A stretch of DNA of 64,000 nucleotides. It comes from Oscillatoria salina IIICB1. Its GTDB lineage: Bacteria > Cyanobacteriota > Cyanobacteriia > Cyanobacteriales > SIO1D9. The position numbers and the translations under genes are program-made. Positions 1 to 64,000 of the stretch are shown in pieces (within the stretch, counting starts at the first letter, position 1; every line of letters starts with the position of its first letter). The stretch lies in contig NZ_JAAHBQ010000009.1 of assembly GCF_020144665.1 (NCBI RefSeq), positions 1 through 64,000 of the forward strand, written 5' to 3'. The notes under the pieces were generated by a model, which saw nothing but the letters and a program-made list of their open reading frames with translations, did not search any database and was not told where the DNA came from.

Positions 1-403
1 CCAATCGCGCTCTTTCCTCGATCGACCGTCAAGGTCAACTTTGTCACTTAGGGAATAGTAACAATTACTTATTGAGATAGATACATCAGCGAACAATTAA
101 ATTTAAAGTTTAAGTAAAGTTACTGCCTCAAACAGCAAACTAACTACCGTTTGCCTAATTTTACTGAAACTCTCAACCTGCCTGGCGAGAAGACAATCCC
201 GGGTCTGAGAATTTATCGCCTGATTTTCAGCCCTAATGCCGCCTAATTTAAAGATTCAATGAAGATTCAGTAAAGGTACTGACTCTCAGCCCAAGTAGTC
301 GATATAATCTACATAAATTCCACTAGACTACGCAAAAATTATTTACTTATCCTCTTCGGAATTTTACTTACAAAAATTTTTTTAGTTGTACTGGGGTGTC
401 CAT
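1..403. other. Non-coding region upstream of the EPS cluster
   Basis: No credible coding frame is visible on either strand. The stretch is AT-rich and contains two near-identical 13-mers (AGTAAAGTTACTG at 113-125 and AGTAAAGGTACTG at 269-281) and a short direct repeat AAGATTCA at 252-270. It probably holds the promoter and leader of the downstream glycosyltransferase gene. The left end may carry the edge of a neighbouring gene too short to recognise. Confidence 0.5.
279..308 (+). promoter_or_regulatory. Possible sigma70-type promoter of the EPS cluster
   Basis: A perfect TATAAT lies at 303-308. Eighteen bases upstream is a weak -35-like CTGACT at 279-284. This would leave a leader of roughly 90 bases before the ATG at 404. 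The -35 is poor, so the site may depend on an activator. The call rests on consensus matching only. Confidence 0.3.
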
Positions 404-1156
404 ATGAATAGAGTTAACTTACTTAACATCCAAATTGACAATCTGAGCCTAAATGAATTGTTAGAAAAGCTTAAGCAAGGAGGTGTAGTATATACACCTA
501 ACGTAGATCATCTAATTAAACTCCAAAAAGATTCGGAATTTTATCAAATATATCAAACTGCCGATTTTCGAGTTTGTGATAGTCAAATTTTGCTGTTAGC
601 ATCTAAATTTTTGGGTCAACCAATTAGAGAAAAAATCTCTGGTTCAGATTTATTTCCCGCTTTTTGCGACTATTATAAACAGGATCGAGATGTTAAAATT
701 TTTCTTCTCGGAGGACCAGAAGGAGTAGCCGATCGAGCACAAAAGAAAATTAATGCTAGAGTAGGACGTCAAATAGTTGTCGGTTCTCATACACCTTCTT
801 TTGGCTTTGAAAAAGACGAACAGGAATGTCAGAAAATTATTAATTTAATTAATAACTCTGGAGCGACAGTTTTAGCGATCGGTGTAGGCGCCCCGAAACA
901 AGAAAAATGGATTTTTAAATATAAAAATAACTTGAAAAATATCCAAACTTTTCTGGCAATAGGTGCTACCATCGAATTTGAAGCAGGTGCCAAGAAAAGA
1001 GCGCCAAAATGGATGAGTCAGTTAGGTTTAGAGTGGTTATTCCGACTGATTTTAGAACCGAAGCGACTTTGGAAAAGATATTTAGTAGAAGATATTCCTT
1101 TCTTAGGACTAATTCTGCACCAAAAACTCAGTTTGCATTTAGCAAGAACTAGGTAG
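404..1156 (+). CDS. WecG/TagA/CpsF family glycosyltransferase
   Basis: This 250-residue protein belongs to the WecG/TagA/CpsF family (GT26), which adds a sugar such as N-acetylmannosamine or a related residue to a lipid-linked sugar on the cytoplasmic membrane. Visible signatures are the N-terminal TPNVDHLIKL block, an Asp in RVCDSQ at the position of the family's catalytic base, the FLLGGPEGVAD loop, GVGAPKQEKWI, and the basic C-terminal helix GLEWLFRLILEPKRLWKRY thought to contact the membrane. An in-frame TTG lies at 386, but the ATG at 404 matches the usual family N-terminus, so I start there. It opens the EPS cluster and may perform an early step of repeat-unit assembly. The exact sugar cannot be read from sequence. 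Confidence 0.88.
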   Translation: MNRVNLLNIQIDNLSLNELLEKLKQGGVVYTPNVDHLIKLQKDSEFYQIYQTADFRVCDSQILLLASKFLGQPIREKISGSDLFPAFCDYYKQDRDVKIFLLGGPEGVADRAQKKINARVGRQIVVGSHTPSFGFEKDEQECQKIINLINNSGATVLAIGVGAPKQEKWIFKYKNNLKNIQTFLAIGATIEFEAGAKKRAPKWMSQLGLEWLFRLILEPKRLWKRYLVEDIPFLGLILHQKLSLHLARTR

Positions 1157-1236
1157 GAAACTCGCAAAAAGAGTGTGATAGAATAAACCGTACTTCTAGT
1201 GACTACACTGGAAAATAGCTACTCGTAACGAAAAAG

Positions 1237-2349
1237 ATGAAAAAGCTGAATGTGGTGATGCTCGGTCCTGGGTTGGAAGAGAAAGGAGGAATGGGTTCAG
1301 TAGAAACTCTAATTCTGAATACTGCCCCTTCCGAAGTAAAAATTGAACACGCTTCCACCTGGGATGGAGAAAGCAGTACATTGAAACTCTTTTCTCAGGC
1401 AGTAACTTTTTTCTTGGGGAAACTATTACGAGGAAAAGTAGATTTAGTTCACATTCATGTAGCTGAAGGAGGTAGCACAGTGCGAAAATCAATCCTCGCA
1501 CTGATTGCCTTCGCCTTCCGTAAGCCAGTAATCATGCACGCTCATGGTTGCGAATTCCATTTGTTTTACGAAAAACTACCTAAACTGCCCAAAATAGGAC
1601 TCAACTGGGTATGGCGACGATGTAGCTATATAATCGTCTTATCCGAAAGCTGGAAAAAATTTTACAGCGATCGCTGCGGCTTGAAACCAGAACAAGTGGT
1701 AGTCCTTCCTAACCCAGTAGCTATCCCTGAGAGCATACCCGATCGCCAGAACTCCGAACAAGTTAAATTCCTGTTCCTGGGAAAAATCAATCAACGTAAA
1801 GGCATCTTTGACTTACTCCAAGCCTTTGCCCAACTTCCACCACCACAGCGAGAAAAAGCACAGCTAATTTTAGCAGGAAGTGGAGAAATCGAACAAGCAA
1901 CCAACCTAGCTCAAAGCTTACAAATCGACCAACAAATCCTCTTCCCTGGTTGGATAACCAAACAGCAATGCCAAGAATTATTAGCCCAGGCTGATGTCTT
2001 CCTCCTCCCTTCCTATAACGAAGGTTTGCCAATGGCATTACTAGAAGGAATGAGTTGGGGACTACCAGCAATTACTACCCCCGTAGGAGGTATTCCAGAG
2101 CTAGTCACAGACAAACAGACAGGATTATTAGTTAATCCGGGTGACATAACCGGGTTAAAAGAAGCAATGCAGTCTTTAATTGAAGATCGTTCTTGGAGAT
2201 TACAGTTAGGAAAAGCTGCCAGAGACTGTGTCGCCCCCCTAGACGTAAAAATTTACAGTCGTTCTCTGTTTGATATTTATTACTCAGTAGGAGCAAGGAA
2301 GGAAAATCAAGATGCCAAAATTACTAACCTTAAGAGAGTGGCAGAGTAG
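1237..2349 (+). CDS. GT4 family glycosyltransferase
   Basis: This is a 370-residue GT-B fold glycosyltransferase of family GT4. The N-terminal acceptor half starts with the glycine-rich GGMGSVETLILN loop. The C-terminal half has the nucleotide-sugar-binding pattern FLFLGKINQRKGIFDLL and the E-x7-E motif in YNEGLPMALLEGMSWGLP, followed by GGIPELV. There is no signal peptide or membrane segment, so it should work at the inner face of the membrane. It lies 80 bases after the WecG-like gene and 30 bases before the wzc-like gene, so co-transcription is likely. The donor and acceptor cannot be inferred from sequence. Confidence 0.9.
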   Translation: MKKLNVVMLGPGLEEKGGMGSVETLILNTAPSEVKIEHASTWDGESSTLKLFSQAVTFFLGKLLRGKVDLVHIHVAEGGSTVRKSILALIAFAFRKPVIMHAHGCEFHLFYEKLPKLPKIGLNWVWRRCSYIIVLSESWKKFYSDRCGLKPEQVVVLPNPVAIPESIPDRQNSEQVKFLFLGKINQRKGIFDLLQAFAQLPPPQREKAQLILAGSGEIEQATNLAQSLQIDQQILFPGWITKQQCQELLAQADVFLLPSYNEGLPMALLEGMSWGLPAITTPVGGIPELVTDKQTGLLVNPGDITGLKEAMQSLIEDRSWRLQLGKAARDCVAPLDVKIYSRSLFDIYYSVGARKENQDAKITNLKRVAE

Positions 2350-2379
2350 CACTAGATTTGGTAGGAATTAGAATAAGAG

Positions 2380-4620
2380 ATGATTCCTGCTTTATTAAAA
2401 ACATCTATGCAACCTCAAGAACATCCGGAAGAAATCGATTTGCAGAAATACTGGCTGATTTTGAAAAGGCACTGGTTGCCCGCAAGCCTAGTTTGGATAG
2501 CAGTTGTTGCTATTTCTCTTTATAAAGCCCTGTCGATCGAGGATATCTATCAAGCTTACGGCAAGCTGAGATTCAAAAAACAAAATACTACTTCCGCCTT
2601 GATTACGGAAGCTGGAGAAAAAATTGGTAAACTAGATTCTTTAAATACCAACAATACTCCTTTAGATACAGAAGCACAAGTAATTCGCACAGCTCCCGTT
2701 GTCAATCGAACTATCGAAACCTTAAATTTAACCACCGAAGAAGGCAAACCTCTAACTTACCAAAAATTCATTAGCCGCCTTAACGTTAGTAATATTCCCG
2801 GCACAGACGTTTTACTAATTTCCTATAAAAATCCCGATCCAGAAAAAGCTGAGTTGGTAGTTAACCAACTTATGGAAATTTATATCGAAAATAATATTCT
2901 GGTTAATCGCGCCGAAGCAGCCGCAGCACGACAGTTTATTACAGAACAACTTCCCAAAACCGAAGCAGCGCTACAAGAAGCAGAAATAGCACTGCGAAAC
3001 TTTAAAGAGAAATACGAGATCGTCAATTTGGCAGCAGAAAAAGAATTCGCCGTTGCTCAAACTAATCAATTAGATAGCCAAATTGACCAAGCAAATATGC
3101 AACTGCAAAGAGTTACAGTTAGGATCGCAGAAATTCAAAACCAAATGGGACTGAATTCTCAACAAGCCTTAGCCGTAAACTCTTTAAGCGAATCCGAGGG
3201 AGTTCAGCAAGCACTTACGAAATTACAAGAAGTAGAAGAAGAGTTAGCCACCGAACAAAGTCGGTTTTCCGATCGCAACCCAATAGTAATCAACTTACAA
3301 GAAAAGAAAATAGCCCTAGAGGATCTCTTAGCACAACGAGTCAACGCAGTTTTAGGTGAGTCCCCAAGACTCAGCGAACAAAATTTCCAGATGGGCGAAC
3401 TACAAGCAGGTTTAACCGATAAATTGGTAAGTGCTGAGTTAGAACGTCGAGAACTACTCGAACAAATAGAATCTTTAGAAAAACTGCGCTCATTGTATAA
3501 CCAACGCGCGAATCAAGTTCCGAAACTCGAACAGTTACAGCAAAAATTACAGCGACAAGTAGATGCTGCTCAATCTACTTATCAAATTTTACTCAATAAC
3601 TTACAACAAGTTCAAATTGCTGAAAATCAAAATGTAGGCAACGCTCAAATCATTAGTCCGGCTATTGCCTCAGAAGATCCAGTTTCTACCAGTAAAAAAA
3701 TGGTTTTAGGGACAGGAATTATTTTTGGTGCTGGACTATATGTAATTACAGCATTTGTCCTAGAACTGATCGATCCCTCAGTTAAAACTAGCAAAGAACT
3801 GCGCAATTTGTTTAACTATACATTATTGGGTATGATTCCTAGTTCTCGGAAAAAAGGTATTTTTTCCAGAATGCAAGTAGAGTCAACTATCCCAGAACGT
3901 CAAGTTATCGACTCACCTCATTCTATAAATAGCGAAGCCTACCGAATGTTGCAGGCGAACTTGAAATTTCTCAGTCCCGATCGCGACTTAAAAGTAATTG
4001 TCGTTACCAGTTCAGTTTCCAAAGAAGGAAAATCCACCATCTCAACAAACTTAGCCGCCGCGATCGCCCAACTTGGTAGTCGCGTCTTATTAGTCGATGC
4101 CGATCTACACCATCCTTACCAACATCATATTTGGCAGTTAACTAACGAACTAGGTTTGAGTGACGTAATCGTCGATCGCGCGGAATTAGAACGAGCAGTA
4201 AAACCAGTTATGCCTCATCTTGATGTTTTACCCTCAGGAGTAATTCCTCCTAATTCTTTAGCTTTGCTAGAATCCAAGCGCATGAAGTTATTAATTGAGA
4301 GTTTCCGTCAAGATTACGATTTTGTCATCATTGATACACCTCCACTGTTACTAGTAGCAGATGCCCTCACACTCAGTAAAATGACAGATGGAATTTTGCT
4401 AGTAGCAAGACCAGGCATAATTGACAGAGTAAGTGCAACTGCGGCTAAAGAACTTTTACAAAAATCAGGTCAAAATGTTCTCGGCTTAGTAACGAACAGT
4501 GTCTTCGTTGAAAATGAACCTGATAGTTATTTCCATTATGCTAAAAGCTATCATGAGGATCATAGTGATGTGCCAGCAACAAAAGTACCCAAAGCGCCCA
4601 CAAACTCTCTGAAACCATAA
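2380..4620 (+). CDS. Wzc-like polysaccharide co-polymerase / tyrosine autokinase
   Basis: This 746-residue membrane protein combines a Wzz/GumC chain-length domain with a bacterial tyrosine kinase. A first membrane segment lies near residues 32-52. A long periplasmic coiled-coil region (about 170-420) follows, then a second membrane segment near 440-462 and a cytoplasmic P-loop kinase. The Walker A is SSVSKEGKST, Walker A' is LLVDADL, and Walker B is FVIIDTPP. The C-terminus carries a small tyrosine cluster (YFHYAKSY), the expected autophosphorylation tail. It should set polymer length and cycle with export of the EPS. An alternative in-frame ATG is at 2407. Compare the paralog at 18340-20547, whose kinase motifs are degenerate. 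Confidence 0.9.
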   Translation: MIPALLKTSMQPQEHPEEIDLQKYWLILKRHWLPASLVWIAVVAISLYKALSIEDIYQAYGKLRFKKQNTTSALITEAGEKIGKLDSLNTNNTPLDTEAQVIRTAPVVNRTIETLNLTTEEGKPLTYQKFISRLNVSNIPGTDVLLISYKNPDPEKAELVVNQLMEIYIENNILVNRAEAAAARQFITEQLPKTEAALQEAEIALRNFKEKYEIVNLAAEKEFAVAQTNQLDSQIDQANMQLQRVTVRIAEIQNQMGLNSQQALAVNSLSESEGVQQALTKLQEVEEELATEQSRFSDRNPIVINLQEKKIALEDLLAQRVNAVLGESPRLSEQNFQMGELQAGLTDKLVSAELERRELLEQIESLEKLRSLYNQRANQVPKLEQLQQKLQRQVDAAQSTYQILLNNLQQVQIAENQNVGNAQIISPAIASEDPVSTSKKMVLGTGIIFGAGLYVITAFVLELIDPSVKTSKELRNLFNYTLLGMIPSSRKKGIFSRMQVESTIPERQVIDSPHSINSEAYRMLQANLKFLSPDRDLKVIVVTSSVSKEGKSTISTNLAAAIAQLGSRVLLVDADLHHPYQHHIWQLTNELGLSDVIVDRAELERAVKPVMPHLDVLPSGVIPPNSLALLESKRMKLLIESFRQDYDFVIIDTPPLLLVADALTLSKMTDGILLVARPGIIDRVSATAAKELLQKSGQNVLGLVTNSVFVENEPDSYFHYAKSYHEDHSDVPATKVPKAPTNSLKP

Positions 4621-4687
4621 ATCAAACAAGACAGACAAAATTAAAAATTTTCCCCAAACAATTTGTGCTTTTTGTTAGGTACTTTTT

Positions 4688-6067
4688 ATGTATCAGCATA
4701 TCCTTACTGCCGCAACCAGATTAAAGCAGCATCTTCTCAATTCCGGACAAAAACTTATCAGAAAAACTCAGTCTGACAGTCTGCAAGGCTTCATCGCCAG
4801 GGTCGCAGCAGGAACTTTTGGGATCAAAGTAGCCAATGCTTTTTTGGCATATGCTATTAGCTTACTTTTGGCGAGAATTTTAGGAGCAGAAGGATTTGGC
4901 AGTTACGCTTATGCCCTAGCTTGGGTAAGCCTTCTGTTAATACCAGCAGTACTGGGACTTGAAGGAGTAATTACCCGTGAAGTTGCCGTTTATCAAACTA
5001 AATCAAACTGGAGTCTGGCTCATGGTCTTCTTCGTTGGGCTAACCAAGTCGTTCTACTTTCTGCTCTCATCTTGGGTATCTTAGCAGCCGTGGTTATTTG
5101 GGTTTTGACCCCAACTTCAGACTCACAAACGCTCTTTACATTTTTAATCGCCATAATTTCATTACCTTTTGCCGCCTTAGCAAGACTTAGACAGTCAGCA
5201 ATGCAAGCTATTCAACGTATTGTCATCGGGCAAGTACCAGAAATGCTCGTTCGTCCGATCTTGTTAATTATTCTACTTGGGGGATTGTCTCTTCTGGGTA
5301 TCAGTTTGAGTACCCCTTGGGCAATGGGAATGAATACTGCGGCTACAGGAATAGCTTTTTTGGTTGGAGCATATTTACTCGATCGATATTTACCAGAGAA
5401 TATTAAACATACACCTGCTGAATATCGCCCCTTACTTTGGCTCCGCAGTGCATTACCAATGCTACTTATTGGTAGTTTATACATTGTTAATAACCAAACA
5501 GACACAGTGATGTTAGGGGCAATGAAAGATTCAGAAGCGGTAGGTATCTACACGGTTGCTAATCGAGGTGCTAGTTTAATTACATTCGTGTTAGTAGCTT
5601 TCAATACTTCTCTCGCACCTACTTTTGCGAGTTTATATGCCCAAGGAGATAAAAGGCGACTACAGCGAGTCGTTACCAAAGGTTGCCGAATGGTTTTGTT
5701 AGCTGCTTTACCAATTGCTTTTGCTTTAATAGCATTTGGTTATTGGTTTCTCTTGCTTTTTGGTGCAGAATTTGTTCAAGGGCAAACAGCCCTAACAATT
5801 TTAAGTTTTGGTCAGCTAGCTAATGCTGCTACAGGCTCAGTTGCTTTACTATTGATTATGACTGGTCACGAACGCGATACGGCGATCGGTATTTCTGCCA
5901 GTGCGCTTTTAAATATTATTTTAAATGCGATCCTGATACCCCAGTGGGGTGTAGAAGGTGCTGCTACGGCAACAGCAACTAGCACATTTTTTTGGAATAT
6001 TATTTTAGTCGTATTTGCCCAAAAAAGGTTGCAAATTAACTCGACTGTTCTCGGAAAACTTAATTGA
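4688..6067 (+). CDS. Oligosaccharide flippase (Wzx-like)
   Basis: This 459-residue protein is strongly hydrophobic, with about 12-14 predicted membrane spans and short loops, typical of the polysaccharide-specific transporter branch of the MOP superfamily. The N-terminal pattern ISLLLARILGAEGFGSYAYALAW is characteristic of Wzx/RfbX proteins and is quoted here in part only. Its role would be to move lipid-linked repeat units across the plasma membrane before polymerisation. Together with the O-antigen polymerase-like gene at 7979 and the wzc-like gene just upstream, it marks a Wzx/Wzy-type pathway. The sulfotransferase gene follows after 14 bases, so the two are probably on one transcript. Confidence 0.88.
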   Translation: MYQHILTAATRLKQHLLNSGQKLIRKTQSDSLQGFIARVAAGTFGIKVANAFLAYAISLLLARILGAEGFGSYAYALAWVSLLLIPAVLGLEGVITREVAVYQTKSNWSLAHGLLRWANQVVLLSALILGILAAVVIWVLTPTSDSQTLFTFLIAIISLPFAALARLRQSAMQAIQRIVIGQVPEMLVRPILLIILLGGLSLLGISLSTPWAMGMNTAATGIAFLVGAYLLDRYLPENIKHTPAEYRPLLWLRSALPMLLIGSLYIVNNQTDTVMLGAMKDSEAVGIYTVANRGASLITFVLVAFNTSLAPTFASLYAQGDKRRLQRVVTKGCRMVLLAALPIAFALIAFGYWFLLLFGAEFVQGQTALTILSFGQLANAATGSVALLLIMTGHERDTAIGISASALLNIILNAILIPQWGVEGAATATATSTFFWNIILVVFAQKRLQINSTVLGKLN

Positions 6068-6081
6068 GGGGATCGAAAAAA

Positions 6082-6984
6082 ATGAAGAAGCCAAATTTTT
6101 TTATCATCGGCGCTCCCAAATGCGGGACAACCGCCCTGAGCGAATATTTGAAAACTCACCCGAATGTTTATCTATCTTCCCCTAAAGAACCTCATTATTT
6201 TGCAGAAGCAGAATTTAATACTCCTAATCTAAAAACCTGGGAACAGTATTTAAAATTGTTTGAAGAGGCTACTGATAAGCATCTCGCAATTGGAGAAGCC
6301 TCAGTACACTATTTGTATTCGTCTATTGCTTTACAAAGAATTTATGAATATAACTCAAAGGCTAAAATTATCGCAATGTTTCGCAATCCAGTAGATTTGG
6401 TTTATTCTTATCACTCTCAACTGGTGTATAACTACGATGAAGATGAAAAAGATTTTGAGAAAGCCTGGAGTTTGCAGAAATCTCGTCAAGAAGGCTTTAA
6501 TTTACCTAAATTAGCTCAAAATCCTTATGTTTTTCAGTATAAGTCAATTGGTCAATTAGGTTCTCAAGTAGAGAAACTGTTACAAATATTTCCCTCTGAG
6601 CAAGTAAAATTAATTCTATTTGATGATTTTAAATCTTCAACAGCGACAATTTATCGAAAAGTTTTAGAATTTTTGGAACTACCAGATGACGGCAGAGTTG
6701 ATTTTCCGCGAATTAATGCCAACAGAAAGCACAAAATAGCTTGGTTGGGGATAATTACCGAAAAAACTCCTCCGAGTTTAATGAAAACAGCAGCGATCGC
6801 CAAAAAAGTTTTAGGCGTAGAAAGTTTTGGACTGGTGAATAAAATTCGACAGACAAATAGAGAAGAATTTAAACGAAAACCTCTTAGCTCAGATTTTCGT
6901 GCTAAATTGATCGAGGAATTTAGCACAGAAATTGATACTCTGTCAAGAGTTTTACAAAAAGACTTAACTCACTGGAAGATTTAA
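6082..6984 (+). CDS. PAPS-dependent sulfotransferase
   Basis: This 300-residue protein resembles the sulfotransferase family that includes heparan-sulfate N- and O-sulfotransferases. The 5'-phosphosulfate loop GAPKCGTTAL lies at residues 8-17. The 3'-phosphate-binding strand and helix (AMFRNPVDLVYSYHSQ) contain the Arg and Ser expected to hold PAPS. A DDF motif and a basic C-terminal part complete the domain. A TTG 18 bases upstream overlaps the flippase stop, but the ATG at 6082 follows a GAGGGG ribosome-binding site, so I use it. It is embedded among glycosyltransferases, which suggests transfer of sulfate to the EPS repeat unit. Sulfated EPS is known from cyanobacteria; the target here is inferred. 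Confidence 0.88.
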   Translation: MKKPNFFIIGAPKCGTTALSEYLKTHPNVYLSSPKEPHYFAEAEFNTPNLKTWEQYLKLFEEATDKHLAIGEASVHYLYSSIALQRIYEYNSKAKIIAMFRNPVDLVYSYHSQLVYNYDEDEKDFEKAWSLQKSRQEGFNLPKLAQNPYVFQYKSIGQLGSQVEKLLQIFPSEQVKLILFDDFKSSTATIYRKVLEFLELPDDGRVDFPRINANRKHKIAWLGIITEKTPPSLMKTAAIAKKVLGVESFGLVNKIRQTNREEFKRKPLSSDFRAKLIEEFSTEIDTLSRVLQKDLTHWKI

Positions 6985-7046
6985 GCAAAAAATTATTAGG
7001 TTTACACAAGTTACAAGAAATTTTTTAGTCATGTCTAAATTTAAGT

Positions 7047-7985
7047 ATGGACACTAATCCTTTAGTCAGTATTCTCATTAATAACTATAACTACGAGCGC
7101 TTTCTTGGAGAAGCAATTAACAGCGCCCTCAACCAAACCTATTTTAACTGCGAAGTAATTGTTGTCGATGATGGTTCTACAGACAACTCACCGGCAATAA
7201 TTGCTAGTTATGGCAAGCAAATTATTCCCATACTCAAAAAAAACGGCGGTCAAGCTTCAGCTATTAATGCAGGCTTTGCTGCAAGTAAAGGAGAAATCAT
7301 TTGTCTTTTAGACTCTGATGATTTATTTCTGCCCACAAAGGTAGCCGAAGTCGTCAAGATTTTGAGTAATCAACCAGATTTAGGTTGGTGTTTCCATCCC
7401 CAAAATTTAGTTAATACAGACGAGCTTGAACTTGAAAAAGAAATGCCTTTTGAAGGTAAACAAATAAGTGCTTCCAGAGAATATGATTTAAGAATACCAA
7501 TTAGGAGAGGTAAAATTAACGGCTATCTTCCTCCCTGGGGAATTCCTGCCACTTCTGGGCTTTGCTTTCGGCGATCGCTTTTAGAAAAGATTTTACCAAT
7601 GCCTGGAGGCGAAAAAGTTTCTTTGAGCGATAACTACATCAAGTTTGCTGCACTAGGTTTAGCTAAAGGTTTTGCTTTAGCAAAAGAATTATCTCTTCAG
7701 AGAATTCACAATAATAATATTTACACTTACCGGAAAGATCGAGAAAAAGAAAAAGTAAGAGCTAAAATATATATTTTAACCGCTTATTGGCTGAGAATAA
7801 ATTTCCCTTCAATAACTAAGTTTGCCAACAATTCTTTTACCACCGGATTAAGTCTCTATCAAAGTACAAATAGCAATGATGCTGAGTGCCAAGTAGTGAT
7901 TGAAAAATACTTATCATTGTTAAGTTTGCCTGAAAAAGTTGAAAATAATTTAAGGCTTTTCTACTATCGCTTAAAGACATGGTAA
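7047..7985 (+). CDS. GT2 family glycosyltransferase
   Basis: This 312-residue protein has a GT-A fold family 2 domain. It begins with VSILINNYNYERFLGEAI, continues with VIVVDDGSTDNS, and has the metal/nucleotide-binding acidic motif LLDSDD near residues 90-95. The C-terminal third is helical and basic. It is probably cytoplasmic and adds one sugar to the growing lipid-linked unit. Its stop overlaps the start of the next gene by seven bases (ATGGTAA), which implies translational coupling to the polymerase/ligase-like protein. The sugar specificity is not predictable. Confidence 0.9.
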   Translation: MDTNPLVSILINNYNYERFLGEAINSALNQTYFNCEVIVVDDGSTDNSPAIIASYGKQIIPILKKNGGQASAINAGFAASKGEIICLLDSDDLFLPTKVAEVVKILSNQPDLGWCFHPQNLVNTDELELEKEMPFEGKQISASREYDLRIPIRRGKINGYLPPWGIPATSGLCFRRSLLEKILPMPGGEKVSLSDNYIKFAALGLAKGFALAKELSLQRIHNNNIYTYRKDREKEKVRAKIYILTAYWLRINFPSITKFANNSFTTGLSLYQSTNSNDAECQVVIEKYLSLLSLPEKVENNLRLFYYRLKTW

Positions 7986-9229
7986 AAATATCTAAATTAG
8001 AAAATATATATTCACTTTTTGCCCTACTGTTTTTCAGTGGCGCCCTAGCTTTTGAAAGTTTATTTGCCAAATCTGAAGGTGAATTGGGTTCTCCTGTCCC
8101 TGGTTATAATCCACTTTCTTCTCTTTTATCCTTGTGGCAACATGGCATTTTTTTACTGGCTTTAGCTTTGCTGGTTGTGCGCTGGCGAAGGACTCTTGGC
8201 GCGGCATTAAGAAATAAATTTATTTGGTTTTTAATTGCCCTAATTATAACTTCTTATCTTTGGTCGGATTTTCCGGATTTTACCCAACGTCGTTCTCTGG
8301 CTCTTTTAGAAACAACTACATTTGGTTTATATTTAGCTTCACGCTATAGCTTAAAAACCCAGCTCAAATTTACAGCTATGGCACTGGGAATTGCCGCCGT
8401 TTTAAGCCTTTTATTTACTTTAGCTTTGCCAGGACGAGGTATTGAAAGTGGAGTTCACGCAGGTGCTTGGCGAGGAATCTTTATTCAAAAAAACATTTTT
8501 GCTCGCTTAATGGTTTTGAGTTCGATAGTTTTTTTAGTTGTAACTCCAGAAAATCGCAAACAACGTTATCTTATTTGGGCTACTTTTGGTCTTTCTATTG
8601 GTTTAATTCTGCTCACAACTTCAAAAACTGCTCTAGCATTATCAATGATTCTCTTACTTATGTTTCCTTTATATCAAGCGTTTCGATGGCGATTTACTTT
8701 GGCAACACCTTTCGTCCTTAGCGTAGTTTTGGTAGTTGCTAGTACAGTTACTTGGGTTTTGAGTAATGCAGAAAGGATTGTTAGCAGTGCGGGACGCGAT
8801 CTTACTTTATCTGGACGGACGATAATTTGGTCTGCTTTAATAGATAAAATTCAGGAACGACCTTGGTTAGGTTATGGATATATGGGATTTTGGCACGGCA
8901 TTTACGGACAGTCAGCTTATGTAGGAAAAGTTTATGGAACAACTTACATTCCGCCTCATTCTCATAATGGTTTTTTAGAGTTAGCTCTTGCTTTTGGCTT
9001 CGTCGGAGTTTTATTTTTTGTACTGAGTTTTATCAGTATTGCTAGAAGGGGAATTCTTTCAGCCCGTTTGACGAAAGCTAAAGAAGGATTGTGGCCTCTG
9101 ATGTATTTATCGTTTCTAATACTTTATAATCAAACTGAATCTACACTCGTAGAACATAATTCAATTTTTTGGGTATTGTATGTGTCATTGGCTTTGTCGA
9201 GATTTATCCCAGCGAGACAAACAGATTAA
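7979..9229 (+). CDS. O-antigen polymerase/ligase family protein (Wzy-like)
   Basis: This 416-residue polytopic membrane protein has about 10-12 hydrophobic segments. The large loop with GVHAGAWRGIFIQKNIFARL and the later RPWLGYGYMGFWHG and PPHSHNGFLELALAFG blocks are the hallmark of the Wzy_C (O-antigen ligase-like) family. In an EPS cluster with a flippase and Wzc, the likely role is polymerising flipped repeat units at the outer face of the plasma membrane. A ligase role cannot be excluded by sequence. The start overlaps the upstream GT2 stop. Confidence 0.87.
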   Translation: MVKISKLENIYSLFALLFFSGALAFESLFAKSEGELGSPVPGYNPLSSLLSLWQHGIFLLALALLVVRWRRTLGAALRNKFIWFLIALIITSYLWSDFPDFTQRRSLALLETTTFGLYLASRYSLKTQLKFTAMALGIAAVLSLLFTLALPGRGIESGVHAGAWRGIFIQKNIFARLMVLSSIVFLVVTPENRKQRYLIWATFGLSIGLILLTTSKTALALSMILLLMFPLYQAFRWRFTLATPFVLSVVLVVASTVTWVLSNAERIVSSAGRDLTLSGRTIIWSALIDKIQERPWLGYGYMGFWHGIYGQSAYVGKVYGTTYIPPHSHNGFLELALAFGFVGVLFFVLSFISIARRGILSARLTKAKEGLWPLMYLSFLILYNQTESTLVEHNSIFWVLYVSLALSRFIPARQTD

Positions 9230-9289
9230 CAGCGAGTTCGGTGTCGTGAAAAATTCTCGCCCTAAGCTTTGATTGAGGAGAATTAATTA

Positions 9290-10384
9290 ATGGGTAAAGT
9301 AGCAATATTTCTTTCGTCTTTAGAAGGAGGTGGAGCAGAACGAGTAATGCTTAACTTAGCTGAGGGTTTCTGTAAAAATGGTCTTGGCGTGGACTTGATT
9401 TTAGTTAAAAGAGAAGGTTCCTATTTGACTCAAATTCCAGCAAACGTCAAGGTGATTAATTTAGAGAAGAAGCGATTACTACAAAGCTTACCTGCTTTAG
9501 TTAATTATTTAAAGAAAGAGCGTCCTTTAGCGGTGTTGTCGGCGTTGGAAGATACTAATTTAGTCGCATTGGGCGCTAAATTTTTTTCGGGAGTTTCCAC
9601 TCAAGTCGTTGTTACGGTACATAATACACTTTCTCAGGAGTCCCGAAATGCGACAAGTTTGAAGCGGAAAATAATTCCTTATGTGGTTTCGTGGTTCTAC
9701 CCTTGGGCAGATGCAGTGATAGCTGTATCTCAGGGCGTAGCCAAGGATCTGACTAAACTAGGCTTGCGATCGCGTAATCTAAAAGTTATTTATAACCCGA
9801 TTGTCACTCCCCAGATGAAAGCAAAAATTCAGCAACCACCAGAACATTCTTGGTTGGCGCCTGGAGAGCCACCTGTAATTTTAGGGGTGGGACGTTTGAC
9901 TAAGCAAAAAGATTTTTCTACTCTTATTGAGGCATTTGCCAAAGTCCGACAACAGCAACCAGCGAGACTGATAATCTTAGGAGAAGGTGCAGAACGTTTA
10001 CCATTAGAAACTTTAGCTCAGAAACTTGGTGTCGCCAAAGATCTAGATTTTCCTGGTTTTGTGGATAACCCTTATGCTTATATGGCAGGTGCTGCTGTAC
10101 TGGTTCTTTCTTCTGCTTGGGAGGGTTTTGGCAATGTACTGGTAGAATCAATGCTAGCAGGAACTCCAGTAGTTTCGACTAATTGCGAAAGCGGTCCGGC
10201 AGAAATTTTAGCAAATGGCAAATATGGAAAATTAGTTCCTGTAGGAGATAGCGAGGCAATGGCAAAAGCGATCGCTCAAACACTTGCAGAATCTCCTGAC
10301 TCCAAGTTACTGCAAAAACGAGCATTGGATTTCTCTTTGGAGAAAGCTCTTTCACAGTATCAGCAGTTATTGCCCCTTAACTAA
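9290..10384 (+). CDS. GT4 family glycosyltransferase
   Basis: This 364-residue GT-B enzyme starts with the typical SLEGGGAERVMLNLAEGF glycine-rich segment seen in capsular GT4 proteins. The donor-binding half shows ILGVGRLTKQKDFSTLIEAF, and the E-x7-E motif is in AWEGFGNVLVESMLAGTPVV, followed by CESGPAEIL. A GAGGAG ribosome-binding site lies about nine bases ahead of the ATG. It is cytoplasmic or peripheral to the membrane and is presumed to add one residue of the EPS repeat. It belongs to the GT4 group that often uses UDP-GalNAc or UDP-GlcNAc, but this is not certain. Confidence 0.9.
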   Translation: MGKVAIFLSSLEGGGAERVMLNLAEGFCKNGLGVDLILVKREGSYLTQIPANVKVINLEKKRLLQSLPALVNYLKKERPLAVLSALEDTNLVALGAKFFSGVSTQVVVTVHNTLSQESRNATSLKRKIIPYVVSWFYPWADAVIAVSQGVAKDLTKLGLRSRNLKVIYNPIVTPQMKAKIQQPPEHSWLAPGEPPVILGVGRLTKQKDFSTLIEAFAKVRQQQPARLIILGEGAERLPLETLAQKLGVAKDLDFPGFVDNPYAYMAGAAVLVLSSAWEGFGNVLVESMLAGTPVVSTNCESGPAEILANGKYGKLVPVGDSEAMAKAIAQTLAESPDSKLLQKRALDFSLEKALSQYQQLLPLN

Positions 10385-10447
10385 AAACTGCTTTTTGGGT
10401 AACTATGAATTTGAAATTACAATTATTTCAGTTACAAGGAAAAAACT

Positions 10448-11557
10448 ATGCAAATCAAAAAGCTTCTGGTTACGGGAGAGGAAGGATTTCTCTATCGCTA
10501 TCACTTTCTGGTTGAAGCTATCTCTCAATACGTTAAGCAAGTAGAAACTTTACCCAGTGGCAACTTTTCTAATTTGCGAGTTATTGAATCATTAATTAGT
10601 TTGATTTATCGAATAACTTACAAAATTTCCTTAAGTACCGCCGATCGCCTTTTTCAAAAAAATAAACGAGCCTTTATTGCTAAATCTCGTCAAACTGAAG
10701 CGAAAATTAAACAACTAGGATACAAACCGGATCTAGTTCTTCATATTTTTAGTAAGTATTGTCCAATTTGGGATAATAATTTAGATATTCCTTATGCTAT
10801 GTATCTCGATTATACAATGGCGCTTGCGATCGAAAATTGGTCTCCTTGGGCACCTTTTTTAAATGACAAAGAACGTGAAGATTGGCTGGAGTGCGAACGT
10901 CAAGCATACCAAAAAGCTACTCATCTTTTTACAATGAGCGAACAAGGAAAAACTTCTCTCAAAGAAGATTATGATGTGCCTGAAGAAAAAATTACTGTGG
11001 TCGGTTCTGCTGGTAATTTTCAATTTCCATACGAGGGCAAAAAAACCTTTGGCAGTCAGCAAATATTGTTTAATGGTTCGGACTTTGAAAGAAAAGGAGG
11101 CGATTTAGTTTTAAAGGCTTTTCCAAAAGTAAGAGAAGCACTTCCTAATTCCCAGCTAGTTATAATTGGTAAAAAAATTTTGACTAGCGAACCAGGAATT
11201 ATTAATCCCGGACGGATATCATCTCGAGACGAAATGCGCGAACTTTTCCTCAACAGTGATTTAGTAGTTGCTCCTTCGCGGTGCGAACCTTTTCAAGAAT
11301 TTTTGCTCGAAGCACTGAATTACGGAGTTCCTTGTCTCGTTTCCGATAAAGATGGAATGCCAGAAATTATTGATGACCAAGTAGATGGGATTGTAATTCG
11401 GGAAATGGATGCTGAAGTTTTCGCAAATAAGATTATTGAATTACTCTCTGATTCTAGCAAATTAATTTCTATGTCTAAACAAGCGAGGAAGAAAATAAAA
11501 TATCAATTAAACTGGAATAAAATTGCCGTTAAGATGCTGCAAAAATTGGCAAGTTGA
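10448..11557 (+). CDS. GT4-like glycosyltransferase (divergent N-terminus)
   Basis: This 369-residue protein has a recognisable C-terminal GT-B donor-binding half: LFNGSDFERKGGDLVLKAF, then PSRCEPFQEFLLEALNYGVPC with the E-x7-E spacing, then DGMPEII. The first 200 residues are less typical, basic, and rich in aromatic residues. It lies 63 bases after another GT4 gene and is similar in its FERKGG segment to the protein at 12300, so the two may be distant paralogs. The substrate is unknown. Confidence 0.85.
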   Translation: MQIKKLLVTGEEGFLYRYHFLVEAISQYVKQVETLPSGNFSNLRVIESLISLIYRITYKISLSTADRLFQKNKRAFIAKSRQTEAKIKQLGYKPDLVLHIFSKYCPIWDNNLDIPYAMYLDYTMALAIENWSPWAPFLNDKEREDWLECERQAYQKATHLFTMSEQGKTSLKEDYDVPEEKITVVGSAGNFQFPYEGKKTFGSQQILFNGSDFERKGGDLVLKAFPKVREALPNSQLVIIGKKILTSEPGIINPGRISSRDEMRELFLNSDLVVAPSRCEPFQEFLLEALNYGVPCLVSDKDGMPEIIDDQVDGIVIREMDAEVFANKIIELLSDSSKLISMSKQARKKIKYQLNWNKIAVKMLQKLAS

Positions 11558-11620
11558 AAGTGGCTTTCTAGGAAAAAGTGAAAAACAATTTCTAATTTAA
11601 ACGAAGAACAAGTTATTATC

Positions 11621-12232
11621 ATGTTAGAAAACTTACGCGCAGATATCGATCGGTATGTATATACCGATAACACACCCTGGTTGATGGTAGTCTTAACAAG
11701 GCAAGGTGTATGGGCTACGGCTCAATACAGGTTTAGTCGTTGGGTTCACTATCACGTTCATATACCTGGTATTCGACTTATTTTAAAGATTTTATCGGCT
11801 ATCTGGCGAAAAATAATTGAGTTTATTAGTGGTATTGAGTTACCCAATAGATCGGAAATTGGCAAAGGTCTTTTTATACCTCATCCATACAATATAATCG
11901 TCGGTGGTGCGAAGCTCGGTGAATATTGTACGATAAGTCAAGATGTGACGATTGGAATTGGTGGCAGGGGAGATAAGCAAGGCTTTCCTAAAATTGGCGA
12001 TCGCGCTTATATCGGTGCGGGCGCTCGGATTATTGGTTCAATTACGATTGGTAATGATGTGGCGATCGGAGCTAATGCAGTGGTTACTAAAGATTTACCC
12101 GATAATGCTGTAGCTGTAGGTGTACCTGCAAAAATAATTAATTACAAAGGCTCAAAAGATTTTATATTTTATCGGGAACAAGAATCTGAGGAAGTTACCG
12201 AATTAGTAAATGAAGTTCAAGAGCAAAATTGA
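11621..12232 (+). CDS. Left-handed beta-helix acyltransferase (serine acetyltransferase-like)
   Basis: This 203-residue protein has a helical N-terminus followed by hexapeptide repeats from about residue 85 to 160: HPYNIIVGG, IGEYCTISQDVTIG-like turns, KIGDRAYIGAGARIIG, ITIGNDVAIGANAVVTKD and the closing GVPAKII. This is the LbH acetyltransferase fold close to CysE. In a cysteine pathway one would expect cysE or cysK context. Here it sits between two GT4 genes, so O-acetylation of an EPS sugar is more likely. An overlooked role as a serine acetyltransferase remains possible. Confidence 0.82.
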   Translation: MLENLRADIDRYVYTDNTPWLMVVLTRQGVWATAQYRFSRWVHYHVHIPGIRLILKILSAIWRKIIEFISGIELPNRSEIGKGLFIPHPYNIIVGGAKLGEYCTISQDVTIGIGGRGDKQGFPKIGDRAYIGAGARIIGSITIGNDVAIGANAVVTKDLPDNAVAVGVPAKIINYKGSKDFIFYREQESEEVTELVNEVQEQN

Positions 12233-12299
12233 AAGTAATAGCAAGTTAAAAATTTACTGAGTTTGAAGATCGATTTGTTGATAGCTTTAACTAATTTAT

Positions 12300-13403
12300 A
12301 TGCCTCTACTCTATCGCTTTGGTTTTGTCCTCGAACAAACGCTAGGTCATGTTACCCACGCCCAAAATCTAATCCAGTCGCTGGCTGAAGATAATTCTGT
12401 ACAGCCATCTTGGATGTTAGTACCTCTGGAAGTTAACGATATTTGGAAAAGAATACGAGTACCGAATATATCTTTGTTGCTTAGTTTGCGAGCTAGAGGT
12501 ATGGTAAAAACAGCCTTACGCCAAGAAAATTTAGACTGTTTGTTCTACCATACGCAACTGACTTCGTTATTTAGCTTGGAACATATCCAGCGTATTCCCA
12601 CCGTAATTTCTTTGGATGCTACGCCTGATAACTTTGAAACGATCGCCGCAGCTTATAGTTCTAATACTGCTAAAGGAGCGATCGCGCGACTGAAATTTGC
12701 TTGGTATCGAAAAATATTTCAACAAGCGGCGGCTTTAATAACTTGGTCAAATTGGGTTAAACAGAGTTTAGAGAAAGATTACGGGATCGAAGCTGATAAA
12801 ATTACGGTCATACCTCCAGGTGTTCATCTCGATCGCTGGCATTTTACTCCTAAACCAGTAGTAACAGATCGACCTATGCGTCTGCTGTTCGTTGGTGGTG
12901 ATTTTGAACGCAAAGGGGGAAGTATCCTGCTGGATGCGTTTCGTGGAGGTTTAGCCGATCTTTGCGAGTTAGATATCGTTACAAAAGACGAACAAATTTC
13001 CTCAGAAGGTTCGATTCGCGTGCATCGAGGATTAACACCGAATAGCCCTCAATTGCAACAGTTGTTCGCTGAGGCAGATATTTTTGTCTTTCCCACGTTA
13101 GGAGATACAAACGCGATCGTGGTTTTGGAAGCAATGGCATCAGGACTTGCGGTAATTACCACTAAGATAGGAGCATTAGCCGAAGAAATAGAAGACGGGG
13201 TGAATGGGTTATTAGTACCAGTTAATGACTCGGAAGCGATCGCTGATGCCGTGCGATCGCTATGTGAATCTCGCCAACGTCTAGCTGCAATGAAAGTCGC
13301 CAGTCGTGCTAAAGCTGAACGTTATTTTAGTGCTAAGCATAATTATCAAGCTTTGGTAGATATTCTTAAACATTGTGTAGACAAAAGCAAGGGCAACTTT
13401 TAA
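12300..13403 (+). CDS. GT4 family glycosyltransferase
   Basis: This 367-residue GT-B protein shows the acceptor-side GHVTHAQNLIQSL segment and the donor half RLLFVGGDFERKGGSILLDAF. The E-x7-E region is replaced by TNAIVVLEAMASGLAVI, in which the second Glu is kept and the first position is Asn/Thr-like, followed by GALAEEIEDGVNGLLV. No signal peptide or membrane span is seen. It lies in the EPS cluster, 68 bases downstream of the acetyltransferase gene. Its donor sugar is not predictable. The change at the first Glu may affect mechanism, but such variants exist in GT4. Confidence 0.86.
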   Translation: MPLLYRFGFVLEQTLGHVTHAQNLIQSLAEDNSVQPSWMLVPLEVNDIWKRIRVPNISLLLSLRARGMVKTALRQENLDCLFYHTQLTSLFSLEHIQRIPTVISLDATPDNFETIAAAYSSNTAKGAIARLKFAWYRKIFQQAAALITWSNWVKQSLEKDYGIEADKITVIPPGVHLDRWHFTPKPVVTDRPMRLLFVGGDFERKGGSILLDAFRGGLADLCELDIVTKDEQISSEGSIRVHRGLTPNSPQLQQLFAEADIFVFPTLGDTNAIVVLEAMASGLAVITTKIGALAEEIEDGVNGLLVPVNDSEAIADAVRSLCESRQRLAAMKVASRAKAERYFSAKHNYQALVDILKHCVDKSKGNF

Positions 13404-13469
13404 ACTCAATTATCTTTGCTAAAGAACGTTATTTTATTTCACGAGAACGCGCTAAAAACTGCAAAAAAA

Positions 13470-14348
13470 ATGAACGATAAGCAAGTTACTTTTGGTATTA
13501 TTACTCCTAGCTATGCTCCTGATTTCGAGCGCTGTAAATTATTGTGTGAGAGTGTCGATAAATTTATTTCTCCGGCTGTTAAACATTATTTGATTGTCGA
13601 TCGGCGAGATTTACAACTTTTTCGGCAATTAGAAAATTCCCATACTGAACTGCTAGCAGTAGAAGATATTTTACCTTGGTGGATTCAGCGCGTACCTTTC
13701 CTAAAAAAAGCCTGGTTGAGCCTGAAAACAATGCCTTTACGGAATTGGTTAGTTCAGCAAATTGTCAAGATTGCCACCGGACAAGAAATTGCCGAAGATG
13801 TAGCTGTTTTTGTGGATTCAGATGTAGTCTTTGTCCGCCCTTTTGATTTTCAAACTTTTGTTCGTGATGACGGGAAAGTAAGATTTTATCGCGAACCAAA
13901 AGGAAACGAAATTCAAAAGAAAGTACATCTCAAATGGCATCAGTCTGCTAGTAATTTGCTAGGATTGCCTGATGTAGATCTGACAATTCCTGACTACATT
14001 GGTAATGCGATTACTTGGAAAAAAGAAAATGTAGTTAAGTTATGCAAACACTTGGAAAGTGTGTCTGGACGAGGATGGATTGAAACATTAGCAAATACTT
14101 ATAATTTATCTGAGTACGTGCTTTATGGTATCTTTGTCGAGCGGATTTTGCAATCAGAATCAGGACATTACAATCGAGCAGAAAATCTTTGTAATGACTA
14201 TTGGTATCCCGAAGCTCTTGATGATGAAAAATTGTCACAATTGATTAAAAAAACTGCACCAGAACAAGTAGCTTTGATGATTACAGCGAAAGCGGGAATG
14301 CCAGTAGAAAGATATAAACCTTTGTTAGAAAAAGAGTTTTCTTTTTAA
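13470..14348 (+). CDS. DUF6492-like putative glycosyltransferase
   Basis: The protein has 292 residues from the ATG at 13470. A TTG at 13416 would add 18 residues of non-conserved sequence. It begins with FGIITPSYAPDFERCKLL and has VAVFVDSDVVFVRPF near residues 112-127, a DSD motif like the metal-binding DxD of GT-A enzymes. I recognise the overall pattern as DUF6492, whose members often sit in polysaccharide clusters. It is the last sugar-transfer candidate before the GH74-like gene. Activity is unproven for the family, so a glycosyltransferase role is inference from fold-like motifs and position. Confidence 0.72.
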   Translation: MNDKQVTFGIITPSYAPDFERCKLLCESVDKFISPAVKHYLIVDRRDLQLFRQLENSHTELLAVEDILPWWIQRVPFLKKAWLSLKTMPLRNWLVQQIVKIATGQEIAEDVAVFVDSDVVFVRPFDFQTFVRDDGKVRFYREPKGNEIQKKVHLKWHQSASNLLGLPDVDLTIPDYIGNAITWKKENVVKLCKHLESVSGRGWIETLANTYNLSEYVLYGIFVERILQSESGHYNRAENLCNDYWYPEALDDEKLSQLIKKTAPEQVALMITAKAGMPVERYKPLLEKEFSF

Positions 14349-14411
14349 TGTTTGAAAGGTTCAAGGGGAGAATTTGTAACTCTAAAGTATCGGTTTGGGA
14401 ACTTTTAGTAT

Positions 14412-14436
14412 GCGAGCATCTCGCTCGCTATTTTTA
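14412..14436 (+). terminator. Rho-independent-like terminator after the EPS glycosyltransferases
   Basis: A GC-rich 6-bp stem (GCGAGC at 14412-14417, GCTCGC at 14423-14428) with a 5-base loop is followed by TATTTTTAT. It lies 64 bases after the DUF6492 stop and before the GH74-like gene. Confidence 0.55.
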
Positions 14437-14476
14437 TACATCTCTAGCTAAAAATTAACTATTTTGTTTAGATAAA

Positions 14477-16813
14477 ATGAATTTCGTAGATAGAAAAAAA
14501 GCCCGTTATTTAGTTAATAAAGTTAAATCTTTGAGAATTTTGCCAAAAGCTAAATTGGCTTATCTGGGTTTAGCGATCGCTACTTTATTCTTCGTATTTT
14601 TTAGCAAAAATTTATTGACTTTAACCGACAATAGTGGTATATCAAGCCTACCAAGCGAGGTAGCTTTATTTACAACGACAACGAATGAAGTATACGAATG
14701 GAAAAATGTCAAAATTGGTGGTGGTGGTTTTGTGACGGGTATAGTCGTTCATCCTACAGTTCCTGACATAGTATACGCTCGTACTGATGTGGGTGGATTA
14801 TATGGTTGGAACTCGACAAACCAAAGTTGGCGACAATTATTTCAGGCTGATAACTTACCCGAAAATATACCATATCCACCTTACTCAGTTGAAAGTGTAG
14901 CGATCGCGCCTAGCAATCCCGATTTAATTTATGTAGCAACTGGTGCTTATACTAAATCTCAAGACAAATTAAATCCTGGATATACCCTTAAATCTAGCGA
15001 TCGCGGCGAATCTTGGCAACTCCTCAATCTTTCTTTACCAATGGGTGGAAACGAACATTGGCGATGGACGGGAGAACGTTTAGCAGTAGATCCTCATAAC
15101 CAGAATATCATTTATTTCGCTTCTCGTTTAGACGGACTTTGGCGTAGCGAAAACGGGGGAGAAACTTGGAATCAAATCGATCCGAAAATGGTTCCCGTAG
15201 GTGAATCTCATCCCGATAGCGAACAAAAAGCTGGCGTAACTTATGTAGTTTTCGATCCCACCTCAGATACAGTTAATAGCCAAACTCAAATAATCTATGC
15301 CGGGGTAGCTGGTAAAGGAATTTATCAAACTACTGACGGCGGAACTAGCTGGAAACTTTTACGAGAATTTTCATCTACCGATCTCGTTCCTCAACAAGGA
15401 ATTGTTAACAATAAAGGAGAGCTATTTACTACTCTTTACCAGCGACAAAAAGATTCATTAGGTAGTGTTTGGAAATTCACCTCCACAGGTTGGCAAGATC
15501 TTACCCCAGAAACAGGGAAAAACTATTCGGCTATTGCTGTCGATCCTCACCAACCGGAAACTATTTTTGTCGTTACTTATCCGATGACTCCTAATAACAT
15601 TTACCGTTCCGAGGATGGCGGTACAACCTGGACAACATTGAAAAATACTATTAACAAAGTATCTTGGTATCCTGACTGGTGTTTTTACACTCTGACAGGA
15701 GGTATAGCTATTTCTCCTTTTAATTCCGAAGAAGTTTGGCTGACTAATGGTGTTGGGGTTTGGAAAACAGAAAATAGTCGCGATCGCCAGGTAAAATGGG
15801 CAGCAGTCGTGAATGGAATTGAAGAAATTGTTACCTTTGATGGCGTAAGTACGCCCGGAGGAGCAAGTTTGCTGACTGCGATCGCCGATTTTGATGGATT
15901 TCGCCATGATTCTTTAGATGCTTTCCCTGAGAAAACTCACGGTAGAGAAGTTTTTAACACAACCACCAGCATCACCTACAGCAGTGGTAATCCTAACTTT
16001 ATTGTTTCTGTCGGCGCATCTCATCACAATTTTTCCCAAATTCGTGCCGGATTTTCAACTAATAATGGAAAAACTTGGCAACAATTTCCTTCCTTAGAAA
16101 AAGGAACTCATCCCAATGAATTAATCTTTGGTAACGTGGCTGTTTCGGCTACAGATGTCAACAATATAGTTTGGCAACCTACTAACTGGAAACCTGCTTA
16201 TTTTACTAAAGATCGAGGCAAAACCTGGCAAAGAATCGATTGGTTTACCGAAGGAGATCTTGGCGGTGGAGCGCATACTCATCTTTGGAATAGTCAACAA
16301 ATATTAGCCGCAGATCCAGTTCGAGGTAGCACATTTTACCTTTATCATCACGTCAAGGGACGAATGTTACGCAGCGACAACGGTGGTGAAACTTGGCAAA
16401 TTGTCAATGAGATGCTACCTGAAGGCGTCTGGAAAGGAGCGAAAGTAAATACTGCTCCTGGTATGGCTGGTGAAGTTTGGGTGAGTTTAAAAGAAAAAGG
16501 CTTATATCGCTCCGGCAACTTCGGTGAAGAGTTTGTCAAAGTGGCAAATGTTGACGAAGCACAAGTTTTTGGCTTTGGGAAAGCAGCTCCTGGGGTAAAT
16601 CATCCGACAGTTTTCCTTGAAGGAAAAGTCGCTGGAGAGTCGGGAGTTTTTCGCTCAACCGATCTCGGTAAAACTTGGCTACGCATCGCTGACTACCCTC
16701 AAGGCTATTTGGGGGACTTCAATGTCTTGGTGGGAGATTTAAATGTCTTCGGACGAGTTTTTTTGGGAACTAGTGGGAATGGATTTATTTACGGAGAGCC
16801 GCAAACAGATTAA
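14477..16813 (+). CDS. Membrane-anchored GH74-like glycanase with Asp-box repeats
   Basis: This 778-residue protein has one N-terminal membrane segment (about residues 28-46) and no evident cleavage site, so it is probably anchored facing the periplasm. The rest is beta-propeller sequence with at least eight Asp-box motifs of the form S-x-D-x-G-x-T/S-W (for example SSDRGESW, TTDGGTSW, SEDGGTTW, SDNGGETW). The opening GGGGFVTGIVVHPT and YARTDVGGLY (Asp104) and the mid-protein ADFDGFRHD (Asp471/473) match the catalytic-Asp regions of GH74 xyloglucanases as I know them. It may trim or release the EPS made by the upstream genes. A non-catalytic propeller is the alternative. Confidence 0.78.
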   Translation: MNFVDRKKARYLVNKVKSLRILPKAKLAYLGLAIATLFFVFFSKNLLTLTDNSGISSLPSEVALFTTTTNEVYEWKNVKIGGGGFVTGIVVHPTVPDIVYARTDVGGLYGWNSTNQSWRQLFQADNLPENIPYPPYSVESVAIAPSNPDLIYVATGAYTKSQDKLNPGYTLKSSDRGESWQLLNLSLPMGGNEHWRWTGERLAVDPHNQNIIYFASRLDGLWRSENGGETWNQIDPKMVPVGESHPDSEQKAGVTYVVFDPTSDTVNSQTQIIYAGVAGKGIYQTTDGGTSWKLLREFSSTDLVPQQGIVNNKGELFTTLYQRQKDSLGSVWKFTSTGWQDLTPETGKNYSAIAVDPHQPETIFVVTYPMTPNNIYRSEDGGTTWTTLKNTINKVSWYPDWCFYTLTGGIAISPFNSEEVWLTNGVGVWKTENSRDRQVKWAAVVNGIEEIVTFDGVSTPGGASLLTAIADFDGFRHDSLDAFPEKTHGREVFNTTTSITYSSGNPNFIVSVGASHHNFSQIRAGFSTNNGKTWQQFPSLEKGTHPNELIFGNVAVSATDVNNIVWQPTNWKPAYFTKDRGKTWQRIDWFTEGDLGGGAHTHLWNSQQILAADPVRGSTFYLYHHVKGRMLRSDNGGETWQIVNEMLPEGVWKGAKVNTAPGMAGEVWVSLKEKGLYRSGNFGEEFVKVANVDEAQVFGFGKAAPGVNHPTVFLEGKVAGESGVFRSTDLGKTWLRIADYPQGYLGDFNVLVGDLNVFGRVFLGTSGNGFIYGEPQTD

Positions 16814-16894
16814 TTGAGGTTCCCACGCTCTAGGGAAAAAACTAAAGATTTTGTTAATATTATTACCAAATATGAATTTTACTGAGAAACCACG

Positions 16895-17602
16895 ATGACC
16901 AATACCCCCTCCGATAATAAAGTTGTAATTGCACCGTCGATTCTGTCGGCGGATTTTAGCCGTCTGGGAGAAGAAATTAAGGCTGTAGACGAAGCGGGTG
17001 CTGACTGGATTCACGTTGATGTGATGGATGGTCGCTTTGTGCCAAATATTACCATTGGTCCACTGATTGTGAAGGCAATTCGCCCAGTGACGAAAAAGCC
17101 TCTGGACGTTCACTTAATGATCGTGGAACCAGAAAAATATGTCGAAGATTTCGCTAAAGCAGGCGCGGATCTTATTTCTGTTCACGCCGAACATAATGCT
17201 TCGCCGCATTTACACCGCACTCTCGGTCAAATTAAGGATTTAGGTAAGCAAGCTGGAGTTGTACTTAATCCGGGTACTCCTTTAGAGTTGATTGAGTATG
17301 TGCTGGATTTGTGCGACTTGATTTTAATTATGAGCGTTAACCCTGGTTTTGGAGGTCAAAGCTTTATTCCTGGTGTAGTACCGAAAATTCAGCAATTGCG
17401 TCAAATGTGCAGCGATCGCGGACTGAATCCTTGGATTGAGGTTGATGGCGGTCTGAAGCCAGATAATACTTGGCAGGTGTTAGAAGCTGGTGCAAATGCG
17501 ATCGTTGCTGGTTCGGCTGTATTTAAAGCTCCTAGTTATGCTGAGGCTATTGAAGGTATTCGCAACAGCAAGCGTCCTGAAAAGGAATTAGTTACAGCTT
17601 AA
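16895..17602 (+). CDS. rpe: Ribulose-phosphate 3-epimerase
   Basis: This 235-residue TIM-barrel enzyme interconverts ribulose-5-phosphate and xylulose-5-phosphate in the Calvin-Benson and pentose-phosphate pathways. The motifs are canonical: [16 protein letters not shown] at the N-terminus, [14 protein letters not shown] with metal-binding His and Asp, [22 protein letters not shown], and [10 protein letters not shown] near the C-terminus. Length and all metal ligands agree with the family. It follows the EPS cluster on the same strand but has its own strong terminator and is a housekeeping gene. Confidence 0.97.
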
Positions 17603-17616
17603 TTAGTAATTTAATC

Positions 17617-17656
17617 ATCAGGAGAAAAGGCGATCGCCTTTTCTCCTGATTTTATC
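17617..17656 (+). terminator. Perfect 34-bp palindromic terminator of rpe, HIP1 at its apex
   Basis: Bases 17617-17650 form a perfect palindrome with 17-base arms (left arm starts ATCAGGAGAAAAGG), followed by TTTATC. The centre is GGCGATCGCC, which contains the HIP1 octamer. It lies 15 bases after the rpe stop. Confidence 0.85.
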
Positions 17657-17701
17657 AATCAATTTGGTATAAATATATGTTCTAGTAGCTAAGTTTTGTC
17701 C

Positions 17702-18301
17702 ATGCCTTTACGACATAATCTTAATCTATTAGCTAAAAAGCCGCTAATTTTACTAATCGTTATTACTGGTGGTTTTTTTTCTCTGAGTATCCTCGCTTTT
17801 TTGGGTTATCTAAGTGTTGCTTACAAAAGTTTTTATGTACCTTCTGGTTCTATGGAACCAACTTTAAAAATTAACGATCGTTTATTGGCAAATCGATTAG
17901 CTTATGATTCTCGCCTACCTCAGCGAGGAGATATTATTGTTTTTGAGATAACTGAAGCTTTACGAAAACGAAATTTTCAAGGTACTTTTCTCGGTCGAGT
18001 TGTGGGTTTGCCCGAGGATAAAATCGAACTCAAAGAGGGAAAAGTTTACGTTAACAATACAGTTTTAACAGAAAATTATCTTCAGGAAAAAGAGACAGAA
18101 ATTTTTTGTTTACCTGAAGATCGACCTTATCTGACTCAACCAGTAGTCATACCAGAAAACTCATACCTTGTCTTGGGAGATAACCGCGATAATAGCTATG
18201 ATGGTCGCTGTTGGGGAGTTGTTCCCGAAGAAAAAATAATTGGCAAAATAGTCTTTCGCTATTTCCCCTTTAAACGTTTCGGTTCTTTGAACGAGAAATA
18301 G
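17702..18301 (+). CDS. lepB: Signal peptidase I-like protein lacking the usual catalytic lysine
   Basis: This 199-residue S26 family protein has one N-terminal membrane anchor (about residues 15-40). It has the catalytic-serine box VPSGSMEPTL (Ser50), the box RLPQRGDIIVF, and the C-terminal GDNRDNSYDGRCWGVV box. The box that normally reads K-R-x-x-G-L-P is FLGRVVGLPEDK, so Gly98 stands where the general-base Lys is expected. The codon is GGT, a clean substitution. A TTG six bases upstream of the ATG is an alternative start. Cyanobacteria often carry more than one LepB, so this copy may be specialised or inactive. Confidence 0.85.
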   Translation: MPLRHNLNLLAKKPLILLIVITGGFFSLSILAFLGYLSVAYKSFYVPSGSMEPTLKINDRLLANRLAYDSRLPQRGDIIVFEITEALRKRNFQGTFLGRVVGLPEDKIELKEGKVYVNNTVLTENYLQEKETEIFCLPEDRPYLTQPVVIPENSYLVLGDNRDNSYDGRCWGVVPEEKIIGKIVFRYFPFKRFGSLNEK

Positions 18302-18339
18302 GCTTATGAACTACAAGAGCAAATTTACTTTGACTCCTC

Positions 18340-20547
18340 TTACCGATAAGTAGTTTGAGGTGAAGGTTCTTTTTCTGTTTCTGGAGATAACTCTGGAGTG
18401 TCCTCTTCACCGAGTCGATCCGGTTCTTCAAAATGAGTTTCTTTCACCTCTGGAGCAGAAGGAAGTGGAACAAACTTATCAACATCATTAATTACTGCTC
18501 CCAACAAAGGCAGTTCCGCTTCAGTAAATCGATCGGCAGTTTCAGTTAGCATCGCGCCGACAGTGTAACCAGGTCGAGTGACTAAAACTATACCATCAGT
18601 AAGAGGTTCAAGTAAGAGAGCATCATTACAACTGAAAAGGGAAGGAGTATCTACCACTACAAAATCGAAGCGTCCGCGAGCATCTTCAATCAACCGTCGT
18701 AGTTCGCTAGACTCAACAATAGCCGCAGCTTGGCGTTGCGGTCCGGGACTAGGAACAATATAGAGATTTTGGATTTCGGGAACTAAGCGAATGCAATCAT
18801 TGCGAGAACCGTAATAACGTAGAGGTTCGACTTCAGCATCAGGATCGGCAGCCAATTTTAGAGCTTGAGAATGAGAGCGATCGCGCAAATTAGCTTCAAT
18901 TAACAAAGTACGCTTACCAGCCGCCGCCGAGGCGATCGCCAAATTATACGCAGTCACCGTCTTACCTTCTTCGTGACTTACACTGGTAATCAACACCACC
19001 TTCGGTGGTTTCGCACCTAAACGACGGATATTACTACGGAACCGTTCGTAAAGCGGTAAATAAGGAGAATCCGACTCGATAATTCCCGTTTCTTCCGGAA
19101 CTGGCACCATACTGAAAACGCGAGGTAGTTCTCCCAACAGCAACACATCCCGACTCGAAAGAGCTTCTCGCAACTCTTGAGGCGTATAAAGCTTGTTATC
19201 CAAAGTCGAAAGCAAGAAAATTACCCCACCAGCCACCAAAGCACCAATACCTACACCCGCACCAACTAAAATAATTGGACTCATCGGCGGTTCCGGTTCC
19301 TCAGCCTTGATCGTTGGTTTTTGCGTCACCGTCAAACTACCCACCGTTTCCGCTTCCGCGGCTTGAGCATCCAGCAACGCCGCTTGAATTTTCCCATAGA
19401 GAGACTGTTGCAGTTGCACCTCCTGCTGCAAGCGAGCTTGTTCCATCTGCTTATTCGGTAAAGACTCGTAAGTTTGCCGCAATTCCAACTCCGTTTCTCT
19501 AGTCGCTGCTAATTGTTGGATAAGCGTTTCCCGTTGAGTTTGCAATTGAACCAAGTTATTTGCTAATTGCTGTCTCGCTGGATCTAAAGCACTATCTTGA
19601 CGAATTTGACTTGGTAAAGGAGCAAACTCACCTTGACCCCCGATTACTTCCGCCGCTCTTTCTCGCAACAGTTGTTCGTTAGCTTGTTGCTGTCGGCGCA
19701 ACTCAATCATTTGTGGATGTTCCGGACGCAAATCTTCCTCTAAAAGTTCTATTTGCGCCTCAGTTTGATAAATTTGCGCCCGCAAATTAGCAATAATTGG
19801 GTCAGCACTCAAAGCCGCCGAAGTATAAGCTTCATCAGCACTTAAACCCAACCTATTTTCCAAACTTCTAATTTGCGTATCGATTCCTTGGAGAGTAATT
19901 CTTAATTGACGTTGTTGTTCTTGAGCGCCAGTAATTGCTCCCACTAAAGTACCGTCCTGAGCAGCTAACAAAGCCGAACCTTCCTCACGCACAAATCGAT
20001 CTAGTTCTTGTTCTGCCTTTTTTACTTCCACCAAAACTTCTGGTAATCTTTTTTCCAACTCCTCAATCTTTTCTCGGAGTCGAAAAGTATTACGTTCTCG
20101 ACTATAATCAACGATCGCTTGCATAAACGAAGCCAGCACCTTCTCCGCCGCTTCTTCGGTGGGAGCCACGTATTGCAAGCGATATTCCGGAGGCTCGTCT
20201 TCTTTGGGAATTCTAATATCTATTTGCTTATCAGCAATAATCTTTTTTACTTCTTTGATTTCCGCACCTAATTGTTGGGCGACATTTTCAATTACCCAAT
20301 CAGCTTTAATAATATCGCCAGTAATTTCTCTACCTTGTTGTTGCAGTAATTCTCCAGTTGCCGTAAAAGTAACAGGTTGAGGACTATATGTTAAGGTTCC
20401 GTTAGCTCTATAGATTGTGGGAGGAGTTGGTGGTGTTTGCACAGCTACTACCCCAGAAACCCCGACAACAAACATAAAACTGAATAAACCGATCCATTTG
20501 TTGCGATCTAGGGAGATAAGAAAGCGTTTAACAATAGGTAGAGTCAT
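18340..20547 (-). CDS. Second Wzc-like chain-length/BY-kinase protein with degenerate kinase motifs
   Basis: This 735-residue protein has the GumC/Wzc layout: membrane segment at about residues 18-36, long coiled-coil periplasmic part (about 150-420), second membrane segment near 425-447, and a cytoplasmic P-loop domain. Walker A is SVSHEEGKTVT. The Walker A' region reads LLIEANLRD, where kinases have D-x-D, and Walker B is FVVVDTPS. The C-terminus is acidic with only one terminal tyrosine, so the usual autophosphorylation tail is absent. It is the last gene of the exosortase/export operon, 242 bases after the Wza-like gene. It probably controls polymer length or export without normal tyrosine kinase activity. 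Confidence 0.86.
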   Translation of the reverse strand: MTLPIVKRFLISLDRNKWIGLFSFMFVVGVSGVVAVQTPPTPPTIYRANGTLTYSPQPVTFTATGELLQQQGREITGDIIKADWVIENVAQQLGAEIKEVKKIIADKQIDIRIPKEDEPPEYRLQYVAPTEEAAEKVLASFMQAIVDYSRERNTFRLREKIEELEKRLPEVLVEVKKAEQELDRFVREEGSALLAAQDGTLVGAITGAQEQQRQLRITLQGIDTQIRSLENRLGLSADEAYTSAALSADPIIANLRAQIYQTEAQIELLEEDLRPEHPQMIELRRQQQANEQLLRERAAEVIGGQGEFAPLPSQIRQDSALDPARQQLANNLVQLQTQRETLIQQLAATRETELELRQTYESLPNKQMEQARLQQEVQLQQSLYGKIQAALLDAQAAEAETVGSLTVTQKPTIKAEEPEPPMSPIILVGAGVGIGALVAGGVIFLLSTLDNKLYTPQELREALSSRDVLLLGELPRVFSMVPVPEETGIIESDSPYLPLYERFRSNIRRLGAKPPKVVLITSVSHEEGKTVTAYNLAIASAAAGKRTLLIEANLRDRSHSQALKLAADPDAEVEPLRYYGSRNDCIRLVPEIQNLYIVPSPGPQRQAAAIVESSELRRLIEDARGRFDFVVVDTPSLFSCNDALLLEPLTDGIVLVTRPGYTVGAMLTETADRFTEAELPLLGAVINDVDKFVPLPSAPEVKETHFEEPDRLGEEDTPELSPETEKEPSPQTTYR

Positions 20548-20632
20548 AACTGTAAAAGCATTGGGTGAAACAAACTTGAGCGTTAGCTATATTGGTTATT
20601 TTTGGCGATCGTCTCCACGTTAACATTATTCT

Positions 20633-20773
20633 GGTGATTGGTGATTGGGATTTTCAGTGAACAGTGAACAGTTATCAGTTACCAGTGAGTAGTGTGCTTG
20701 GTAGTCGATATTGACAGTGGGGAAATTGGATGAATTGGAAGGGATTGGGGACTGATAACTTATAACTGATAGA
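20633..20773. repeat. Degenerate heptamer tandem repeats in the wza-wzc gap
   Basis: Two copies of GGTGATT are at 20633-20646. Five related heptamers (CAGTGAA twice, CAGTTAT, CAGTTAC, CAGTGAG) run from 20655 to 20689. CTGATAACT and ATAACTGATA follow near 20752-20770. CAGTTAT is the complement of the ATAACTG unit repeated ten times at 37433-37502, so both loci belong to one short tandem repeat family. Confidence 0.8.
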
Positions 20774-20789
20774 ATCAATAGTTTTTTCA

Positions 20790-20866
20790 TTAATTATCGG
20801 TATTGGTATCAGTGTTATCGGTGTTATCAGTGTTGGGATCAGTGTTATCGTTATTATTGTCGTTAT
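20790..20866 (-). repeat. Low-complexity Asn-Thr-Asp coding repeat at the Wza-like C-terminus
   Basis: The last 25 or so codons of the export protein are an imperfect repeat of Asn-Thr-Asp and Asp-Asn codons (for example NTDNTDNTDTNTDN). At DNA level the unit varies (GTGTTATC, GTTATC). It may vary in length by slippage. Confidence 0.65.
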
Positions 20867-22103
20867 CAAAGACATCAGCACCAGGACCGAATAATTCTCT
20901 CGCACTATCCTGCAAAGAATCAAAAAAGAGTAAAAAGCCGAGAATATCGCGAAATGGTTGAGTAAAGACACTCAAAGCATAGGTGATTTTCGCCACTAAA
21001 CTGCGACCAACTACAATAACATCATTATCCTGGAGAGGGACATTTTGAGCGAGATCGCCCCGAAGCGCTCTTTTCCCATTTAAAATTTGCGTAAGGGCTT
21101 TACCTTCTTCAGGATCGTAACGAATTAAGGCAATTTCACTGAGGTTAGCATCATTAGGGCTAGGAGCGATCGCGGTTAGTGCATCGAGAAAGTTACTACC
21201 ATTGGGTAGATTGATTGCGCCAATTCTGCCTGTAGGATAACTTAAGACTCGGATGGTAATTTGCTGTTCGGCAATACTGGAACGAGCAACGAGAGTGCGA
21301 TCGTAATCTCGATCTGTCCCTACTTCTAAGCGAGAAACAATCACTGCATCCCCGTCTTGTAAGCGTAAGTTGGGAAGACTGGTTCCGTTTTGCAGTGGCG
21401 TGTATAAGTCAACTTCTTGCTCGATAATTGTACCGTCAATTAAAGTACGACGCACTAGGATCGAACGCAAGTCTGCTTGGTTGGTAACGCCACCTGCGGT
21501 TAAAATTGCTGAGGTAAGCTGAATTCCGGCTTGGAGAGGATAGTAACCGGGTCTAAATATTTCTCCTGCTAAGGTAATTTGTGCGGGACGTGGTGCAGCT
21601 AAAGCAACATTTAGCACTGGTTCTTCTCTGAGAAAGCGACGGGCTAACTCAAAGCGAATTTTTGCCTCTGCTTCTTCTAAAGTTAATCCTACCAGAGAGA
21701 TTCTACCTAAAATTGGCATGACGATATCTCCTTCGAGATTAATTACTCCTTGAAAATTAAATTCTGGAAACCGAGGTACGATTACTGCTATGGTATCGCC
21801 AATCCCAAGACGGTAGCGACTAAACTGGTTTGAGGGATTAAATTCAAAGGGTTGGGGTGATACCCCAGTTGGTGGAATCGGACTTGCTGGACCAAAGGTT
21901 TCTGGTATTGGTGGTAATGTTGGGGTTTGTTCGTAGGGTAGCGGGGGTAAGGGTACGGGTGGTAAAGTTTGGGCAATGCTAGTTTGGGTAAAATTATTGC
22001 TAAACCCAAATAAGAGCGTTAAAGGTAATAAAGACGCGATCGCTTCTAAACTAACTAATGTCACTGCTTTAATTTGTCTTTGGAAAAGATAATTTTTCCC
22101 CAC
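20790..22103 (-). CDS. Wza-like SLBB polysaccharide export protein
   Basis: This 437-residue protein has an N-terminal hydrophobic segment (about residues 14-36) ending near SIAQ, consistent with export. A proline-rich linker follows, then the Poly_export domain starting YRLGIGDTIAVIVPRFPEF. SLBB-type repeats follow, including ITLAGEIFRPGYYPL and ITIRVLSYPTGRIG. The C-terminal tail is Asn/Asp/Thr-rich. It should form part of the outer-membrane/periplasmic channel for the polymer. The start is GTG (22103) with GGAAG upstream. It lies 12 bases after the cyanoexosortase partner gene, so they share an operon. Confidence 0.9.
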   Translation of the reverse strand: MGKNYLFQRQIKAVTLVSLEAIASLLPLTLLFGFSNNFTQTSIAQTLPPVPLPPLPYEQTPTLPPIPETFGPASPIPPTGVSPQPFEFNPSNQFSRYRLGIGDTIAVIVPRFPEFNFQGVINLEGDIVMPILGRISLVGLTLEEAEAKIRFELARRFLREEPVLNVALAAPRPAQITLAGEIFRPGYYPLQAGIQLTSAILTAGGVTNQADLRSILVRRTLIDGTIIEQEVDLYTPLQNGTSLPNLRLQDGDAVIVSRLEVGTDRDYDRTLVARSSIAEQQITIRVLSYPTGRIGAINLPNGSNFLDALTAIAPSPNDANLSEIALIRYDPEEGKALTQILNGKRALRGDLAQNVPLQDNDVIVVGRSLVAKITYALSVFTQPFRDILGFLLFFDSLQDSARELFGPGADVFDNDNNNDNTDPNTDNTDNTDTNTDN

Positions 22104-22115
22104 TTTTCTACTTCC

Positions 22116-22802
22116 TTAACCAGAAACGGTAAAAATTTCTTCCATTAAAGTTTTTTGCACGGTTTTTGCGAAAGATTCGGCTGACTCTTCCACAGTTTCT
22201 AAATCTGCCGCAGGCTTAGTTGGAATTTTAATTGAAACTGCTACCCAAGGTATCCGAGATCCCCGTAATTGTGCGAGACTATCGGCAATAAACCACTGCA
22301 TTGGCGAGGCATAACCACCACTAGGTGTAGCATACCATTGCACGACGGCGGCAAATCCTTGTTGACCGTAAGCACGAAAGAAACGGGCGACTATTGATGC
22401 TGAATCTACATTAAATTTTAATTGCCGATGAGAATCGCTTTTCCACCTTTCTCTTCCTCTAATATCCATCCATTCTACTTCTGGTCGATCGGTATGGTCT
22501 TTTTGGCTTAGTAATAACAGTAAAACTGGTTTTTCTGCGTTTTTTTGAATTATTTGCGCTAACCATTTATGACCGCCTATGGGTATTTCTTCTTGTTCGA
22601 TTGTTTGCCATCCTGGAAGTGTTAATCCTTTTTGTCGCAAATCTCGAAGCTGTTTGATATTGGTTATTTCTGGGGGGTTCATCCATGCCCAAGTTCCTCG
22701 CAAGTAACTGGGTACTGCTCCAATTATTACTAGGAAAAGTAAGAAAATAATTATCGTTACGCGTGCGATCGCAAATGGATTTTTTATTTTTTTGTTAAGC
22801 AT
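22116..22802 (-). CDS. Cyanoexosortase B system-associated protein
   Basis: This 228-residue protein has one N-terminal membrane segment (about residues 12-32) with the rest presumably periplasmic. The central segments GLTLPGWQTIEQEEIPIGGHKW and QWFIADSLAQLRG match, as I recall, the EpsI-like partner of cyanoexosortase B. The first of these is longer than a single motif and is described here only in outline. A good AGAGGAAAG ribosome-binding site precedes the ATG. The cyanoexosortase gene lies 269 bases upstream on the same strand and the Wza-like gene 12 bases downstream. EpsI-type proteins are tied to EPS production and sorting; the biochemical role is unknown. Confidence 0.82.
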   Translation of the reverse strand: MLNKKIKNPFAIARVTIIIFLLFLVIIGAVPSYLRGTWAWMNPPEITNIKQLRDLRQKGLTLPGWQTIEQEEIPIGGHKWLAQIIQKNAEKPVLLLLLSQKDHTDRPEVEWMDIRGRERWKSDSHRQLKFNVDSASIVARFFRAYGQQGFAAVVQWYATPSGGYASPMQWFIADSLAQLRGSRIPWVAVSIKIPTKPAADLETVEESAESFAKTVQKTLMEEIFTVSG

Positions 22803-23071
22803 CTTTCCTCTTGAATTTAGATTTGAAGCTTATTCAATTTACTTGGCTTTTAAATTTTCTCAAAGCTTTTTTGGAGGTTGAAAGTATTAAATTACTTTTA
22901 ACTATTATAGATAGATAGTAACATTTATCTAACTGGGAAATAAATAATTATTTTGTTTGCTTCACTCTTGCCGGCAATTAACAGCAATTTATTGACAATT
23001 TAATTGCGATATGGTAGAAAAATTTGCACCCTGAAAAGCTGAAATTAAAAATCTGAAAACATTAACCAAAA
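22803..23071 (-). other. Non-coding gap between cyanoexosortase and its partner
   Basis: This 269-base stretch is AT-rich and has no convincing open frame. A tandem GATAGATA segment lies at about 22907-22918. It may hold a separate promoter for the partner-wza-wzc genes, but no clear -10/-35 pair was identified. Confidence 0.4.
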
Positions 23072-23953
23072 TTACCCACTACTTTCACTTTCTTGAGGGT
23101 AAAATCGGTCAATTATATTGAGTAAAAGCACGATCAAACCTAACATCAAAGCTGAATAAACGTCACCTCCCCAGCCTTCGTGCAACCATTCAAAAGCCAC
23201 ACTTTGTCCTGTCCCATGAAAGTAAGTTAGGAGAATATTACGGATAATGTTAGCCGTAACGCTGATAATTATCGAACCTGATAACAAGATAATTGTTTTT
23301 TGGCGAGAAGCTAATGCTCCAGTCCAGTAGAGCAGCATTAAAGCTATATAAAGACTGGTAAATAGCATTTTTAAACCCGCACAGTAAGGTGCAACTTCTA
23401 CTACTCTTCCACCAACAGTCAGGTAGATTTCTTCAACAGTAATATCCATCCCAAACTGAATTAAAACAAATCCAGCTACGCCTGCAATAAATTTTTGTAA
23501 AGGAAGCGTGTAAGGAGAGATTAAATAAGGTATGGAATTAGGGGTTGCTAGCAATACCAGCAACAAGGGAAAACTTTGGAGTTTAAAGCCAGGAAGACCT
23601 TTTAATCCTAGACAAATTCCGGCTAAAATAGCAGGAAACGATAAATTAACTAATTCAGAAATACCACTGAGATAAAAAATCGCTCCCACGGCTAATAAAA
23701 CGCCACCTAGAGGATGAAAAGTATTAGCTAACCTGCGCCATTTTTTCCGCTTTAGCCAAGTAATATAAGCGGCAAAAGGTAAACCGATAATTCCGTGGCT
23801 GAAGTATTCGTGTTCGATACCAATACTTTTATTTAACCAGCCATCGTACCAATAAATTAGCACAGGTAGATAAAGAATTGCTAGTAAAGCAATAATCAAA
23901 AATTCGAGCAAATTTCGTTCAATAAATAAAGGTAGTTTGCGCGTATTTTGCAT
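23072..23953 (-). CDS. Cyanoexosortase B (EpsH-like transpeptidase/protease)
   Basis: This integral membrane protein of 293 residues (from the ATG at 23953) has about eight hydrophobic spans. The exosortase catalytic triad is visible: Cys in VAPYCAGLKML, Arg in NIIRNILL, and His in WLHEGWGGD. The N-terminal IEHEYFSHGIIGLPFAAY segment is also typical. Exosortases are thought to process C-terminal sorting tails such as PEP-CTERM on proteins sent to the EPS matrix. A TTG at 23968 would overlap the upstream gene; the ATG gives a 4-base gap. No substrate with a sorting tail is seen in the window. Confidence 0.88.
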   Translation of the reverse strand: MQNTRKLPLFIERNLLEFLIIALLAILYLPVLIYWYDGWLNKSIGIEHEYFSHGIIGLPFAAYITWLKRKKWRRLANTFHPLGGVLLAVGAIFYLSGISELVNLSFPAILAGICLGLKGLPGFKLQSFPLLLVLLATPNSIPYLISPYTLPLQKFIAGVAGFVLIQFGMDITVEEIYLTVGGRVVEVAPYCAGLKMLFTSLYIALMLLYWTGALASRQKTIILLSGSIIISVTANIIRNILLTYFHGTGQSVAFEWLHEGWGGDVYSALMLGLIVLLLNIIDRFYPQESESSG

Positions 23954-23957
23954 AATT

Positions 23958-25115
23958 TTATCCGGCAATAACAGCAGTGGTGAGTAGATTTTCTAAACTG
24001 GTTGTCACTTCTTCAATTTGACTTTCGCTCAAGCCAGGATACATGGGTAAAGAAACAATTTCTTGACACAAGGCTTCAGCGTGGGGAAAATCTCCAACTT
24101 GATAACCAAGATAGGTATAAGCTGGTTGTAAATGACAAGGAATAGGGTAATGAATACCTGTTTGAACTCCTTTAGTAGCGAGTCCGGCAAGGATTTGTTC
24201 TTGATTTAAAGAACAGCGATCGCGAACGCGGATTACATACAGATGATAAATGTGTCCGGTGCTACTATGATTGGCGATCGCGGTAATACCTTGGGAATCT
24301 AGTTTCTGTAACTGGCGATCGTATTGCTGCGCGGCTTGATTTCTCAGGGCGTTCCATTGAGATAGATAAGGCAGTTTAACGTTTAAAACTGCGGCTTGCA
24401 AACTATCAAGACGGCTATTTGTGCCTACTTCTGTATGATAATACTTTCGTGGCGCGCCGTAATTGCGTAAACTACGCACTTTTTTCGCGACGTTTTCATC
24501 TTTGGTAAGTAGTATTCCGGCATCGCCAAAAGCACCGAGATTTTTACTAGGATAGAAACTGTAAGCCGCAGCAATTCCTACCGAACCTGCGGTGTAACCT
24601 TCTCGTTGGGCGAGATGAGCTTGCGCTGCATCCTCAAAAATTAGTAAGTTATAAGTAGAGGCAAAATCAAGTAATTGGTGAGGAGAAACCATTTGCCCGT
24701 ACAGATGTACGGGAACGATCGCCTTAGTTTTGTTAGTGACGGCTTTTGAGGCAGCTTCTAAGTCAATTAAAGCTGTGTTCGGGTCGCAATCAACTAAAAT
24801 CGGCGTTGCTCCAGTTGACAAAACACCGATTAAAGTGGCGATAAAAGTATTTGCTGGGAGAATAACTTCATCCCCAGAACCAATTCCACAAGCTTGTAAG
24901 CCAAGGGCGATGGCGTCGGTTCCAGAACCTACTCCGACTCCGTACTCGACATTACTTGCTCGAGCAAATGCTTGCTCGAATTCGCTTACTGCTTGACCTA
25001 AAATAAAATCTCCGCGCTCGATAACATTTTCAATTGCAGCTTTAAGCTGTGCTTGAAGCGGTTGATGTAAATAATTTAGGTCAACAAAGGGAATTTTTAC
25101 CGAAGTAGGGGTCAT
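23958..25115 (-). CDS. DegT/DnrJ/EryC1/StrS family sugar aminotransferase
   Basis: This 385-residue PLP enzyme of fold type I makes amino sugars on nucleotide-sugar precursors. Visible motifs are VGVGSGTDAIALGL near the N-terminus, EDAAQAHLA with the cofactor-binding Asp, and the PLP-lysine segment YSFYPSKNLGAFGDAG. The C-terminal HIYHLYVIR and GIHYPIPCHLQ are typical of the FdtB/QdtB-like branch that aminates 3-keto-6-deoxy sugars. It starts the - strand export operon and is four bases from the exosortase start. It probably supplies an amino-deoxy sugar for EPS; the exact substrate is inferred. Confidence 0.9.
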   Translation of the reverse strand: MTPTSVKIPFVDLNYLHQPLQAQLKAAIENVIERGDFILGQAVSEFEQAFARASNVEYGVGVGSGTDAIALGLQACGIGSGDEVILPANTFIATLIGVLSTGATPILVDCDPNTALIDLEAASKAVTNKTKAIVPVHLYGQMVSPHQLLDFASTYNLLIFEDAAQAHLAQREGYTAGSVGIAAAYSFYPSKNLGAFGDAGILLTKDENVAKKVRSLRNYGAPRKYYHTEVGTNSRLDSLQAAVLNVKLPYLSQWNALRNQAAQQYDRQLQKLDSQGITAIANHSSTGHIYHLYVIRVRDRCSLNQEQILAGLATKGVQTGIHYPIPCHLQPAYTYLGYQVGDFPHAEALCQEIVSLPMYPGLSESQIEEVTTSLENLLTTAVIAG

Positions 25116-25322
25116 AAGCTACGAAAAATAATTGGTGTTAGTTAGGACTCGCTTAGTCGATCGGCGATACCTTATCTATTTATGGCTTATCTATCTCTAG
25201 CTTTCCACCCTAAATTTATCAAGAGTTTGTAAAGGAGTTACTTTTGGGAGCGATCGCTAATTTTTCCTTGCCTTTTGCTGAGTCAAGAAAAGAATCGAAA
25301 CCATTAAGAATCAAGCATTACA

Positions 25323-25793
25323 ATGAATTTAGGGGTAATGCCCACTGTAGCTAGCTTAGAGGATTTACAATCTATGAAAAATATTTCTTGTGTATCTCGT
25401 AGGAGAGCGCACATCAGAACCCAAAGAACTAATCAGGGAGTGAAAGCAGATTTGAGACGAGATAAGGCGATCGCATTTGTTTTTGTGGCGGGATTGATTT
25501 TGAGTACCCAAATGCTTGAATCTTTACCTGCTGCAAGTAACACTACAATTAAGCGGGGACTAATCCCGACTAAACAAGCTCAGTTTCCAACAAAAACTTT
25601 TGAAGGTTTCGATCCCGAACCTATTGGATGTGATGTTTCTCAAATACAAGGTTGGTTTTATTGGTACAGAACTTATCTTGGGGAATGTGTTGTCATCCCG
25701 GTGGCGAATGGGGATCGAGCTGTAGCGAAAGCTGAAGAAATTTTAGAGGCTTCTTTTAGTGTAGTGGCGACTGGCTACGGTTTGCGTAATTAA
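25323..25793 (+). CDS. Hypothetical protein with a hydrophobic segment
   Basis: I do not recognise this 156-residue protein. It has a basic N-terminal region (RRRAHIRTQR), a hydrophobic stretch at about 48-64 (IAFVFVAGLILSTQML), and a C-terminal part with two Cys (residues near 103 and 118) around QGWFYWYRTYLGEC. This could be an exported protein with an unusually long N-terminus and one disulfide. Its true start may be the later Met at residue 18. It stands alone, divergent from the exosortase operon. No exosortase sorting tail is present. Confidence 0.55.
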   Translation: MNLGVMPTVASLEDLQSMKNISCVSRRRAHIRTQRTNQGVKADLRRDKAIAFVFVAGLILSTQMLESLPAASNTTIKRGLIPTKQAQFPTKTFEGFDPEPIGCDVSQIQGWFYWYRTYLGECVVIPVANGDRAVAKAEEILEASFSVVATGYGLRN

Positions 25794-25877
25794 GATTGTC
25801 TTGGTATTTGTCAATCATTAACCGGATGCGATCTAACAAGCTAAAATCCTTTCAGTTGTGCTGGTTGGAATTAGAAA

Positions 25878-26714
25878 ATGAAAGAATTGACGCGCCGGAA
25901 GTTTATTATTGTTAGTGCGATCGCTGCTGGATTTGCCCTTTGTACTCATCCGATTTCGGCTCAGACGATTGTTACTGATGCAGAAGGTTTAGTCGTCGGT
26001 GAGGTGAAAATTCCTGTCTCAGATGGAGAAATTCCTGCTTATCGGGCAATGCCTGCGACGGGAGCTGATTTTCCGGTAGTCTTGGTAGTACAGGAAATTT
26101 TCGGCGTACACGAACATTTACAAGATATTTGTCGCCGTTTGGCAAAATTAGGTTATTTGGCGATCGCTCCGGAATTATACGCCCGTCAGGGTGATGTTTC
26201 TCAACTCAATGATATCCAAGAAATTATCACTCAGGTTGTCTCGAAAGTTCCTGATGCACAAGTTATGTCGGATCTAGACGCAACTGTGGCTTGGGCAAAT
26301 AATACAGGTAAGGCAAATGTTGAGGAATTAGGGATTACGGGTTTTTGCTGGGGCGGACGTATCGTTTGGCTTTATGCTGCTCATAATCCTAATCTTAACG
26401 CTGGTGTGGCTTGGTACGGACGTTTAATAGGTGAATCTACCGCTTTAACTCCTCAACATCCTATCGATCTTGCCGATGAATTAAAAGCACCAGTTTTAGG
26501 GCTTTATGGTGGTGAAGATAGCTTAATTCCTCAAGAAAATATCGTGAAAATGACTCAAGCTTTGGAAGCTGCCGATGCTAATTTTCAGTTTATCGTCTAT
26601 CCGGATGCACCCCACGGTTTTTATGCCGACTATCGCCCCTCATATCGCCCAGAAGCCGCCGCCGATGCTTGGCAACAAATGTTAGCTTGGTTCGAGCGCT
26701 TTGGGGTGGTTTAA
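25878..26714 (+). CDS. Dienelactone hydrolase family protein, probable Tat export
   Basis: This 278-residue alpha/beta hydrolase has the DLH catalytic triad: Cys in GFCWGGR, Asp in YGGEDSLIP, and His in [14 protein letters not shown]. The N-terminus is [18 protein letters not shown], a twin-arginine-type signal, ending near ISAQ. Export to the periplasm or lumen is therefore likely, which is common for this subgroup. Substrates of the subgroup are mostly unknown. It lies 85 bases after the hypothetical gene on the same strand. Confidence 0.88.
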
Positions 26715-26812
26715 GGAGAAAAGATCGGGAGCGCGATCGCTTAAATTATCTTTCCCATACGAGTGTCTCGCTCACTAGAAATATTTAACAATTAATTAAT
26801 TTATTGAAAAGT

Positions 26813-27529
26813 ATGATTAAACAACCACCAGAAAAAATTCAACCCCAGATTGACTACCCTGACAGTGACGGTCAACCAATGGCAGACAATACTAAACAAT
26901 TTCGTTGGATCGTTATGATTAAGGAAAATTTAGAAATTTTATTTGCTAATAACGATGAGGTTTTTGTTGCTGGCGACTTGCTTTGGTATCCAGTTCAAGG
27001 TGACAACAAAATTCGCGTCGCCCCAGATATCATGGTAGTTTTTGGCAGACCTAAAGGAGACAGAAGTTCCTACAAACAATGGGAGGAAAATAATCTTGCT
27101 CCTCAAGTAGTCTTTGAAATTCTCTCTCCGGGAAATACTACCGCGCAAATGGCAGAAAAACTACTTTTTTATCAACGTTTTGGTGTCCAAGAATACTATA
27201 TTTATGACCCCAATAAAATAGAATTATCCGTCTTACAACGTTCTGGTGATTGGTTAGATTCTGTTGCTGAAGTTAATGGTTGGGTTAGCCCTCATTTGGG
27301 TATCCGCTTTCAACTTACTGAAGATACTTTAGAAATTTATCGTCCAGATGGCGGACGTTTTCTTACACCCTTGGAAATCGATTTACTCAGACAACAAGAA
27401 AGTCAACGGGCTGAACAAGAACGTGAAGAAAAAGAACGAGCTTTAAGGGAATTAGAAGCGGAAAGACAACGCTATCAAGCTTTAATTGAAAGCTTACGAG
27501 CAAGGGGAATCGAGCCAGAAGAAATGTAA
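26813..27529 (+). CDS. Uma2 (DUF820) family PD-(D/E)XK-like protein
   Basis: This 238-residue protein belongs to Uma2, a family very expanded in cyanobacteria with a restriction-endonuclease-like fold. The motifs VAPDIMVVFGRPKGD and QVVFEILSPGNTTAQM hold the conserved Asp and Glu, and FGVQEYYIYDP follows. The C-terminus is a charged helix ending LRARGIEPEEM. The ATG at 26813 is preferred over a TTG at 26804. The biological role of Uma2 is not established. A remnant of a second copy lies just downstream in the opposite direction. Confidence 0.88.
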   Translation: MIKQPPEKIQPQIDYPDSDGQPMADNTKQFRWIVMIKENLEILFANNDEVFVAGDLLWYPVQGDNKIRVAPDIMVVFGRPKGDRSSYKQWEENNLAPQVVFEILSPGNTTAQMAEKLLFYQRFGVQEYYIYDPNKIELSVLQRSGDWLDSVAEVNGWVSPHLGIRFQLTEDTLEIYRPDGGRFLTPLEIDLLRQQESQRAEQEREEKERALRELEAERQRYQALIESLRARGIEPEEM

Positions 27530-27572
27530 TTTTTTCCAGCGACAACACTTATATGAATTTCTGTCGCTGGCT

Positions 27573-27792
27573 TTACCAAAATTTGTTTAAATTTAAGACA
27601 AATCCGGGCAAAACATCTTCATCAGACACCGTATTTGGTGATTCTAAAACTTCTACATTTCCCTCGGAATGATAGATTTCTACTCGTTTTTAAATTGGGT
27701 CAATTAACCAACACAAACGAGTACTGTTGTCAAGATATTCTTGCATTTTTTCTCGAAGTTTTTTCTATCGGTGCTTGAGCGTAATTCAACTA
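27573..27792 (-). pseudogene. Degenerate Uma2 remnant (frameshift and internal stop)
   Basis: On the - strand this segment reads as the C-terminal half of an Uma2 protein: LVELRSSTDR, then after a one-base shift KLREKMQEYLDNSTRL, CWLIDPI, a TAA stop, then KRVEIYHSEGNVEVLESP and DEDVLPGFVLNLNKFW ending in TAA at 27573-27575. The N-terminal half is missing. It reads directly into the uvrB terminator region. The frame-shift plus in-frame stop shows that it is not functional. Confidence 0.8.
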
Positions 27793-27820
27793 ACAAAAGC
27801 CTAGAAAATATTTCTAGGCT
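27793..27820 (-). terminator. uvrB terminator
   Basis: A 10-bp perfect stem (AGCCTAGAAA at 27798-27807, TTTCTAGGCT at 27811-27820) with a 3-base loop is followed, reading the - strand, by TTTTGTTA. It lies six bases after the uvrB stop. Confidence 0.85.
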
Positions 27821-27826
27821 GGAGTA

Positions 27827-29824
27827 TTAACGACCGAGTAATCTTTCGCGAAGATGTTTAATACGATCGCGGAATTTTGCTGCTTCTTCAAACTCTAAGT
27901 TTTTGGCTGCGCTTTTCATTTGTTCTTCCAATTGCTCGATTAATTCGGGGATTTTTTCTAAGGGTAAATCCTCAGATTGTTCGTAAATTTTCTCTAATTC
28001 TTGACTATTCAAACGGCGCGAAATATCCAAAAAGGAAAGAATAGCATTGCGCGATTGTTTAACGATTGGTTGCGGAGTAATATTATGTGTTTTATTGTAT
28101 GCTAGTTGAATTCCGCGACGGCGATCGGTTTCATCGATCGCCTTAATCATACTATCAGTTAAATTATCTGCATAGAGGATAGCTTGTCCGCGCACGTGAC
28201 GCGCAGCCCTACCAATAGTTTGAATCAGCGATCGCTCCGCGCGCAAGAAACCTTCCTTATCTGCGTCTAAAATGGCTACGAGAGATACTTCTGGCAAGTC
28301 TAAGCCTTCTCGTAATAAGTTTACACCAATTAAAACGTCGAAATCTCCTTCTCGTAAAGCCTGCAAAATCTCAATTCTTTCAATAGAATTAATTTCTGAA
28401 TGTAAATACCTTACCCGAATTGCTCTTTCTTGCAAATATTCAGTTAAATCTTCCGCCATACGTTTCGTTAAAGTAGTAACTAAGACTCTTTCTTTGCGTG
28501 ATACTCTTACGTTAATTTCGCCTAACAAATCGTCAATTTGACCCTCCGTAGGACGGACAAAAATTTCCGGATCGACTACACCAGTAGGACGAATAATTTG
28601 TTCGATGACTTGTTCCTGAGATTGTTCGATTTCCCAGCTTCCTGGTGTAGCTGAAACAAAGATACATTGATTTACTTTTGCCCAAAATTCTTCCGCTTTT
28701 AAAGGACGATTGTCAGCAGCCGAAGGAAGACGAAAACCATGTTCGATTAAGACTTGTTTGCGGGCGCGATCGCCGTTGTACATTCCTCTGATTTGCGGTA
28801 CGCTAACGTGAGACTCATCAACGACTAATAGCCAATCTGGGGGAAAATAGTCGATTAAACATTCTGGAGGTTCCCCTGGTTTACGCCCTGCAAGGTGACG
28901 AGAATAGTTTTCCACACCGTTACAATAACCTACTTCTTGCAAAAGTTCTAAATCGTAACGAGTGCGTTGTGCTAATCTTTGGGCTTCTAAAAGTTTATTT
29001 GCTTCTCTTAATTCTGCTAACCTTATTTCTAATTCCTCAGCAATTTCTTGACAAGCCATTTCTAAACGTTCGTCGGGAGTAACAAAGTGACGCGCTGGAT
29101 AAATACTCACATTATCTGTACTTTGTAAAATTTCTCCAGTTACCGGATCGACGTAGCGAATTGCCTCAATTTCATCGCCAAAAAATTCCACCCGAATAAT
29201 CCGATCTTCGTAAGCGGGGACAATTTCCAAAACATCGCCTTTGAGTCGAAAACGCCCGCGACTCAAATCTAAATCGTTGCGCGAATATTGTACCGATACC
29301 AAATCGCGCAACAGTTGACGCTGATCTAATTCTGCACCTAATTTAATCGGAATCGCCGCTTTGAGATATTCCGCAGGGATTCCCAAACCATAGATACAAC
29401 TAATCGAAGCTACCACAATCGTATCCCGACGTTCAAACAGCGATCGCGTTGCGGAGTGACGCAGCATATCGATTTCATCGTTAATCGAGGCTGTTTTCTC
29501 GATATAAGTGTCAGTAACGGGAATATAAGCCTCCGGCTGGTAATAGTCGTAATAGCTGATAAAATATTCCACCGCATTGTGAGGAAAGAAATCCCGTAAC
29601 TCGTTACACAACTGGGCTGCAAGAGTTTTGTTATGCGCCAAAACCAGCGTCGGTTTGCCAATTTTCTCAATTACCGCCGCGATCGAAAAGGTTTTTCCGG
29701 TTCCCGTCGCCCCTAAGAGGGTTTGAAAGCGGTTTCCTGCTTGTAAAGAGGTTGTCAGTTGCGCGATCGCCTGGGGTTGATCGCCTGTAGGTTGAAATGG
29801 TGCTTGAAGCTGAAATTCACTCAT
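27827..29824 (-). CDS. uvrB: Excinuclease ABC subunit B
   Basis: This 665-residue UvrB is full length. It verifies DNA damage in nucleotide excision repair together with UvrA and recruits UvrC. Visible features are Walker [10 protein letters not shown], the beta-hairpin region [12 protein letters not shown], the DESHV helicase motif, the [23 protein letters not shown] helicase block (described in outline), QTIGRAARH, and the C-terminal UVR coiled coil ([15 protein letters not shown]). It is monocistronic with its own terminator and is divergent from the GNRP-repeat gene. Confidence 0.98.
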
Positions 29825-29912
29825 ACAACTTAATATAGCTATTTTTTTTGATTATGCTTGCTAATTTTTCCTTTGTGATTCTTAAAGTAATTGTATATTT
29901 TTTCCTGGTAAC

Positions 29913-29941
29913 TTGAAGATATTTGTAGTAGCTGTGATAAT
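29913..29941 (+). promoter_or_regulatory. Candidate promoter of the GNRP-repeat gene
   Basis: TTGAAG at 29913-29918 and GATAAT at 29936-29941 are separated by 17 bases, a good sigma70-type match. The predicted leader is about 55 bases before the ATG at 30003. Confidence 0.45.
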
Positions 29942-30002
29942 ATTAAAAAAAAATAAAACCCTTAATTAGGTAAACCAATTTACAATTGTCAGGTATCTAA
30001 CT

Positions 30003-30419
30003 ATGACTGTCAGCAACTCAAATAAAGAAAAGGCTATAGCAAAAACGACGCGTAGCAAAAAGAATGATAACGGTAAGCAAGAAAGTCAAGTAACAGTCGA
30101 TCAAGTACAAGATTTAATGGACAACCAAGATGGCGAAGCACTCAACATTCAAGTTAGAGATTCTGCAAGTCAATTAGCTTTAAGTCGCCCCGTTACTCCC
30201 GGTAAACTACAAGTAGCTGAAACCTTTACTGAGATGGGAGGAAATCGTCCTGTTTTCTCAAGTGGAATGAAAATTGCTGGAACAATTAATGCTTCAGGAA
30301 ATCGCCCCATAGCTGCTTCTACACTTAAAGTCAGCGAGACTTATCAATTAATGGGAAATCGTCCCATTGCATCTAACGAAATTGACGATCCCGATACCCT
30401 CATGGGTTATATCGACTAA
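30003..30419 (+). CDS. Small GNRP-repeat protein of unknown function
   Basis: This is a 138-residue hydrophilic protein. The first 45 residues are basic and low in complexity. Residues about 60-138 comprise roughly four units of 19-20 residues built on (N/S)RP(V/I)-x-S-x-LKV-x-ET-x-MG: SRPVTPGKLQVAETFTEMGG, NRPVFSSGMKIAGT, NRPIAASTLKVSETYQLMG and NRPIASNEI. There is no signal peptide or membrane span. I have seen similar GNRP proteins only in cyanobacteria but know of no function. It is monocistronic with its own terminator. Confidence 0.75.
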   Translation: MTVSNSNKEKAIAKTTRSKKNDNGKQESQVTVDQVQDLMDNQDGEALNIQVRDSASQLALSRPVTPGKLQVAETFTEMGGNRPVFSSGMKIAGTINASGNRPIAASTLKVSETYQLMGNRPIASNEIDDPDTLMGYID

Positions 30420-30444
30420 TATTATCAACCGAGTTTGCTTTTCT

Positions 30445-30476
30445 CCCTCCGCCTCAAGACGGAGGGTTATTTATCA
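30445..30476 (+). terminator. Terminator of the GNRP-repeat gene
   Basis: A GC-rich 7-bp stem (CCCTCCG at 30445-30451, CGGAGGG at 30460-30466) with an 8-base loop is followed by TTATTTATC. It lies 26 bases after the stop. Confidence 0.75.
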
Positions 30477-30677
30477 TTAACTAATCGACAATTTTCTGCC
30501 AAACTTCTCGGAAGAAAAACTAACTTACTTAACTAAACCTCACTCCAATTAGGTATGACTTCAGGCGGAAGATATTCAGAGAAATAATTTGTTAACTTGA
30601 TCGCAGAACAAAAACACAGATGGATAAATTAAATCCGTCGCATAAAATCGCTTTTATTGTTATCTAAGGAGCATAAC

Positions 30678-30866
30678 ATGAGTACCGAAGACAGAGCAAA
30701 AGCAACAGCCAAAAATATCGAAGGTAAAGCTCAAGCTGCCATGGGAGAAGTAACTGGCGATCCTGAAGATAAAGCAGCAGGTAAAGCCAAGCAAGCTGAA
30801 GCTAAAGCTCAACACGCGAAAGAAGATGTGAAAGATAAAGCTAAACAAATGGTTGATAATGCCTAA
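30678..30866 (+). CDS. CsbD family stress-response-like protein
   Basis: This 62-residue, highly charged, Ala/Lys/Glu-rich protein matches the CsbD family, with NIEGKAQAAMGEVTGDPEDK and repeated KAKQAEAKAQ segments forming long helices. An AAGGAG ribosome-binding site sits 8 bases ahead of the ATG at 30678; an upstream in-frame TTG is not needed. CsbD of Bacillus is a general-stress protein, but the biochemical function is unknown. A bidirectional terminator lies directly downstream. Confidence 0.9.
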   Translation: MSTEDRAKATAKNIEGKAQAAMGEVTGDPEDKAAGKAKQAEAKAQHAKEDVKDKAKQMVDNA

Positions 30867-30883
30867 GCATTTTAGTAAGTAAA

Positions 30884-30923
30884 AAATAGGTCTGGTTAGC
30901 AATAATTTACTCCAGACCTATTT
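30884..30923. terminator. Bidirectional terminator between csbD-like gene and rhomboid
   Basis: A 12-bp perfect stem (AAATAGGTCTGG at 30884-30895 with CCAGACCTATTT at 30912-30923) and a 16-base loop are flanked by T-rich DNA in the + direction and by A-rich DNA that gives T's in the - direction. It sits between two convergent genes. Confidence 0.75.
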
Positions 30924-30968
30924 CTCTTATGGGGTGACAAGTGGGTGGAAACCAAGACTGATAAGGTG

Positions 30969-31676
30969 TTAACTGTTATCTTCTACTTGAGAAAATAAAC
31001 CCAATAACGGACCGAGAATGGCTCCAAATACGAAACCTCCTGCGTGCGCCCAATAAGCAACACCGCCTCCTTCCATACCAATATTAGCTGGTGCGTTCAG
31101 AGAGGCAATACCGTAAAAAGCTTGTTGGACAAACCAAAAGCCAAGAAAGAACACGGCAGGAATGCGGAATGTAGTGAGAAAAAAACCAAGGGGAACCAAA
31201 GTGAGAATTTGGGCTTTTGGAAAACGCAGTACATAAGCTCCCATTACTCCAGCGATCGCGCCACTAGCCCCTAGAGAAGGAATTTCTGACCCTGCTGAGA
31301 AAAACCACTGAGCTAAAGCTGCTAGCGCTCCACAAGCTAGGTAAAAAATTATAAACTTGATGTGACCGAGTTGGTCTTCTATGTTATTACCAAAAATCCA
31401 CAGAAATAACATATTTCCAGCAACGTGCAAAAAGCCGCCGTGGAGAAACTGAGAAGTAAACAACGTCAACCATTCTGGTACTGGCTGTCCGACATTAATT
31501 CCCTCTAGACTGGCAGTTAACTCTCTGGGAACCACAGCATAAAGGTGAAAAAACTGCTCCAACGCTGGCGGAGTTAACTGAAGCTCAAAAATAAATACCA
31601 CTATGTTAATAGCGATTAGGGCATAAGTTATATACGGGGTGATTCTCGTCGGATTATCGTCACGCAGGGGAACCAC
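30969..31676 (-). CDS. Rhomboid family intramembrane serine protease
   Basis: This 235-residue protein has six to seven membrane segments. The catalytic Ser lies in SLGASGAIAGVMGAY and the catalytic His in YWAHAGGFVFGAILG. The large N-terminal loop and the HGGFLHVAGNMLFLWIFG segment are typical of bacterial rhomboids. It cleaves membrane proteins within or near their transmembrane segments; substrates are unknown. The start is GTG at 31676. It lies downstream of petJ on the same strand, but a strong hairpin separates them. Confidence 0.93.
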   Translation of the reverse strand: MVPLRDDNPTRITPYITYALIAINIVVFIFELQLTPPALEQFFHLYAVVPRELTASLEGINVGQPVPEWLTLFTSQFLHGGFLHVAGNMLFLWIFGNNIEDQLGHIKFIIFYLACGALAALAQWFFSAGSEIPSLGASGAIAGVMGAYVLRFPKAQILTLVPLGFFLTTFRIPAVFFLGFWFVQQAFYGIASLNAPANIGMEGGGVAYWAHAGGFVFGAILGPLLGLFSQVEDNS

Positions 31677-31774
31677 AGTTATTTTTCCTCATCGATGGCA
31701 AAACTGCCAAAAAGATAACCTAATTTAGAGCTTCTTGTCTGCTTGCTGAGGGTAGATTTTTCCGTTTCGCCAAA

Positions 31775-31810
31775 TTAAACTACAAAAGTGACAAAACTTT
31801 TGTAGTTTAA
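31775..31810 (-). terminator. petJ terminator
   Basis: A perfect 15-bp stem (TTAAACTACAAAAGT at 31775-31789, its complement at 31796-31810) with a 6-base loop lies 39 bases after the petJ stop. The T-tract on the - strand is short (TTTAATTT). Confidence 0.75.
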
Positions 31811-31849
31811 CTGCTTTCTATCAAGAGCAAAGCGAAACTGAAAGAGCCT

Positions 31850-32185
31850 TTACCAGCCTTTTTCAGCTTGTTCGAGAACGTAGGTAGCTACATCTTCAAT
31901 TTGTTGGCTGTTCAAACGACCAAGAAAAGAAGGCATGGCAGATTTACCACGAGTAACTTGAGAGATAATTTTATCTAACGACGCCATACCATACTTTTCC
32001 AAGTCAGCCTTAGACAAAGTTTTTGAGGGGTTGACATAATTCTTTCCACCTGCATGACAAGACGCGCAGTTAGCAGCAAAAATTTTCGCTCCGTTTAAAG
32101 CATCGCCTTCTGCTAGGGCAGGGCTGCTAACGATAAAATTGAACAGCGCAATTGCTACTAGCAAGCTCAAAATCAACTTTCTCAA
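31850..32185 (-). CDS. petJ: Cytochrome c6 (c553)
   Basis: This is a soluble lumenal c-type cytochrome that carries electrons from cytochrome b6f to photosystem I or cytochrome oxidase. It has a signal peptide ([15 protein letters not shown], cleavage near ALA), the heme motif CASCH and the axial Met in SAMPSF, and ends [15 protein letters not shown]. An ATG at 32215 would add 10 polar residues. The TTG at 32185 has a GAGGAG site seven bases ahead and gives a standard signal peptide, so I prefer it. It lies in a run of lumenal redox genes with petE and psbV. It is often induced when copper is low. Confidence 0.93.
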
Positions 32186-32256
32186 TTGTGTTCTCCTCTT
32201 TTGACAATAGGTCATAGTTAAATTTGTCGCAGATTATTTTCTCGAATAGGTTTACT

Positions 32257-32280
32257 AATGTCAAAAGACAAAATGTCAAA
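32257..32280. promoter_or_regulatory. Candidate operator upstream of petJ
   Basis: The dyad GACAAAATGTC (32267-32277) sits within two direct copies of AATGTCAAA (32257-32265 and 32272-32280), 72-95 bases ahead of the petJ TTG. BlaI/CopY-family operators contain an ACA/TGT dyad, and a BlaI-type protein (PetR) is known to switch petJ and petE in Synechocystis. The match is only by pattern. Confidence 0.3.
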
Positions 32281-32310
32281 CTTATATAAGGTAAGTATTT
32301 TCTTTTAAAA

Positions 32311-32342
32311 TCAAAAACACCCCTAGACATTCTAGGGGTGTT
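32311..32342 (-). terminator. Strong terminator hairpin between petE and petJ
   Basis: A perfect 12-bp stem (AACACCCCTAGA at 32316-32327, TCTAGGGGTGTT at 32331-32342, 3-base loop) is followed on the - strand by TTTGATTTT. It lies 312 bases past the petE stop, so it may end petE or a separate transcript in the gap. Confidence 0.8.
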
Positions 32343-32403
32343 ACGTGATAAAACTGGATTAAGTTTATGGGGAAGTAAACCAGACTTACTTACCGATAAT
32401 CTA

Positions 32404-32601
32404 CTACAGAGATTTTGCTTTTAAGGAGGCGATCGCCCAAACTGATTTTCCGAGAATGATTAAATTTGAGCGGTACTTTTTCTGCGTTGCCCGACGCAAA
32501 ATCACCTTGAGCCTGTCTATGTAGTTATAGCGATCGCTTGTCTGGAGAATTCCTCTAACCTTGTCGAGATTGACTCGAAGCTCACCAATAATTTTCGAGT
32601 C
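32404..32601 (-). other. Unassigned 65-codon open frame in the petE-petJ gap
   Basis: The - strand has an open stretch of 65 codons before a TAG at 32404-32406. The encoded peptide is basic and helix-like (NLDKVRGILQTSDRYNY, VILRRATQKKYRS, LGKSVWAIASLKAKSL) but has no ATG, GTG or TTG near its beginning, only an internal GTG. It could be a decayed gene, a gene with an ATT start, or chance. It lies between petE and the strong hairpin at 32311-32342. Confidence 0.25.
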
Positions 32602-32654
32602 CTAATGAGAGTTTTACTGCTCACTTTTTGCCCAATGTAGCAGCAAACGATCTC

Positions 32655-33062
32655 CTAATCGACAATAATTTTGCCTACCATACCAGCCCCACGGTGGGGT
32701 TGGCAATAGTAGGTATATTCTCCTTTCGGAGCATCTGCGGGGAAAGCTACTTTGTAGTCTTGACCGGGACTAAAGAGTAACTTATCTTGAGATAATTTCG
32801 CTGCTAATTCTCCGCCAGCAGGAGTTTTATCAAAGATAGCATTGTGAGGACCGAGCTTGTTCATCACAAAATCCACCGTGTCTCCTGGGTGGATAGTCAG
32901 AGTTTCAGGAACAAACTTCAATAATCCATTGTCAGCTCCCATTTTTACTGTATAAGTTTCGGCGGCGGCTGGTGCTACCGATAAGAAAAAGCTAACAGCG
33001 ACGAGTAAAACTGTAGACAAAACTAATGCCAGATTTTTCGGCAATTTAGCTGTAAACTGCAT
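32655..33062 (-). CDS. petE: Plastocyanin
   Basis: This 135-residue precursor of the lumenal blue-copper protein carries electrons from cytochrome b6f to photosystem I. The signal peptide ([20 protein letters not shown]) ends at APAAA before ETYTVKMG. Copper ligands are visible: His in GPHNAIFD, and Cys, His and Met in [15 protein letters not shown]. The ATG at 33062 follows GGAGGA; an upstream in-frame Met at 33164 adds 34 residues with no role. It is adjacent to petJ, its functional substitute, and to psbV. Confidence 0.97.
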
Positions 33063-33096
33063 ATTTTCCTCCGAAGAGTTTTTGACTTTCTTTAGT

Positions 33097-33125
33097 ATCT
33101 TATCTTGAAGGTATACCCCACTCAA
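33097..33125 (-). promoter_or_regulatory. Candidate petE promoter
   Basis: On the - strand, TTGAGT (33120-33125) and TAAGAT (33097-33102) are spaced by 17 bases, and the leader to the ATG is about 30 bases. The position excludes the longer reading frame start at 33164. Confidence 0.5.
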
Positions 33126-33194
33126 GTTAGAAATTTCTAGTTCGGGTTCGGTTTGCCGCATCAATTTTGATTAAAGTATTAATCTGCATAAAGA

Positions 33195-33245
33195 TGGCGG
33201 ATGGTAGTGATAGGTGCCGACACCTAGTTACTCTTCCATCCGCCA
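33195..33245 (-). terminator. psbV terminator hairpin
   Basis: A 10-bp outer stem (TGGCGGATGG at 33195-33204, CCATCCGCCA at 33236-33245) encloses a 6-bp inner stem (TAGGTG/CACCTA around CCGA, 33211-33226). TCTTTAT follows on the - strand. It lies about 75 bases after psbV and before the petE promoter. Confidence 0.7.
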
Positions 33246-33321
33246 AGCTTGTTGGTGCGGTAATTAGTTCCTCAACTATCGAGCAAGTAACCGCTTGGTA
33301 GTTAACTCCGAAAAAACTAGC

Positions 33322-33813
33322 TTAGTTATAAACTTTACCTCCTCCCCACTTGACACCTTGAATCTTCGGCTGAATCAGAATATGACCAGCAATTTCTTTA
33401 AGGTCTTCTTGAGTAAGATTTCTCATCTCTGTCCAAATATCAGACCTTTCTTTATTCGGGTGTAACTCGGTGAGGTCAACTTCGCCATCGTAGCTGGTAG
33501 GGTGGATTAAGTAGTCTACCAAGGTGGTGAGATTATCCCGTGGGGGTTCTGCACCAGCTAAACTATCAGCAGCGAGAGTAATATTAGGGTTAGTTTTGGT
33601 TCTGCCTGCGGCGTGGCATTTAGCGCAGGTATCATTAAATAGCCTTCTGCCTCGGTCAAGTTGTTTAGTGCTTAAAACAACCGTGTCGCCTTTGTCATTT
33701 AGGGGTACAGTGCGGACTTCCTCACTTAGTTCGTAAGCGGCTGCACTGCCGATAGGTAATTGAAGGGCGAAAAATAGAGTAGCTATAGCAACCCAGATGA
33801 ATCGCTTCAGCAT
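33322..33813 (-). CDS. psbV: Cytochrome c550, photosystem II extrinsic protein
   Basis: This 163-residue precursor encodes the lumenal PSII extrinsic cytochrome that stabilises the manganese cluster and its chloride/calcium sites. After a signal peptide ending at GSAAA comes the mature YELSEEVRTVPL. Heme is attached at CAKCH, and the second axial His is most likely in ELHPNKERSDIW. The C-terminus ends WGGGKVYN, where many orthologs end in YY or YF. The ATG at 33813 has GAGGAG just upstream; the Met ten codons earlier is less likely. It is the first gene of the petJ-petE-psbV run in - strand order. Confidence 0.96.
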   Translation of the reverse strand: MLKRFIWVAIATLFFALQLPIGSAAAYELSEEVRTVPLNDKGDTVVLSTKQLDRGRRLFNDTCAKCHAAGRTKTNPNITLAADSLAGAEPPRDNLTTLVDYLIHPTSYDGEVDLTELHPNKERSDIWTEMRNLTQEDLKEIAGHILIQPKIQGVKWGGGKVYN

Positions 33814-33885
33814 AGTTCTCCTCAAAAAGTTGATTTTTTTCATTAGGTTTTTTCAACACAGCAGTAACTAAATCAATTCGCTGCT

Positions 33886-33918
33886 GATATCTAATGTGTT
33901 TGAGTCACTCTAGATATC
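33886..33918. repeat. Inverted repeat upstream of psbV
   Basis: GATATCTA (33886-33893) and TAGATATC (33911-33918) form an 8-bp dyad with 17 bases between, 73-105 bases ahead of the psbV start. It may be an operator or a weak hairpin. There is no T-tract to make it a terminator. Confidence 0.35.
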
Positions 33919-33964
33919 GTTAAAGGTAAAAACACTTGGGTTGTTTTTTTGGTTGCTAACCTGT

Positions 33965-34156
33965 CTAGTCCTCCTGTTGCGAGCTTGGTTTTTGAGACAA
34001 AATTTGAGAAATAATTGCTTTAGCATCCTCCAACGCAAGATTGGTCTGTCGATCTTTATAAGCAATTCCCAATTGGTCGCACAGATGGAACACTTGCTCC
34101 ACCGAAAGGTTATATTCTGCGGCAATTTCCGCAATTGACAGGTCTGCAAAGCCCAT
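33965..34156 (-). CDS. Small IF2_N-like helix-turn-helix protein
   Basis: This 63-residue protein has the pattern SIAEIAAEYNLSVEQVFHLCDQLGIAYK followed by LALEDAKAIISQILSQ, described here in outline. The first half resembles the IF2_N/winged-helix module found at the N-terminus of translation initiation factor IF-2, and similar stand-alone cyanobacterial proteins are sometimes annotated as initiation factor fragments. Stop TAG and start ATG are clear, and no strong ribosome-binding site is seen near the start. It precedes psbV on the - strand. Function is unknown. Confidence 0.7.
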   Translation of the reverse strand: MGFADLSIAEIAAEYNLSVEQVFHLCDQLGIAYKDRQTNLALEDAKAIISQILSQKPSSQQED

Positions 34157-34306
34157 AACGATAATTTGGCAGCGAATATCAAGTTGTTCTCCTTAAATAT
34201 CATGCCATTCAACATACCCCTTTCCAAGTAGGTTAGGAAAGGAGTAGGAGATTGGGACCCTTGAACCCTTGGATTGGTAACTGGTAAATGCGCTTACGTG
34301 CTCAAG

Positions 34307-35107
34307 TTACGGGCGACAGATTGATAAGATTGAGTGGAGTTTAACTACGTTACCGATAACAGCGATCGCTGGAGCCTCAAAGTTGGTTTGTTCTACTTGC
34401 TCGACGATCGTTTCTAATGTACCAATTAGTTCTTCTTGGTCGGAGCGAGTTCCCCAGCGAATTAAAGCGATGGGAGTTGATTTACTTAAGCCTGCTGCTG
34501 CTAGTTGAACCACAATATTGGGCAAATTATGGACTCCCATATAAACTACGATCGTTTCTGCACTTTGGGCGATCGCACTCCAGTTTACTCGCGGTCGATA
34601 TTTTCCTCTAGCTTCATGTCCGGTGACAAAGACGACTGAAGAACTATAACTTCGATGGGTGACGGGAATTCCGGCGTAAGCTGGTGCGGCGATACCGGAA
34701 GTTATTCCTGGTACCACTTCTACTGGTACTCCGGCTGCGATTAAATCTTCCATTTCTTCTCCACCGCGACCAAAAACAAAGGGGTCTCCGCCTTTGAGTC
34801 GAACGACGATCGCGTTTGTTTGCGCTTTTTCAATTAATAATTCTGTTGTTTGGGACTGTAACTTAGAATGTCGTCCCCGACGTTTACCCGCGTTAATTTG
34901 CTCGGCTTGGGGGTTGATGGTAGCTAAAATTTGGGGACTGACTAAGGCGTCATAAATCACTACATCGGCACATTCAAGCAGAGTTTTGCCTTTGATTGTC
35001 ATTAGTCCGGGATCTCCTGGACCTGCACCCACGAGATATACTTTGCCTACCGATCGCTGCTGTTGTGTTTTCACTGGAATTGTCACTAAATCTCCCCGAT
35101 CGTTCAT
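34307..35107 (-). CDS. cobA: Uroporphyrinogen-III C-methyltransferase
   Basis: This 266-residue SUMT uses S-adenosylmethionine to methylate uroporphyrinogen III to precorrin-2, for siroheme and cobalamin. The motifs are VYLVGAGPGDPGLMTIKG, the VRLKGGDPFVFGRGGEE block (described in part), VVPGITSGIAAPAYAGIPVTHR and VVYMGVHNL. Its start overlaps the stop of the sirohydrochlorin chelatase gene by four bases (ATGA), so the pair is translationally coupled. The precorrin-2 dehydrogenase is not in the window. Confidence 0.95.
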   Translation of the reverse strand: MNDRGDLVTIPVKTQQQRSVGKVYLVGAGPGDPGLMTIKGKTLLECADVVIYDALVSPQILATINPQAEQINAGKRRGRHSKLQSQTTELLIEKAQTNAIVVRLKGGDPFVFGRGGEEMEDLIAAGVPVEVVPGITSGIAAPAYAGIPVTHRSYSSSVVFVTGHEARGKYRPRVNWSAIAQSAETIVVYMGVHNLPNIVVQLAAAGLSKSTPIALIRWGTRSDQEELIGTLETIVEQVEQTNFEAPAIAVIGNVVKLHSILSICRP

Positions 35108-35916
35108 TTGTCAACCCCCTCGACAACTAAATCTGCTAATTCTGCACTTGCTCCCAAAGGTTTACCAAGAAGCAATTGTACGTGAGGAAATTTCAACTGT
35201 AGTTCTTTTACTTGTGTGGCGATCGCTTCGGTAATGCCGCCCTGAAAAAGAAAATATGGCACAATAGCTATTTCCTGCTTTTCTGCCGCTACTAAAGCTT
35301 CTACTTGCGCTGATAAGCTGGGAGATACTGACCAATAAGCAGCAATTGCCTTTAACTCAGAGGCGATCGCTTCTATTGCCTCATTTGCTCCTACTCGACG
35401 ACTGCCATGAGACAATAAAATTCTTGTCGGCGTACTAAAACACTGAAACTCTTTTGCTAATAGTTGTTTCAACCCTGGATTACTGCCTAGGTGAGGTTGT
35501 AATTGTATGGGGATCTGCTCGCCTATTGCCTCCTGTGCTAGTTTCACGGCGCTGGGAATATCTTCTTTGACATGAACTCCAGGTAAAAGAAACAATGGTA
35601 AGATTTGCACTTTCGTGTTTCCCTCAGCTTTGGCTCGACGAGCAAATTGTTTAATACTTTCATGTAAAGGCATGGGAGTTAGTTCCAAAGCTGCACAGCC
35701 AACTAAAGGACATATTGGCTCGCTCGCTATTCCTCGACTCCTTTTGTGCTTTTGGCGATCGCACTTCCCTACATTAGAACTTAACCAATTTGGCGAGATA
35801 CCCAAAGGGCGCTGGTTTTCTAAGCGCTGGCGGACTAAATTTGCTAGTTGTTCTACGGCTATTCGGGGACGAGCATCGCGACTTCCATGAGATACCAGTA
35901 AGCAGGCTGAAGGCAT
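35104..35916 (-). CDS. sirB: Sirohydrochlorin chelatase (CbiX/SirB family)
   Basis: This 270-residue protein inserts Fe2+ (siroheme) or Co2+ into sirohydrochlorin. Two CbiX halves are visible: N-terminal LLVSHGSRDARPR and C-terminal LLSHGSRRVGANEA. The metal-ligand His is also in LLPGVHVKEDIP. Residues 37-70 (about GISPNWL to SEPICP) look like an extra 30-odd residue insertion between RLENQ and LVGCAALELTP, where relatives are continuous. It is followed by cobA with a 4-base overlap. A cobalt role cannot be excluded, but pairing with SUMT suggests siroheme. Confidence 0.85.
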   Translation of the reverse strand: MPSACLLVSHGSRDARPRIAVEQLANLVRQRLENQRPLGISPNWLSSNVGKCDRQKHKRSRGIASEPICPLVGCAALELTPMPLHESIKQFARRAKAEGNTKVQILPLFLLPGVHVKEDIPSAVKLAQEAIGEQIPIQLQPHLGSNPGLKQLLAKEFQCFSTPTRILLSHGSRRVGANEAIEAIASELKAIAAYWSVSPSLSAQVEALVAAEKQEIAIVPYFLFQGGITEAIATQVKELQLKFPHVQLLLGKPLGASAELADLVVEGVDK

Positions 35917-36031
35917 TGAACAAAAATTCTTAAATAAAATTTTATTTTATAAACAATTGTATCTTTGCCAAATGTTTCTTTTTGTATCAATTGATGCAAG
36001 TAATACTCATTAAGTGGTAATTACCAATCAC

Positions 36032-36760
36032 TCACTGCGCCGCATTTGCATCTCGTCGCCAGCGAATCTCCAAACCGAGGATGCTAGCAGCTAGCCAAGT
36101 AAGTCCTGCTGCTTGTCCGGCAACTACGTCTGTCGGCCAATGAATGCCGAGATAAAGCCGACTAAAACCAATAATTGAGACTAATAAAATCGTGCTAATA
36201 GCAATCCACCAGCGCCACCGATGATAATGACTTGCTAGTAAGTAACCGAGAAAACCATAGATAATTAAAGATAGCATGGCATGACCGCTAGGAAAACTAG
36301 AAGTGCGCGGTTCTTTATTCGTCATTTCCCAGAGTTCGGGGCGATCGCGATCGAAAAACTGTTTAATCAGTAAATTTAAACAAGTTCCTCCGATCGCTGT
36401 AATTGCTAAAGCTGTAAATTCTACCTTTTGTCTTCGTCGCCACAAAAATACCCCAGCACCAAGAGCAATTGAGGTAACAACTATTGTGCCACCAATAATC
36501 GAAAAGGTGTGCATCAAAAAAGTTAATACTGGTCTATGCCAATCATCTATAGCCAATAAAATAGCTCGATCGAGGGTTTGGGTTTGCTTTTCGAGGACTT
36601 CATCAGCAATTTCGATAAATGCCCAAGTTCCTAAAATTGCAATAATTAGCCCTGTCAAGGGAATAATTGACAGCAACAAAAACAAATTTTTTCTATTTAG
36701 TTGTCGTCGCCAAAAACGAACTATTCGCTTGGCTATGTAGCGCAGATTAAACAGCAGCAT
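36032..36760 (-). CDS. PAP2 superfamily membrane phosphatase
   Basis: This 242-residue integral membrane protein has about six membrane segments and the three PAP2 signatures: KQFFDRDRPE, SSFPSGHAML, and SRLYLGIHWPTDVVAG with the catalytic His and Asp. Family members dephosphorylate undecaprenyl pyrophosphate, phosphatidic acid or similar lipids. A role in recycling the lipid carrier used by the EPS pathway is possible, but there is no direct link in position. It stands alone on the - strand. Confidence 0.9.
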   Translation of the reverse strand: MLLFNLRYIAKRIVRFWRRQLNRKNLFLLLSIIPLTGLIIAILGTWAFIEIADEVLEKQTQTLDRAILLAIDDWHRPVLTFLMHTFSIIGGTIVVTSIALGAGVFLWRRRQKVEFTALAITAIGGTCLNLLIKQFFDRDRPELWEMTNKEPRTSSFPSGHAMLSLIIYGFLGYLLASHYHRWRWWIAISTILLVSIIGFSRLYLGIHWPTDVVAGQAAGLTWLAASILGLEIRWRRDANAAQ

Positions 36761-36920
36761 CGATTGTCCCTATTCTCGATCTTATAAGGAAGAAATCGAT
36801 CTTAACATGAGAGTGCGGGTATAGTTAAATGAGGCAGAGAAAACCCATAGCCGTCTGAGAAGAAAAATTTCACTTATGATTAGAGATATTTGCCAAATTT
36901 CTTAATTCCCCAAGCTCAAT

Positions 36921-37409
36921 TTAGGAAGGAAGTGGAACAAATAAACAACCTCCTTTTCCACGCCTGATAATCTCACCCTCAAACTGATGTTCGATAAATA
37001 TTGCTCCCACATCAATGTCGTAACCGACAACTAGCGTTGCCGCAAAATCTTGGGGAATATATTCAATTAAATTACTTTCTTGGGAATGTTTCACTAAAGG
37101 AATTTTTTCATATAAAGGCAAATACTTTTCTTGTTCTGGTTGCTTACTATCTACTGACAAGAAAATATTGTTTTCATCAAGGTTGACATTAACACCATTT
37201 TCTACTGGCTCGCCATAGCCAAATGCTCGGAGATGATAGCCATAATCTTGTTCAATTTGTTCAGATGCCGGAATAAAAGAATGACACTCGACATAAAATT
37301 TACGTTGTGTGGGAGCTAATTCGGCTGGAGGTGCGATCGCTGGGGGATCTTGGACTGCTCCGAGAATCATTCCTACACTAAGTAGAAGTAGGCTAGGGTA
37401 ATGGTTCAT
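36921..37409 (-). CDS. Hypothetical exported protein
   Basis: I do not recognise this 162-residue protein. It has a hydrophobic N-terminus (YPSLLLLSVGMILGAV) likely to be a signal peptide, a proline-rich segment, and a mature part with two Cys (near residues 42 and 154) in FYVECHSF and GKGGCLFVPLP. The composition is acidic in the middle, consistent with a periplasmic beta-rich domain with one disulfide. It precedes the heptamer tandem repeat and pdxH region and has no clear operon partner. Confidence 0.6.
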   Translation of the reverse strand: MNHYPSLLLLSVGMILGAVQDPPAIAPPAELAPTQRKFYVECHSFIPASEQIEQDYGYHLRAFGYGEPVENGVNVNLDENNIFLSVDSKQPEQEKYLPLYEKIPLVKHSQESNLIEYIPQDFAATLVVGYDIDVGAIFIEHQFEGEIIRRGKGGCLFVPLPS

Positions 37410-37432
37410 GGTCTGAAAAAAGTTAAAGGTTA

Positions 37433-37502
37433 ATAACTGATAACTGATAACTGATAACTGATAACTGATAACTGATAACTGATAACTGATAACTGATAAC
37501 TG
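37433..37502. repeat. Ten tandem copies of the heptamer ATAACTG
   Basis: Bases 37433-37502 are ten perfect head-to-tail copies of ATAACTG. The array starts 24 bases upstream of the hypothetical gene's start (37409) and ends one base before the pdxH stop codon. Such heptanucleotide repeats (STRR) are known in cyanobacteria. The same unit, as CAGTTAT, occurs at 20655-20770. Confidence 0.95.
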
Positions 37503-37503
37503 A

Positions 37504-38148
37504 CTAAGGTGCTAAACGCTCTCTAATCCAAGTATTATTTTCAACTCGTCGATAGCGCAGGCGATCGTGCAAACGACTAGGACGACCTTGCCAAAATTCT
37601 ATTTCTTCAGGAATTACTCGGTATCCTCCCCAGTGAGGAGGACGCGGGATTTCTTGCTCTCCATATTTAGTTTGTAATTCCTGAAAACGCTGTTCTAAAA
37701 CCTCGCGACTTTCAATTACTTGGCTTTGATTTGAAACCCAAGCACCAATTTGAGAATTTTCTGGACGACTGTGAAAATACTCGTCTGATTCTTCAGGAGA
37801 AACTTTCTCGACTCTACCCGCAATTCGCACTTGTCGCTCCAATTCTGCCCACCAAAAAACTAGCGCTGCACGAGCATTATCAGCAAGCTGTTGTCCTTTG
37901 TAACTACTGTAGTTGGTATAAAAGACAAAGCTTTGTTCGTCGAAATCTTTGAGTAGGACAATCCGAGCTGAGGGCGTACCATCTAGGTTAGCAGTAGCAA
38001 GAGTCATCGCGTTAGGTTCGCTTAGTTGAGCTTTAAGAGCTTGCTGGAACCAGGTTTGAAACTGCTTAAATGGATTTAGCTCAGCATCAGCTTCGCTCAA
38101 ACCAGCGCGAGTGTAGTTTTTCCGTAATTCACTAACAGGTATATCCAT
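37504..38148 (-). CDS. pdxH: Pyridoxamine 5'-phosphate oxidase
   Basis: This 214-residue flavoenzyme oxidises pyridoxine or pyridoxamine 5'-phosphate to PLP. Motifs include the N-terminal [61 protein letters not shown], and the C-terminal [19 protein letters not shown] typical of the family. Length and all blocks are normal. It is transcribed alone on the - strand and divergent from the LapA-scpA pair. The heptamer repeat array abuts its stop. Confidence 0.95.
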
Positions 38149-38345
38149 TTTGAGTTTCTTCTTTCTCTTTTAAGCTTTTTTGGCTAATAAATAGTGTAAA
38201 AGTATCTTCATCGGGTATTAAAACTAGATTAAGCTGATTTTTGACGAAAACGTTGTATAAATTATGCTTGTGGAGATAGAACTGTTATCTCGCGCGAGAT
38301 CGTTTTCCAATCTACACCTAATTTGACTTTTACAGGAGTTGGCGA

Positions 38346-38684
38346 ATGCGACAAGTAAATTTTCTGATTATTTTTGCTCTTTGTTTGGCTCTGGCTTTAT
38401 TTAGCATTGAGAATACTCAAGCTTCGACGATTAATGTACTTCCGGGTGTGGAGGTTGAGGCTCCACTGTCGATAGAATTAATTTTAGCTGCTGGAGTGGG
38501 TGCGGTTCTGGGCTGGTTGTTTAGTATCTGGACGAAATTGCAACGTTATTTGGTTGCGGCGAAACAAAGACGGCAAGTTCGCGCGAAGGAGAAGGAAATT
38601 GAAAAGTTGAAAAAAGACCTCGAACAACAAGATCGACAACAATTTTTACCTGCGGCTGAGACAATTGAAGGAAGTGAGGAATGA
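38346..38684 (+). CDS. LapA-like (DUF1049) small membrane protein
   Basis: This 112-residue protein has two membrane segments: residues about 4-20, and about 45-63 in the block LILAAGVGAVLGWLFSIW. A cytoplasmic charged coiled coil (RRQVRAKEKEIEKLKKDLEQ) follows. This architecture is that of the LapA/DUF1049 family, which in Escherichia coli helps assemble or regulate lipopolysaccharide functions. A CAGGAG site sits eight bases before the ATG. Its last four bases overlap the scpA start (ATGA), so translation is coupled. Confidence 0.8.
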   Translation: MRQVNFLIIFALCLALALFSIENTQASTINVLPGVEVEAPLSIELILAAGVGAVLGWLFSIWTKLQRYLVAAKQRRQVRAKEKEIEKLKKDLEQQDRQQFLPAAETIEGSEE

Positions 38685-39490
38685 CGGTATCACCTGCTCG
38701 CGAAGCGATCGCGCTTTTAATTGATTTGGCGCAACGAGGAGAAATCGATCCTTGGGATGTTCAAGTGATTGAGGCGATCGATCGTTTTTTGAGTGAATTG
38801 GGTTTAAATGGTCAGGGTGAACCAAATTACGATCGCGCTGATTTGCCTCAGTCGGGACAAACTTTTCTCTGGGCTTCGATGTTAGTTTTACTTAAGGCTG
38901 ATACTCTCCAACGTCTCGAAGAGGAGGAGGAACAACCAGAGTTGGAAGTGGCTGAATTTGCAGGTGAGGAGGCGAATGAACGTGCTTTACCACTTCATCT
39001 CGAACGTCATATTCGTCGCCGCCCTACCGCCCCTCCACCTCGCAAGCGTCGCGTTACTTTACAGGAGTTAATCGAGCAAATTGAGCAAATTGCGGCGGTT
39101 TTGGAGTCTGCACCCGATCGCTCAACTCAACGACGTTCTCGCTCTTTGTCTCGTCGCGCTACTGCTCGCGCGATCGCTCAACTTGCTCATGATGAAAATC
39201 TTACTGAAGTTGCTGCTCAACTTGAACAATTTCTCACTGCTAATTTGTCTCAATTTCCCTCAGCACAAGACTTTATCCATTTAGAGCATTTACTCGATTT
39301 ATGGACATCAAATAAACATAAAAATGAGGATTTGTCAAGTCATAAAGGTAAAGAAAAAGTTGGGATTTTTTGGGCGTTATTATTACTTTCCGCACAGTCG
39401 AAAGTGGAATTATCCCAAGAAGAATTTTATCAGGATTTGAAGATCAAACCTCTCATCGACGAGGGAAAATCTCTTAAAGAAAATGAATAA
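38681..39490 (+). CDS. scpA: Segregation and condensation protein A
   Basis: This 269-residue kleisin subunit of the SMC-ScpAB complex acts in chromosome condensation and segregation. The N-terminal block AIALLIDLAQRGEIDPWDVQVIEAIDRFL and the SGQTFLWASMLVLLKADTLQ helix are characteristic and are cited in outline. A long charged middle and a C-terminal winged-helix-like part (GIFWALLLLSAQSKVELSQEEFY) follow. It overlaps the LapA-like gene by four bases. No scpB or smc is in the window. Confidence 0.88.
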   Translation: MTVSPAREAIALLIDLAQRGEIDPWDVQVIEAIDRFLSELGLNGQGEPNYDRADLPQSGQTFLWASMLVLLKADTLQRLEEEEEQPELEVAEFAGEEANERALPLHLERHIRRRPTAPPPRKRRVTLQELIEQIEQIAAVLESAPDRSTQRRSRSLSRRATARAIAQLAHDENLTEVAAQLEQFLTANLSQFPSAQDFIHLEHLLDLWTSNKHKNEDLSSHKGKEKVGIFWALLLLSAQSKVELSQEEFYQDLKIKPLIDEGKSLKENE

Positions 39491-39530
39491 CTTGTGGAGA
39501 CGTTGCATGAACGTCTCTACAAGTTATTTT
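39489..39530. terminator. Bidirectional terminator between scpA and the DUF3370 gene
   Basis: Arms AACTTGTGGAGACGTT (39489-39504) and AACGTCTCTACAAGTT (39510-39525) pair over 16 bases with one G-U pair and loop GCATG, followed by ATTTTATT. The left arm begins inside the scpA stop codon. The GGAGACGTTGCATGAACGTCTC core is of the same type as a palindromic repeat common in cyanobacteria. Confidence 0.85.
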
Positions 39531-40884
39531 ATTCAGTTAAAGTTTTCACTGTCAAAACTTGTGGTGGGGTAGCATCGGGAGGATAGAGAAAATCAACTTT
39601 TACCGTGCGAGTTTCTTTTGGTGGTATGGTTAAATTTGCTAAAGGTTCTGCTTGTTGACCTCGTTGTTGAACTAAGTGAAAATAATTATTAACAGAATTA
39701 CCTTGTTCGTCCTCGTAGCTAATTTCTACTGTACCTCGGAAAAAAACTTGTGGGGCTGGAGGTTCAAGAAAGCGTAATCCTTGGGTTAAAATATCTTGTT
39801 TGATGGGAGTTTGTAAAGTAACAGCTACAGTTTTGCTAGCTTCAGTTGGGTTGTAAAAAGGTAAGGTTAAACTGTATTCTACGCCATAGTTACCGTGAGC
39901 GCTATAAGCCGTATCAGGATAGCGCACTAGCATCGGTGCAGTTTGAATTTGATTTGTTCCTAGTCTACCACCAGCGAGGGTACTAATACCATAAGAAAAA
40001 GCTTCACCGACGCCGGGAATCGTAAGTTTTTCGCTACGATTATTATCGGTTAAAGTAGCTTTCCATTGGGAACCTTGGGAAACGCCCGCAACTCGTCCGT
40101 AAATTATACCACCAGTGGTATTATTGGGAGGAGTCGGGACGCGATCGCGTGGCGTAACTAATTCTCCTTCTGCTAATAATTCTTTCCATTCTGCTAATGT
40201 CGGTTTCCTCTCTTCTCCTCTTTCATCTACAGGCGCAAACATTGCTAAACTTGCTGCATAAACTTCCCCGTTACTATCTAATTTTATGTAAGTAGAACGA
40301 CCATTTAAAGGTGGTTCCCATTCTCTTACTGGAATAGGCAAATTAAGTAACATTCTACTTTCTCCGGGTGGAATAACTAACTCGTCAGGAAAGTTTTCTT
40401 GTCTTACTCCCCTTAAGATATCATTCATTACTCGACTACCGGGTCCCGCGTAAACATTTCCTTCTGGGTTTGGTACTTGAGAAGGTAGTTTAATAAATGG
40501 TGCATCTGGTCGAGAAAGATAACTTGCTGCGGCTAAAATGTCAACTGTTACTGTTTCCTTAGTTGGATTATGTAACATTATTCCTAGATACAAAGTTCGT
40601 AAATCTTCTGGGGTTGGCGGTTTAGCAATATGATGGGCGAAAATGTCAAAACGTCCTTGAAAAGGAAAGCTTAAATGGGCTTCGGGATTAGCTTTGTTTT
40701 CTTTGGCAAAAGTGGAAAGTAAAATTCCTTCAGATAAGACTACTTCTGGGCTATTACTGTTAAATACGGGTACGGAATTTAATTGTCCTGCTAAAGGACG
40801 AACTTCTTGAGGTTTCACTATTTCTTGAGGAGTAGGTTCGGGTGGTGGTGTTGTTTGAGCGAAAAGTAAGCCAAGTAAAAACAT
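39529..40884 (-). CDS. DUF3370 family protein
   Basis: This 451-residue protein is a cyanobacterial DUF3370 member. A short hydrophobic N-terminus (MFLLGLLFAQ) suggests export. The mature part starts with a proline-rich linker, then VRPLAGQLNSVPVFNSNSPE and beta-rich sequence with PGESRMLLNLPIP and LPFYNPTEASKTVAVTLQTP. Conserved Gly/Pro-rich turns are seen throughout, and the family's function is unknown. It converges on scpA with a shared terminator. Confidence 0.85.
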   Translation of the reverse strand: MFLLGLLFAQTTPPPEPTPQEIVKPQEVRPLAGQLNSVPVFNSNSPEVVLSEGILLSTFAKENKANPEAHLSFPFQGRFDIFAHHIAKPPTPEDLRTLYLGIMLHNPTKETVTVDILAAASYLSRPDAPFIKLPSQVPNPEGNVYAGPGSRVMNDILRGVRQENFPDELVIPPGESRMLLNLPIPVREWEPPLNGRSTYIKLDSNGEVYAASLAMFAPVDERGEERKPTLAEWKELLAEGELVTPRDRVPTPPNNTTGGIIYGRVAGVSQGSQWKATLTDNNRSEKLTIPGVGEAFSYGISTLAGGRLGTNQIQTAPMLVRYPDTAYSAHGNYGVEYSLTLPFYNPTEASKTVAVTLQTPIKQDILTQGLRFLEPPAPQVFFRGTVEISYEDEQGNSVNNYFHLVQQRGQQAEPLANLTIPPKETRTVKVDFLYPPDATPPQVLTVKTLTE

Positions 40885-40998
40885 GAATTTGTTTCCTTAT
40901 TTATTGTACATTGTTTATTGTCGCACGCGAACATTAAAAGTTCCCAGAAAAATCCTTTTCGCTGAAAATAAATTTTAGCAAATAAGACGGACATTCTC

Positions 40999-41024
40999 TA
41001 GAAACGTTGCCGGCAATGTCTCTA
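40999..41024. repeat. Imperfect palindromic repeat (REP-like)
   Basis: TAGAAACGTTGCC pairs with GGCAATGTCTCTA across a GC centre, with one A-C mismatch and one G-U pair. It resembles the palindrome in the scpA terminator (GAGACGTTGC and GTCTCTAC). It lies between the DUF3370 gene and the next - strand gene. Confidence 0.6.
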
Positions 41025-41127
41025 CATTTGTGTATTTTATGTAGCTTGGTTACGATTTAACTTAAATAACTGAAATTTAGCTCGCCGATCGATTAACTAG
41101 AAATATTCTCAATTTTTTTTGATAAAG

Positions 41128-42285
41128 TTATGAAATCTGTAAGTCACACTGGTTAAAAAGATAGTTTATCGCAGCGAAAAGTCGTTCTAATTCTTGAATT
41201 GTGTAAAAGGTAATATTTTTAGTAAAAGTGTTTGCTTTTAGTTGACCAAATTGCCAAGTAAATCCATTAGTAATAATACTAAAAATTTTTAGATTCGGTG
41301 CTTGGTTAAGTTGCTGTGCGGCAATTGTTTCTACTAATGATTCGATTAACATTGTGTTGAAATTAGCTGGTTTTGCTTTGACTAAGAGTAAATAAGGTTG
41401 GTCGAAAACAATTTTTCCGAAAGAAGATCGTTGAGCTAAAATATATTCAGGAAAATAGGATAAATCGCTTTCGTAGTTTAAAGGTTGATGACTCCACAAA
41501 AGTAATTTGCTGCGATAAGATTTCCAGGCTTCTTTTAAAATTGGATAAATTAAGTTTTCGCAAATAGCAGATTCGCAATTATCGACTATTCCCTCCTTCA
41601 TTACTGTTTCTAAGTCTTCTCGAAAGTGGTTGGGAATTTTTAATTGAGTTTCGACAATGAAATTGGCTTCTTCATATTTAATTTGAAATTCTTTGACAAC
41701 TTCACCAAGAGTTTGATAATGGCTGGTAGGAATTTTTAACTTGCAAGTGATAGAAGTGTTGACAAGGCGTACTAATTTGTTGATTATTGTGCAAAAATCT
41801 GTTATAATTAGCGGTGAATTTTCCGGAGTAAGCAGGGGAATGTGAACGAAAATACACAGACTTGCTGAGTTGGTTTGTTGGAGATAGTTCAAGACTTCGT
41901 AGTATAAACCTTCACAAACAAATTTTCCGGCATCGTGGCTTATTTCGGTAAATTCTAAGCCAGTTAATAAGTCTGATAAATCTACTTTTGTTTGTAGTAA
42001 GAATGCGCCGCAAGTAGCATTTGATTCAATAGTTAGTTGGGTGCGCGATTCTGCCATTCCACAACAAACGATCAGATCGGGCTGCCATTGTTGAATTTTG
42101 CCGATCGCGTTTTTACTCGCTGTTTCGGTATCGACAACAAGCTGTCTTAAGAAGGCTATCTCAGCATCAGGAAAATTAGATCCGGCAATTTGAGCTAATA
42201 AGTCGTCTGAGGAGTTAGACTTTTGGTGGGGTAGCCAGGTTTGAAAGGAGGTTAAGAGGATTTTTCGCTTCCAGGAATTAATCAC
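41128..42285 (-). CDS. Peptidase C15-like domain fused to a PD-(D/E)XK-like domain
   Basis: This 385-residue protein appears to have two domains. Residues 8-165 resemble pyroglutamyl peptidase I (C15). Candidate catalytic residues are Glu87 in QLTIESNA, Cys124 in KFVCEGLYY and His148 in IFVHIP. Residues about 225-370 resemble the N-terminal nuclease-like domain of cyanobacterial restriction-R-like proteins: YFPEYILAQRS, GKIVFDQPYLLLVKAKPANFN, IITNGFTWQFG. The usual (D/E)-x-K is replaced by K-A-K (Lys303), so nuclease activity is doubtful. The start is GTG at 42285. It diverges from hisH by 53 bases. I know of no function for such a fusion. Confidence 0.72.
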   Translation of the reverse strand: MINSWKRKILLTSFQTWLPHQKSNSSDDLLAQIAGSNFPDAEIAFLRQLVVDTETASKNAIGKIQQWQPDLIVCCGMAESRTQLTIESNATCGAFLLQTKVDLSDLLTGLEFTEISHDAGKFVCEGLYYEVLNYLQQTNSASLCIFVHIPLLTPENSPLIITDFCTIINKLVRLVNTSITCKLKIPTSHYQTLGEVVKEFQIKYEEANFIVETQLKIPNHFREDLETVMKEGIVDNCESAICENLIYPILKEAWKSYRSKLLLWSHQPLNYESDLSYFPEYILAQRSSFGKIVFDQPYLLLVKAKPANFNTMLIESLVETIAAQQLNQAPNLKIFSIITNGFTWQFGQLKANTFTKNITFYTIQELERLFAAINYLFNQCDLQIS

Positions 42286-42338
42286 AACTCAAGTTGATAC
42301 ACTAAAGTAAACATAGCAAGCTAAGGGAGTTAAATTTG

Positions 42339-42974
42339 ATGGCGGCGATCGCGGTAATCGATTATGATATGGGAAATTTGCACTCTGCTTGTAAGGGTTT
42401 GGAGAAAGCGGGTGCAACTACTAAGATAACTGATTCTGCTGACGAAATTGCTCGCTCTGAGGCGATCGTTTTACCTGGAGTAGGGGCTTTCGATCCGGCT
42501 GTACGACATTTGCGATCGCGCGATTTGGTGGAACCGATTCGTGAGGCGATCGCGTCTGGTAAACCTTTTTTGGGTATTTGTTTGGGTTTACAAATTCTTT
42601 TTGATGGTTCGGAAGAAGGAAATGAACCGGGTTTAGGTATCATTCCTGGAATGGTACGTCGCTTTCGTTCGGAACCAAATTTGACTATTCCTCACATGGG
42701 TTGGAATCAGTTACATTTTACCCAAAAAAATCTCGCTCTTTGGCGGCAATTACCAAGCGATCCTTATCTTTATTTTGTCCATTCTTATTACGTCGATCCG
42801 AGCGATTCTGCTTACACTGCGGCTACAGTTACTCATGGTAGCCAAACTGTGACTGCGGCGATCGCCAGAGATAATTTAATGGCTGTTCAATTTCACCCAG
42901 AAAAGTCTTCTACTTTGGGGTTACAAATTCTCAGTAATTTTGTCCGCTTGATTCGTGCTCGGGTTGCTGCTTAA
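42339..42974 (+). CDS. hisH: Imidazole glycerol phosphate synthase, glutamine amidotransferase subunit
   Basis: This 211-residue class I amidotransferase supplies ammonia to HisF for histidine and AICAR synthesis. The catalytic Cys is in FLGICLGLQIL, and the His and Glu are in AVQFHPEKSS. The N-terminal VIDYDMGNLHSACKGLEKAG and the LPGVGAF oxyanion segment are typical. An AGGGAG site precedes the ATG at 42339; an in-frame TTG three bases earlier is less likely. HisF is not in the window. rsmD follows 242 bases downstream on the same strand. Confidence 0.97.
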   Translation: MAAIAVIDYDMGNLHSACKGLEKAGATTKITDSADEIARSEAIVLPGVGAFDPAVRHLRSRDLVEPIREAIASGKPFLGICLGLQILFDGSEEGNEPGLGIIPGMVRRFRSEPNLTIPHMGWNQLHFTQKNLALWRQLPSDPYLYFVHSYYVDPSDSAYTAATVTHGSQTVTAAIARDNLMAVQFHPEKSSTLGLQILSNFVRLIRARVAA

Positions 42975-43019
42975 ATTTGGTTATATTTAATCTTCAATAT
43001 TTGAAACTAATTTTTCGCC

Positions 43020-43036
43020 AAAAAGCTTGCTTTTTT
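43020..43036 (+). terminator. Weak terminator-like hairpin after hisH
   Basis: AAAAAG (43020-43025) and CTTTTT (43030-43035) form a 6-bp AT-rich stem with a 4-base loop, followed by T and A-rich DNA. It lies 46 bases after the stop and is weak. Confidence 0.3.
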
Positions 43037-43216
43037 CTAACTTTTGTGAAATGATTATCGTTAAGGGTTCATACATAATGGAAAATAAGCGTAAAAATTT
43101 TTCGGCACAGATTCCCATTATAAAAAAATGATACCTAAAAAAATTCAGAAAATCTGTAAACTAGTATACATTTTTCCAATCAAAGTAACGCCGGCATCGC
43201 AACAAAAAACAAAATT

Positions 43217-43759
43217 GTGAGTATCAGAATCTACGGCAATCGACAGTTAAAAACCTTACCCGGACAATCAACTCGTCCCACAGCAGCGAAAGTAAGAGAA
43301 GCATTATTTAATATTTGGCAAGGCGCGATCGCCGATTGTCGCTGGTTAGATTTATGTAGCGGCAACGGCTCAATGGGGGCGGAAGCCTTATGTCGAGGGG
43401 CGAAATTAGTCGTAGGCATCGAAAAAAATCCGCGTGCTTGCGCGATTATCAGAGAAAATTGGCAGCAAGTAGCCACCGATGGACAAGAATTCAAAATTTT
43501 GCGCGGAGACGTAGTAGCGCGTCTAAAAGCCTTAGCAGGACAGAAATTTGACCGCATTTACTTCGATCCCCCTTATGCAAGTAACTTATACGATCCGGTA
43601 TTAGCAGCGATCGCCGAATATCAACTTCTCGAAGCAGAAGGAAGAATAGCCATCGAACACGATCCTCAAACTTGGACAGCCACAGAAATCCAGCAACTCT
43701 CTCTCTGCGGCGAAAAACTCTATGGAACTACAGCCCTCAGCTTTTATTGTCCAGTTTAA
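43217..43759 (+). CDS. rsmD: 16S rRNA (guanine966-N2)-methyltransferase
   Basis: This 180-residue Rossmann methyltransferase has the RsmD signatures: RIYGNRQLKTLPGQSTRPT, KVREALFNIWQ, LDLCSGNGSMGAEALCRGA for SAM binding, and the catalytic motif YFDPPYAS. It methylates G966 of 16S rRNA during ribosome maturation. The start is GTG at 43217. It converges with the small petG gene, the stops being about 40 bases apart. Confidence 0.95.
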   Translation: MSIRIYGNRQLKTLPGQSTRPTAAKVREALFNIWQGAIADCRWLDLCSGNGSMGAEALCRGAKLVVGIEKNPRACAIIRENWQQVATDGQEFKILRGDVVARLKALAGQKFDRIYFDPPYASNLYDPVLAAIAEYQLLEAEGRIAIEHDPQTWTATEIQQLSLCGEKLYGTTALSFYCPV

Positions 43760-43801
43760 ATCCTCAGCCCCCTGTAGCAGAAGGCTAAGGATTTCCAAGT
43801 G

Positions 43802-43915
43802 TTAAACCTTCAGGTTGTCACCGCGCTTGTACTGCATCCAAGCCGCATAGAAGAGTCCAGCCAGAGTAACGGGAATTAAACCCAAGACAATTCCCAACAG
43901 CAATGGTTCGATCAC
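43802..43915 (-). CDS. petG: Cytochrome b6f complex subunit PetG
   Basis: This is a 37-residue single-span protein, with the conserved PetG pattern: [19 protein letters not shown], then [14 protein letters not shown] and a C-terminal LKV. PetG is a small essential subunit that stabilises the b6f complex in the thylakoid membrane. The start is GTG at 43915 with GGAGAC eight bases ahead; the stop is TAA at 43802-43804. It is below the usual length cutoff for gene finders and lies between rsmD (convergent) and cytM (divergent). Confidence 0.92.
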
Positions 43916-44164
43916 CTTTTGTCTCCTTTGTTATATTTTTATATCTTTTGATAATCCTACTCGATGAGGGCGTTTCAGTTCCACCACCTCTCAATTCTGC
44001 CCTCTTGAGCTTGCTTACTCAGTGGAGAAATTTTAAGCTATGTGTATAAATAAAAATAATTGTGGAAAAAAATGTAGCTTACGTTGCCCCAAAAATGACT
44101 AGATTGAGGTAAAAAATTCATCTACCACCAAACGACCTAAGCAAAAAGCGATTATTAGAAAAAA

Positions 44165-44554
44165 ATGCTGGAAAAAACCGTGGATAACCAGTTCGCCAAT
44201 CCCAAAATTATCACTCAACGAATAACTTTCATCGTCATGGCGGTGGTGCTGGCAATCCTGGCTAGCATTCTAGCGATGCAAATGTACCGGGTTTCCGATC
44301 CCTACATTCAAGAAGTTTTCTCTCAGACAGGAAATCCAGTCAAAGGACAAGCCATGTTTGAAATCAATTGCGCTGGATGTCATGGTGTCACCGCCGAAGG
44401 TAATGTCGGACCGAGTTTACATAACGTTTCCAAACGGCGATCGCCAGTAGATTTGATCGAACAAGTGATTAGCGGCGATACCCCACCAATGCCAAAATTT
44501 CAACCCAGTCCTCAAGAAATGGCAGATTTGTTAAGTTATTTACAGCAACTCTAA
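44165..44554 (+). CDS. cytM: Cytochrome cM
   Basis: This 129-residue protein is a membrane-anchored c-type cytochrome. It has one N-terminal span at about residues 20-44, then SDPYIQEVFSQTGNPVKG, the heme motif CAGCH, the Met ligand in PPMPKFQPSP, and the ending MADLLSYLQQL. These segments match cytochrome cM as I know it from Synechocystis. That protein limits respiratory or photosynthetic electron flow under some stresses; its exact partners are debated. It diverges from petG, with about 250 bases between them. Confidence 0.9.
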   Translation: MLEKTVDNQFANPKIITQRITFIVMAVVLAILASILAMQMYRVSDPYIQEVFSQTGNPVKGQAMFEINCAGCHGVTAEGNVGPSLHNVSKRRSPVDLIEQVISGDTPPMPKFQPSPQEMADLLSYLQQL

Positions 44555-44768
44555 GTTAAAAAGTCAATTGATTTTCAATCGCCATTCAAGCTTTTTAATT
44601 AACTCTAAATTACTAGCACGACTTCCTTGAAAATAGCAACAATAATAGCTAATAATTCCTTAGCAACAGTTGAGTAATCCGAGCTATTTTCAGGGCGAAT
44701 CTTCATGATCAATTAAATTCAAATATTACTCTCAGTATTTAGACTAAAAAAAACTAAATTTGTCAAAC

Positions 44769-45215
44769 TTAATTTTCTTCGTTATTTAGCATTTGACATT
44801 GACTAAGATTAGCTCTAGTTTGAGCAATATCTGCTCGATCTTGAGCTTCATCAGCTCGTCTTTGCACTCGATCGGCTTCATCTTGTGCTAAAGTAGCTTC
44901 ATCGGAAGTCACTGAATTATATTTATCTACCTCTTGTTGGGCTAAATTAGCTTCTTGTTGGGCTAAATTAGCTCTATTTTGAGCAGCATCAGCTCTGGAT
45001 TGTGCCTTACTCGCACGAAGTTTTGCTAACGAGTCTCTAAGTTGTTCGGCATCAGATTGAAATTTATTCAAGTTAGCTCGATCTGTAGCTGCTTCCTGCT
45101 TAATTTGTTCGACTTCTGCTCGCAAAGCAACTATTTGACTTTTGAGTTTTTCGTCTTCAATAACTAAAGAACCTAGTTCTGCAACGATCGCATCAAGGAG
45201 CTCAATATTTTCCAT
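44769..45215 (-). CDS. Coiled-coil protein with AQxRA heptads
   Basis: This protein of 148 residues (from the ATG at 45215; a TTG at 45230 is the alternative) is almost wholly alpha-helical. From residue 60 on it is built from heptads such as AQSRADA, AQNRANL, AQQEANL, AQDRADI and AQTRANL. The N-terminal 25 residues (ENIELLDAIVAELGSLVIED) are the only non-repetitive part. It lies 43 bases downstream of the large hybrid kinase on the same strand, so it may be co-expressed. Function is not recognised; a coiled-coil scaffold is plausible. Confidence 0.65.
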   Translation of the reverse strand: MENIELLDAIVAELGSLVIEDEKLKSQIVALRAEVEQIKQEAATDRANLNKFQSDAEQLRDSLAKLRASKAQSRADAAQNRANLAQQEANLAQQEVDKYNSVTSDEATLAQDEADRVQRRADEAQDRADIAQTRANLSQCQMLNNEEN

Positions 45216-45258
45216 AGCTGGATACACCAACAGTCTCGCCTAATTATTTTATCGCTTA

Positions 45259-48200
45259 TTAGGGATTTTGCCTTAAAAGCTTGATAATTTGCGCTACTAG
45301 CTTTCTCGGCGGTACTGGTTTACTTAAATGAACTTGGAAACCTGCGGCAAGAATTTGTTCTCGCTCAGTTTCTGAAGCATAAGCAGTGAGAGCAATAGCG
45401 GGAATTGCGGCTGTTGATTCTCCAGCGCGAATTTCCTTAATTAACTCGTAACCGTCCATTTCTGGCATTGCTATATCGCTAATCAAAAGATCGAACTGAG
45501 AAGAAGCCAGATTTGCTAATGCTTCTTTTGCACAAGCTACAGCTTCAATAATTGCTCCTGACTGTTCGAGTATAAAGCTAACTAATTCGCGGTTATCAGC
45601 TTCATCTTCTACTACCAAAATTCTCACCCCAGCCAAAGAAACAGAATTAGCTTTCTTGGGTTGCTGTTTGAATTTATCTTGCTTAATTTCACATAAAGGT
45701 AAAGTAACAGTAAATGTGGCTCCTTGGTTTTTTCCGGCACTATAAACACTAACTTTGCCACCGTGTAACTCAGTTAAATAACGGACGATCGCCAAACCTA
45801 ATCCCAAACCGCCAAACGAGCGAGTCCGGCTACTATTTTCTTGACGGAAGTATTCAAACAGAAAAGGCAAAAACTCTGGATCGATACCTTCACCCGTGTC
45901 TCGAACTTCAATTTTCGCTTGGCGCCGATCCTCATCAAGTCGGACTTCAATTTTGCCGCCTTCTGGTGTAAATTTTACCGCATTAGAAAGTAAATTCCAC
46001 ATTATTTGTTGCAGTCGGTTAGAATCTCCTTTAACTCGATCGTTCTCTATTTCTAAGTTGGTAATAATTTCAATTGACTTGGCTTCTGCGGCTAAATGAA
46101 TAGTTTCAATAGCTGCTTTGATAATTGGCGTTAAAGATACTTCAGTAGCATTAAGAGAAAGTTTGCCGCGTAAAATTCGAGAAACGTCGAGCAAGTCTTC
46201 AATTAAGCGATGTTGAATTTGGGCATTCCGGGCAATTGTTTCTAAAGCTTTCGCCGTTGTCGCTTTGTTAAATTGTTTTCTTTGTAATAGTTTTGACCAA
46301 CCGAGAATTGAGTTCATGGGGGTTCTCAATTCGTGAGAAAGCACTGCTAAAAATTCATCTTTAACTCGGTTAGCTGCTTCGGCTTCTGCACGAGCAGCTT
46401 TTTCTCTAGTTAAGAGAATCTCGCGTTCGGCTTCGGCTTGTTTGCGTTGGGTTAAATCAATGACAAAACAAACAGTTTGTTCGCTCGATCCCTTTAACAA
46501 AGCACCTGCTAAGAAAATTGGTATGCGAGTGCCATCGCGGCGAAAATATTCTTTTTCATAAGGCGTACAAATTCCCGTCGTAGAAATTTCTCTGACTTTT
46601 TGGCGATCTAATTCTTGATATTCCGGTGGAGTCATTTTTTTCCAATGCAAATTTCCTGCTTCTAAATCAGCTTTGGTATAACCGACCATTGCTAAGAAAG
46701 CATCGTTCGCATCGGAAATTTTCCCTTCAAGATCGGGAAAAATTACGCCGATAATATTTGACTCAAATAAACGCCGAAATTTCGATTCACTTTCACTCAA
46801 AGCTTGTTCGGAAAGCTTACGAGCAGTAATATCGAGTAGTAAACCATCCCAAATCAAACCGCCATCTGATTGCTGAGTAGCTTTAGCTAGTCCGCTAATC
46901 CATTTGATTTGACCGGAGGGAGTAATAATTCGCCATTCGTGTCGCCAAGAATTGCCTGTATCGGCTACCGCAGAAACTGATTCTTCAAAGGCATTAAGAT
47001 CGTCAGGATGGACTAACGACCAAAGTAACTCGGCGTTAGCTGCGATCGCCTGGGGTTCTAGTTCAAATAAGTCTTGACAGCCAGAACTAATATAGGTGAA
47101 TTTGTCTTTTTTCTGGCGATCGTTGTACTGATAATAGCGATAAATGACGCCAGGTAAATTTTCTGCTAGCCGACTAAAGCGGGTTTGAAACTGTTCGAGT
47201 GCGATTTCGGTTTCTTTGCGATCGCTGATGTCGCGCCAAGTGGCAACAAAGCCATCTCTAAAGGGTACAATTCGGATGTCGAAGGCTCTTTCGAGATAGC
47301 GAAATCCGTATTTATCGGCGTAAGTTAGCGATTCTTTCACTAACGGTTGTCTGGTTTCGACTACTTGGCAATATTCGGCAAATAAGCCGCTATCGCGATG
47401 AGCAGGCAAAATTTCGCACAAACCGCGACCAATTTGTTCTTCAAAGCTGAGGCAATTATTTTTGCAAGCTGCGGCATTGACGTACTCGATGCGAAAATCA
47501 ACGATCTCGCCTTCTGGGGAGCGAATGGCTGAGTAAATGCCAAAACAGTCGAGAATGTTTTCTATTGAGGTGCGAAACTGTTCTTCACTTTTTTCGAGTG
47601 CGGCTTTTTGACGTTGAGTTTCGCTGAGATCGAGGAGAAAGCAAACTCCTTCGCTTTGAGACTCTTCTAATAATGCTGCACCGAAGAGAATGGGGACGCG
47701 AGTGCCGTCGCGACGAAAGTATTCTTTTTCAAAAGGCGTGCAAACTTTTTTTTCGTGCATTTGAGCGATCGCTCTTTCGTCGAGGTGTTGATATTCTGGG
47801 GGAGTTAATTGTTGCCAGTTTAGTTTTCCTGTTTCTAAGTCGCGGCGATCGCGATCTAGAAGTTGCAAAAAAGCTTCGTTGGCTTCGACGAGCGTGCCGT
47901 TAGTATTCCAAAAGGCGATCGCGAGTAAGTTTGACTCGAAAATACACCGAAAGCGCGATTCACTTTGTCGCAGAGCTATCTCAATTTGTTTATAATCGGT
48001 GACATCTCGACAAATACTCATTACTGAGGCTACTTCGCCGTTTTTTCCCCATTCTGCTACTGTTTGAGTTTGGTAGTAGCGCAATCCTGCTGGTGAGGTA
48101 AACTCAAATTCCCAAAAGTCAGCTTTTCCCGTGTGAAAAATATTTTCTATTCGCTGTTGCCAATCCCTTACTGATTGTTCGGGAAAGCCTATTTCGGCAT

Positions 48201-49377
48201 TAGTTTTACCAATAAATTCTTTTGGAGATCTTCCCGTTGCTTTGGTAAGCGCAGGATTCACATAAAGATGGCGTAATTGGCGATCGAAGCGAGAAATTAG
48301 ATCGGGTGAATTTTCTGCTAAACTACGGAATTTTTCTTCTTGTTCGTGTAGTGCTTGTTGGACTTTTTTGTATTCAGTAATCTCGGTGATTGTTACGCCA
48401 ATCCCGATTATTTCTGCATTTTGGCAACGTACGGGGAAATAGTTACTTAACCAGTACCGTTCTTCTCCTGCGGGTACCTCTCCTAAATTAGTTTCTTCTA
48501 AATTTAAAACTGCTTCTCCGGTCGTTAAAATTTTTCGGTGGCGCCGATCGAGAATATTCGCTAATTTGCTGGGTAGGATCTCCCAAACTGTTTTGCCGAT
48601 ATGTGCTTTGGGGCTAGCTTTGTTTAAATTAGCTAGATATTCATTAACTTTAACAAAACGAATCTGGCGATCGAGAAAAGCTACGCCGATGGGCGCGCTT
48701 TTTAGTAATGCTGCTAAAAAAAATTGCTCTTGAGCTAATTGGGCTATATTTACCTTTTCTCCTGCACAATCCGCACATTCTTCAATTTGACTTGATTGAG
48801 AATTAATCTCTTTTTCTAAGAGACAATTCCTTGATGATAATTCTTTCGATTCGTCTTCTTTTTTCGCTAAATCTGTCTGTTTTGGCTGGTTGATTTTCGT
48901 TGCTGCGATTAACTTTTGCTCTTTTTCTAAGTTTACTATTTGCAGTAAATGCCAGCCATATTCTCCATCAATTTGTTTCAGGCGACAAGTAAATTCTCCT
49001 TCAGTTTCCTTTTGCCAATCTTGACGATCTTCTGGATGAATAACTTGTTGCCATTCAATACCATGACTTTGCTCCTCTGTCAAGCCAGTATAATCGAACC
49101 AACGCTGATTAAAATATTTTCCAGTGCTATCGGCGTCAATTATCCAGGTTAGTTGGGGGAGATTTTGCACGATTAGGCGATCGCGCTTGAGTTGTTCGAC
49201 GACGAGATCGGCTTTTTTTTTCGGTAAGGCGATCGCTAGCAAACCAATTGCACCAAACAACCAAGGGACAACTGTTAATTCTTGTAAAGGAGATTTTACC
49301 TGAAATAGTATTCCCGCAGCAATCAAAGCCGTAACTAGCCAATAATACCTTTGTGGAATCGGAGTAACTTTCAACAT
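45259..49377 (-). CDS. Seven-PAS hybrid sensor histidine kinase with C-terminal receiver
   Basis: This 1372-residue protein has two N-terminal membrane segments (about residues 12-50) and seven PAS/PAC units, at roughly 68-150, 220-340, 345-465, 470-590, 595-725, 730-860 and 865-985. HisKA follows with the phosphorylatable His in VLSHELRTPMNSILGW, then HATPase with DTGEGID and GGLGLGLAIV, and a receiver at about 1255-1370 with LLISDIAMPEMDG and HLSKPVPP. PAS4 and PAS7 share YFRRDGTR and TPPEYQ segments and look like an internal duplication. The signal is unknown. It is divergent from the next kinase. Confidence 0.93.
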   Translation of the reverse strand: MLKVTPIPQRYYWLVTALIAAGILFQVKSPLQELTVVPWLFGAIGLLAIALPKKKADLVVEQLKRDRLIVQNLPQLTWIIDADSTGKYFNQRWFDYTGLTEEQSHGIEWQQVIHPEDRQDWQKETEGEFTCRLKQIDGEYGWHLLQIVNLEKEQKLIAATKINQPKQTDLAKKEDESKELSSRNCLLEKEINSQSSQIEECADCAGEKVNIAQLAQEQFFLAALLKSAPIGVAFLDRQIRFVKVNEYLANLNKASPKAHIGKTVWEILPSKLANILDRRHRKILTTGEAVLNLEETNLGEVPAGEERYWLSNYFPVRCQNAEIIGIGVTITEITEYKKVQQALHEQEEKFRSLAENSPDLISRFDRQLRHLYVNPALTKATGRSPKEFIGKTNAEIGFPEQSVRDWQQRIENIFHTGKADFWEFEFTSPAGLRYYQTQTVAEWGKNGEVASVMSICRDVTDYKQIEIALRQSESRFRCIFESNLLAIAFWNTNGTLVEANEAFLQLLDRDRRDLETGKLNWQQLTPPEYQHLDERAIAQMHEKKVCTPFEKEYFRRDGTRVPILFGAALLEESQSEGVCFLLDLSETQRQKAALEKSEEQFRTSIENILDCFGIYSAIRSPEGEIVDFRIEYVNAAACKNNCLSFEEQIGRGLCEILPAHRDSGLFAEYCQVVETRQPLVKESLTYADKYGFRYLERAFDIRIVPFRDGFVATWRDISDRKETEIALEQFQTRFSRLAENLPGVIYRYYQYNDRQKKDKFTYISSGCQDLFELEPQAIAANAELLWSLVHPDDLNAFEESVSAVADTGNSWRHEWRIITPSGQIKWISGLAKATQQSDGGLIWDGLLLDITARKLSEQALSESESKFRRLFESNIIGVIFPDLEGKISDANDAFLAMVGYTKADLEAGNLHWKKMTPPEYQELDRQKVREISTTGICTPYEKEYFRRDGTRIPIFLAGALLKGSSEQTVCFVIDLTQRKQAEAEREILLTREKAARAEAEAANRVKDEFLAVLSHELRTPMNSILGWSKLLQRKQFNKATTAKALETIARNAQIQHRLIEDLLDVSRILRGKLSLNATEVSLTPIIKAAIETIHLAAEAKSIEIITNLEIENDRVKGDSNRLQQIMWNLLSNAVKFTPEGGKIEVRLDEDRRQAKIEVRDTGEGIDPEFLPFLFEYFRQENSSRTRSFGGLGLGLAIVRYLTELHGGKVSVYSAGKNQGATFTVTLPLCEIKQDKFKQQPKKANSVSLAGVRILVVEDEADNRELVSFILEQSGAIIEAVACAKEALANLASSQFDLLISDIAMPEMDGYELIKEIRAGESTAAIPAIALTAYASETEREQILAAGFQVHLSKPVPPRKLVAQIIKLLRQNP

Positions 49378-49800
49378 TAAGAGATTGACCGATTTTTAAC
49401 TACTAACGTCCTCAAATCCGGTAGATTCACCGTCAAATTTCGTCTATATCGGGAAACCAAGTCCCTGACTGCAAATTCCTGGATCGGTGTTTCTTCGTCA
49501 CTATCCGGATTTCACTTGAGAGCAAATTTCCGTCAATTTTAAGCTAAGGTGTTATTTTTTTACACTCCCCCTAGGGTCGATTTTGGCGATCGATTTACCT
49601 ATTTTCGGCAAAATGTAAGTACAATTACCATAAAAACAACTTTGTTCTCATTAATTTTTGTAAAAAAATGGCTCTTATCTAGAGGAAACTAGAAAATGTA
49701 CAACTAGACTAGGATTTTGAACCAACTACTAATGATTATCAATTAAAGTCTTGTCATTTTTCCTGCTGGAGTTTCTTCATTTTCAAGTTATTAAAAGCAA
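49378..49800. other. Intergenic region between the two divergent sensor kinases
   Basis: No coding frame, RNA gene or strong hairpin is seen in these 423 bases. A GC-rich block CTCCCCCTAGGG is at about 49565-49576. The segment must contain the two kinase promoters, but no clear -10/-35 pair was found. Confidence 0.5.
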
Positions 49801-52800
49801 ATGTCATCTGACCAAAGAAGGATAAATAGATCGGAAAAGGCAAAATTAATTCAGATTTTGCAATTGCTAGGTAAAATTGCCACTATTACCGTCATTTGTC
49901 TTGGCTGTGTGGTAATCCTTGGTTGGACATTCAAAATTGCCATCCTCAAGAGTGTCATTCCGGGGACAGTATCGATGAAATCTAGCACAGCGATCGCGCT
50001 AATCTTAAGCGCAATTGCCTTAAACATCTGGCAACAAGTATACCAAAGAAACTCGCCAAATCCTACCCGCAGCTATTGTTTAATTTATAGCTGCTTATTT
50101 TTGGTATTAATCATTGCCTTAGTTACCCTAATTCAGTATACTTTTCAACTAAACTTAGGCATCGACCAACTAATTTTCAAAGTCGCACCCGACTCCGTAG
50201 ATGCCGCAGCCAAAGGCAAAATGGCTCCCAATACAGCAATTAGTTTTTTATTAATCGCCTTAGCCTTACTGCTGTTAATTAAAAGAATTTATCGTCCGGC
50301 ACATTGTTTTGCCATAATTACTTTTTTAATTGCTTTTGTTGCCTTAACTGGACACGCTTACCATCTTATCTTTTTTTACGGGATTGGTTCGCCAACCGGG
50401 ATGGCAATTCACACGGCAATTAGCTTTATTTGTTTATCATTAGGAATTTTGTTTACAGTTCCCGAAAAAGGTGTAATGAAACTTTTAATCAGTCAAAATG
50501 CTGGGGGCGTTGCTCTCCGCAATCTTTTACCAGTGACAATTCTTTTTCCTACCTTACTAGGATGGTTGTTGCTAATAATTTTTCAAGATCAAATAGCCAC
50601 AAATTCTTGGATAATTGCGTTATTTAGCGTCGGTAATGTCATAGTTTTCTCCTTAATACTCTGGTTAAATGCCAACAAACTCGATCGTTTAGATTTGCAG
50701 CGAGATCGATATTTTCAAGAACTTGTAGAAAGCGAAGATAAATTCCGCGCTATTTTCAACCAGACTTTTCAATTTATCGGACTACTCAAACCAGACGGGA
50801 CAATTTTAGAAGTAAATCAAACCGCATTAGAATTTAGCGGAGTTGCCAAAAAAGACGTAATTGGTAAACCATTTTGGGAACCTCGTTGGTGGATTCCAGA
50901 CACAGAAACCGAACAACAATTGCGAAACGCGATCGCTCTTGCCGCTAGAGGTGAATTTATCCGTTATGAAGTGGATGTTCGAAGTAAAGAAAATCAGGTA
51001 ATCACGATTGATTTTTCCCTCAAACCAATTAGCGACGAAAATGGAGAAGTAATTTTATTAGTTCCCGAAGGAAGAGACATTAGCAAACACAAACAAGCCG
51101 AAAAAGCCCTAGCCAACTTCACCAAAGAATTAGAAAATCGAGTTAGAGAAAGAACTACCGAACTTGCAGCCACAAATAAATCTTTACGTCGAGAATTGCG
51201 CTTGCGACAACGGGCAGAAACGATCTTGAGAGGACAAAATAAAATTCTCGAAAGAATTGCTTGGGATTTGCCACTCTCAGAAACTTTAGCAGCAATTACT
51301 ACTTTAATTGAATCTCAAGCCGAACAAGCTTTATGTACAATTCTCCTGCTCGACGAAACAAAAACGATCTTACATTATGCTGCGGCTGAAAGTTTGCCCG
51401 CAGACTTTAAAAAATTCATGGCAAATGGTTTAGTAATCGGCGAAAATGTTGGCAGTTGTGGCACCGCAGCTTATCGAGGCGAACCAGTTATCGTTACCGA
51501 CATTGCTAGCGATCCTCTTTGGCGAGATTATCGAGATTACGCTTTACAATTTGGACTTCATGCTTGTTGGTCGATCCCAATTTGGAACAGTAAAAGTGAA
51601 GTTATTGGCACATTTGCAATATACTATCCTACTCCTCGCTCCCCCAGCAAAAACGATTGGGAATTAATCGAATTATCCACTGGATTAGCCGCAGTCGCGA
51701 TCGAAACTAAGCAAAATCAACAAGCTTTAGCCGCCAGCGAAGAAAGATTTCGTCAGGCGATCGTCAATGCTCCTTTTCCAGTGGTTATTCATGCAGAAAA
51801 TGGTAAAATACTGCAAATCAATCGAGTTTGGACAGAATTAACCGGATATACTCCAGAAGATCTTCCGACGATCGCCGAATGGACAGAAAAAGCTTATGGG
51901 GAACGTCAGGAAATTGTGCGATCGCAAATCGATCGCTTGTACGATTTAAACGAACGCATCGACGAAGGTGAATTTACGATTACTACGGCTAGCGGCGACA
52001 AGCGGATTTGGGATTTTAGTTCTGCTCCTTTAGGCATTCTCCCTAACAACGGGCGTATGGTAATTTCAATGGCAATGGATATAACTCAGCGCAAACAGGC
52101 ACAATTAGCTTTAGCTCAAAGTGAAGCAAGTTTGCGTCGCTTAGTAGAAGCTAATATTATTGGCGTTTTCTTCGCTAACTTAAGTGGGACGATTTTTGAT
52201 GCGAATGATGCTTTTCTCAATCTAATTGGTTATACTCGCGAAGATTTAGCCGCAGGAGAACTTTCTTGGATTAAATTAACTCCCCCAGAATACAGCAGCC
52301 AAGATCGAGAACAAAATCAAAAACTGGCAGAGACAGGAGTTTCCGATACTATCGAAAAAGAATACATTCGTAAAGATGGTAGTCGGGTTCCGGTTTTAGT
52401 TGGGGTTGCCGCGATCGCCGCCGAAGAGGAAAATTATGGTGTTTGTTTTGTCGTCGATCTTAGCGATCGCGTGCGAGCAGAACAAGCTTTGCAACTTCGC
52501 CTCAAACAACAAGCCGCCGTTGGCGATCTCAGTCAATTAGCACTTTTAGGGATGGATCTTGATGTAGTTTTTGCTTGCGCTACTGACCTGGTCGCGAAAA
52601 ATCTCCATGTAGAGTATTGTAAGGTTTTGCAGCTATTACCCGATGGTAACTCTTTACTGCTGCGCTCTGGAGTCGGTTGGCAACCGGGACTTGTCGGTCA
52701 AGCTACTGTGGGTACTGACCTCGATTCCCAAGCGGGTTATACTTTACTTTCCCACGAACCAGTCGTGGTGGAAGATTTACGCACCGAAACTCGTTTTAGC

Positions 52801-53751
52801 GGTCCGCCACTACTCAGAGAACATCGAGTTATTAGCGGCATGAGTGTAATTATTTCCGGAAAAAACCGTCCTTTTGGCATCCTCGGCGCTCATACCACTT
52901 CTCATCGCCAGTTTAGCCACGAGGACATTAATTTTCTTCAGCTTATAGCTAATGTCCTCGCGACCGCAATTGAACGCCACCAAGCAGAAACCGAAATTCA
53001 GCAACTTAATGCCTCTCTCGAAGCACGAGTACAACAACGTACTCAACAACTCGAAGAACTTAATCAAGAATTAGCAGCTTTTGCTTATTCTGTCTCTCAC
53101 GATCTTCGCGCTCCTCTGCGAGCAATGCAAGGATTTTCGATCGCTTTACTGGAAGATTATGGCGATCGACTTGATGAACTTGGTCAAAATTATGCCCATC
53201 GCATTGTTAATGCCGCAGCCCGGATGGATAATTTGATCCAAGACTTACTCGCTTACAGTCGTTTGGGTCGTACCGATATTAAATTACAACGAGTTAATCT
53301 CCAAGTCGCGATCGCTCAGGTATTATCTGAACTGGAAAGCGAATTGCAAGCTCAACAAGCTCAAGTAAAAGTCGAACAACCCCTCGGATTCGTCATTGCT
53401 AATAGTCGGATTCTCCAGCAAATTTTGCTGAATTTATTAACTAATGCCCTTAAATTTGTTCCTCCTGAAGTCCCACCTCAAGTACGAATCCGTACAGAAG
53501 AAAAAAACGATCGCCTCTATCTTTGGGTAGAAGATAATGGTATCGGTATCGCTCCCGAACACCAAGAAAGGATTTTTCGCGTTTTCGAGCGTTTGCATGG
53601 AGTCGAAACTTATCCAGGTACGGGAATCGGCTTGGCGATCGTGCGCAAAGGTATTGAACGTTTAGGTGGTAGTTGTGGAGTAAAATCAATTCTAGGTCAA
53701 GGAAGTCGTTTTTGGCTTTCTTTGCCAAAAAGTGAAAAAAATCAGCAATAG
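49801..53751 (+). CDS. Membrane-bound PAS/GAF sensor histidine kinase
   Basis: This 1316-residue protein begins with about eight membrane segments (residues 22-290), resembling an integral-membrane sensor. PAS follows at 305-430, a coiled coil, GAF at about 480-640 with GSCGTAAYRGEP, PAS at 650-770 and 775-900, and GAF at 905-1060. HisKA has its His in AYSVSHDLRAPLRAMQGFS, and HATPase has WVEDNGIGI and the PGTGIGLAIVRKGIERLGG segment. This DLRAPL kinase type commonly pairs with Rcp1-like regulators, and such a receiver follows directly. There is no receiver domain in this protein. The signal is not known. Confidence 0.93.
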   Translation: MSSDQRRINRSEKAKLIQILQLLGKIATITVICLGCVVILGWTFKIAILKSVIPGTVSMKSSTAIALILSAIALNIWQQVYQRNSPNPTRSYCLIYSCLFLVLIIALVTLIQYTFQLNLGIDQLIFKVAPDSVDAAAKGKMAPNTAISFLLIALALLLLIKRIYRPAHCFAIITFLIAFVALTGHAYHLIFFYGIGSPTGMAIHTAISFICLSLGILFTVPEKGVMKLLISQNAGGVALRNLLPVTILFPTLLGWLLLIIFQDQIATNSWIIALFSVGNVIVFSLILWLNANKLDRLDLQRDRYFQELVESEDKFRAIFNQTFQFIGLLKPDGTILEVNQTALEFSGVAKKDVIGKPFWEPRWWIPDTETEQQLRNAIALAARGEFIRYEVDVRSKENQVITIDFSLKPISDENGEVILLVPEGRDISKHKQAEKALANFTKELENRVRERTTELAATNKSLRRELRLRQRAETILRGQNKILERIAWDLPLSETLAAITTLIESQAEQALCTILLLDETKTILHYAAAESLPADFKKFMANGLVIGENVGSCGTAAYRGEPVIVTDIASDPLWRDYRDYALQFGLHACWSIPIWNSKSEVIGTFAIYYPTPRSPSKNDWELIELSTGLAAVAIETKQNQQALAASEERFRQAIVNAPFPVVIHAENGKILQINRVWTELTGYTPEDLPTIAEWTEKAYGERQEIVRSQIDRLYDLNERIDEGEFTITTASGDKRIWDFSSAPLGILPNNGRMVISMAMDITQRKQAQLALAQSEASLRRLVEANIIGVFFANLSGTIFDANDAFLNLIGYTREDLAAGELSWIKLTPPEYSSQDREQNQKLAETGVSDTIEKEYIRKDGSRVPVLVGVAAIAAEEENYGVCFVVDLSDRVRAEQALQLRLKQQAAVGDLSQLALLGMDLDVVFACATDLVAKNLHVEYCKVLQLLPDGNSLLLRSGVGWQPGLVGQATVGTDLDSQAGYTLLSHEPVVVEDLRTETRFSGPPLLREHRVISGMSVIISGKNRPFGILGAHTTSHRQFSHEDINFLQLIANVLATAIERHQAETEIQQLNASLEARVQQRTQQLEELNQELAAFAYSVSHDLRAPLRAMQGFSIALLEDYGDRLDELGQNYAHRIVNAAARMDNLIQDLLAYSRLGRTDIKLQRVNLQVAIAQVLSELESELQAQQAQVKVEQPLGFVIANSRILQQILLNLLTNALKFVPPEVPPQVRIRTEEKNDRLYLWVEDNGIGIAPEHQERIFRVFERLHGVETYPGTGIGLAIVRKGIERLGGSCGVKSILGQGSRFWLSLPKSEKNQQ

Positions 53752-53846
53752 TTTCCGTTATTTGGGGAAAAATGTTAACTTAATAGAGAAAATTCTCACC
53801 AATCTTAAGAAATGGTCAAAATTTAGCTTAATAAATAAAAAAGTAA

Positions 53847-54302
53847 ATGAAACCAACAAATAAATATCCTATTTTATTAGTAGAAGATGATTCCAATGAT
53901 GTTCTCTTGATTCAAAGAGCTTGCCGTCGTGCAACAATTGCTAATCCGGTGATTGTGGTAGAAGATGGAGATGAAGCTGTAAGTTATCTTAGTGGTGAAG
54001 GAAAATATGCTGACCGAGAAACTTATCCTTTGCCTGTAATTATGTTATTAGATTTGAAATTACCTCGGCGATCGGGTTTGGAAGTATTAACTTGGTTGAG
54101 AAATCAGCCAAGAGTCAAACGTTTGCCGGTAGTAGTTTTAACTTCTTCTCGCGAAAATCAAGATGTTGACCGAGCTTACGATATTGGCGTAAATTCTTAT
54201 TTAATTAAACCAGTGGCTTTTGAGGATTTAATGGAATTAATCGCAAATCTCAATATTTATTGGTTATTACTTAACGAGCATCCTTCTCTAGAAACAGCTT
54301 AA
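53847..54302 (+). CDS. Rcp1-like single-domain response regulator
   Basis: This 151-residue receiver is of the Rcp1 type linked to phytochrome-like and other DLRAPL kinases. Phospho-acceptor Asp is in MLLDLKLPRRSG, the acidic pair in LLVEDDSNDVLL, and the switch residues are Ser/Thr in VVVLTSSREN and Lys in YLIKPV. It lacks any DNA-binding domain. Lying 95 bases after the membrane-bound kinase, it is most likely that kinase's partner and may pass phosphate to the next REC-kinases. Confidence 0.93.
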   Translation: MKPTNKYPILLVEDDSNDVLLIQRACRRATIANPVIVVEDGDEAVSYLSGEGKYADRETYPLPVIMLLDLKLPRRSGLEVLTWLRNQPRVKRLPVVVLTSSRENQDVDRAYDIGVNSYLIKPVAFEDLMELIANLNIYWLLLNEHPSLETA

Positions 54303-54320
54303 ATTTAAGGGAATTAACCT

Positions 54321-55790
54321 GTGTTGCGAATTTTGCTCGTAGACGACAACCCTGACGATCGCTTGTTATGTGTCCGTGAATTAAAACGGGAATTTGCTCA
54401 GTTGGAGATCGAGCAAATTATCGATCCCCAAGGTCTAGAAGCGGCAATAACCGCAGATAAATATGATTTAGTAGTTACTGACTATCAACTTCGTTGGAGT
54501 AATGGGTTAAAAGTTTTGCAAGCGGTGAAAAAGCGCGATCGCTTTCGTCCTGTGGTAATGTTTACCAATACTGGAACTCAAGAAATTGCCGTGGAAGCGA
54601 TGAAAGCAGGACTTGATGATTATGTGGTTAAGTCACCAAAGCATTTTGTCCGTTTACCCGTGACGGTGCGTTCGGTTTGGCGAAGTTCTCAATTGAAGCG
54701 AAGAACTGCTGAATTGGAGTTGCGTTTTCAATCTTTGTTGAATAATCTCGATGTTGGGGTATTTCGCACTAATTTAGCTGGTGAGTTGTTGGAAGCTAAT
54801 GCGGCTTTTTTGCAAATTATCGGCGTTGATTCTTTGTCTGAAGCGCAACAGTTGGATTTATCCCAGTTATATCGAACGGAAATAGCTAGTAAACAGCAGC
54901 GAGAATTAGAGTTACAGCAGCCAGAGGGGAAGAAGATTTGGTTGAGGGTAAAACAAATTAAGATCGAAATTGATGGTAAAAGTTTTCTTGATGGTATCGT
55001 CGAAGATATTAGCGATCGCCGACAAGCAGAACTAGCCATTCGCGAACTTAACCAAACTCTCGAACAACGCGTAAGCGATCGCACTAACAAACTCAAAGAA
55101 GTTAACGAAGAATTACAAGCTTTTGCTTATTCAGTTTCTCACGATCTCCAAGAACCTTTGCGAGCAATTCAAGGATTTTCCAGCATCTTTTTACAAGATT
55201 ACGCTCAACAACTAGATTCTGAAGGTCAAAATTATGCTCGTCGTTTGCGTAACGCTGCCCAACGTCTCACTGAAATGGTGCAAGACCTTCTCGACTATAC
55301 TCGCATAACTCGTAACAAATTTCCAGTTGAACCTGTAGATTTGTCCTCAGTGGTTGAGCAAGTGTTAAACAATCTTGAAGTTTCGCTGCAAGAACGAAAA
55401 GCAGAAATTATCGTCGAGTCACCTTTACCCGTCGTACTCGCTAATGAGGCAATTTTGATTCAAGTTCTCGCCAATATCTTGACAAATGCCATAAAATTTG
55501 TTAACAAAAACAATTTGCCAAAAGTTAGAATCCGTACAGACACCAGAGGCGAAATGGTGAGAATTTGGGTAGAAGACAATGGCATTGGGATTGAAGCGGA
55601 CAAACAACAGCAAATTTTTCGCGTTTTTGAGCGATTACACGGAGTGGAGAGCTATCCAGGAACCGGAATCGGTTTGGCGATCGCTCGTAAAGGAATCGAA
55701 CGACTTGGCGGAAAAATAGGTGTAGAATCAAGAGTGAATCAAGGCAGTAAGTTTTGGCTAGAATTAACAAAAATAGAAAATTGTGCATAA
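54321..55790 (+). CDS. REC-PAS sensor kinase (DLQEPL type)
   Basis: This 489-residue protein has an N-terminal receiver (residues 1-125, Asp in LVVTDYQLRWSNG), a PAS unit (about 140-240), a coiled coil, HisKA with its His in AYSVSHDLQEPLRAIQGFS, and HATPase with WVEDNGIGI and PGTGIGLAIARKGIERLGG. The kinase half is closely related to that of the preceding membrane-bound kinase. The start is GTG with an AAGGGA site. It is 18 bases after the Rcp1-like gene, so the three form an operon. An N-terminal receiver suggests it is itself controlled by phosphorylation. Confidence 0.93.
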   Translation: MLRILLVDDNPDDRLLCVRELKREFAQLEIEQIIDPQGLEAAITADKYDLVVTDYQLRWSNGLKVLQAVKKRDRFRPVVMFTNTGTQEIAVEAMKAGLDDYVVKSPKHFVRLPVTVRSVWRSSQLKRRTAELELRFQSLLNNLDVGVFRTNLAGELLEANAAFLQIIGVDSLSEAQQLDLSQLYRTEIASKQQRELELQQPEGKKIWLRVKQIKIEIDGKSFLDGIVEDISDRRQAELAIRELNQTLEQRVSDRTNKLKEVNEELQAFAYSVSHDLQEPLRAIQGFSSIFLQDYAQQLDSEGQNYARRLRNAAQRLTEMVQDLLDYTRITRNKFPVEPVDLSSVVEQVLNNLEVSLQERKAEIIVESPLPVVLANEAILIQVLANILTNAIKFVNKNNLPKVRIRTDTRGEMVRIWVEDNGIGIEADKQQQIFRVFERLHGVESYPGTGIGLAIARKGIERLGGKIGVESRVNQGSKFWLELTKIENCA

Positions 55791-55865
55791 GTTTGACCTC
55801 AAGGTTTATTGCCTAAATTTGGCACAATCAATAGTTAACTCTGAGAAAATAGAGACAATAGCCAA

Positions 55866-57422
55866 ATGTTACGCATTCTCGTAATTGACGATAGTTCCGA
55901 CGACCGTATCTTGATTATCCGCGAACTCAAACGTGAGTTTAGCGAAGTAGAATTTGAGCAAATAATTGACCGCCAAGAATTCGTTTGCGTACTTGCTACA
56001 GGTGATTTTGATTTAGTAGTTACAGACTATCAATTACGCTGGAGTAATGGCATAAAAATTCTTGAAGAAATCAAAAATAACTACCCCAACTGTCCGGTAG
56101 TAATGTTTACCAATAGCGGGAATGAAGAAATCGCAGTAACGGCGATGAAAGCAGGTTTAGATGACTATGTAACTAAATCTCCTAAACATTATTTGCGTCT
56201 TGCTAAAGCAGTTAGTTCGGTTTGGCAACGTACCCAAGCCCAGCGACAAGTTTCCCTTTTACAAACAGAACTAGATTCGTTGCTGAATGACTTAAGCGTC
56301 GGTGTATTTCGCACTACTTTAGATGGGAAAATTGTTTCGGGAAATGCCGCATTTTTGCGTTTATTAGGCGTTAAGGAACTTGACGAAGCACAAAAATTAC
56401 TTGCAACTCAACCAAAGGAATTACAGAAGTTCTTCTTTCTCGAAAAAGAAGCAAATCGCCAATTAGCGATCGATAATGTTAGAGAAAATCAAGAAATTAA
56501 ATTGCTTCGCGCGGACAAACAAGAAATTTGGGTAGATTTAAGTCATCAAGTTCGCACCTACAACGGAGAAAGAGTTATCGACGGACTGATGGAAGATATT
56601 AGCACGCGCAAACAAATCGAAGCCGAACGCCTGCGGTTACTCGAAAGCGAACAGAAAGCTAGAACAGAAGCCGAAAAACTCAATCGACTCAAAGATGAAT
56701 TTTTGGCAAATTTATCTCACGAGTTGCGAACGCCAATGAATAGTATTCTTGGTTGGTCGCAGCTTTTGCGATCTGGTAATGTGAGTCGAGAAAAAATGAC
56801 TCGTGCCTTACAAGTTATCGAACGCAATGCCAAAACACAAGTGCAACTAATTGAAGATTTATTGGATGTTTCGCGGATTATTCGCGGCAAAATGCAGCTA
56901 TCTGTGCAACCAATAAATTTATCTGAGACGGTGGAAACAGCTTTAGATACGGTGCGTCCAGCCGCAGAAGCTAAACAAATTAGCTTAGAAATAGAATCTC
57001 AGCCAGAACTAGCAGTTGTCAATGGAGACAGCGATCGCCTCCAACAAGTTTTCTGGAATTTGCTAGTCAACGCAATTAAATATACACCTTGTCAAGGTTC
57101 AATCAGGGTCAAAATCCACAGCAATAACAACCAAGTGCAAGTTCAAGTCACGGATACTGGTAAAGGTATCTCCCCAGAATTTTTACCTTATGTCTTCGAT
57201 CGCTTTCGTCAAGTAGATAGTAGCAGTACCCGCCTTCACAGTGGACTCGGACTGGGATTAGCGATCGTTCGTCATCTCGTCGAATTACACGGTGGAACAG
57301 CTTTCGCCGACAGCAAAGGTGAAGGACAGGGAGCAACTTTTACGATCGAACTGCCACTTCTGTGCGAAAATCAGCCCGCTCAATCAAAGCAAAAACAACT
57401 TGACTGCGGAGGAACTTTTTAA
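55866..57422 (+). CDS. REC-PAS sensor kinase (HELRTP type)
   Basis: This 518-residue protein has an N-terminal receiver very like the previous one (DLVVTDYQLRWSNG, TNSGNEEIAVTAMKAGLDDY, KSPKHYLRL) and a PAS unit (about 135-240). Its kinase half is different: HisKA with LSHELRTPMNSILGWSQLL and HATPase with DTGKGI and SGLGLGLAIVRHLVELHGG, close to the large hybrid kinase at 45259-49377. The pattern suggests that receivers duplicated while kinase halves were swapped. It lies 75 bases after the previous gene. Confidence 0.93.
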   Translation: MLRILVIDDSSDDRILIIRELKREFSEVEFEQIIDRQEFVCVLATGDFDLVVTDYQLRWSNGIKILEEIKNNYPNCPVVMFTNSGNEEIAVTAMKAGLDDYVTKSPKHYLRLAKAVSSVWQRTQAQRQVSLLQTELDSLLNDLSVGVFRTTLDGKIVSGNAAFLRLLGVKELDEAQKLLATQPKELQKFFFLEKEANRQLAIDNVRENQEIKLLRADKQEIWVDLSHQVRTYNGERVIDGLMEDISTRKQIEAERLRLLESEQKARTEAEKLNRLKDEFLANLSHELRTPMNSILGWSQLLRSGNVSREKMTRALQVIERNAKTQVQLIEDLLDVSRIIRGKMQLSVQPINLSETVETALDTVRPAAEAKQISLEIESQPELAVVNGDSDRLQQVFWNLLVNAIKYTPCQGSIRVKIHSNNNQVQVQVTDTGKGISPEFLPYVFDRFRQVDSSSTRLHSGLGLGLAIVRHLVELHGGTAFADSKGEGQGATFTIELPLLCENQPAQSKQKQLDCGGTF

Positions 57423-57446
57423 CTCCAGCGATCGCCTGTGAAAATA

Positions 57447-57992
57447 CTAACTAACTGATGTATTTTTTTTCCCTTTAACCAAACTGCCATTTTCTTCAGT
57501 TGTCATTGCTTCTTGCACTGTAAAAATTGCCTTTTCACTTAAATCTCCTTTGATTACTCCCAAAATCGAACTTAAATCTCCTGCTGAATTGCGAATTGAT
57601 TCTAGTTCCGCAAATCCCGAAACAATACTAATAATTAATTGATGATTTTTTTTATCCTTAGCTGCTTCTCTTTGTTCCCCAGTTAAAGAGTGCTTATCTA
57701 ACACAGCTTCAATTACCGGAATTAAAGTTTCTGCTTCTTCTCTTAACTCCTCTAACTCCGCCGTTTTCATCAGCAGATTTACCAAAGCTTGAGCATCTTG
57801 TTCTAAAGGAGTAGCTGGTGTTGATTTTCTTCTCGGCATTTTATCAATCCTGACAATATTATTTTTACTAAAGCCATTGGGAAAGTATTCTGGTGGTAGT
57901 ACCCCTTCTTCCCAAAGACGAAACACTGCTTCTAACACTTCCTTTTCTTTTTGACTGCTCTGAACAACTATAAATCCTTGTCGTTCAGACAA
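57447..57992 (-). CDS. Hypothetical protein with uncertain start
   Basis: I do not recognise this protein. From the TTG at 57992 it has 181 residues; the first clear ATG is at 57839, giving 130 residues that begin PRRKSTPATPLEQ. The region upstream of the TTG stays open in frame for 16 codons with no standard start. Residues after 60 are helical and acidic (LMKTAELEELREEAETL). Residues 1-45 (FIVVQSSQKEKEVLEA, WEEGVLPPEYFPNGFS) look like a separate globular piece. It converges on the REC-kinase gene with 24 bases between. Confidence 0.5.
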   Translation of the reverse strand: MSERQGFIVVQSSQKEKEVLEAVFRLWEEGVLPPEYFPNGFSKNNIVRIDKMPRRKSTPATPLEQDAQALVNLLMKTAELEELREEAETLIPVIEAVLDKHSLTGEQREAAKDKKNHQLIISIVSGFAELESIRNSAGDLSSILGVIKGDLSEKAIFTVQEAMTTEENGSLVKGKKNTSVS

Positions 57993-58246
57993 AGGTTTTT
58001 CTAAATCATTAATCAGTAAATAGTCAATAATCTTACCTCACAATCAAATAATAATTAGTTAGCTGAAATACATAAATCTTTGCTACCCATCATTCTAAAA
58101 TTTGTAGCATTTTCTCGTTCATTTCATCTTACTATCTATTATAAATTATCTGCTCACTTTCAATTAATTCTAATTGTTAAATTAATTTAAACTAAAACAC
58201 TTTGTAACCTTAATAGACAAAGTTAATCAACAAACCTCTCCCCCAG

Positions 58247-58269
58247 CCCCTCTCCTGCAAAGAGAGGGG
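58247..58269. repeat. GC-rich palindromic repeat
   Basis: CCCCTCTC (58247-58254) and GAGAGGGG (58262-58269) form an 8-bp stem with a 7-base loop, followed by AGAATTTTT. It resembles a common cyanobacterial intergenic repeat (CCCCAGCCCCTCTCC type). Confidence 0.7.
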
Positions 58270-58311
58270 AGAATTTTTCTAACTATAGTCTAAAAAAATT
58301 TATTAATTACT

Positions 58312-58336
58312 CCCCCTTCCCTGGTAGGGAAGGGGG
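58312..58336 (-). terminator. Palindromic repeat serving as ROK gene terminator
   Basis: CCCCCTTCCC (58312-58321) and GGGAAGGGGG (58327-58336) form a perfect 10-bp stem with a 5-base loop. It lies 37 bases beyond the ROK gene's stop, reading the - strand. No strong T-tract follows, so termination is plausible but not certain. Confidence 0.5.
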
Positions 58337-58372
58337 TAGGGGGGTTAGGTTAGATAACTTTTCTAATTTTCC

Positions 58373-59272
58373 TCAGCTTTCAACTAATTGCCAAGCCAAC
58401 TTAGCCGCCCCAACCATACCAGCATTATTACCTAATTCTGCCTTTAATAACTGCAAACCAACACGAGAAATAGCTAACACGCGGCGCTCAATTTCTTGTA
58501 AAGTTGTCGGCAAGAAAAATTCTGCACTCGCGCTGACACCACCACCAATAATAACTGCTTCTGGAGTTAAAACATAAATCAAACTAGCTAAACCAACGCC
58601 CAAAATTTTGCCATAACTTTGCCAAAATTCTAAAGCTTCTAAATCTCCAGCTTGCGCCAACTTGCCTAATTCTAAAGGTTCTTTACCCGTAGCACGACGA
58701 ATCGCAGCAATGGAAAGATACTGTTCTAAAGAACCATTATTTCCACTATTACAAACAGGTCCTTCAGGATTTAACGTAATTAAACCTAGTTCTCCAGCTC
58801 CACCTTGAGGGCCTGTATATAGTTTACCATCAAGAATAATTGCTCCGCCTACTCCTGTCCCCAAAGTTAACAGAATTAAATGATTAAACTCTTTTCCTGC
58901 ACCTAACCAAGCTTCGCCCAAACCAGCACAATTAGCATCATTAGCAATAATCGTTGGTAATCCAGTTTTTGAGGTTAACAAATCAGCCAAAGGAACATCT
59001 TGCCAATCTGCTAAATTAATTGCAACCCGAACAATTTTACCAGTCACATCCGTAGGTCCAGGAGTACCAATACCAAGAGCAACAATTTTGTGATTTTTCT
59101 TGACTTTATTAACAACTTGTGAAATAGATTCAACAACTAATCCTGGAGATGAAGGTTGAGGTGTAGAAATTTGCCAAGACTCTAAACAGGTTCCATCTCG
59201 AAGAAAACGCCCTATTTTAATTGCCGTCCCGCCCAAATCGATCCCCATAACTTGAGGTTTATCTTGATTCAT
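58373..59272 (-). CDS. ROK family sugar kinase (glucokinase-like)
   Basis: This 299-residue ROK kinase has the ATP-binding GIDLGGTAIKIGRF, the sugar-binding LANDANCAGLGEA-type region (here IIANDANCAGLGEAWLGAG), the GTGVGGAIILDGK block, and a C-terminal VIIGGGVSA. The family's zinc motif is altered: GELGLITL lacks the His, and PVCNSGNNGSLEQ keeps one Cys of three. I recall the same variant in other cyanobacterial ROK proteins. It should phosphorylate glucose or a related hexose. It lies 50 bases after the permease gene and is probably co-transcribed. Confidence 0.85.
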   Translation of the reverse strand: MNQDKPQVMGIDLGGTAIKIGRFLRDGTCLESWQISTPQPSSPGLVVESISQVVNKVKKNHKIVALGIGTPGPTDVTGKIVRVAINLADWQDVPLADLLTSKTGLPTIIANDANCAGLGEAWLGAGKEFNHLILLTLGTGVGGAIILDGKLYTGPQGGAGELGLITLNPEGPVCNSGNNGSLEQYLSIAAIRRATGKEPLELGKLAQAGDLEALEFWQSYGKILGVGLASLIYVLTPEAVIIGGGVSASAEFFLPTTLQEIERRVLAISRVGLQLLKAELGNNAGMVGAAKLAWQLVES

Positions 59273-59322
59273 AATTGATTATTTACTGTTGCGAACGCTC
59301 TAGAAAATTAATCTTGAAATTG

Positions 59323-60195
59323 CTACTTACGAGGATTAAAAATTTCGCTCAAACCTTCTCCTAACAAAGATAAACCTGTCACCATCAAAGCCATTGCTAA
59401 ACCAGGAAACAAAGCAGTCCACCAAATTCCCGTCGGTAAAGCATCGAGTGCTAATCTGAGATCGTAACCCCATTCAGGTACTTCTTCAGGTAATCCTAAG
59501 CCGAGAAAACCCAAACCACCTAAGATTAAAATAGCATCAGCAGCATTCAGCGTGAATAAAACAGGTACGCTTTGAATTACATTTAAAAATAAATAACGAG
59601 AAAGGACTCTTCTTGGTGTCGCTCCCATTGCTTTTGCTGCTTCGATAAAAAGTTCAGTTTTGACACTGGTAGTGTGATTGCGGACAACACGATAATATTG
59701 AGGAACGTAAGAAATTGAAAGTGCGATCGCCGCATTCAAGATTCCCCTTCCTACCACAAAAGCTAAGGTTACTGAAAGTAGCAATCCAGGCAAAGTATAA
59801 ACTGTATCCATCAGAAACAGCAAAATGCGATCGGCAACACCACCCAAATAGCCACTTACCAAGCCCAAAGGTACACCAATTAATAAAGACAGGGTAGTAG
59901 CCAAAATAACTACTTTCAAAGCAGCTTGCGTACCATACAAAGTACGAGCAAAAACATCGTATCCTTGTCGAGTAGTACCAAACCAATGTGAGAAACTCGG
60001 TGCTTCGTGAATTGGGTTAATTAAAGATGCCGTCGGATCTTGAATTAATCCCAAATTTTGCAACAAAGGCGCAAAAATAGCAATGAGAATGAAACAAACT
60101 GTAATAACCAATCCCACCCACATCAAAGTCATCGAGAGACTCGAACGCAGCGAAGAACGTAAAAAAGGCGGTAAAGTAAACTTACTCGTAGTCAT
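59323..60195 (-). CDS. ABC transporter permease, oligopeptide/nickel type (DppC/OppC-like)
   Basis: This 290-residue membrane protein has about six spans. The N-terminal cytoplasmic tail precedes the first span (LMWVGLVITVCFILIAIFAPLL). The loop HWFGTTRQGYDVFARTLYGTQ is typical of the DppC/OppC branch, and the EAA motif is EAAKAMGATPRRVLSRYLF. The C-terminus ends GEGLSEIFNPRK. It normally pairs with a DppB-like permease, two ATPases and a binding protein, none of which is in the window. It forms a likely two-gene unit with the ROK kinase. Confidence 0.9.
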   Translation of the reverse strand: MTTSKFTLPPFLRSSLRSSLSMTLMWVGLVITVCFILIAIFAPLLQNLGLIQDPTASLINPIHEAPSFSHWFGTTRQGYDVFARTLYGTQAALKVVILATTLSLLIGVPLGLVSGYLGGVADRILLFLMDTVYTLPGLLLSVTLAFVVGRGILNAAIALSISYVPQYYRVVRNHTTSVKTELFIEAAKAMGATPRRVLSRYLFLNVIQSVPVLFTLNAADAILILGGLGFLGLGLPEEVPEWGYDLRLALDALPTGIWWTALFPGLAMALMVTGLSLLGEGLSEIFNPRK

Positions 60196-60400
60196 TTCTT
60201 AAATTAGCTAAGATAGATTACCTATTTATTATTGAGGATCTCGACTTTTTTGGCTATTGAATTAAGTCATCATGTAAGTTTACATTAGATTTAGTAGTCA
60301 AATATTTACGGAAATATGTTTCTGATGGTTTAACCAAAAAGAATGTCTGATTCAGTCCCATTTTCTCTAAATCCTCCTAATTTAATTTAGTAGACAAAAA

Positions 60401-62224
60401 TCAACCTTCTTCTTTGTATTTTTGCAGTAGTTGCGGTATATAATCGTAACCATCGATACCGATATGTTTAATAATTTCTCTGCGCGAAAGTTGCAAAGCT
60501 TCTTTAAATTTTTCCGGCGCTTGTCCTTGCAAAATTATTAATAATCCGGCTGGTTGTCGCCATTCATCGGCATTAATTTGCGCTAACAAATACATTCCTA
60601 AACAACCACAAGTTACAGTTTCTTTCAAACTATTGACTTGTTTATATCCTTCTGCTAAGTAAGCGTAATTAAGTCCTTGTAAATACAAATCGCCCGAAAA
60701 TTTAGCTGCTTCTAAACCTTTACTTAAAGATTCGATTGCAGCCGAAGGTTGTGCTAAAAATAATTGCGCGATTCCGAGACTACTATAACATAAAGCTTTA
60801 CTTTGTCCGTCATTTAATCTGATGGCTGCTTGTAAACCTTGTTCTAAATAATTAATCGCGGCTTCGTAAACTTCGGTTTCGGGACGTTCATTTTGAATTG
60901 CTTTTAATACTTCACTATAACCTAAATTTGCCAGCGCATTTGCTTGTCCGAGACTATCTCCATACTGACGGCTAAACATTAAAGCCCGTTGACTAGAATT
61001 AACCGCTTCATTATAATTTTTTTCGGCGATAAAAGTGCGGCTGAGATGATTAAGATTAGCAATTTCGCAGACGCGATCGCCAGCAGATCCCGCAATTAGC
61101 AAAGCTTCTTGGTGAAAGGTTTTTGCTTGGTTTAACCTACCTTGGGCTTTTTGCGAATAACCTAATAAAGTTAAAATTCTCGCCTTTTCTTGCGTACCTT
61201 CTACTTCTCGCAAAGGTTCGTCTAAATAATTCAATGCTTCTCGCAAATTTTCGCCACCGAAAAAGGCAAAAACGCCACCATATAAAGGAAAATATTCCCG
61301 TTGGGTAAACGTTCGCAAAATTTGCAGCATGATTTGAAAGCAACCTTGAGCATAAGTGTTAGCTGTAGGGGAATTTAAGCCATTAGCTAATTGCGACCAA
61401 ATGACGGCAAAAGTAAGAAATGTAGAAATGGATAAATTCGCCCCTAATTCACTGTTATAAATCCGTTGGTCGAAAAATTGTACCAAACCGCGTTGCAAAC
61501 ATTGTAAAACTACGGTTAATTCTACCCAAGCAGCAGTTTCAACCGCAGTTTGTTTGCTTGCAAATTCAATTAAAGATTCTCGTTGGGCTAAAGTTTGAAA
61601 TAATTGCTGAATCAAAGGACTATTAATTAATTTTCCCCAAAAACCCCAAGGTCCGCTATCTTGGGAAGTACCGCTAAAACCTAAAGCAGTTCCTCTTGGT
61701 TCGTACATCCAGCTTACAAGATTAGCTGCCAGTTTGTCCCAAGATTTTAAACCACGATTAATACCATCAGCTAAATGTTGTAAATCTTTGTCCGATTGCT
61801 GTTGTAAAGCTTGTGCTAATTGTTCTAATTGAGTTAAAGTTAAAGGGTCGCTACGATTAGGGTCAATTACTCGTAAGAAAGCGAGGAAACGACGATCGCG
61901 TTCAGTCTGAGTAATTTCTTCTACCGCAGTAGCGATCGCTAAATTAACTTGATTTTCTTCTAACCAGCGTTCCCATTGCTTTTGAATCGTTTCTAATGCT
62001 CTGAGAATCCGGGTTGCTTTTATTTTAGTCTCTAATTGCGCTTTAGTGGCGGTTATCCGTTCTAATAAACAACGTTCAAAAATTTCCCCAGTACCGCTAG
62101 TAATATTTTGCACCAGCATTCGATAAACTTGCTCCTGAGAACGAATCTTCCCTTGGAGAGTAGTATCGACGATATCATCGATTAATTGTAAGTAGCGATC
62201 GCGCACAGAAGTAGAATCAGACAT
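60401..62224 (-). CDS. TPR-repeat protein
   Basis: This 607-residue protein has an N-terminal helical region (residues 1-180) that I do not recognise, a middle segment with several hydrophobic stretches (about 225-310), and then TPR units from about 340 to 560. Examples are ARILTLLGYSQKAQGRLNQAKTFH, YNEAVNSSQRALMFSRQYGD and QSKALCYSSLGIAQLFLAQP, cited in part. TPR domains mediate protein-protein contacts. There is no signal peptide. It is monocistronic on the - strand and divergent from the Uma2 pair. Confidence 0.75.
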   Translation of the reverse strand: MSDSTSVRDRYLQLIDDIVDTTLQGKIRSQEQVYRMLVQNITSGTGEIFERCLLERITATKAQLETKIKATRILRALETIQKQWERWLEENQVNLAIATAVEEITQTERDRRFLAFLRVIDPNRSDPLTLTQLEQLAQALQQQSDKDLQHLADGINRGLKSWDKLAANLVSWMYEPRGTALGFSGTSQDSGPWGFWGKLINSPLIQQLFQTLAQRESLIEFASKQTAVETAAWVELTVVLQCLQRGLVQFFDQRIYNSELGANLSISTFLTFAVIWSQLANGLNSPTANTYAQGCFQIMLQILRTFTQREYFPLYGGVFAFFGGENLREALNYLDEPLREVEGTQEKARILTLLGYSQKAQGRLNQAKTFHQEALLIAGSAGDRVCEIANLNHLSRTFIAEKNYNEAVNSSQRALMFSRQYGDSLGQANALANLGYSEVLKAIQNERPETEVYEAAINYLEQGLQAAIRLNDGQSKALCYSSLGIAQLFLAQPSAAIESLSKGLEAAKFSGDLYLQGLNYAYLAEGYKQVNSLKETVTCGCLGMYLLAQINADEWRQPAGLLIILQGQAPEKFKEALQLSRREIIKHIGIDGYDYIPQLLQKYKEEG

Positions 62225-62282
62225 AGATGTTCACATAAACCACGCTTGTAGTGTCAGTTTAGCGAAAAAGGAGAAAATTACG

Positions 62283-62873
62283 ATGATTGCGAATCGAGAA
62301 TTTCCCGCGATGACTCCCCAAAAGTATTTAGAATGGGAACCTACTCAGGAAATGCGTTACGAATATTTTAACGGGGAAGTTGTCCTGATGACAGGGGGAA
62401 CCAAACCACATAACAGAATAGCATTAAATTTGGCGATCGCGCTAGATAATCAGCTTCGCGGAGGAAACTGCGAAGTTTACATTACTGACATTAAAGTTGT
62501 TATTCCAACCAGGGGTAATTATTTTTATCCTGATGTTGTCGTCACTTGCGATCTCAGAGATCGAAATAACAATCAATTGATTAATTATCCTACTTTAATT
62601 ATCGAAGTTCTCTCACCTTCTACCGAAGTTTTTGACCGTAGTGAAAAATTTGCTCAATATCGTACCATAGAAACTTTGCAAGAATACGTTTTAATTCATT
62701 CTCAACGAATTTCTGTGGAAGTTTTCCGACGGAACGAACAAAATTTATGGGTACTTCATCCTTATGAATCTGGAGATACTGTTAATTTAGCGAGTGTCGG
62801 TTTATCTCTACCAATCGCAGAAATTTATCGACAAGTAGATTTAGATTTCTCTGAATTGTCTAGCGAAAATTAA
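62283..62873 (+). CDS. Uma2 (DUF820) family PD-(D/E)XK-like protein
   Basis: This 196-residue Uma2 protein has the typical N-terminus MTPQKYLEWEPTQEMRYEYFNGEVV (described in outline), then FYPDVVVTCDLRDRNN with the conserved Asp, LIIEVLSPSTEVFDR with the conserved Glu, and TLQEYVLIHSQ. The fold is restriction-endonuclease-like, but a biological role is not established. It lies next to another Uma2 gene, 73 bases away on the same strand. The start is ATG at 62283. Confidence 0.92.
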   Translation: MIANREFPAMTPQKYLEWEPTQEMRYEYFNGEVVLMTGGTKPHNRIALNLAIALDNQLRGGNCEVYITDIKVVIPTRGNYFYPDVVVTCDLRDRNNNQLINYPTLIIEVLSPSTEVFDRSEKFAQYRTIETLQEYVLIHSQRISVEVFRRNEQNLWVLHPYESGDTVNLASVGLSLPIAEIYRQVDLDFSELSSEN

Positions 62874-62946
62874 AAAAATCATTTATTTGACTAACTTTTC
62901 CCTCTCATTTTGCTAAACTATAGACATCCTCACTCGCCAATTTATT

Positions 62947-63744
62947 ATGCTAGAAACTTCCTTTATCGCACCGGAAATAGAATTACCGCCAACTGCGGCA
63001 GAACTTCCTTCTGAAGATAATATTCCCATGGAAACACAACGCCATAAAATGCAAATGGACTTGCTAATCGATACCACAGAAATTTGGTTAGCCCCCAGGT
63101 CTGATGGCTACACCAGTGGGAATATGTTTGTTTATTTTAGTTTAGAACAAGTACGCAACCGAGACTTTCGCGGTCCAGATTTTTTTGTAGTTTTAGGTGT
63201 CCCCAGACGCGAACGTTTAAGTTGGGTAGTTTGGGAAGAAGGAAAAGCGCCTGATGTAGTCATTGAGCTACTTTCAGAAAGTACCGCACCTTTTGATAAA
63301 GATAGGAAAAAGCTGATTTATCAAAATCAATTGCGCGTACCGGAATATTATTGGTTTGACCCTTTTAATCCTGATGATTGGGCTGGTTTTCATCTCCAAA
63401 ATGGAGTTTATCAGCCTATTTTGCCGAACGAACGCGGACAATTAATTAGTCCGACTTTGGGGTTAGCTTTAATTTGTTGGAATGGGAATTACCGAGGAGT
63501 TGAAACTACTTGGTTACGATGGGCAAATTTAGCAGGAGAATTGATTCCTACTTTAGCAGAACAAGAACGATTACGCGCAGATCGTATTCAAGAACAAGCA
63601 AATAATGCTGAACAACGCGCAGATCGTGCTGAGTCTCAATTACAGCAGGTAGCACGCAATTTATTGCAGCAAGGAATGAGTCTAAATCAAGTAGCTCAAA
63701 TGACGGGTTTGTCTGAGTCTCAAATTGAACAATTGAACAGTTAA
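62947..63744 (+). CDS. Uma2 family protein with C-terminal HTH-like tail
   Basis: This 265-residue protein has the Uma2 core: NMFVYFSLEQVRNRDFRGPDFFVV with the conserved Asp, KAPDVVIELLSESTAPFDKD with the conserved Glu, and RVPEYYWFDPFNP. After residue 205 come a coiled coil (RADRIQEQANNAEQRADRAE) and a tail LLQQGMSLNQVAQMTGLSES that resembles the small helix-turn-helix motif ending many Rpn/PD-(D/E)XK transposase-like proteins. This tail is absent from the other two intact Uma2 genes here. Start and stop are clear; no strong ribosome-binding site is seen. Confidence 0.88.
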   Translation: MLETSFIAPEIELPPTAAELPSEDNIPMETQRHKMQMDLLIDTTEIWLAPRSDGYTSGNMFVYFSLEQVRNRDFRGPDFFVVLGVPRRERLSWVVWEEGKAPDVVIELLSESTAPFDKDRKKLIYQNQLRVPEYYWFDPFNPDDWAGFHLQNGVYQPILPNERGQLISPTLGLALICWNGNYRGVETTWLRWANLAGELIPTLAEQERLRADRIQEQANNAEQRADRAESQLQQVARNLLQQGMSLNQVAQMTGLSESQIEQLNS

Positions 63745-63779
63745 GTTATTTCAAAGACACTTAATTATTCGTTGAGGAG

Positions 63780-63831
63780 GCAAAATGGTCAAATGGTTTA
63801 AACTTTGAAAATTTTACCATTTTGCTTGCTC
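63780..63831 (+). terminator. Hairpin downstream of the Uma2 pair
   Basis: GCAAAATGGT (63780-63789) and ACCATTTTGC (63816-63825) form a 10-bp stem with a 26-base loop, followed by TTGCTCTTT. It lies 35 bases past the stop; the T-tract is weak. Confidence 0.45.
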
Positions 63832-63889
63832 TTTGTTCAAGTTAGGTAATGAAATTTAATGTTTCTGTGAATGTTACTAAAGATGATTT

Positions 63890-64000
63890 ATGGAAGAATT
63901 ATTAGCATTAAAAGATTTACTACTTCAAGGCGATATTACTAACGCTTTAGCTATTGTTGAAGAACTTGAAGAAATGAGCCGAGATGACAAAATAAATAAT
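63890..64000 (+). CDS. Start of a DUF29-like gene cut by the window edge
   Basis: The first 37 codons are present, from an ATG at 63890 to the end of the window. The peptide is helical (EELLALKDLLLQGDITNALA and IVEELEEMSRDDKI) and I recognise it as like the start of cyanobacterial DUF29-type proteins. The stop is outside the window, and function is unknown. The ATG lacks a strong ribosome-binding site. Confidence 0.6.
   Translation, partial: MEELLALKDLLLQGDITNALAIVEELEEMSRDDKINN

Follow-up and report, generated by a model that had tools for sequence, protein, structure and literature searches.

The window analyzed here, a 64,000-nucleotide stretch of the Oscillatoria salina IIICB1 genome, carries on contig C9 a gene in which a Peptidase C15-like domain (N-half) is joined to a PD-(D/E)XK nuclease-like domain (C-half). 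The reading that we favor, with a probability of roughly 0.6, is that a stray nuclease gene, a CRISPR accessory, came to lie behind the peptidase gene, fused with it and became a dead appendage, and that the peptidase-like part probably keeps its job. The parts of this fusion are known and their combination is new, and the whole looks like a curious one-off and not like a new system. In the assembly, the domain pair is real and unusual: as a first-pass annotation of this DNA had proposed, both halves share a single open frame (Table 1), the coordinates of which were given correctly and without the strand. Chance can be ruled out, because both halves have many homologs at 50 to 60% identity.

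Table 1. Positions of the fusion gene, its domains and diagnostic codons, and the two neighboring genes in the window
Feature	Position	Strand	Basis
Fusion ORF, 385 aa, GTG start	41128..42285	minus	one stop-free frame of 385 codons
Peptidase C15-like domain, residues 1-175	41761..42285	minus	Pfam, model, fold search
Glu87 codon (triad)	42025..42027	minus	identical in 30/30 aligned rows
Cys124 codon (triad)	41914..41916	minus	identical in 30/30 aligned rows
His148 codon (triad)	41842..41844	minus	identical in 30/30 aligned rows
Junction, residues 176-184	41734..41760	minus	alignment and codons; approximate end of many standalone N-half proteins
ATT (Ile185), in the column that holds the start Met in standalone C-half proteins	41731..41733	minus	alignment and codons
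PD-(D/E)XK-like domain, residues 185-385, PADLOC PD_DExK family, degenerate motif	41131..41733	minus	profile, model, fold search
Glu280 codon, retained motif acid	41446..41448	minus	D or E in 54/55 other rows
Codons 303-305, K-A-K versus E-A-K in relatives	41371..41379	minus	E in 54/55 other rows at 303
Glu315 codon versus Gln in relatives	41341..41343	minus	Q in 54/55 other rows
DUF3370 gene, frequent downstream neighbor of the N-half gene	39529..40884	minus	same strand in 36/80 named loci
Class-I glutamine amidotransferase gene, usual divergent neighbor	42336..42974	plus	Pfam GATase; divergent in 69/80 named loci

The N-half matched the Pfam Peptidase_C15 profile (PF01470) with an E value of 1.8e-10 and 41.6 bits (cut-off, 22.7), and scored 43.2 bits with the NCBIfam equivalog for pyroglutamyl-peptidase I (TIGR00504), far from its cut-off of 201.75 bits. 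A structural model of residues 1 to 184, built with 29 relatives, had a pLDDT of 93.7 and aligned with pyrrolidone carboxyl peptidases at Z scores of 20.0 to 22.7 (rmsd of 1.9 to 2.3 Å over 157 to 173 residues), which confirmed the C15 fold; nucleosidases, the next group of matches, followed at only Z 12. The Glu/Cys/His set of peptidase C15 that the first-pass annotation had recognized corresponds to E87, C124 and H148, which align with the solved peptidases and are invariant in all 30 rows, the window's own sequence included. The N-half therefore shares its fold and triad positions with pyroglutamyl peptidase I (PDB 1aug and 3rnz), but it falls below the equivalog cut-offs, is followed by an additional nuclease-like domain and, in the alignment, has a Glu-to-Cys segment about 26 residues shorter than that of the solved peptidase 4gxh_A. 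Its divergence is ordinary: changes affect 4 of 136 conserved nucleotide sites, and its end branch (0.60) is as long as the median. Judged from the sequence, the N-half is most likely a pyroglutamyl-peptidase-like cysteine peptidase in which the segment preceding the catalytic Cys is shortened; with fold and triad kept, it most likely retains the function of its standalone orthologs.

These orthologs represent a standalone cyanobacterial gene of 166 to 238 codons. Among 80 named loci, the best 80 of 339 N-half relatives, the gene was standalone in every case, and no C-half homolog was found in flanking stretches up to 3.5 kb long, although some of these loci stop at contig ends and some belong to the same species as other genomes searched. 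A HisH-like gene lay divergently upstream in 69 of the 80 loci, 36 of which also carried a DUF3370 gene on the same strand as the N-half gene. The window shows the same order of hisH, as we presume its glutamine amidotransferase gene to be named, N-half and DUF3370, with the C-half placed between the latter two. The first-pass annotation had itself raised the prospect of a one-off assembly artifact. This was borne out to the extent that the fusion is one-off in everything searched, but the gene order preserved on both sides of the C-half insert makes a chimeric contig unlikely, and we rejected it.

The main doubt concerns the junction, where another kind of sequencing or assembly error would make two adjacent genes appear as one: an indel near codons 160 to 171 would mask the peptidase stop, and the C-half would be a separate gene or pseudogene. 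A one-base error could indeed mimic the fusion, because stops of another frame lie at about codons 161, 167 and 171, near the usual end of standalone N-half proteins, and the fusion was seen only once among the genomes and loci searched. We nevertheless regard such an error as unlikely. A separate C-half would have lost its usual start, as ATT replaces ATG and a codon scan found no in-frame ATG, GTG or TTG between codons 132 and 229, the latter being the next in-frame start; on the same grounds we rejected independent translation of the C-half. Moreover, the C-half frame is open at 61% identity, which is a rare outcome of neutral decay, and the flanking gene order speaks against a chimeric contig. 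As for footprints of an insertion, only short, chance-like repeats were found, none of them judged significant. Elsewhere in the window, a tandem repeat with a 7-base unit occupies positions 37419-37509, mostly between two ORFs.

The C-half matched the PADLOC family PD_DExK (PDLC01472) over residues 238 to 381 with an E value of 9.6e-35. PADLOC describes this family as Cas-associated, a point that the first-pass annotation had missed when it likened this half to the nuclease-like domain of restriction-R-type proteins. The likeness itself was confirmed: a model of residues 182 to 385 (window positions 41131-41742), built with 45 relatives, had a pLDDT of 90.9 and matched the restriction endonuclease domains of BpuSI (3s1s; Z 14.1) and DrdV (7lvv; Z 13.1) and an HsdR fragment (3h1t; Z 10.7). 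The fold is the same in all of them, whereas the window protein is devoid of methylase and helicase parts and has Lys in place of the catalytic Glu. The highest structural matches were mitoribosome chains, presumably mL37 and mL65 (Z 13.8 to 15.5 at 6 to 11% identity), which we read only as a shared fold; they hint that dead nuclease folds serve as structural parts elsewhere. The type III effector Can2 and NucC share the nuclease core fold at a Z of about 7, which lies in the range of common arrangements and may reflect nothing else, and we gave these matches no weight; in addition, the C-half had no CARF match at PADLOC and its motif is dead.

The K-A-K noted earlier at the active site proved correct. 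E280 and K305 are kept, but K303 replaces the Glu and the motif Gln is lost, so that the intact (D/E)...(D/E)-x-K arrangement is absent; by comparison, the D/E, E-x-K and Gln residues are all intact in 53 of the 55 other rows of the alignment. Because the catalytic motif is lost, the C-half should not cut nucleic acid. The window copy differs from the PD_DExK family in being fused to a peptidase, in having lost E-x-K, Gln and its start codon, and in that no cas genes were found nearby. Another degenerate member of the family, encoded by the standalone gene L016:697-1332, has Q-V-R for E-A-K and His for Gln.

To judge how far the C-half has diverged, we compared it with its homologs in an alignment and tree of 56 rows, from which we left out short matches, identical rows and homologs with E values above 1e-20, such as L031, a paralog from the own genome. 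It differed at 11 of 50 near-invariant columns, more than any other of the 56 rows (median of 1; next was L016 with 8), and its end branch of 1.04 (median of 0.15) was tied for the longest with that of L029; L019, L016 and L023 were nearly equal. At first and second codon positions on which relatives agree, 25 of 218 sites were changed; L031, a distant homolog, was the only one of 45 other rows to score higher (77/220), with L023 (25/223) and L016 (24/220) close by. The C-half is also poorer in GC than the N-half (32% versus 41%). The changed columns and codon sites, the long branch and the GC difference would all fit a C-half that is plain decaying baggage, recently fused, free of selection and tolerated by the peptidase. 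We consider this quite unlikely, since about 200 codons contain neither a stop nor an indel relative to close relatives and the domain is still modeled confidently as a fold. When three intact relatives were evolved neutrally by substitutions only (400 runs each), just 0 to 0.25% of the runs remained stop-free at 61% identity and 2 to 3.5% at 80%. Because neutral change so rarely leaves an open frame, at least part of the divergence arose under protein selection; that selection may be older than the fusion, as may part of the divergence itself.

For the genomic context of the C-half family, type III CRISPR genes were detected with eight profiles seeded with PADLOC-recognized proteins. In 54 fetched loci, picked nonrandomly from the best matches, 28 of 56 C-half homologs lay within 3 kb of such genes, and 23 of the 56 directly adjoined one on the same strand (less than 150 nt). 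All linked homologs were among those with at least 50% identity (28/48, versus 0/8 below). As a control, none of 26 stretches, comprising 23 N-half loci, the window and two more stretches of its contig, had a type III profile match. Consistently, the fused copy does not lie in a cas locus: no ORF of the window or of the rest of contig C9 matched the eight profiles, and no CRISPR-like array was found in the window. Because the other half of the homologs, to which the two with the highest identity (L136 and L135) belong, were not near type III genes, we can only infer that the C-half descends from a CRISPR operon.

In many cyanobacterial type III operons, two cas7-like genes flank a fixed slot that holds the standalone PD-(D/E)XK gene (L124:6107-8644, L138, L126, L123 and others; L236-L263). 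With a cas7-like protein of the own genome as the query, 39 of 291 genomes matched, and the slot was obtained for 30 of these, own genome included. The slot after the cas7-like gene held the nuclease gene in 18 loci, was empty in 9 (the own genome among them), was a 675-nt gap without a recognized homolog in 2 and was cut off in 1. The own genome has type III genes on several contigs, and its operon on contig C49 (L230) corresponds gene for gene to the slot type but lacks the nuclease gene, its two cas7-like genes being separated by 47 nt. A relocation of the nuclease gene from this operon is attractive but unproved: the empty slot is no proof, because 8 of the 29 other operons have an empty slot as well. 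The tree does not fix the donor either, because of the long branch of the C-half. Apart from the fusion, this genome encodes one distant C-half homolog elsewhere (L031, 26% identity). At L032:776-2097 (G383), the nuclease gene occurs as two tandem copies, and a type III operon with an empty slot lies about 5 kb away. Passages of PMC11229360, PMC8730458 and PMC12669027 mention no standalone PD-DExK gene in type III-D loci, and the literature searched, as far as its text was accessible and mostly outside subscription journals, contained no study of the cas7-slot gene.

We found no second peptidase-nuclease fusion among the matches listed for 60 relatives, nor among the best 4 to 5 candidates per genome in 386 genomes of the phylum and 388 of the order. 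These three sets overlap and, the own genome apart, contain no member of the same family or genus, and the rarity claim assumes that any fusion would rank first. Only 5 of 72,556 plasmid records matched, none covering 80% of the query; 13 pattern matches in viruses yielded no relative of the C-half, and a first protein scan of genome contigs brought up no relative. No title or abstract opening in the literature searched, again mostly outside subscription journals, described such a fusion. The C-half family does have other fusion partners, in three loci: L078:7602-8849 (415 aa) joins a RAMP/cas7-like C-terminal part to the family inside a type III locus, L082:5908-7062 (384 aa) joins DUF29 to it, and the family member at L079:5255-6202 has an extension without a Pfam match.

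The RAMP/cas7-like fusion hints at a physical association, and the own genome, with type III genes on several contigs and one operon orthologous to nuclease-carrying ones, would offer a partner. The dead nuclease domain might then dock the peptidase on the cell's own type III machinery and turn it into an effector. We regard this coupling as very unlikely, given that the fused gene lies on C9 and the operon on C49, that none of 23 N-half loci had type III genes near it and that no second fusion was found in the searched genomes. That the fusion is a CRISPR-linked peptidase, in which a former docking domain brings a pyroglutamyl-peptidase-like enzyme to type III complexes, seems highly improbable; if true, the O. 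salina IIICB1 lineage would have an RNA-triggered peptidase branch of immunity. Least likely of all is the role that the first-pass annotation had suggested, in sensing or processing or as a regulator of N-terminal pyroglutamate. Its structural description, a C15-like fold with its triad fused in frame to a dead PD-(D/E)XK domain, held, and the fold and triad would fit such a role. The proposed function found no support, as what is widely shared is a peptidase-like gene that stands alone, nothing pointed to regulation, and the fusion did not recur in the genomes, 80 loci or plasmids searched.

Collectively, these data favor the capture of a stray accessory gene. A standalone PD-(D/E)XK gene of the Cas-associated family would have come between the C15-like gene and its DUF3370 neighbor, and we infer that the two frames then joined, the outcome of which is seen in synteny and alignment. 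The nuclease half is without its start codon, the catalytic Glu and the Gln of the motif and, going by that motif, probably cuts no nucleic acid; the peptidase half would keep the function of its standalone orthologs. The C-half would persist as a folded, noncatalytic appendage that is tolerated or perhaps used for binding or oligomerization. Most parsimoniously, an accessory gene that is dispensable and often linked to CRISPR was captured behind a conserved peptidase gene, became joined to it in frame and lost its catalytic motif. The fusion is most likely a lineage-specific accident in which the peptidase-like half probably still works. It would exemplify how a gene from a Cas-associated nuclease family can become joined to a conserved single-copy partner and, despite the loss of its catalytic motif, preserve an open frame and a domain that can fold, and it draws attention to the standalone PD-(D/E)XK gene that fills, or is missing from, a fixed cas7 slot in cyanobacterial type III operons.
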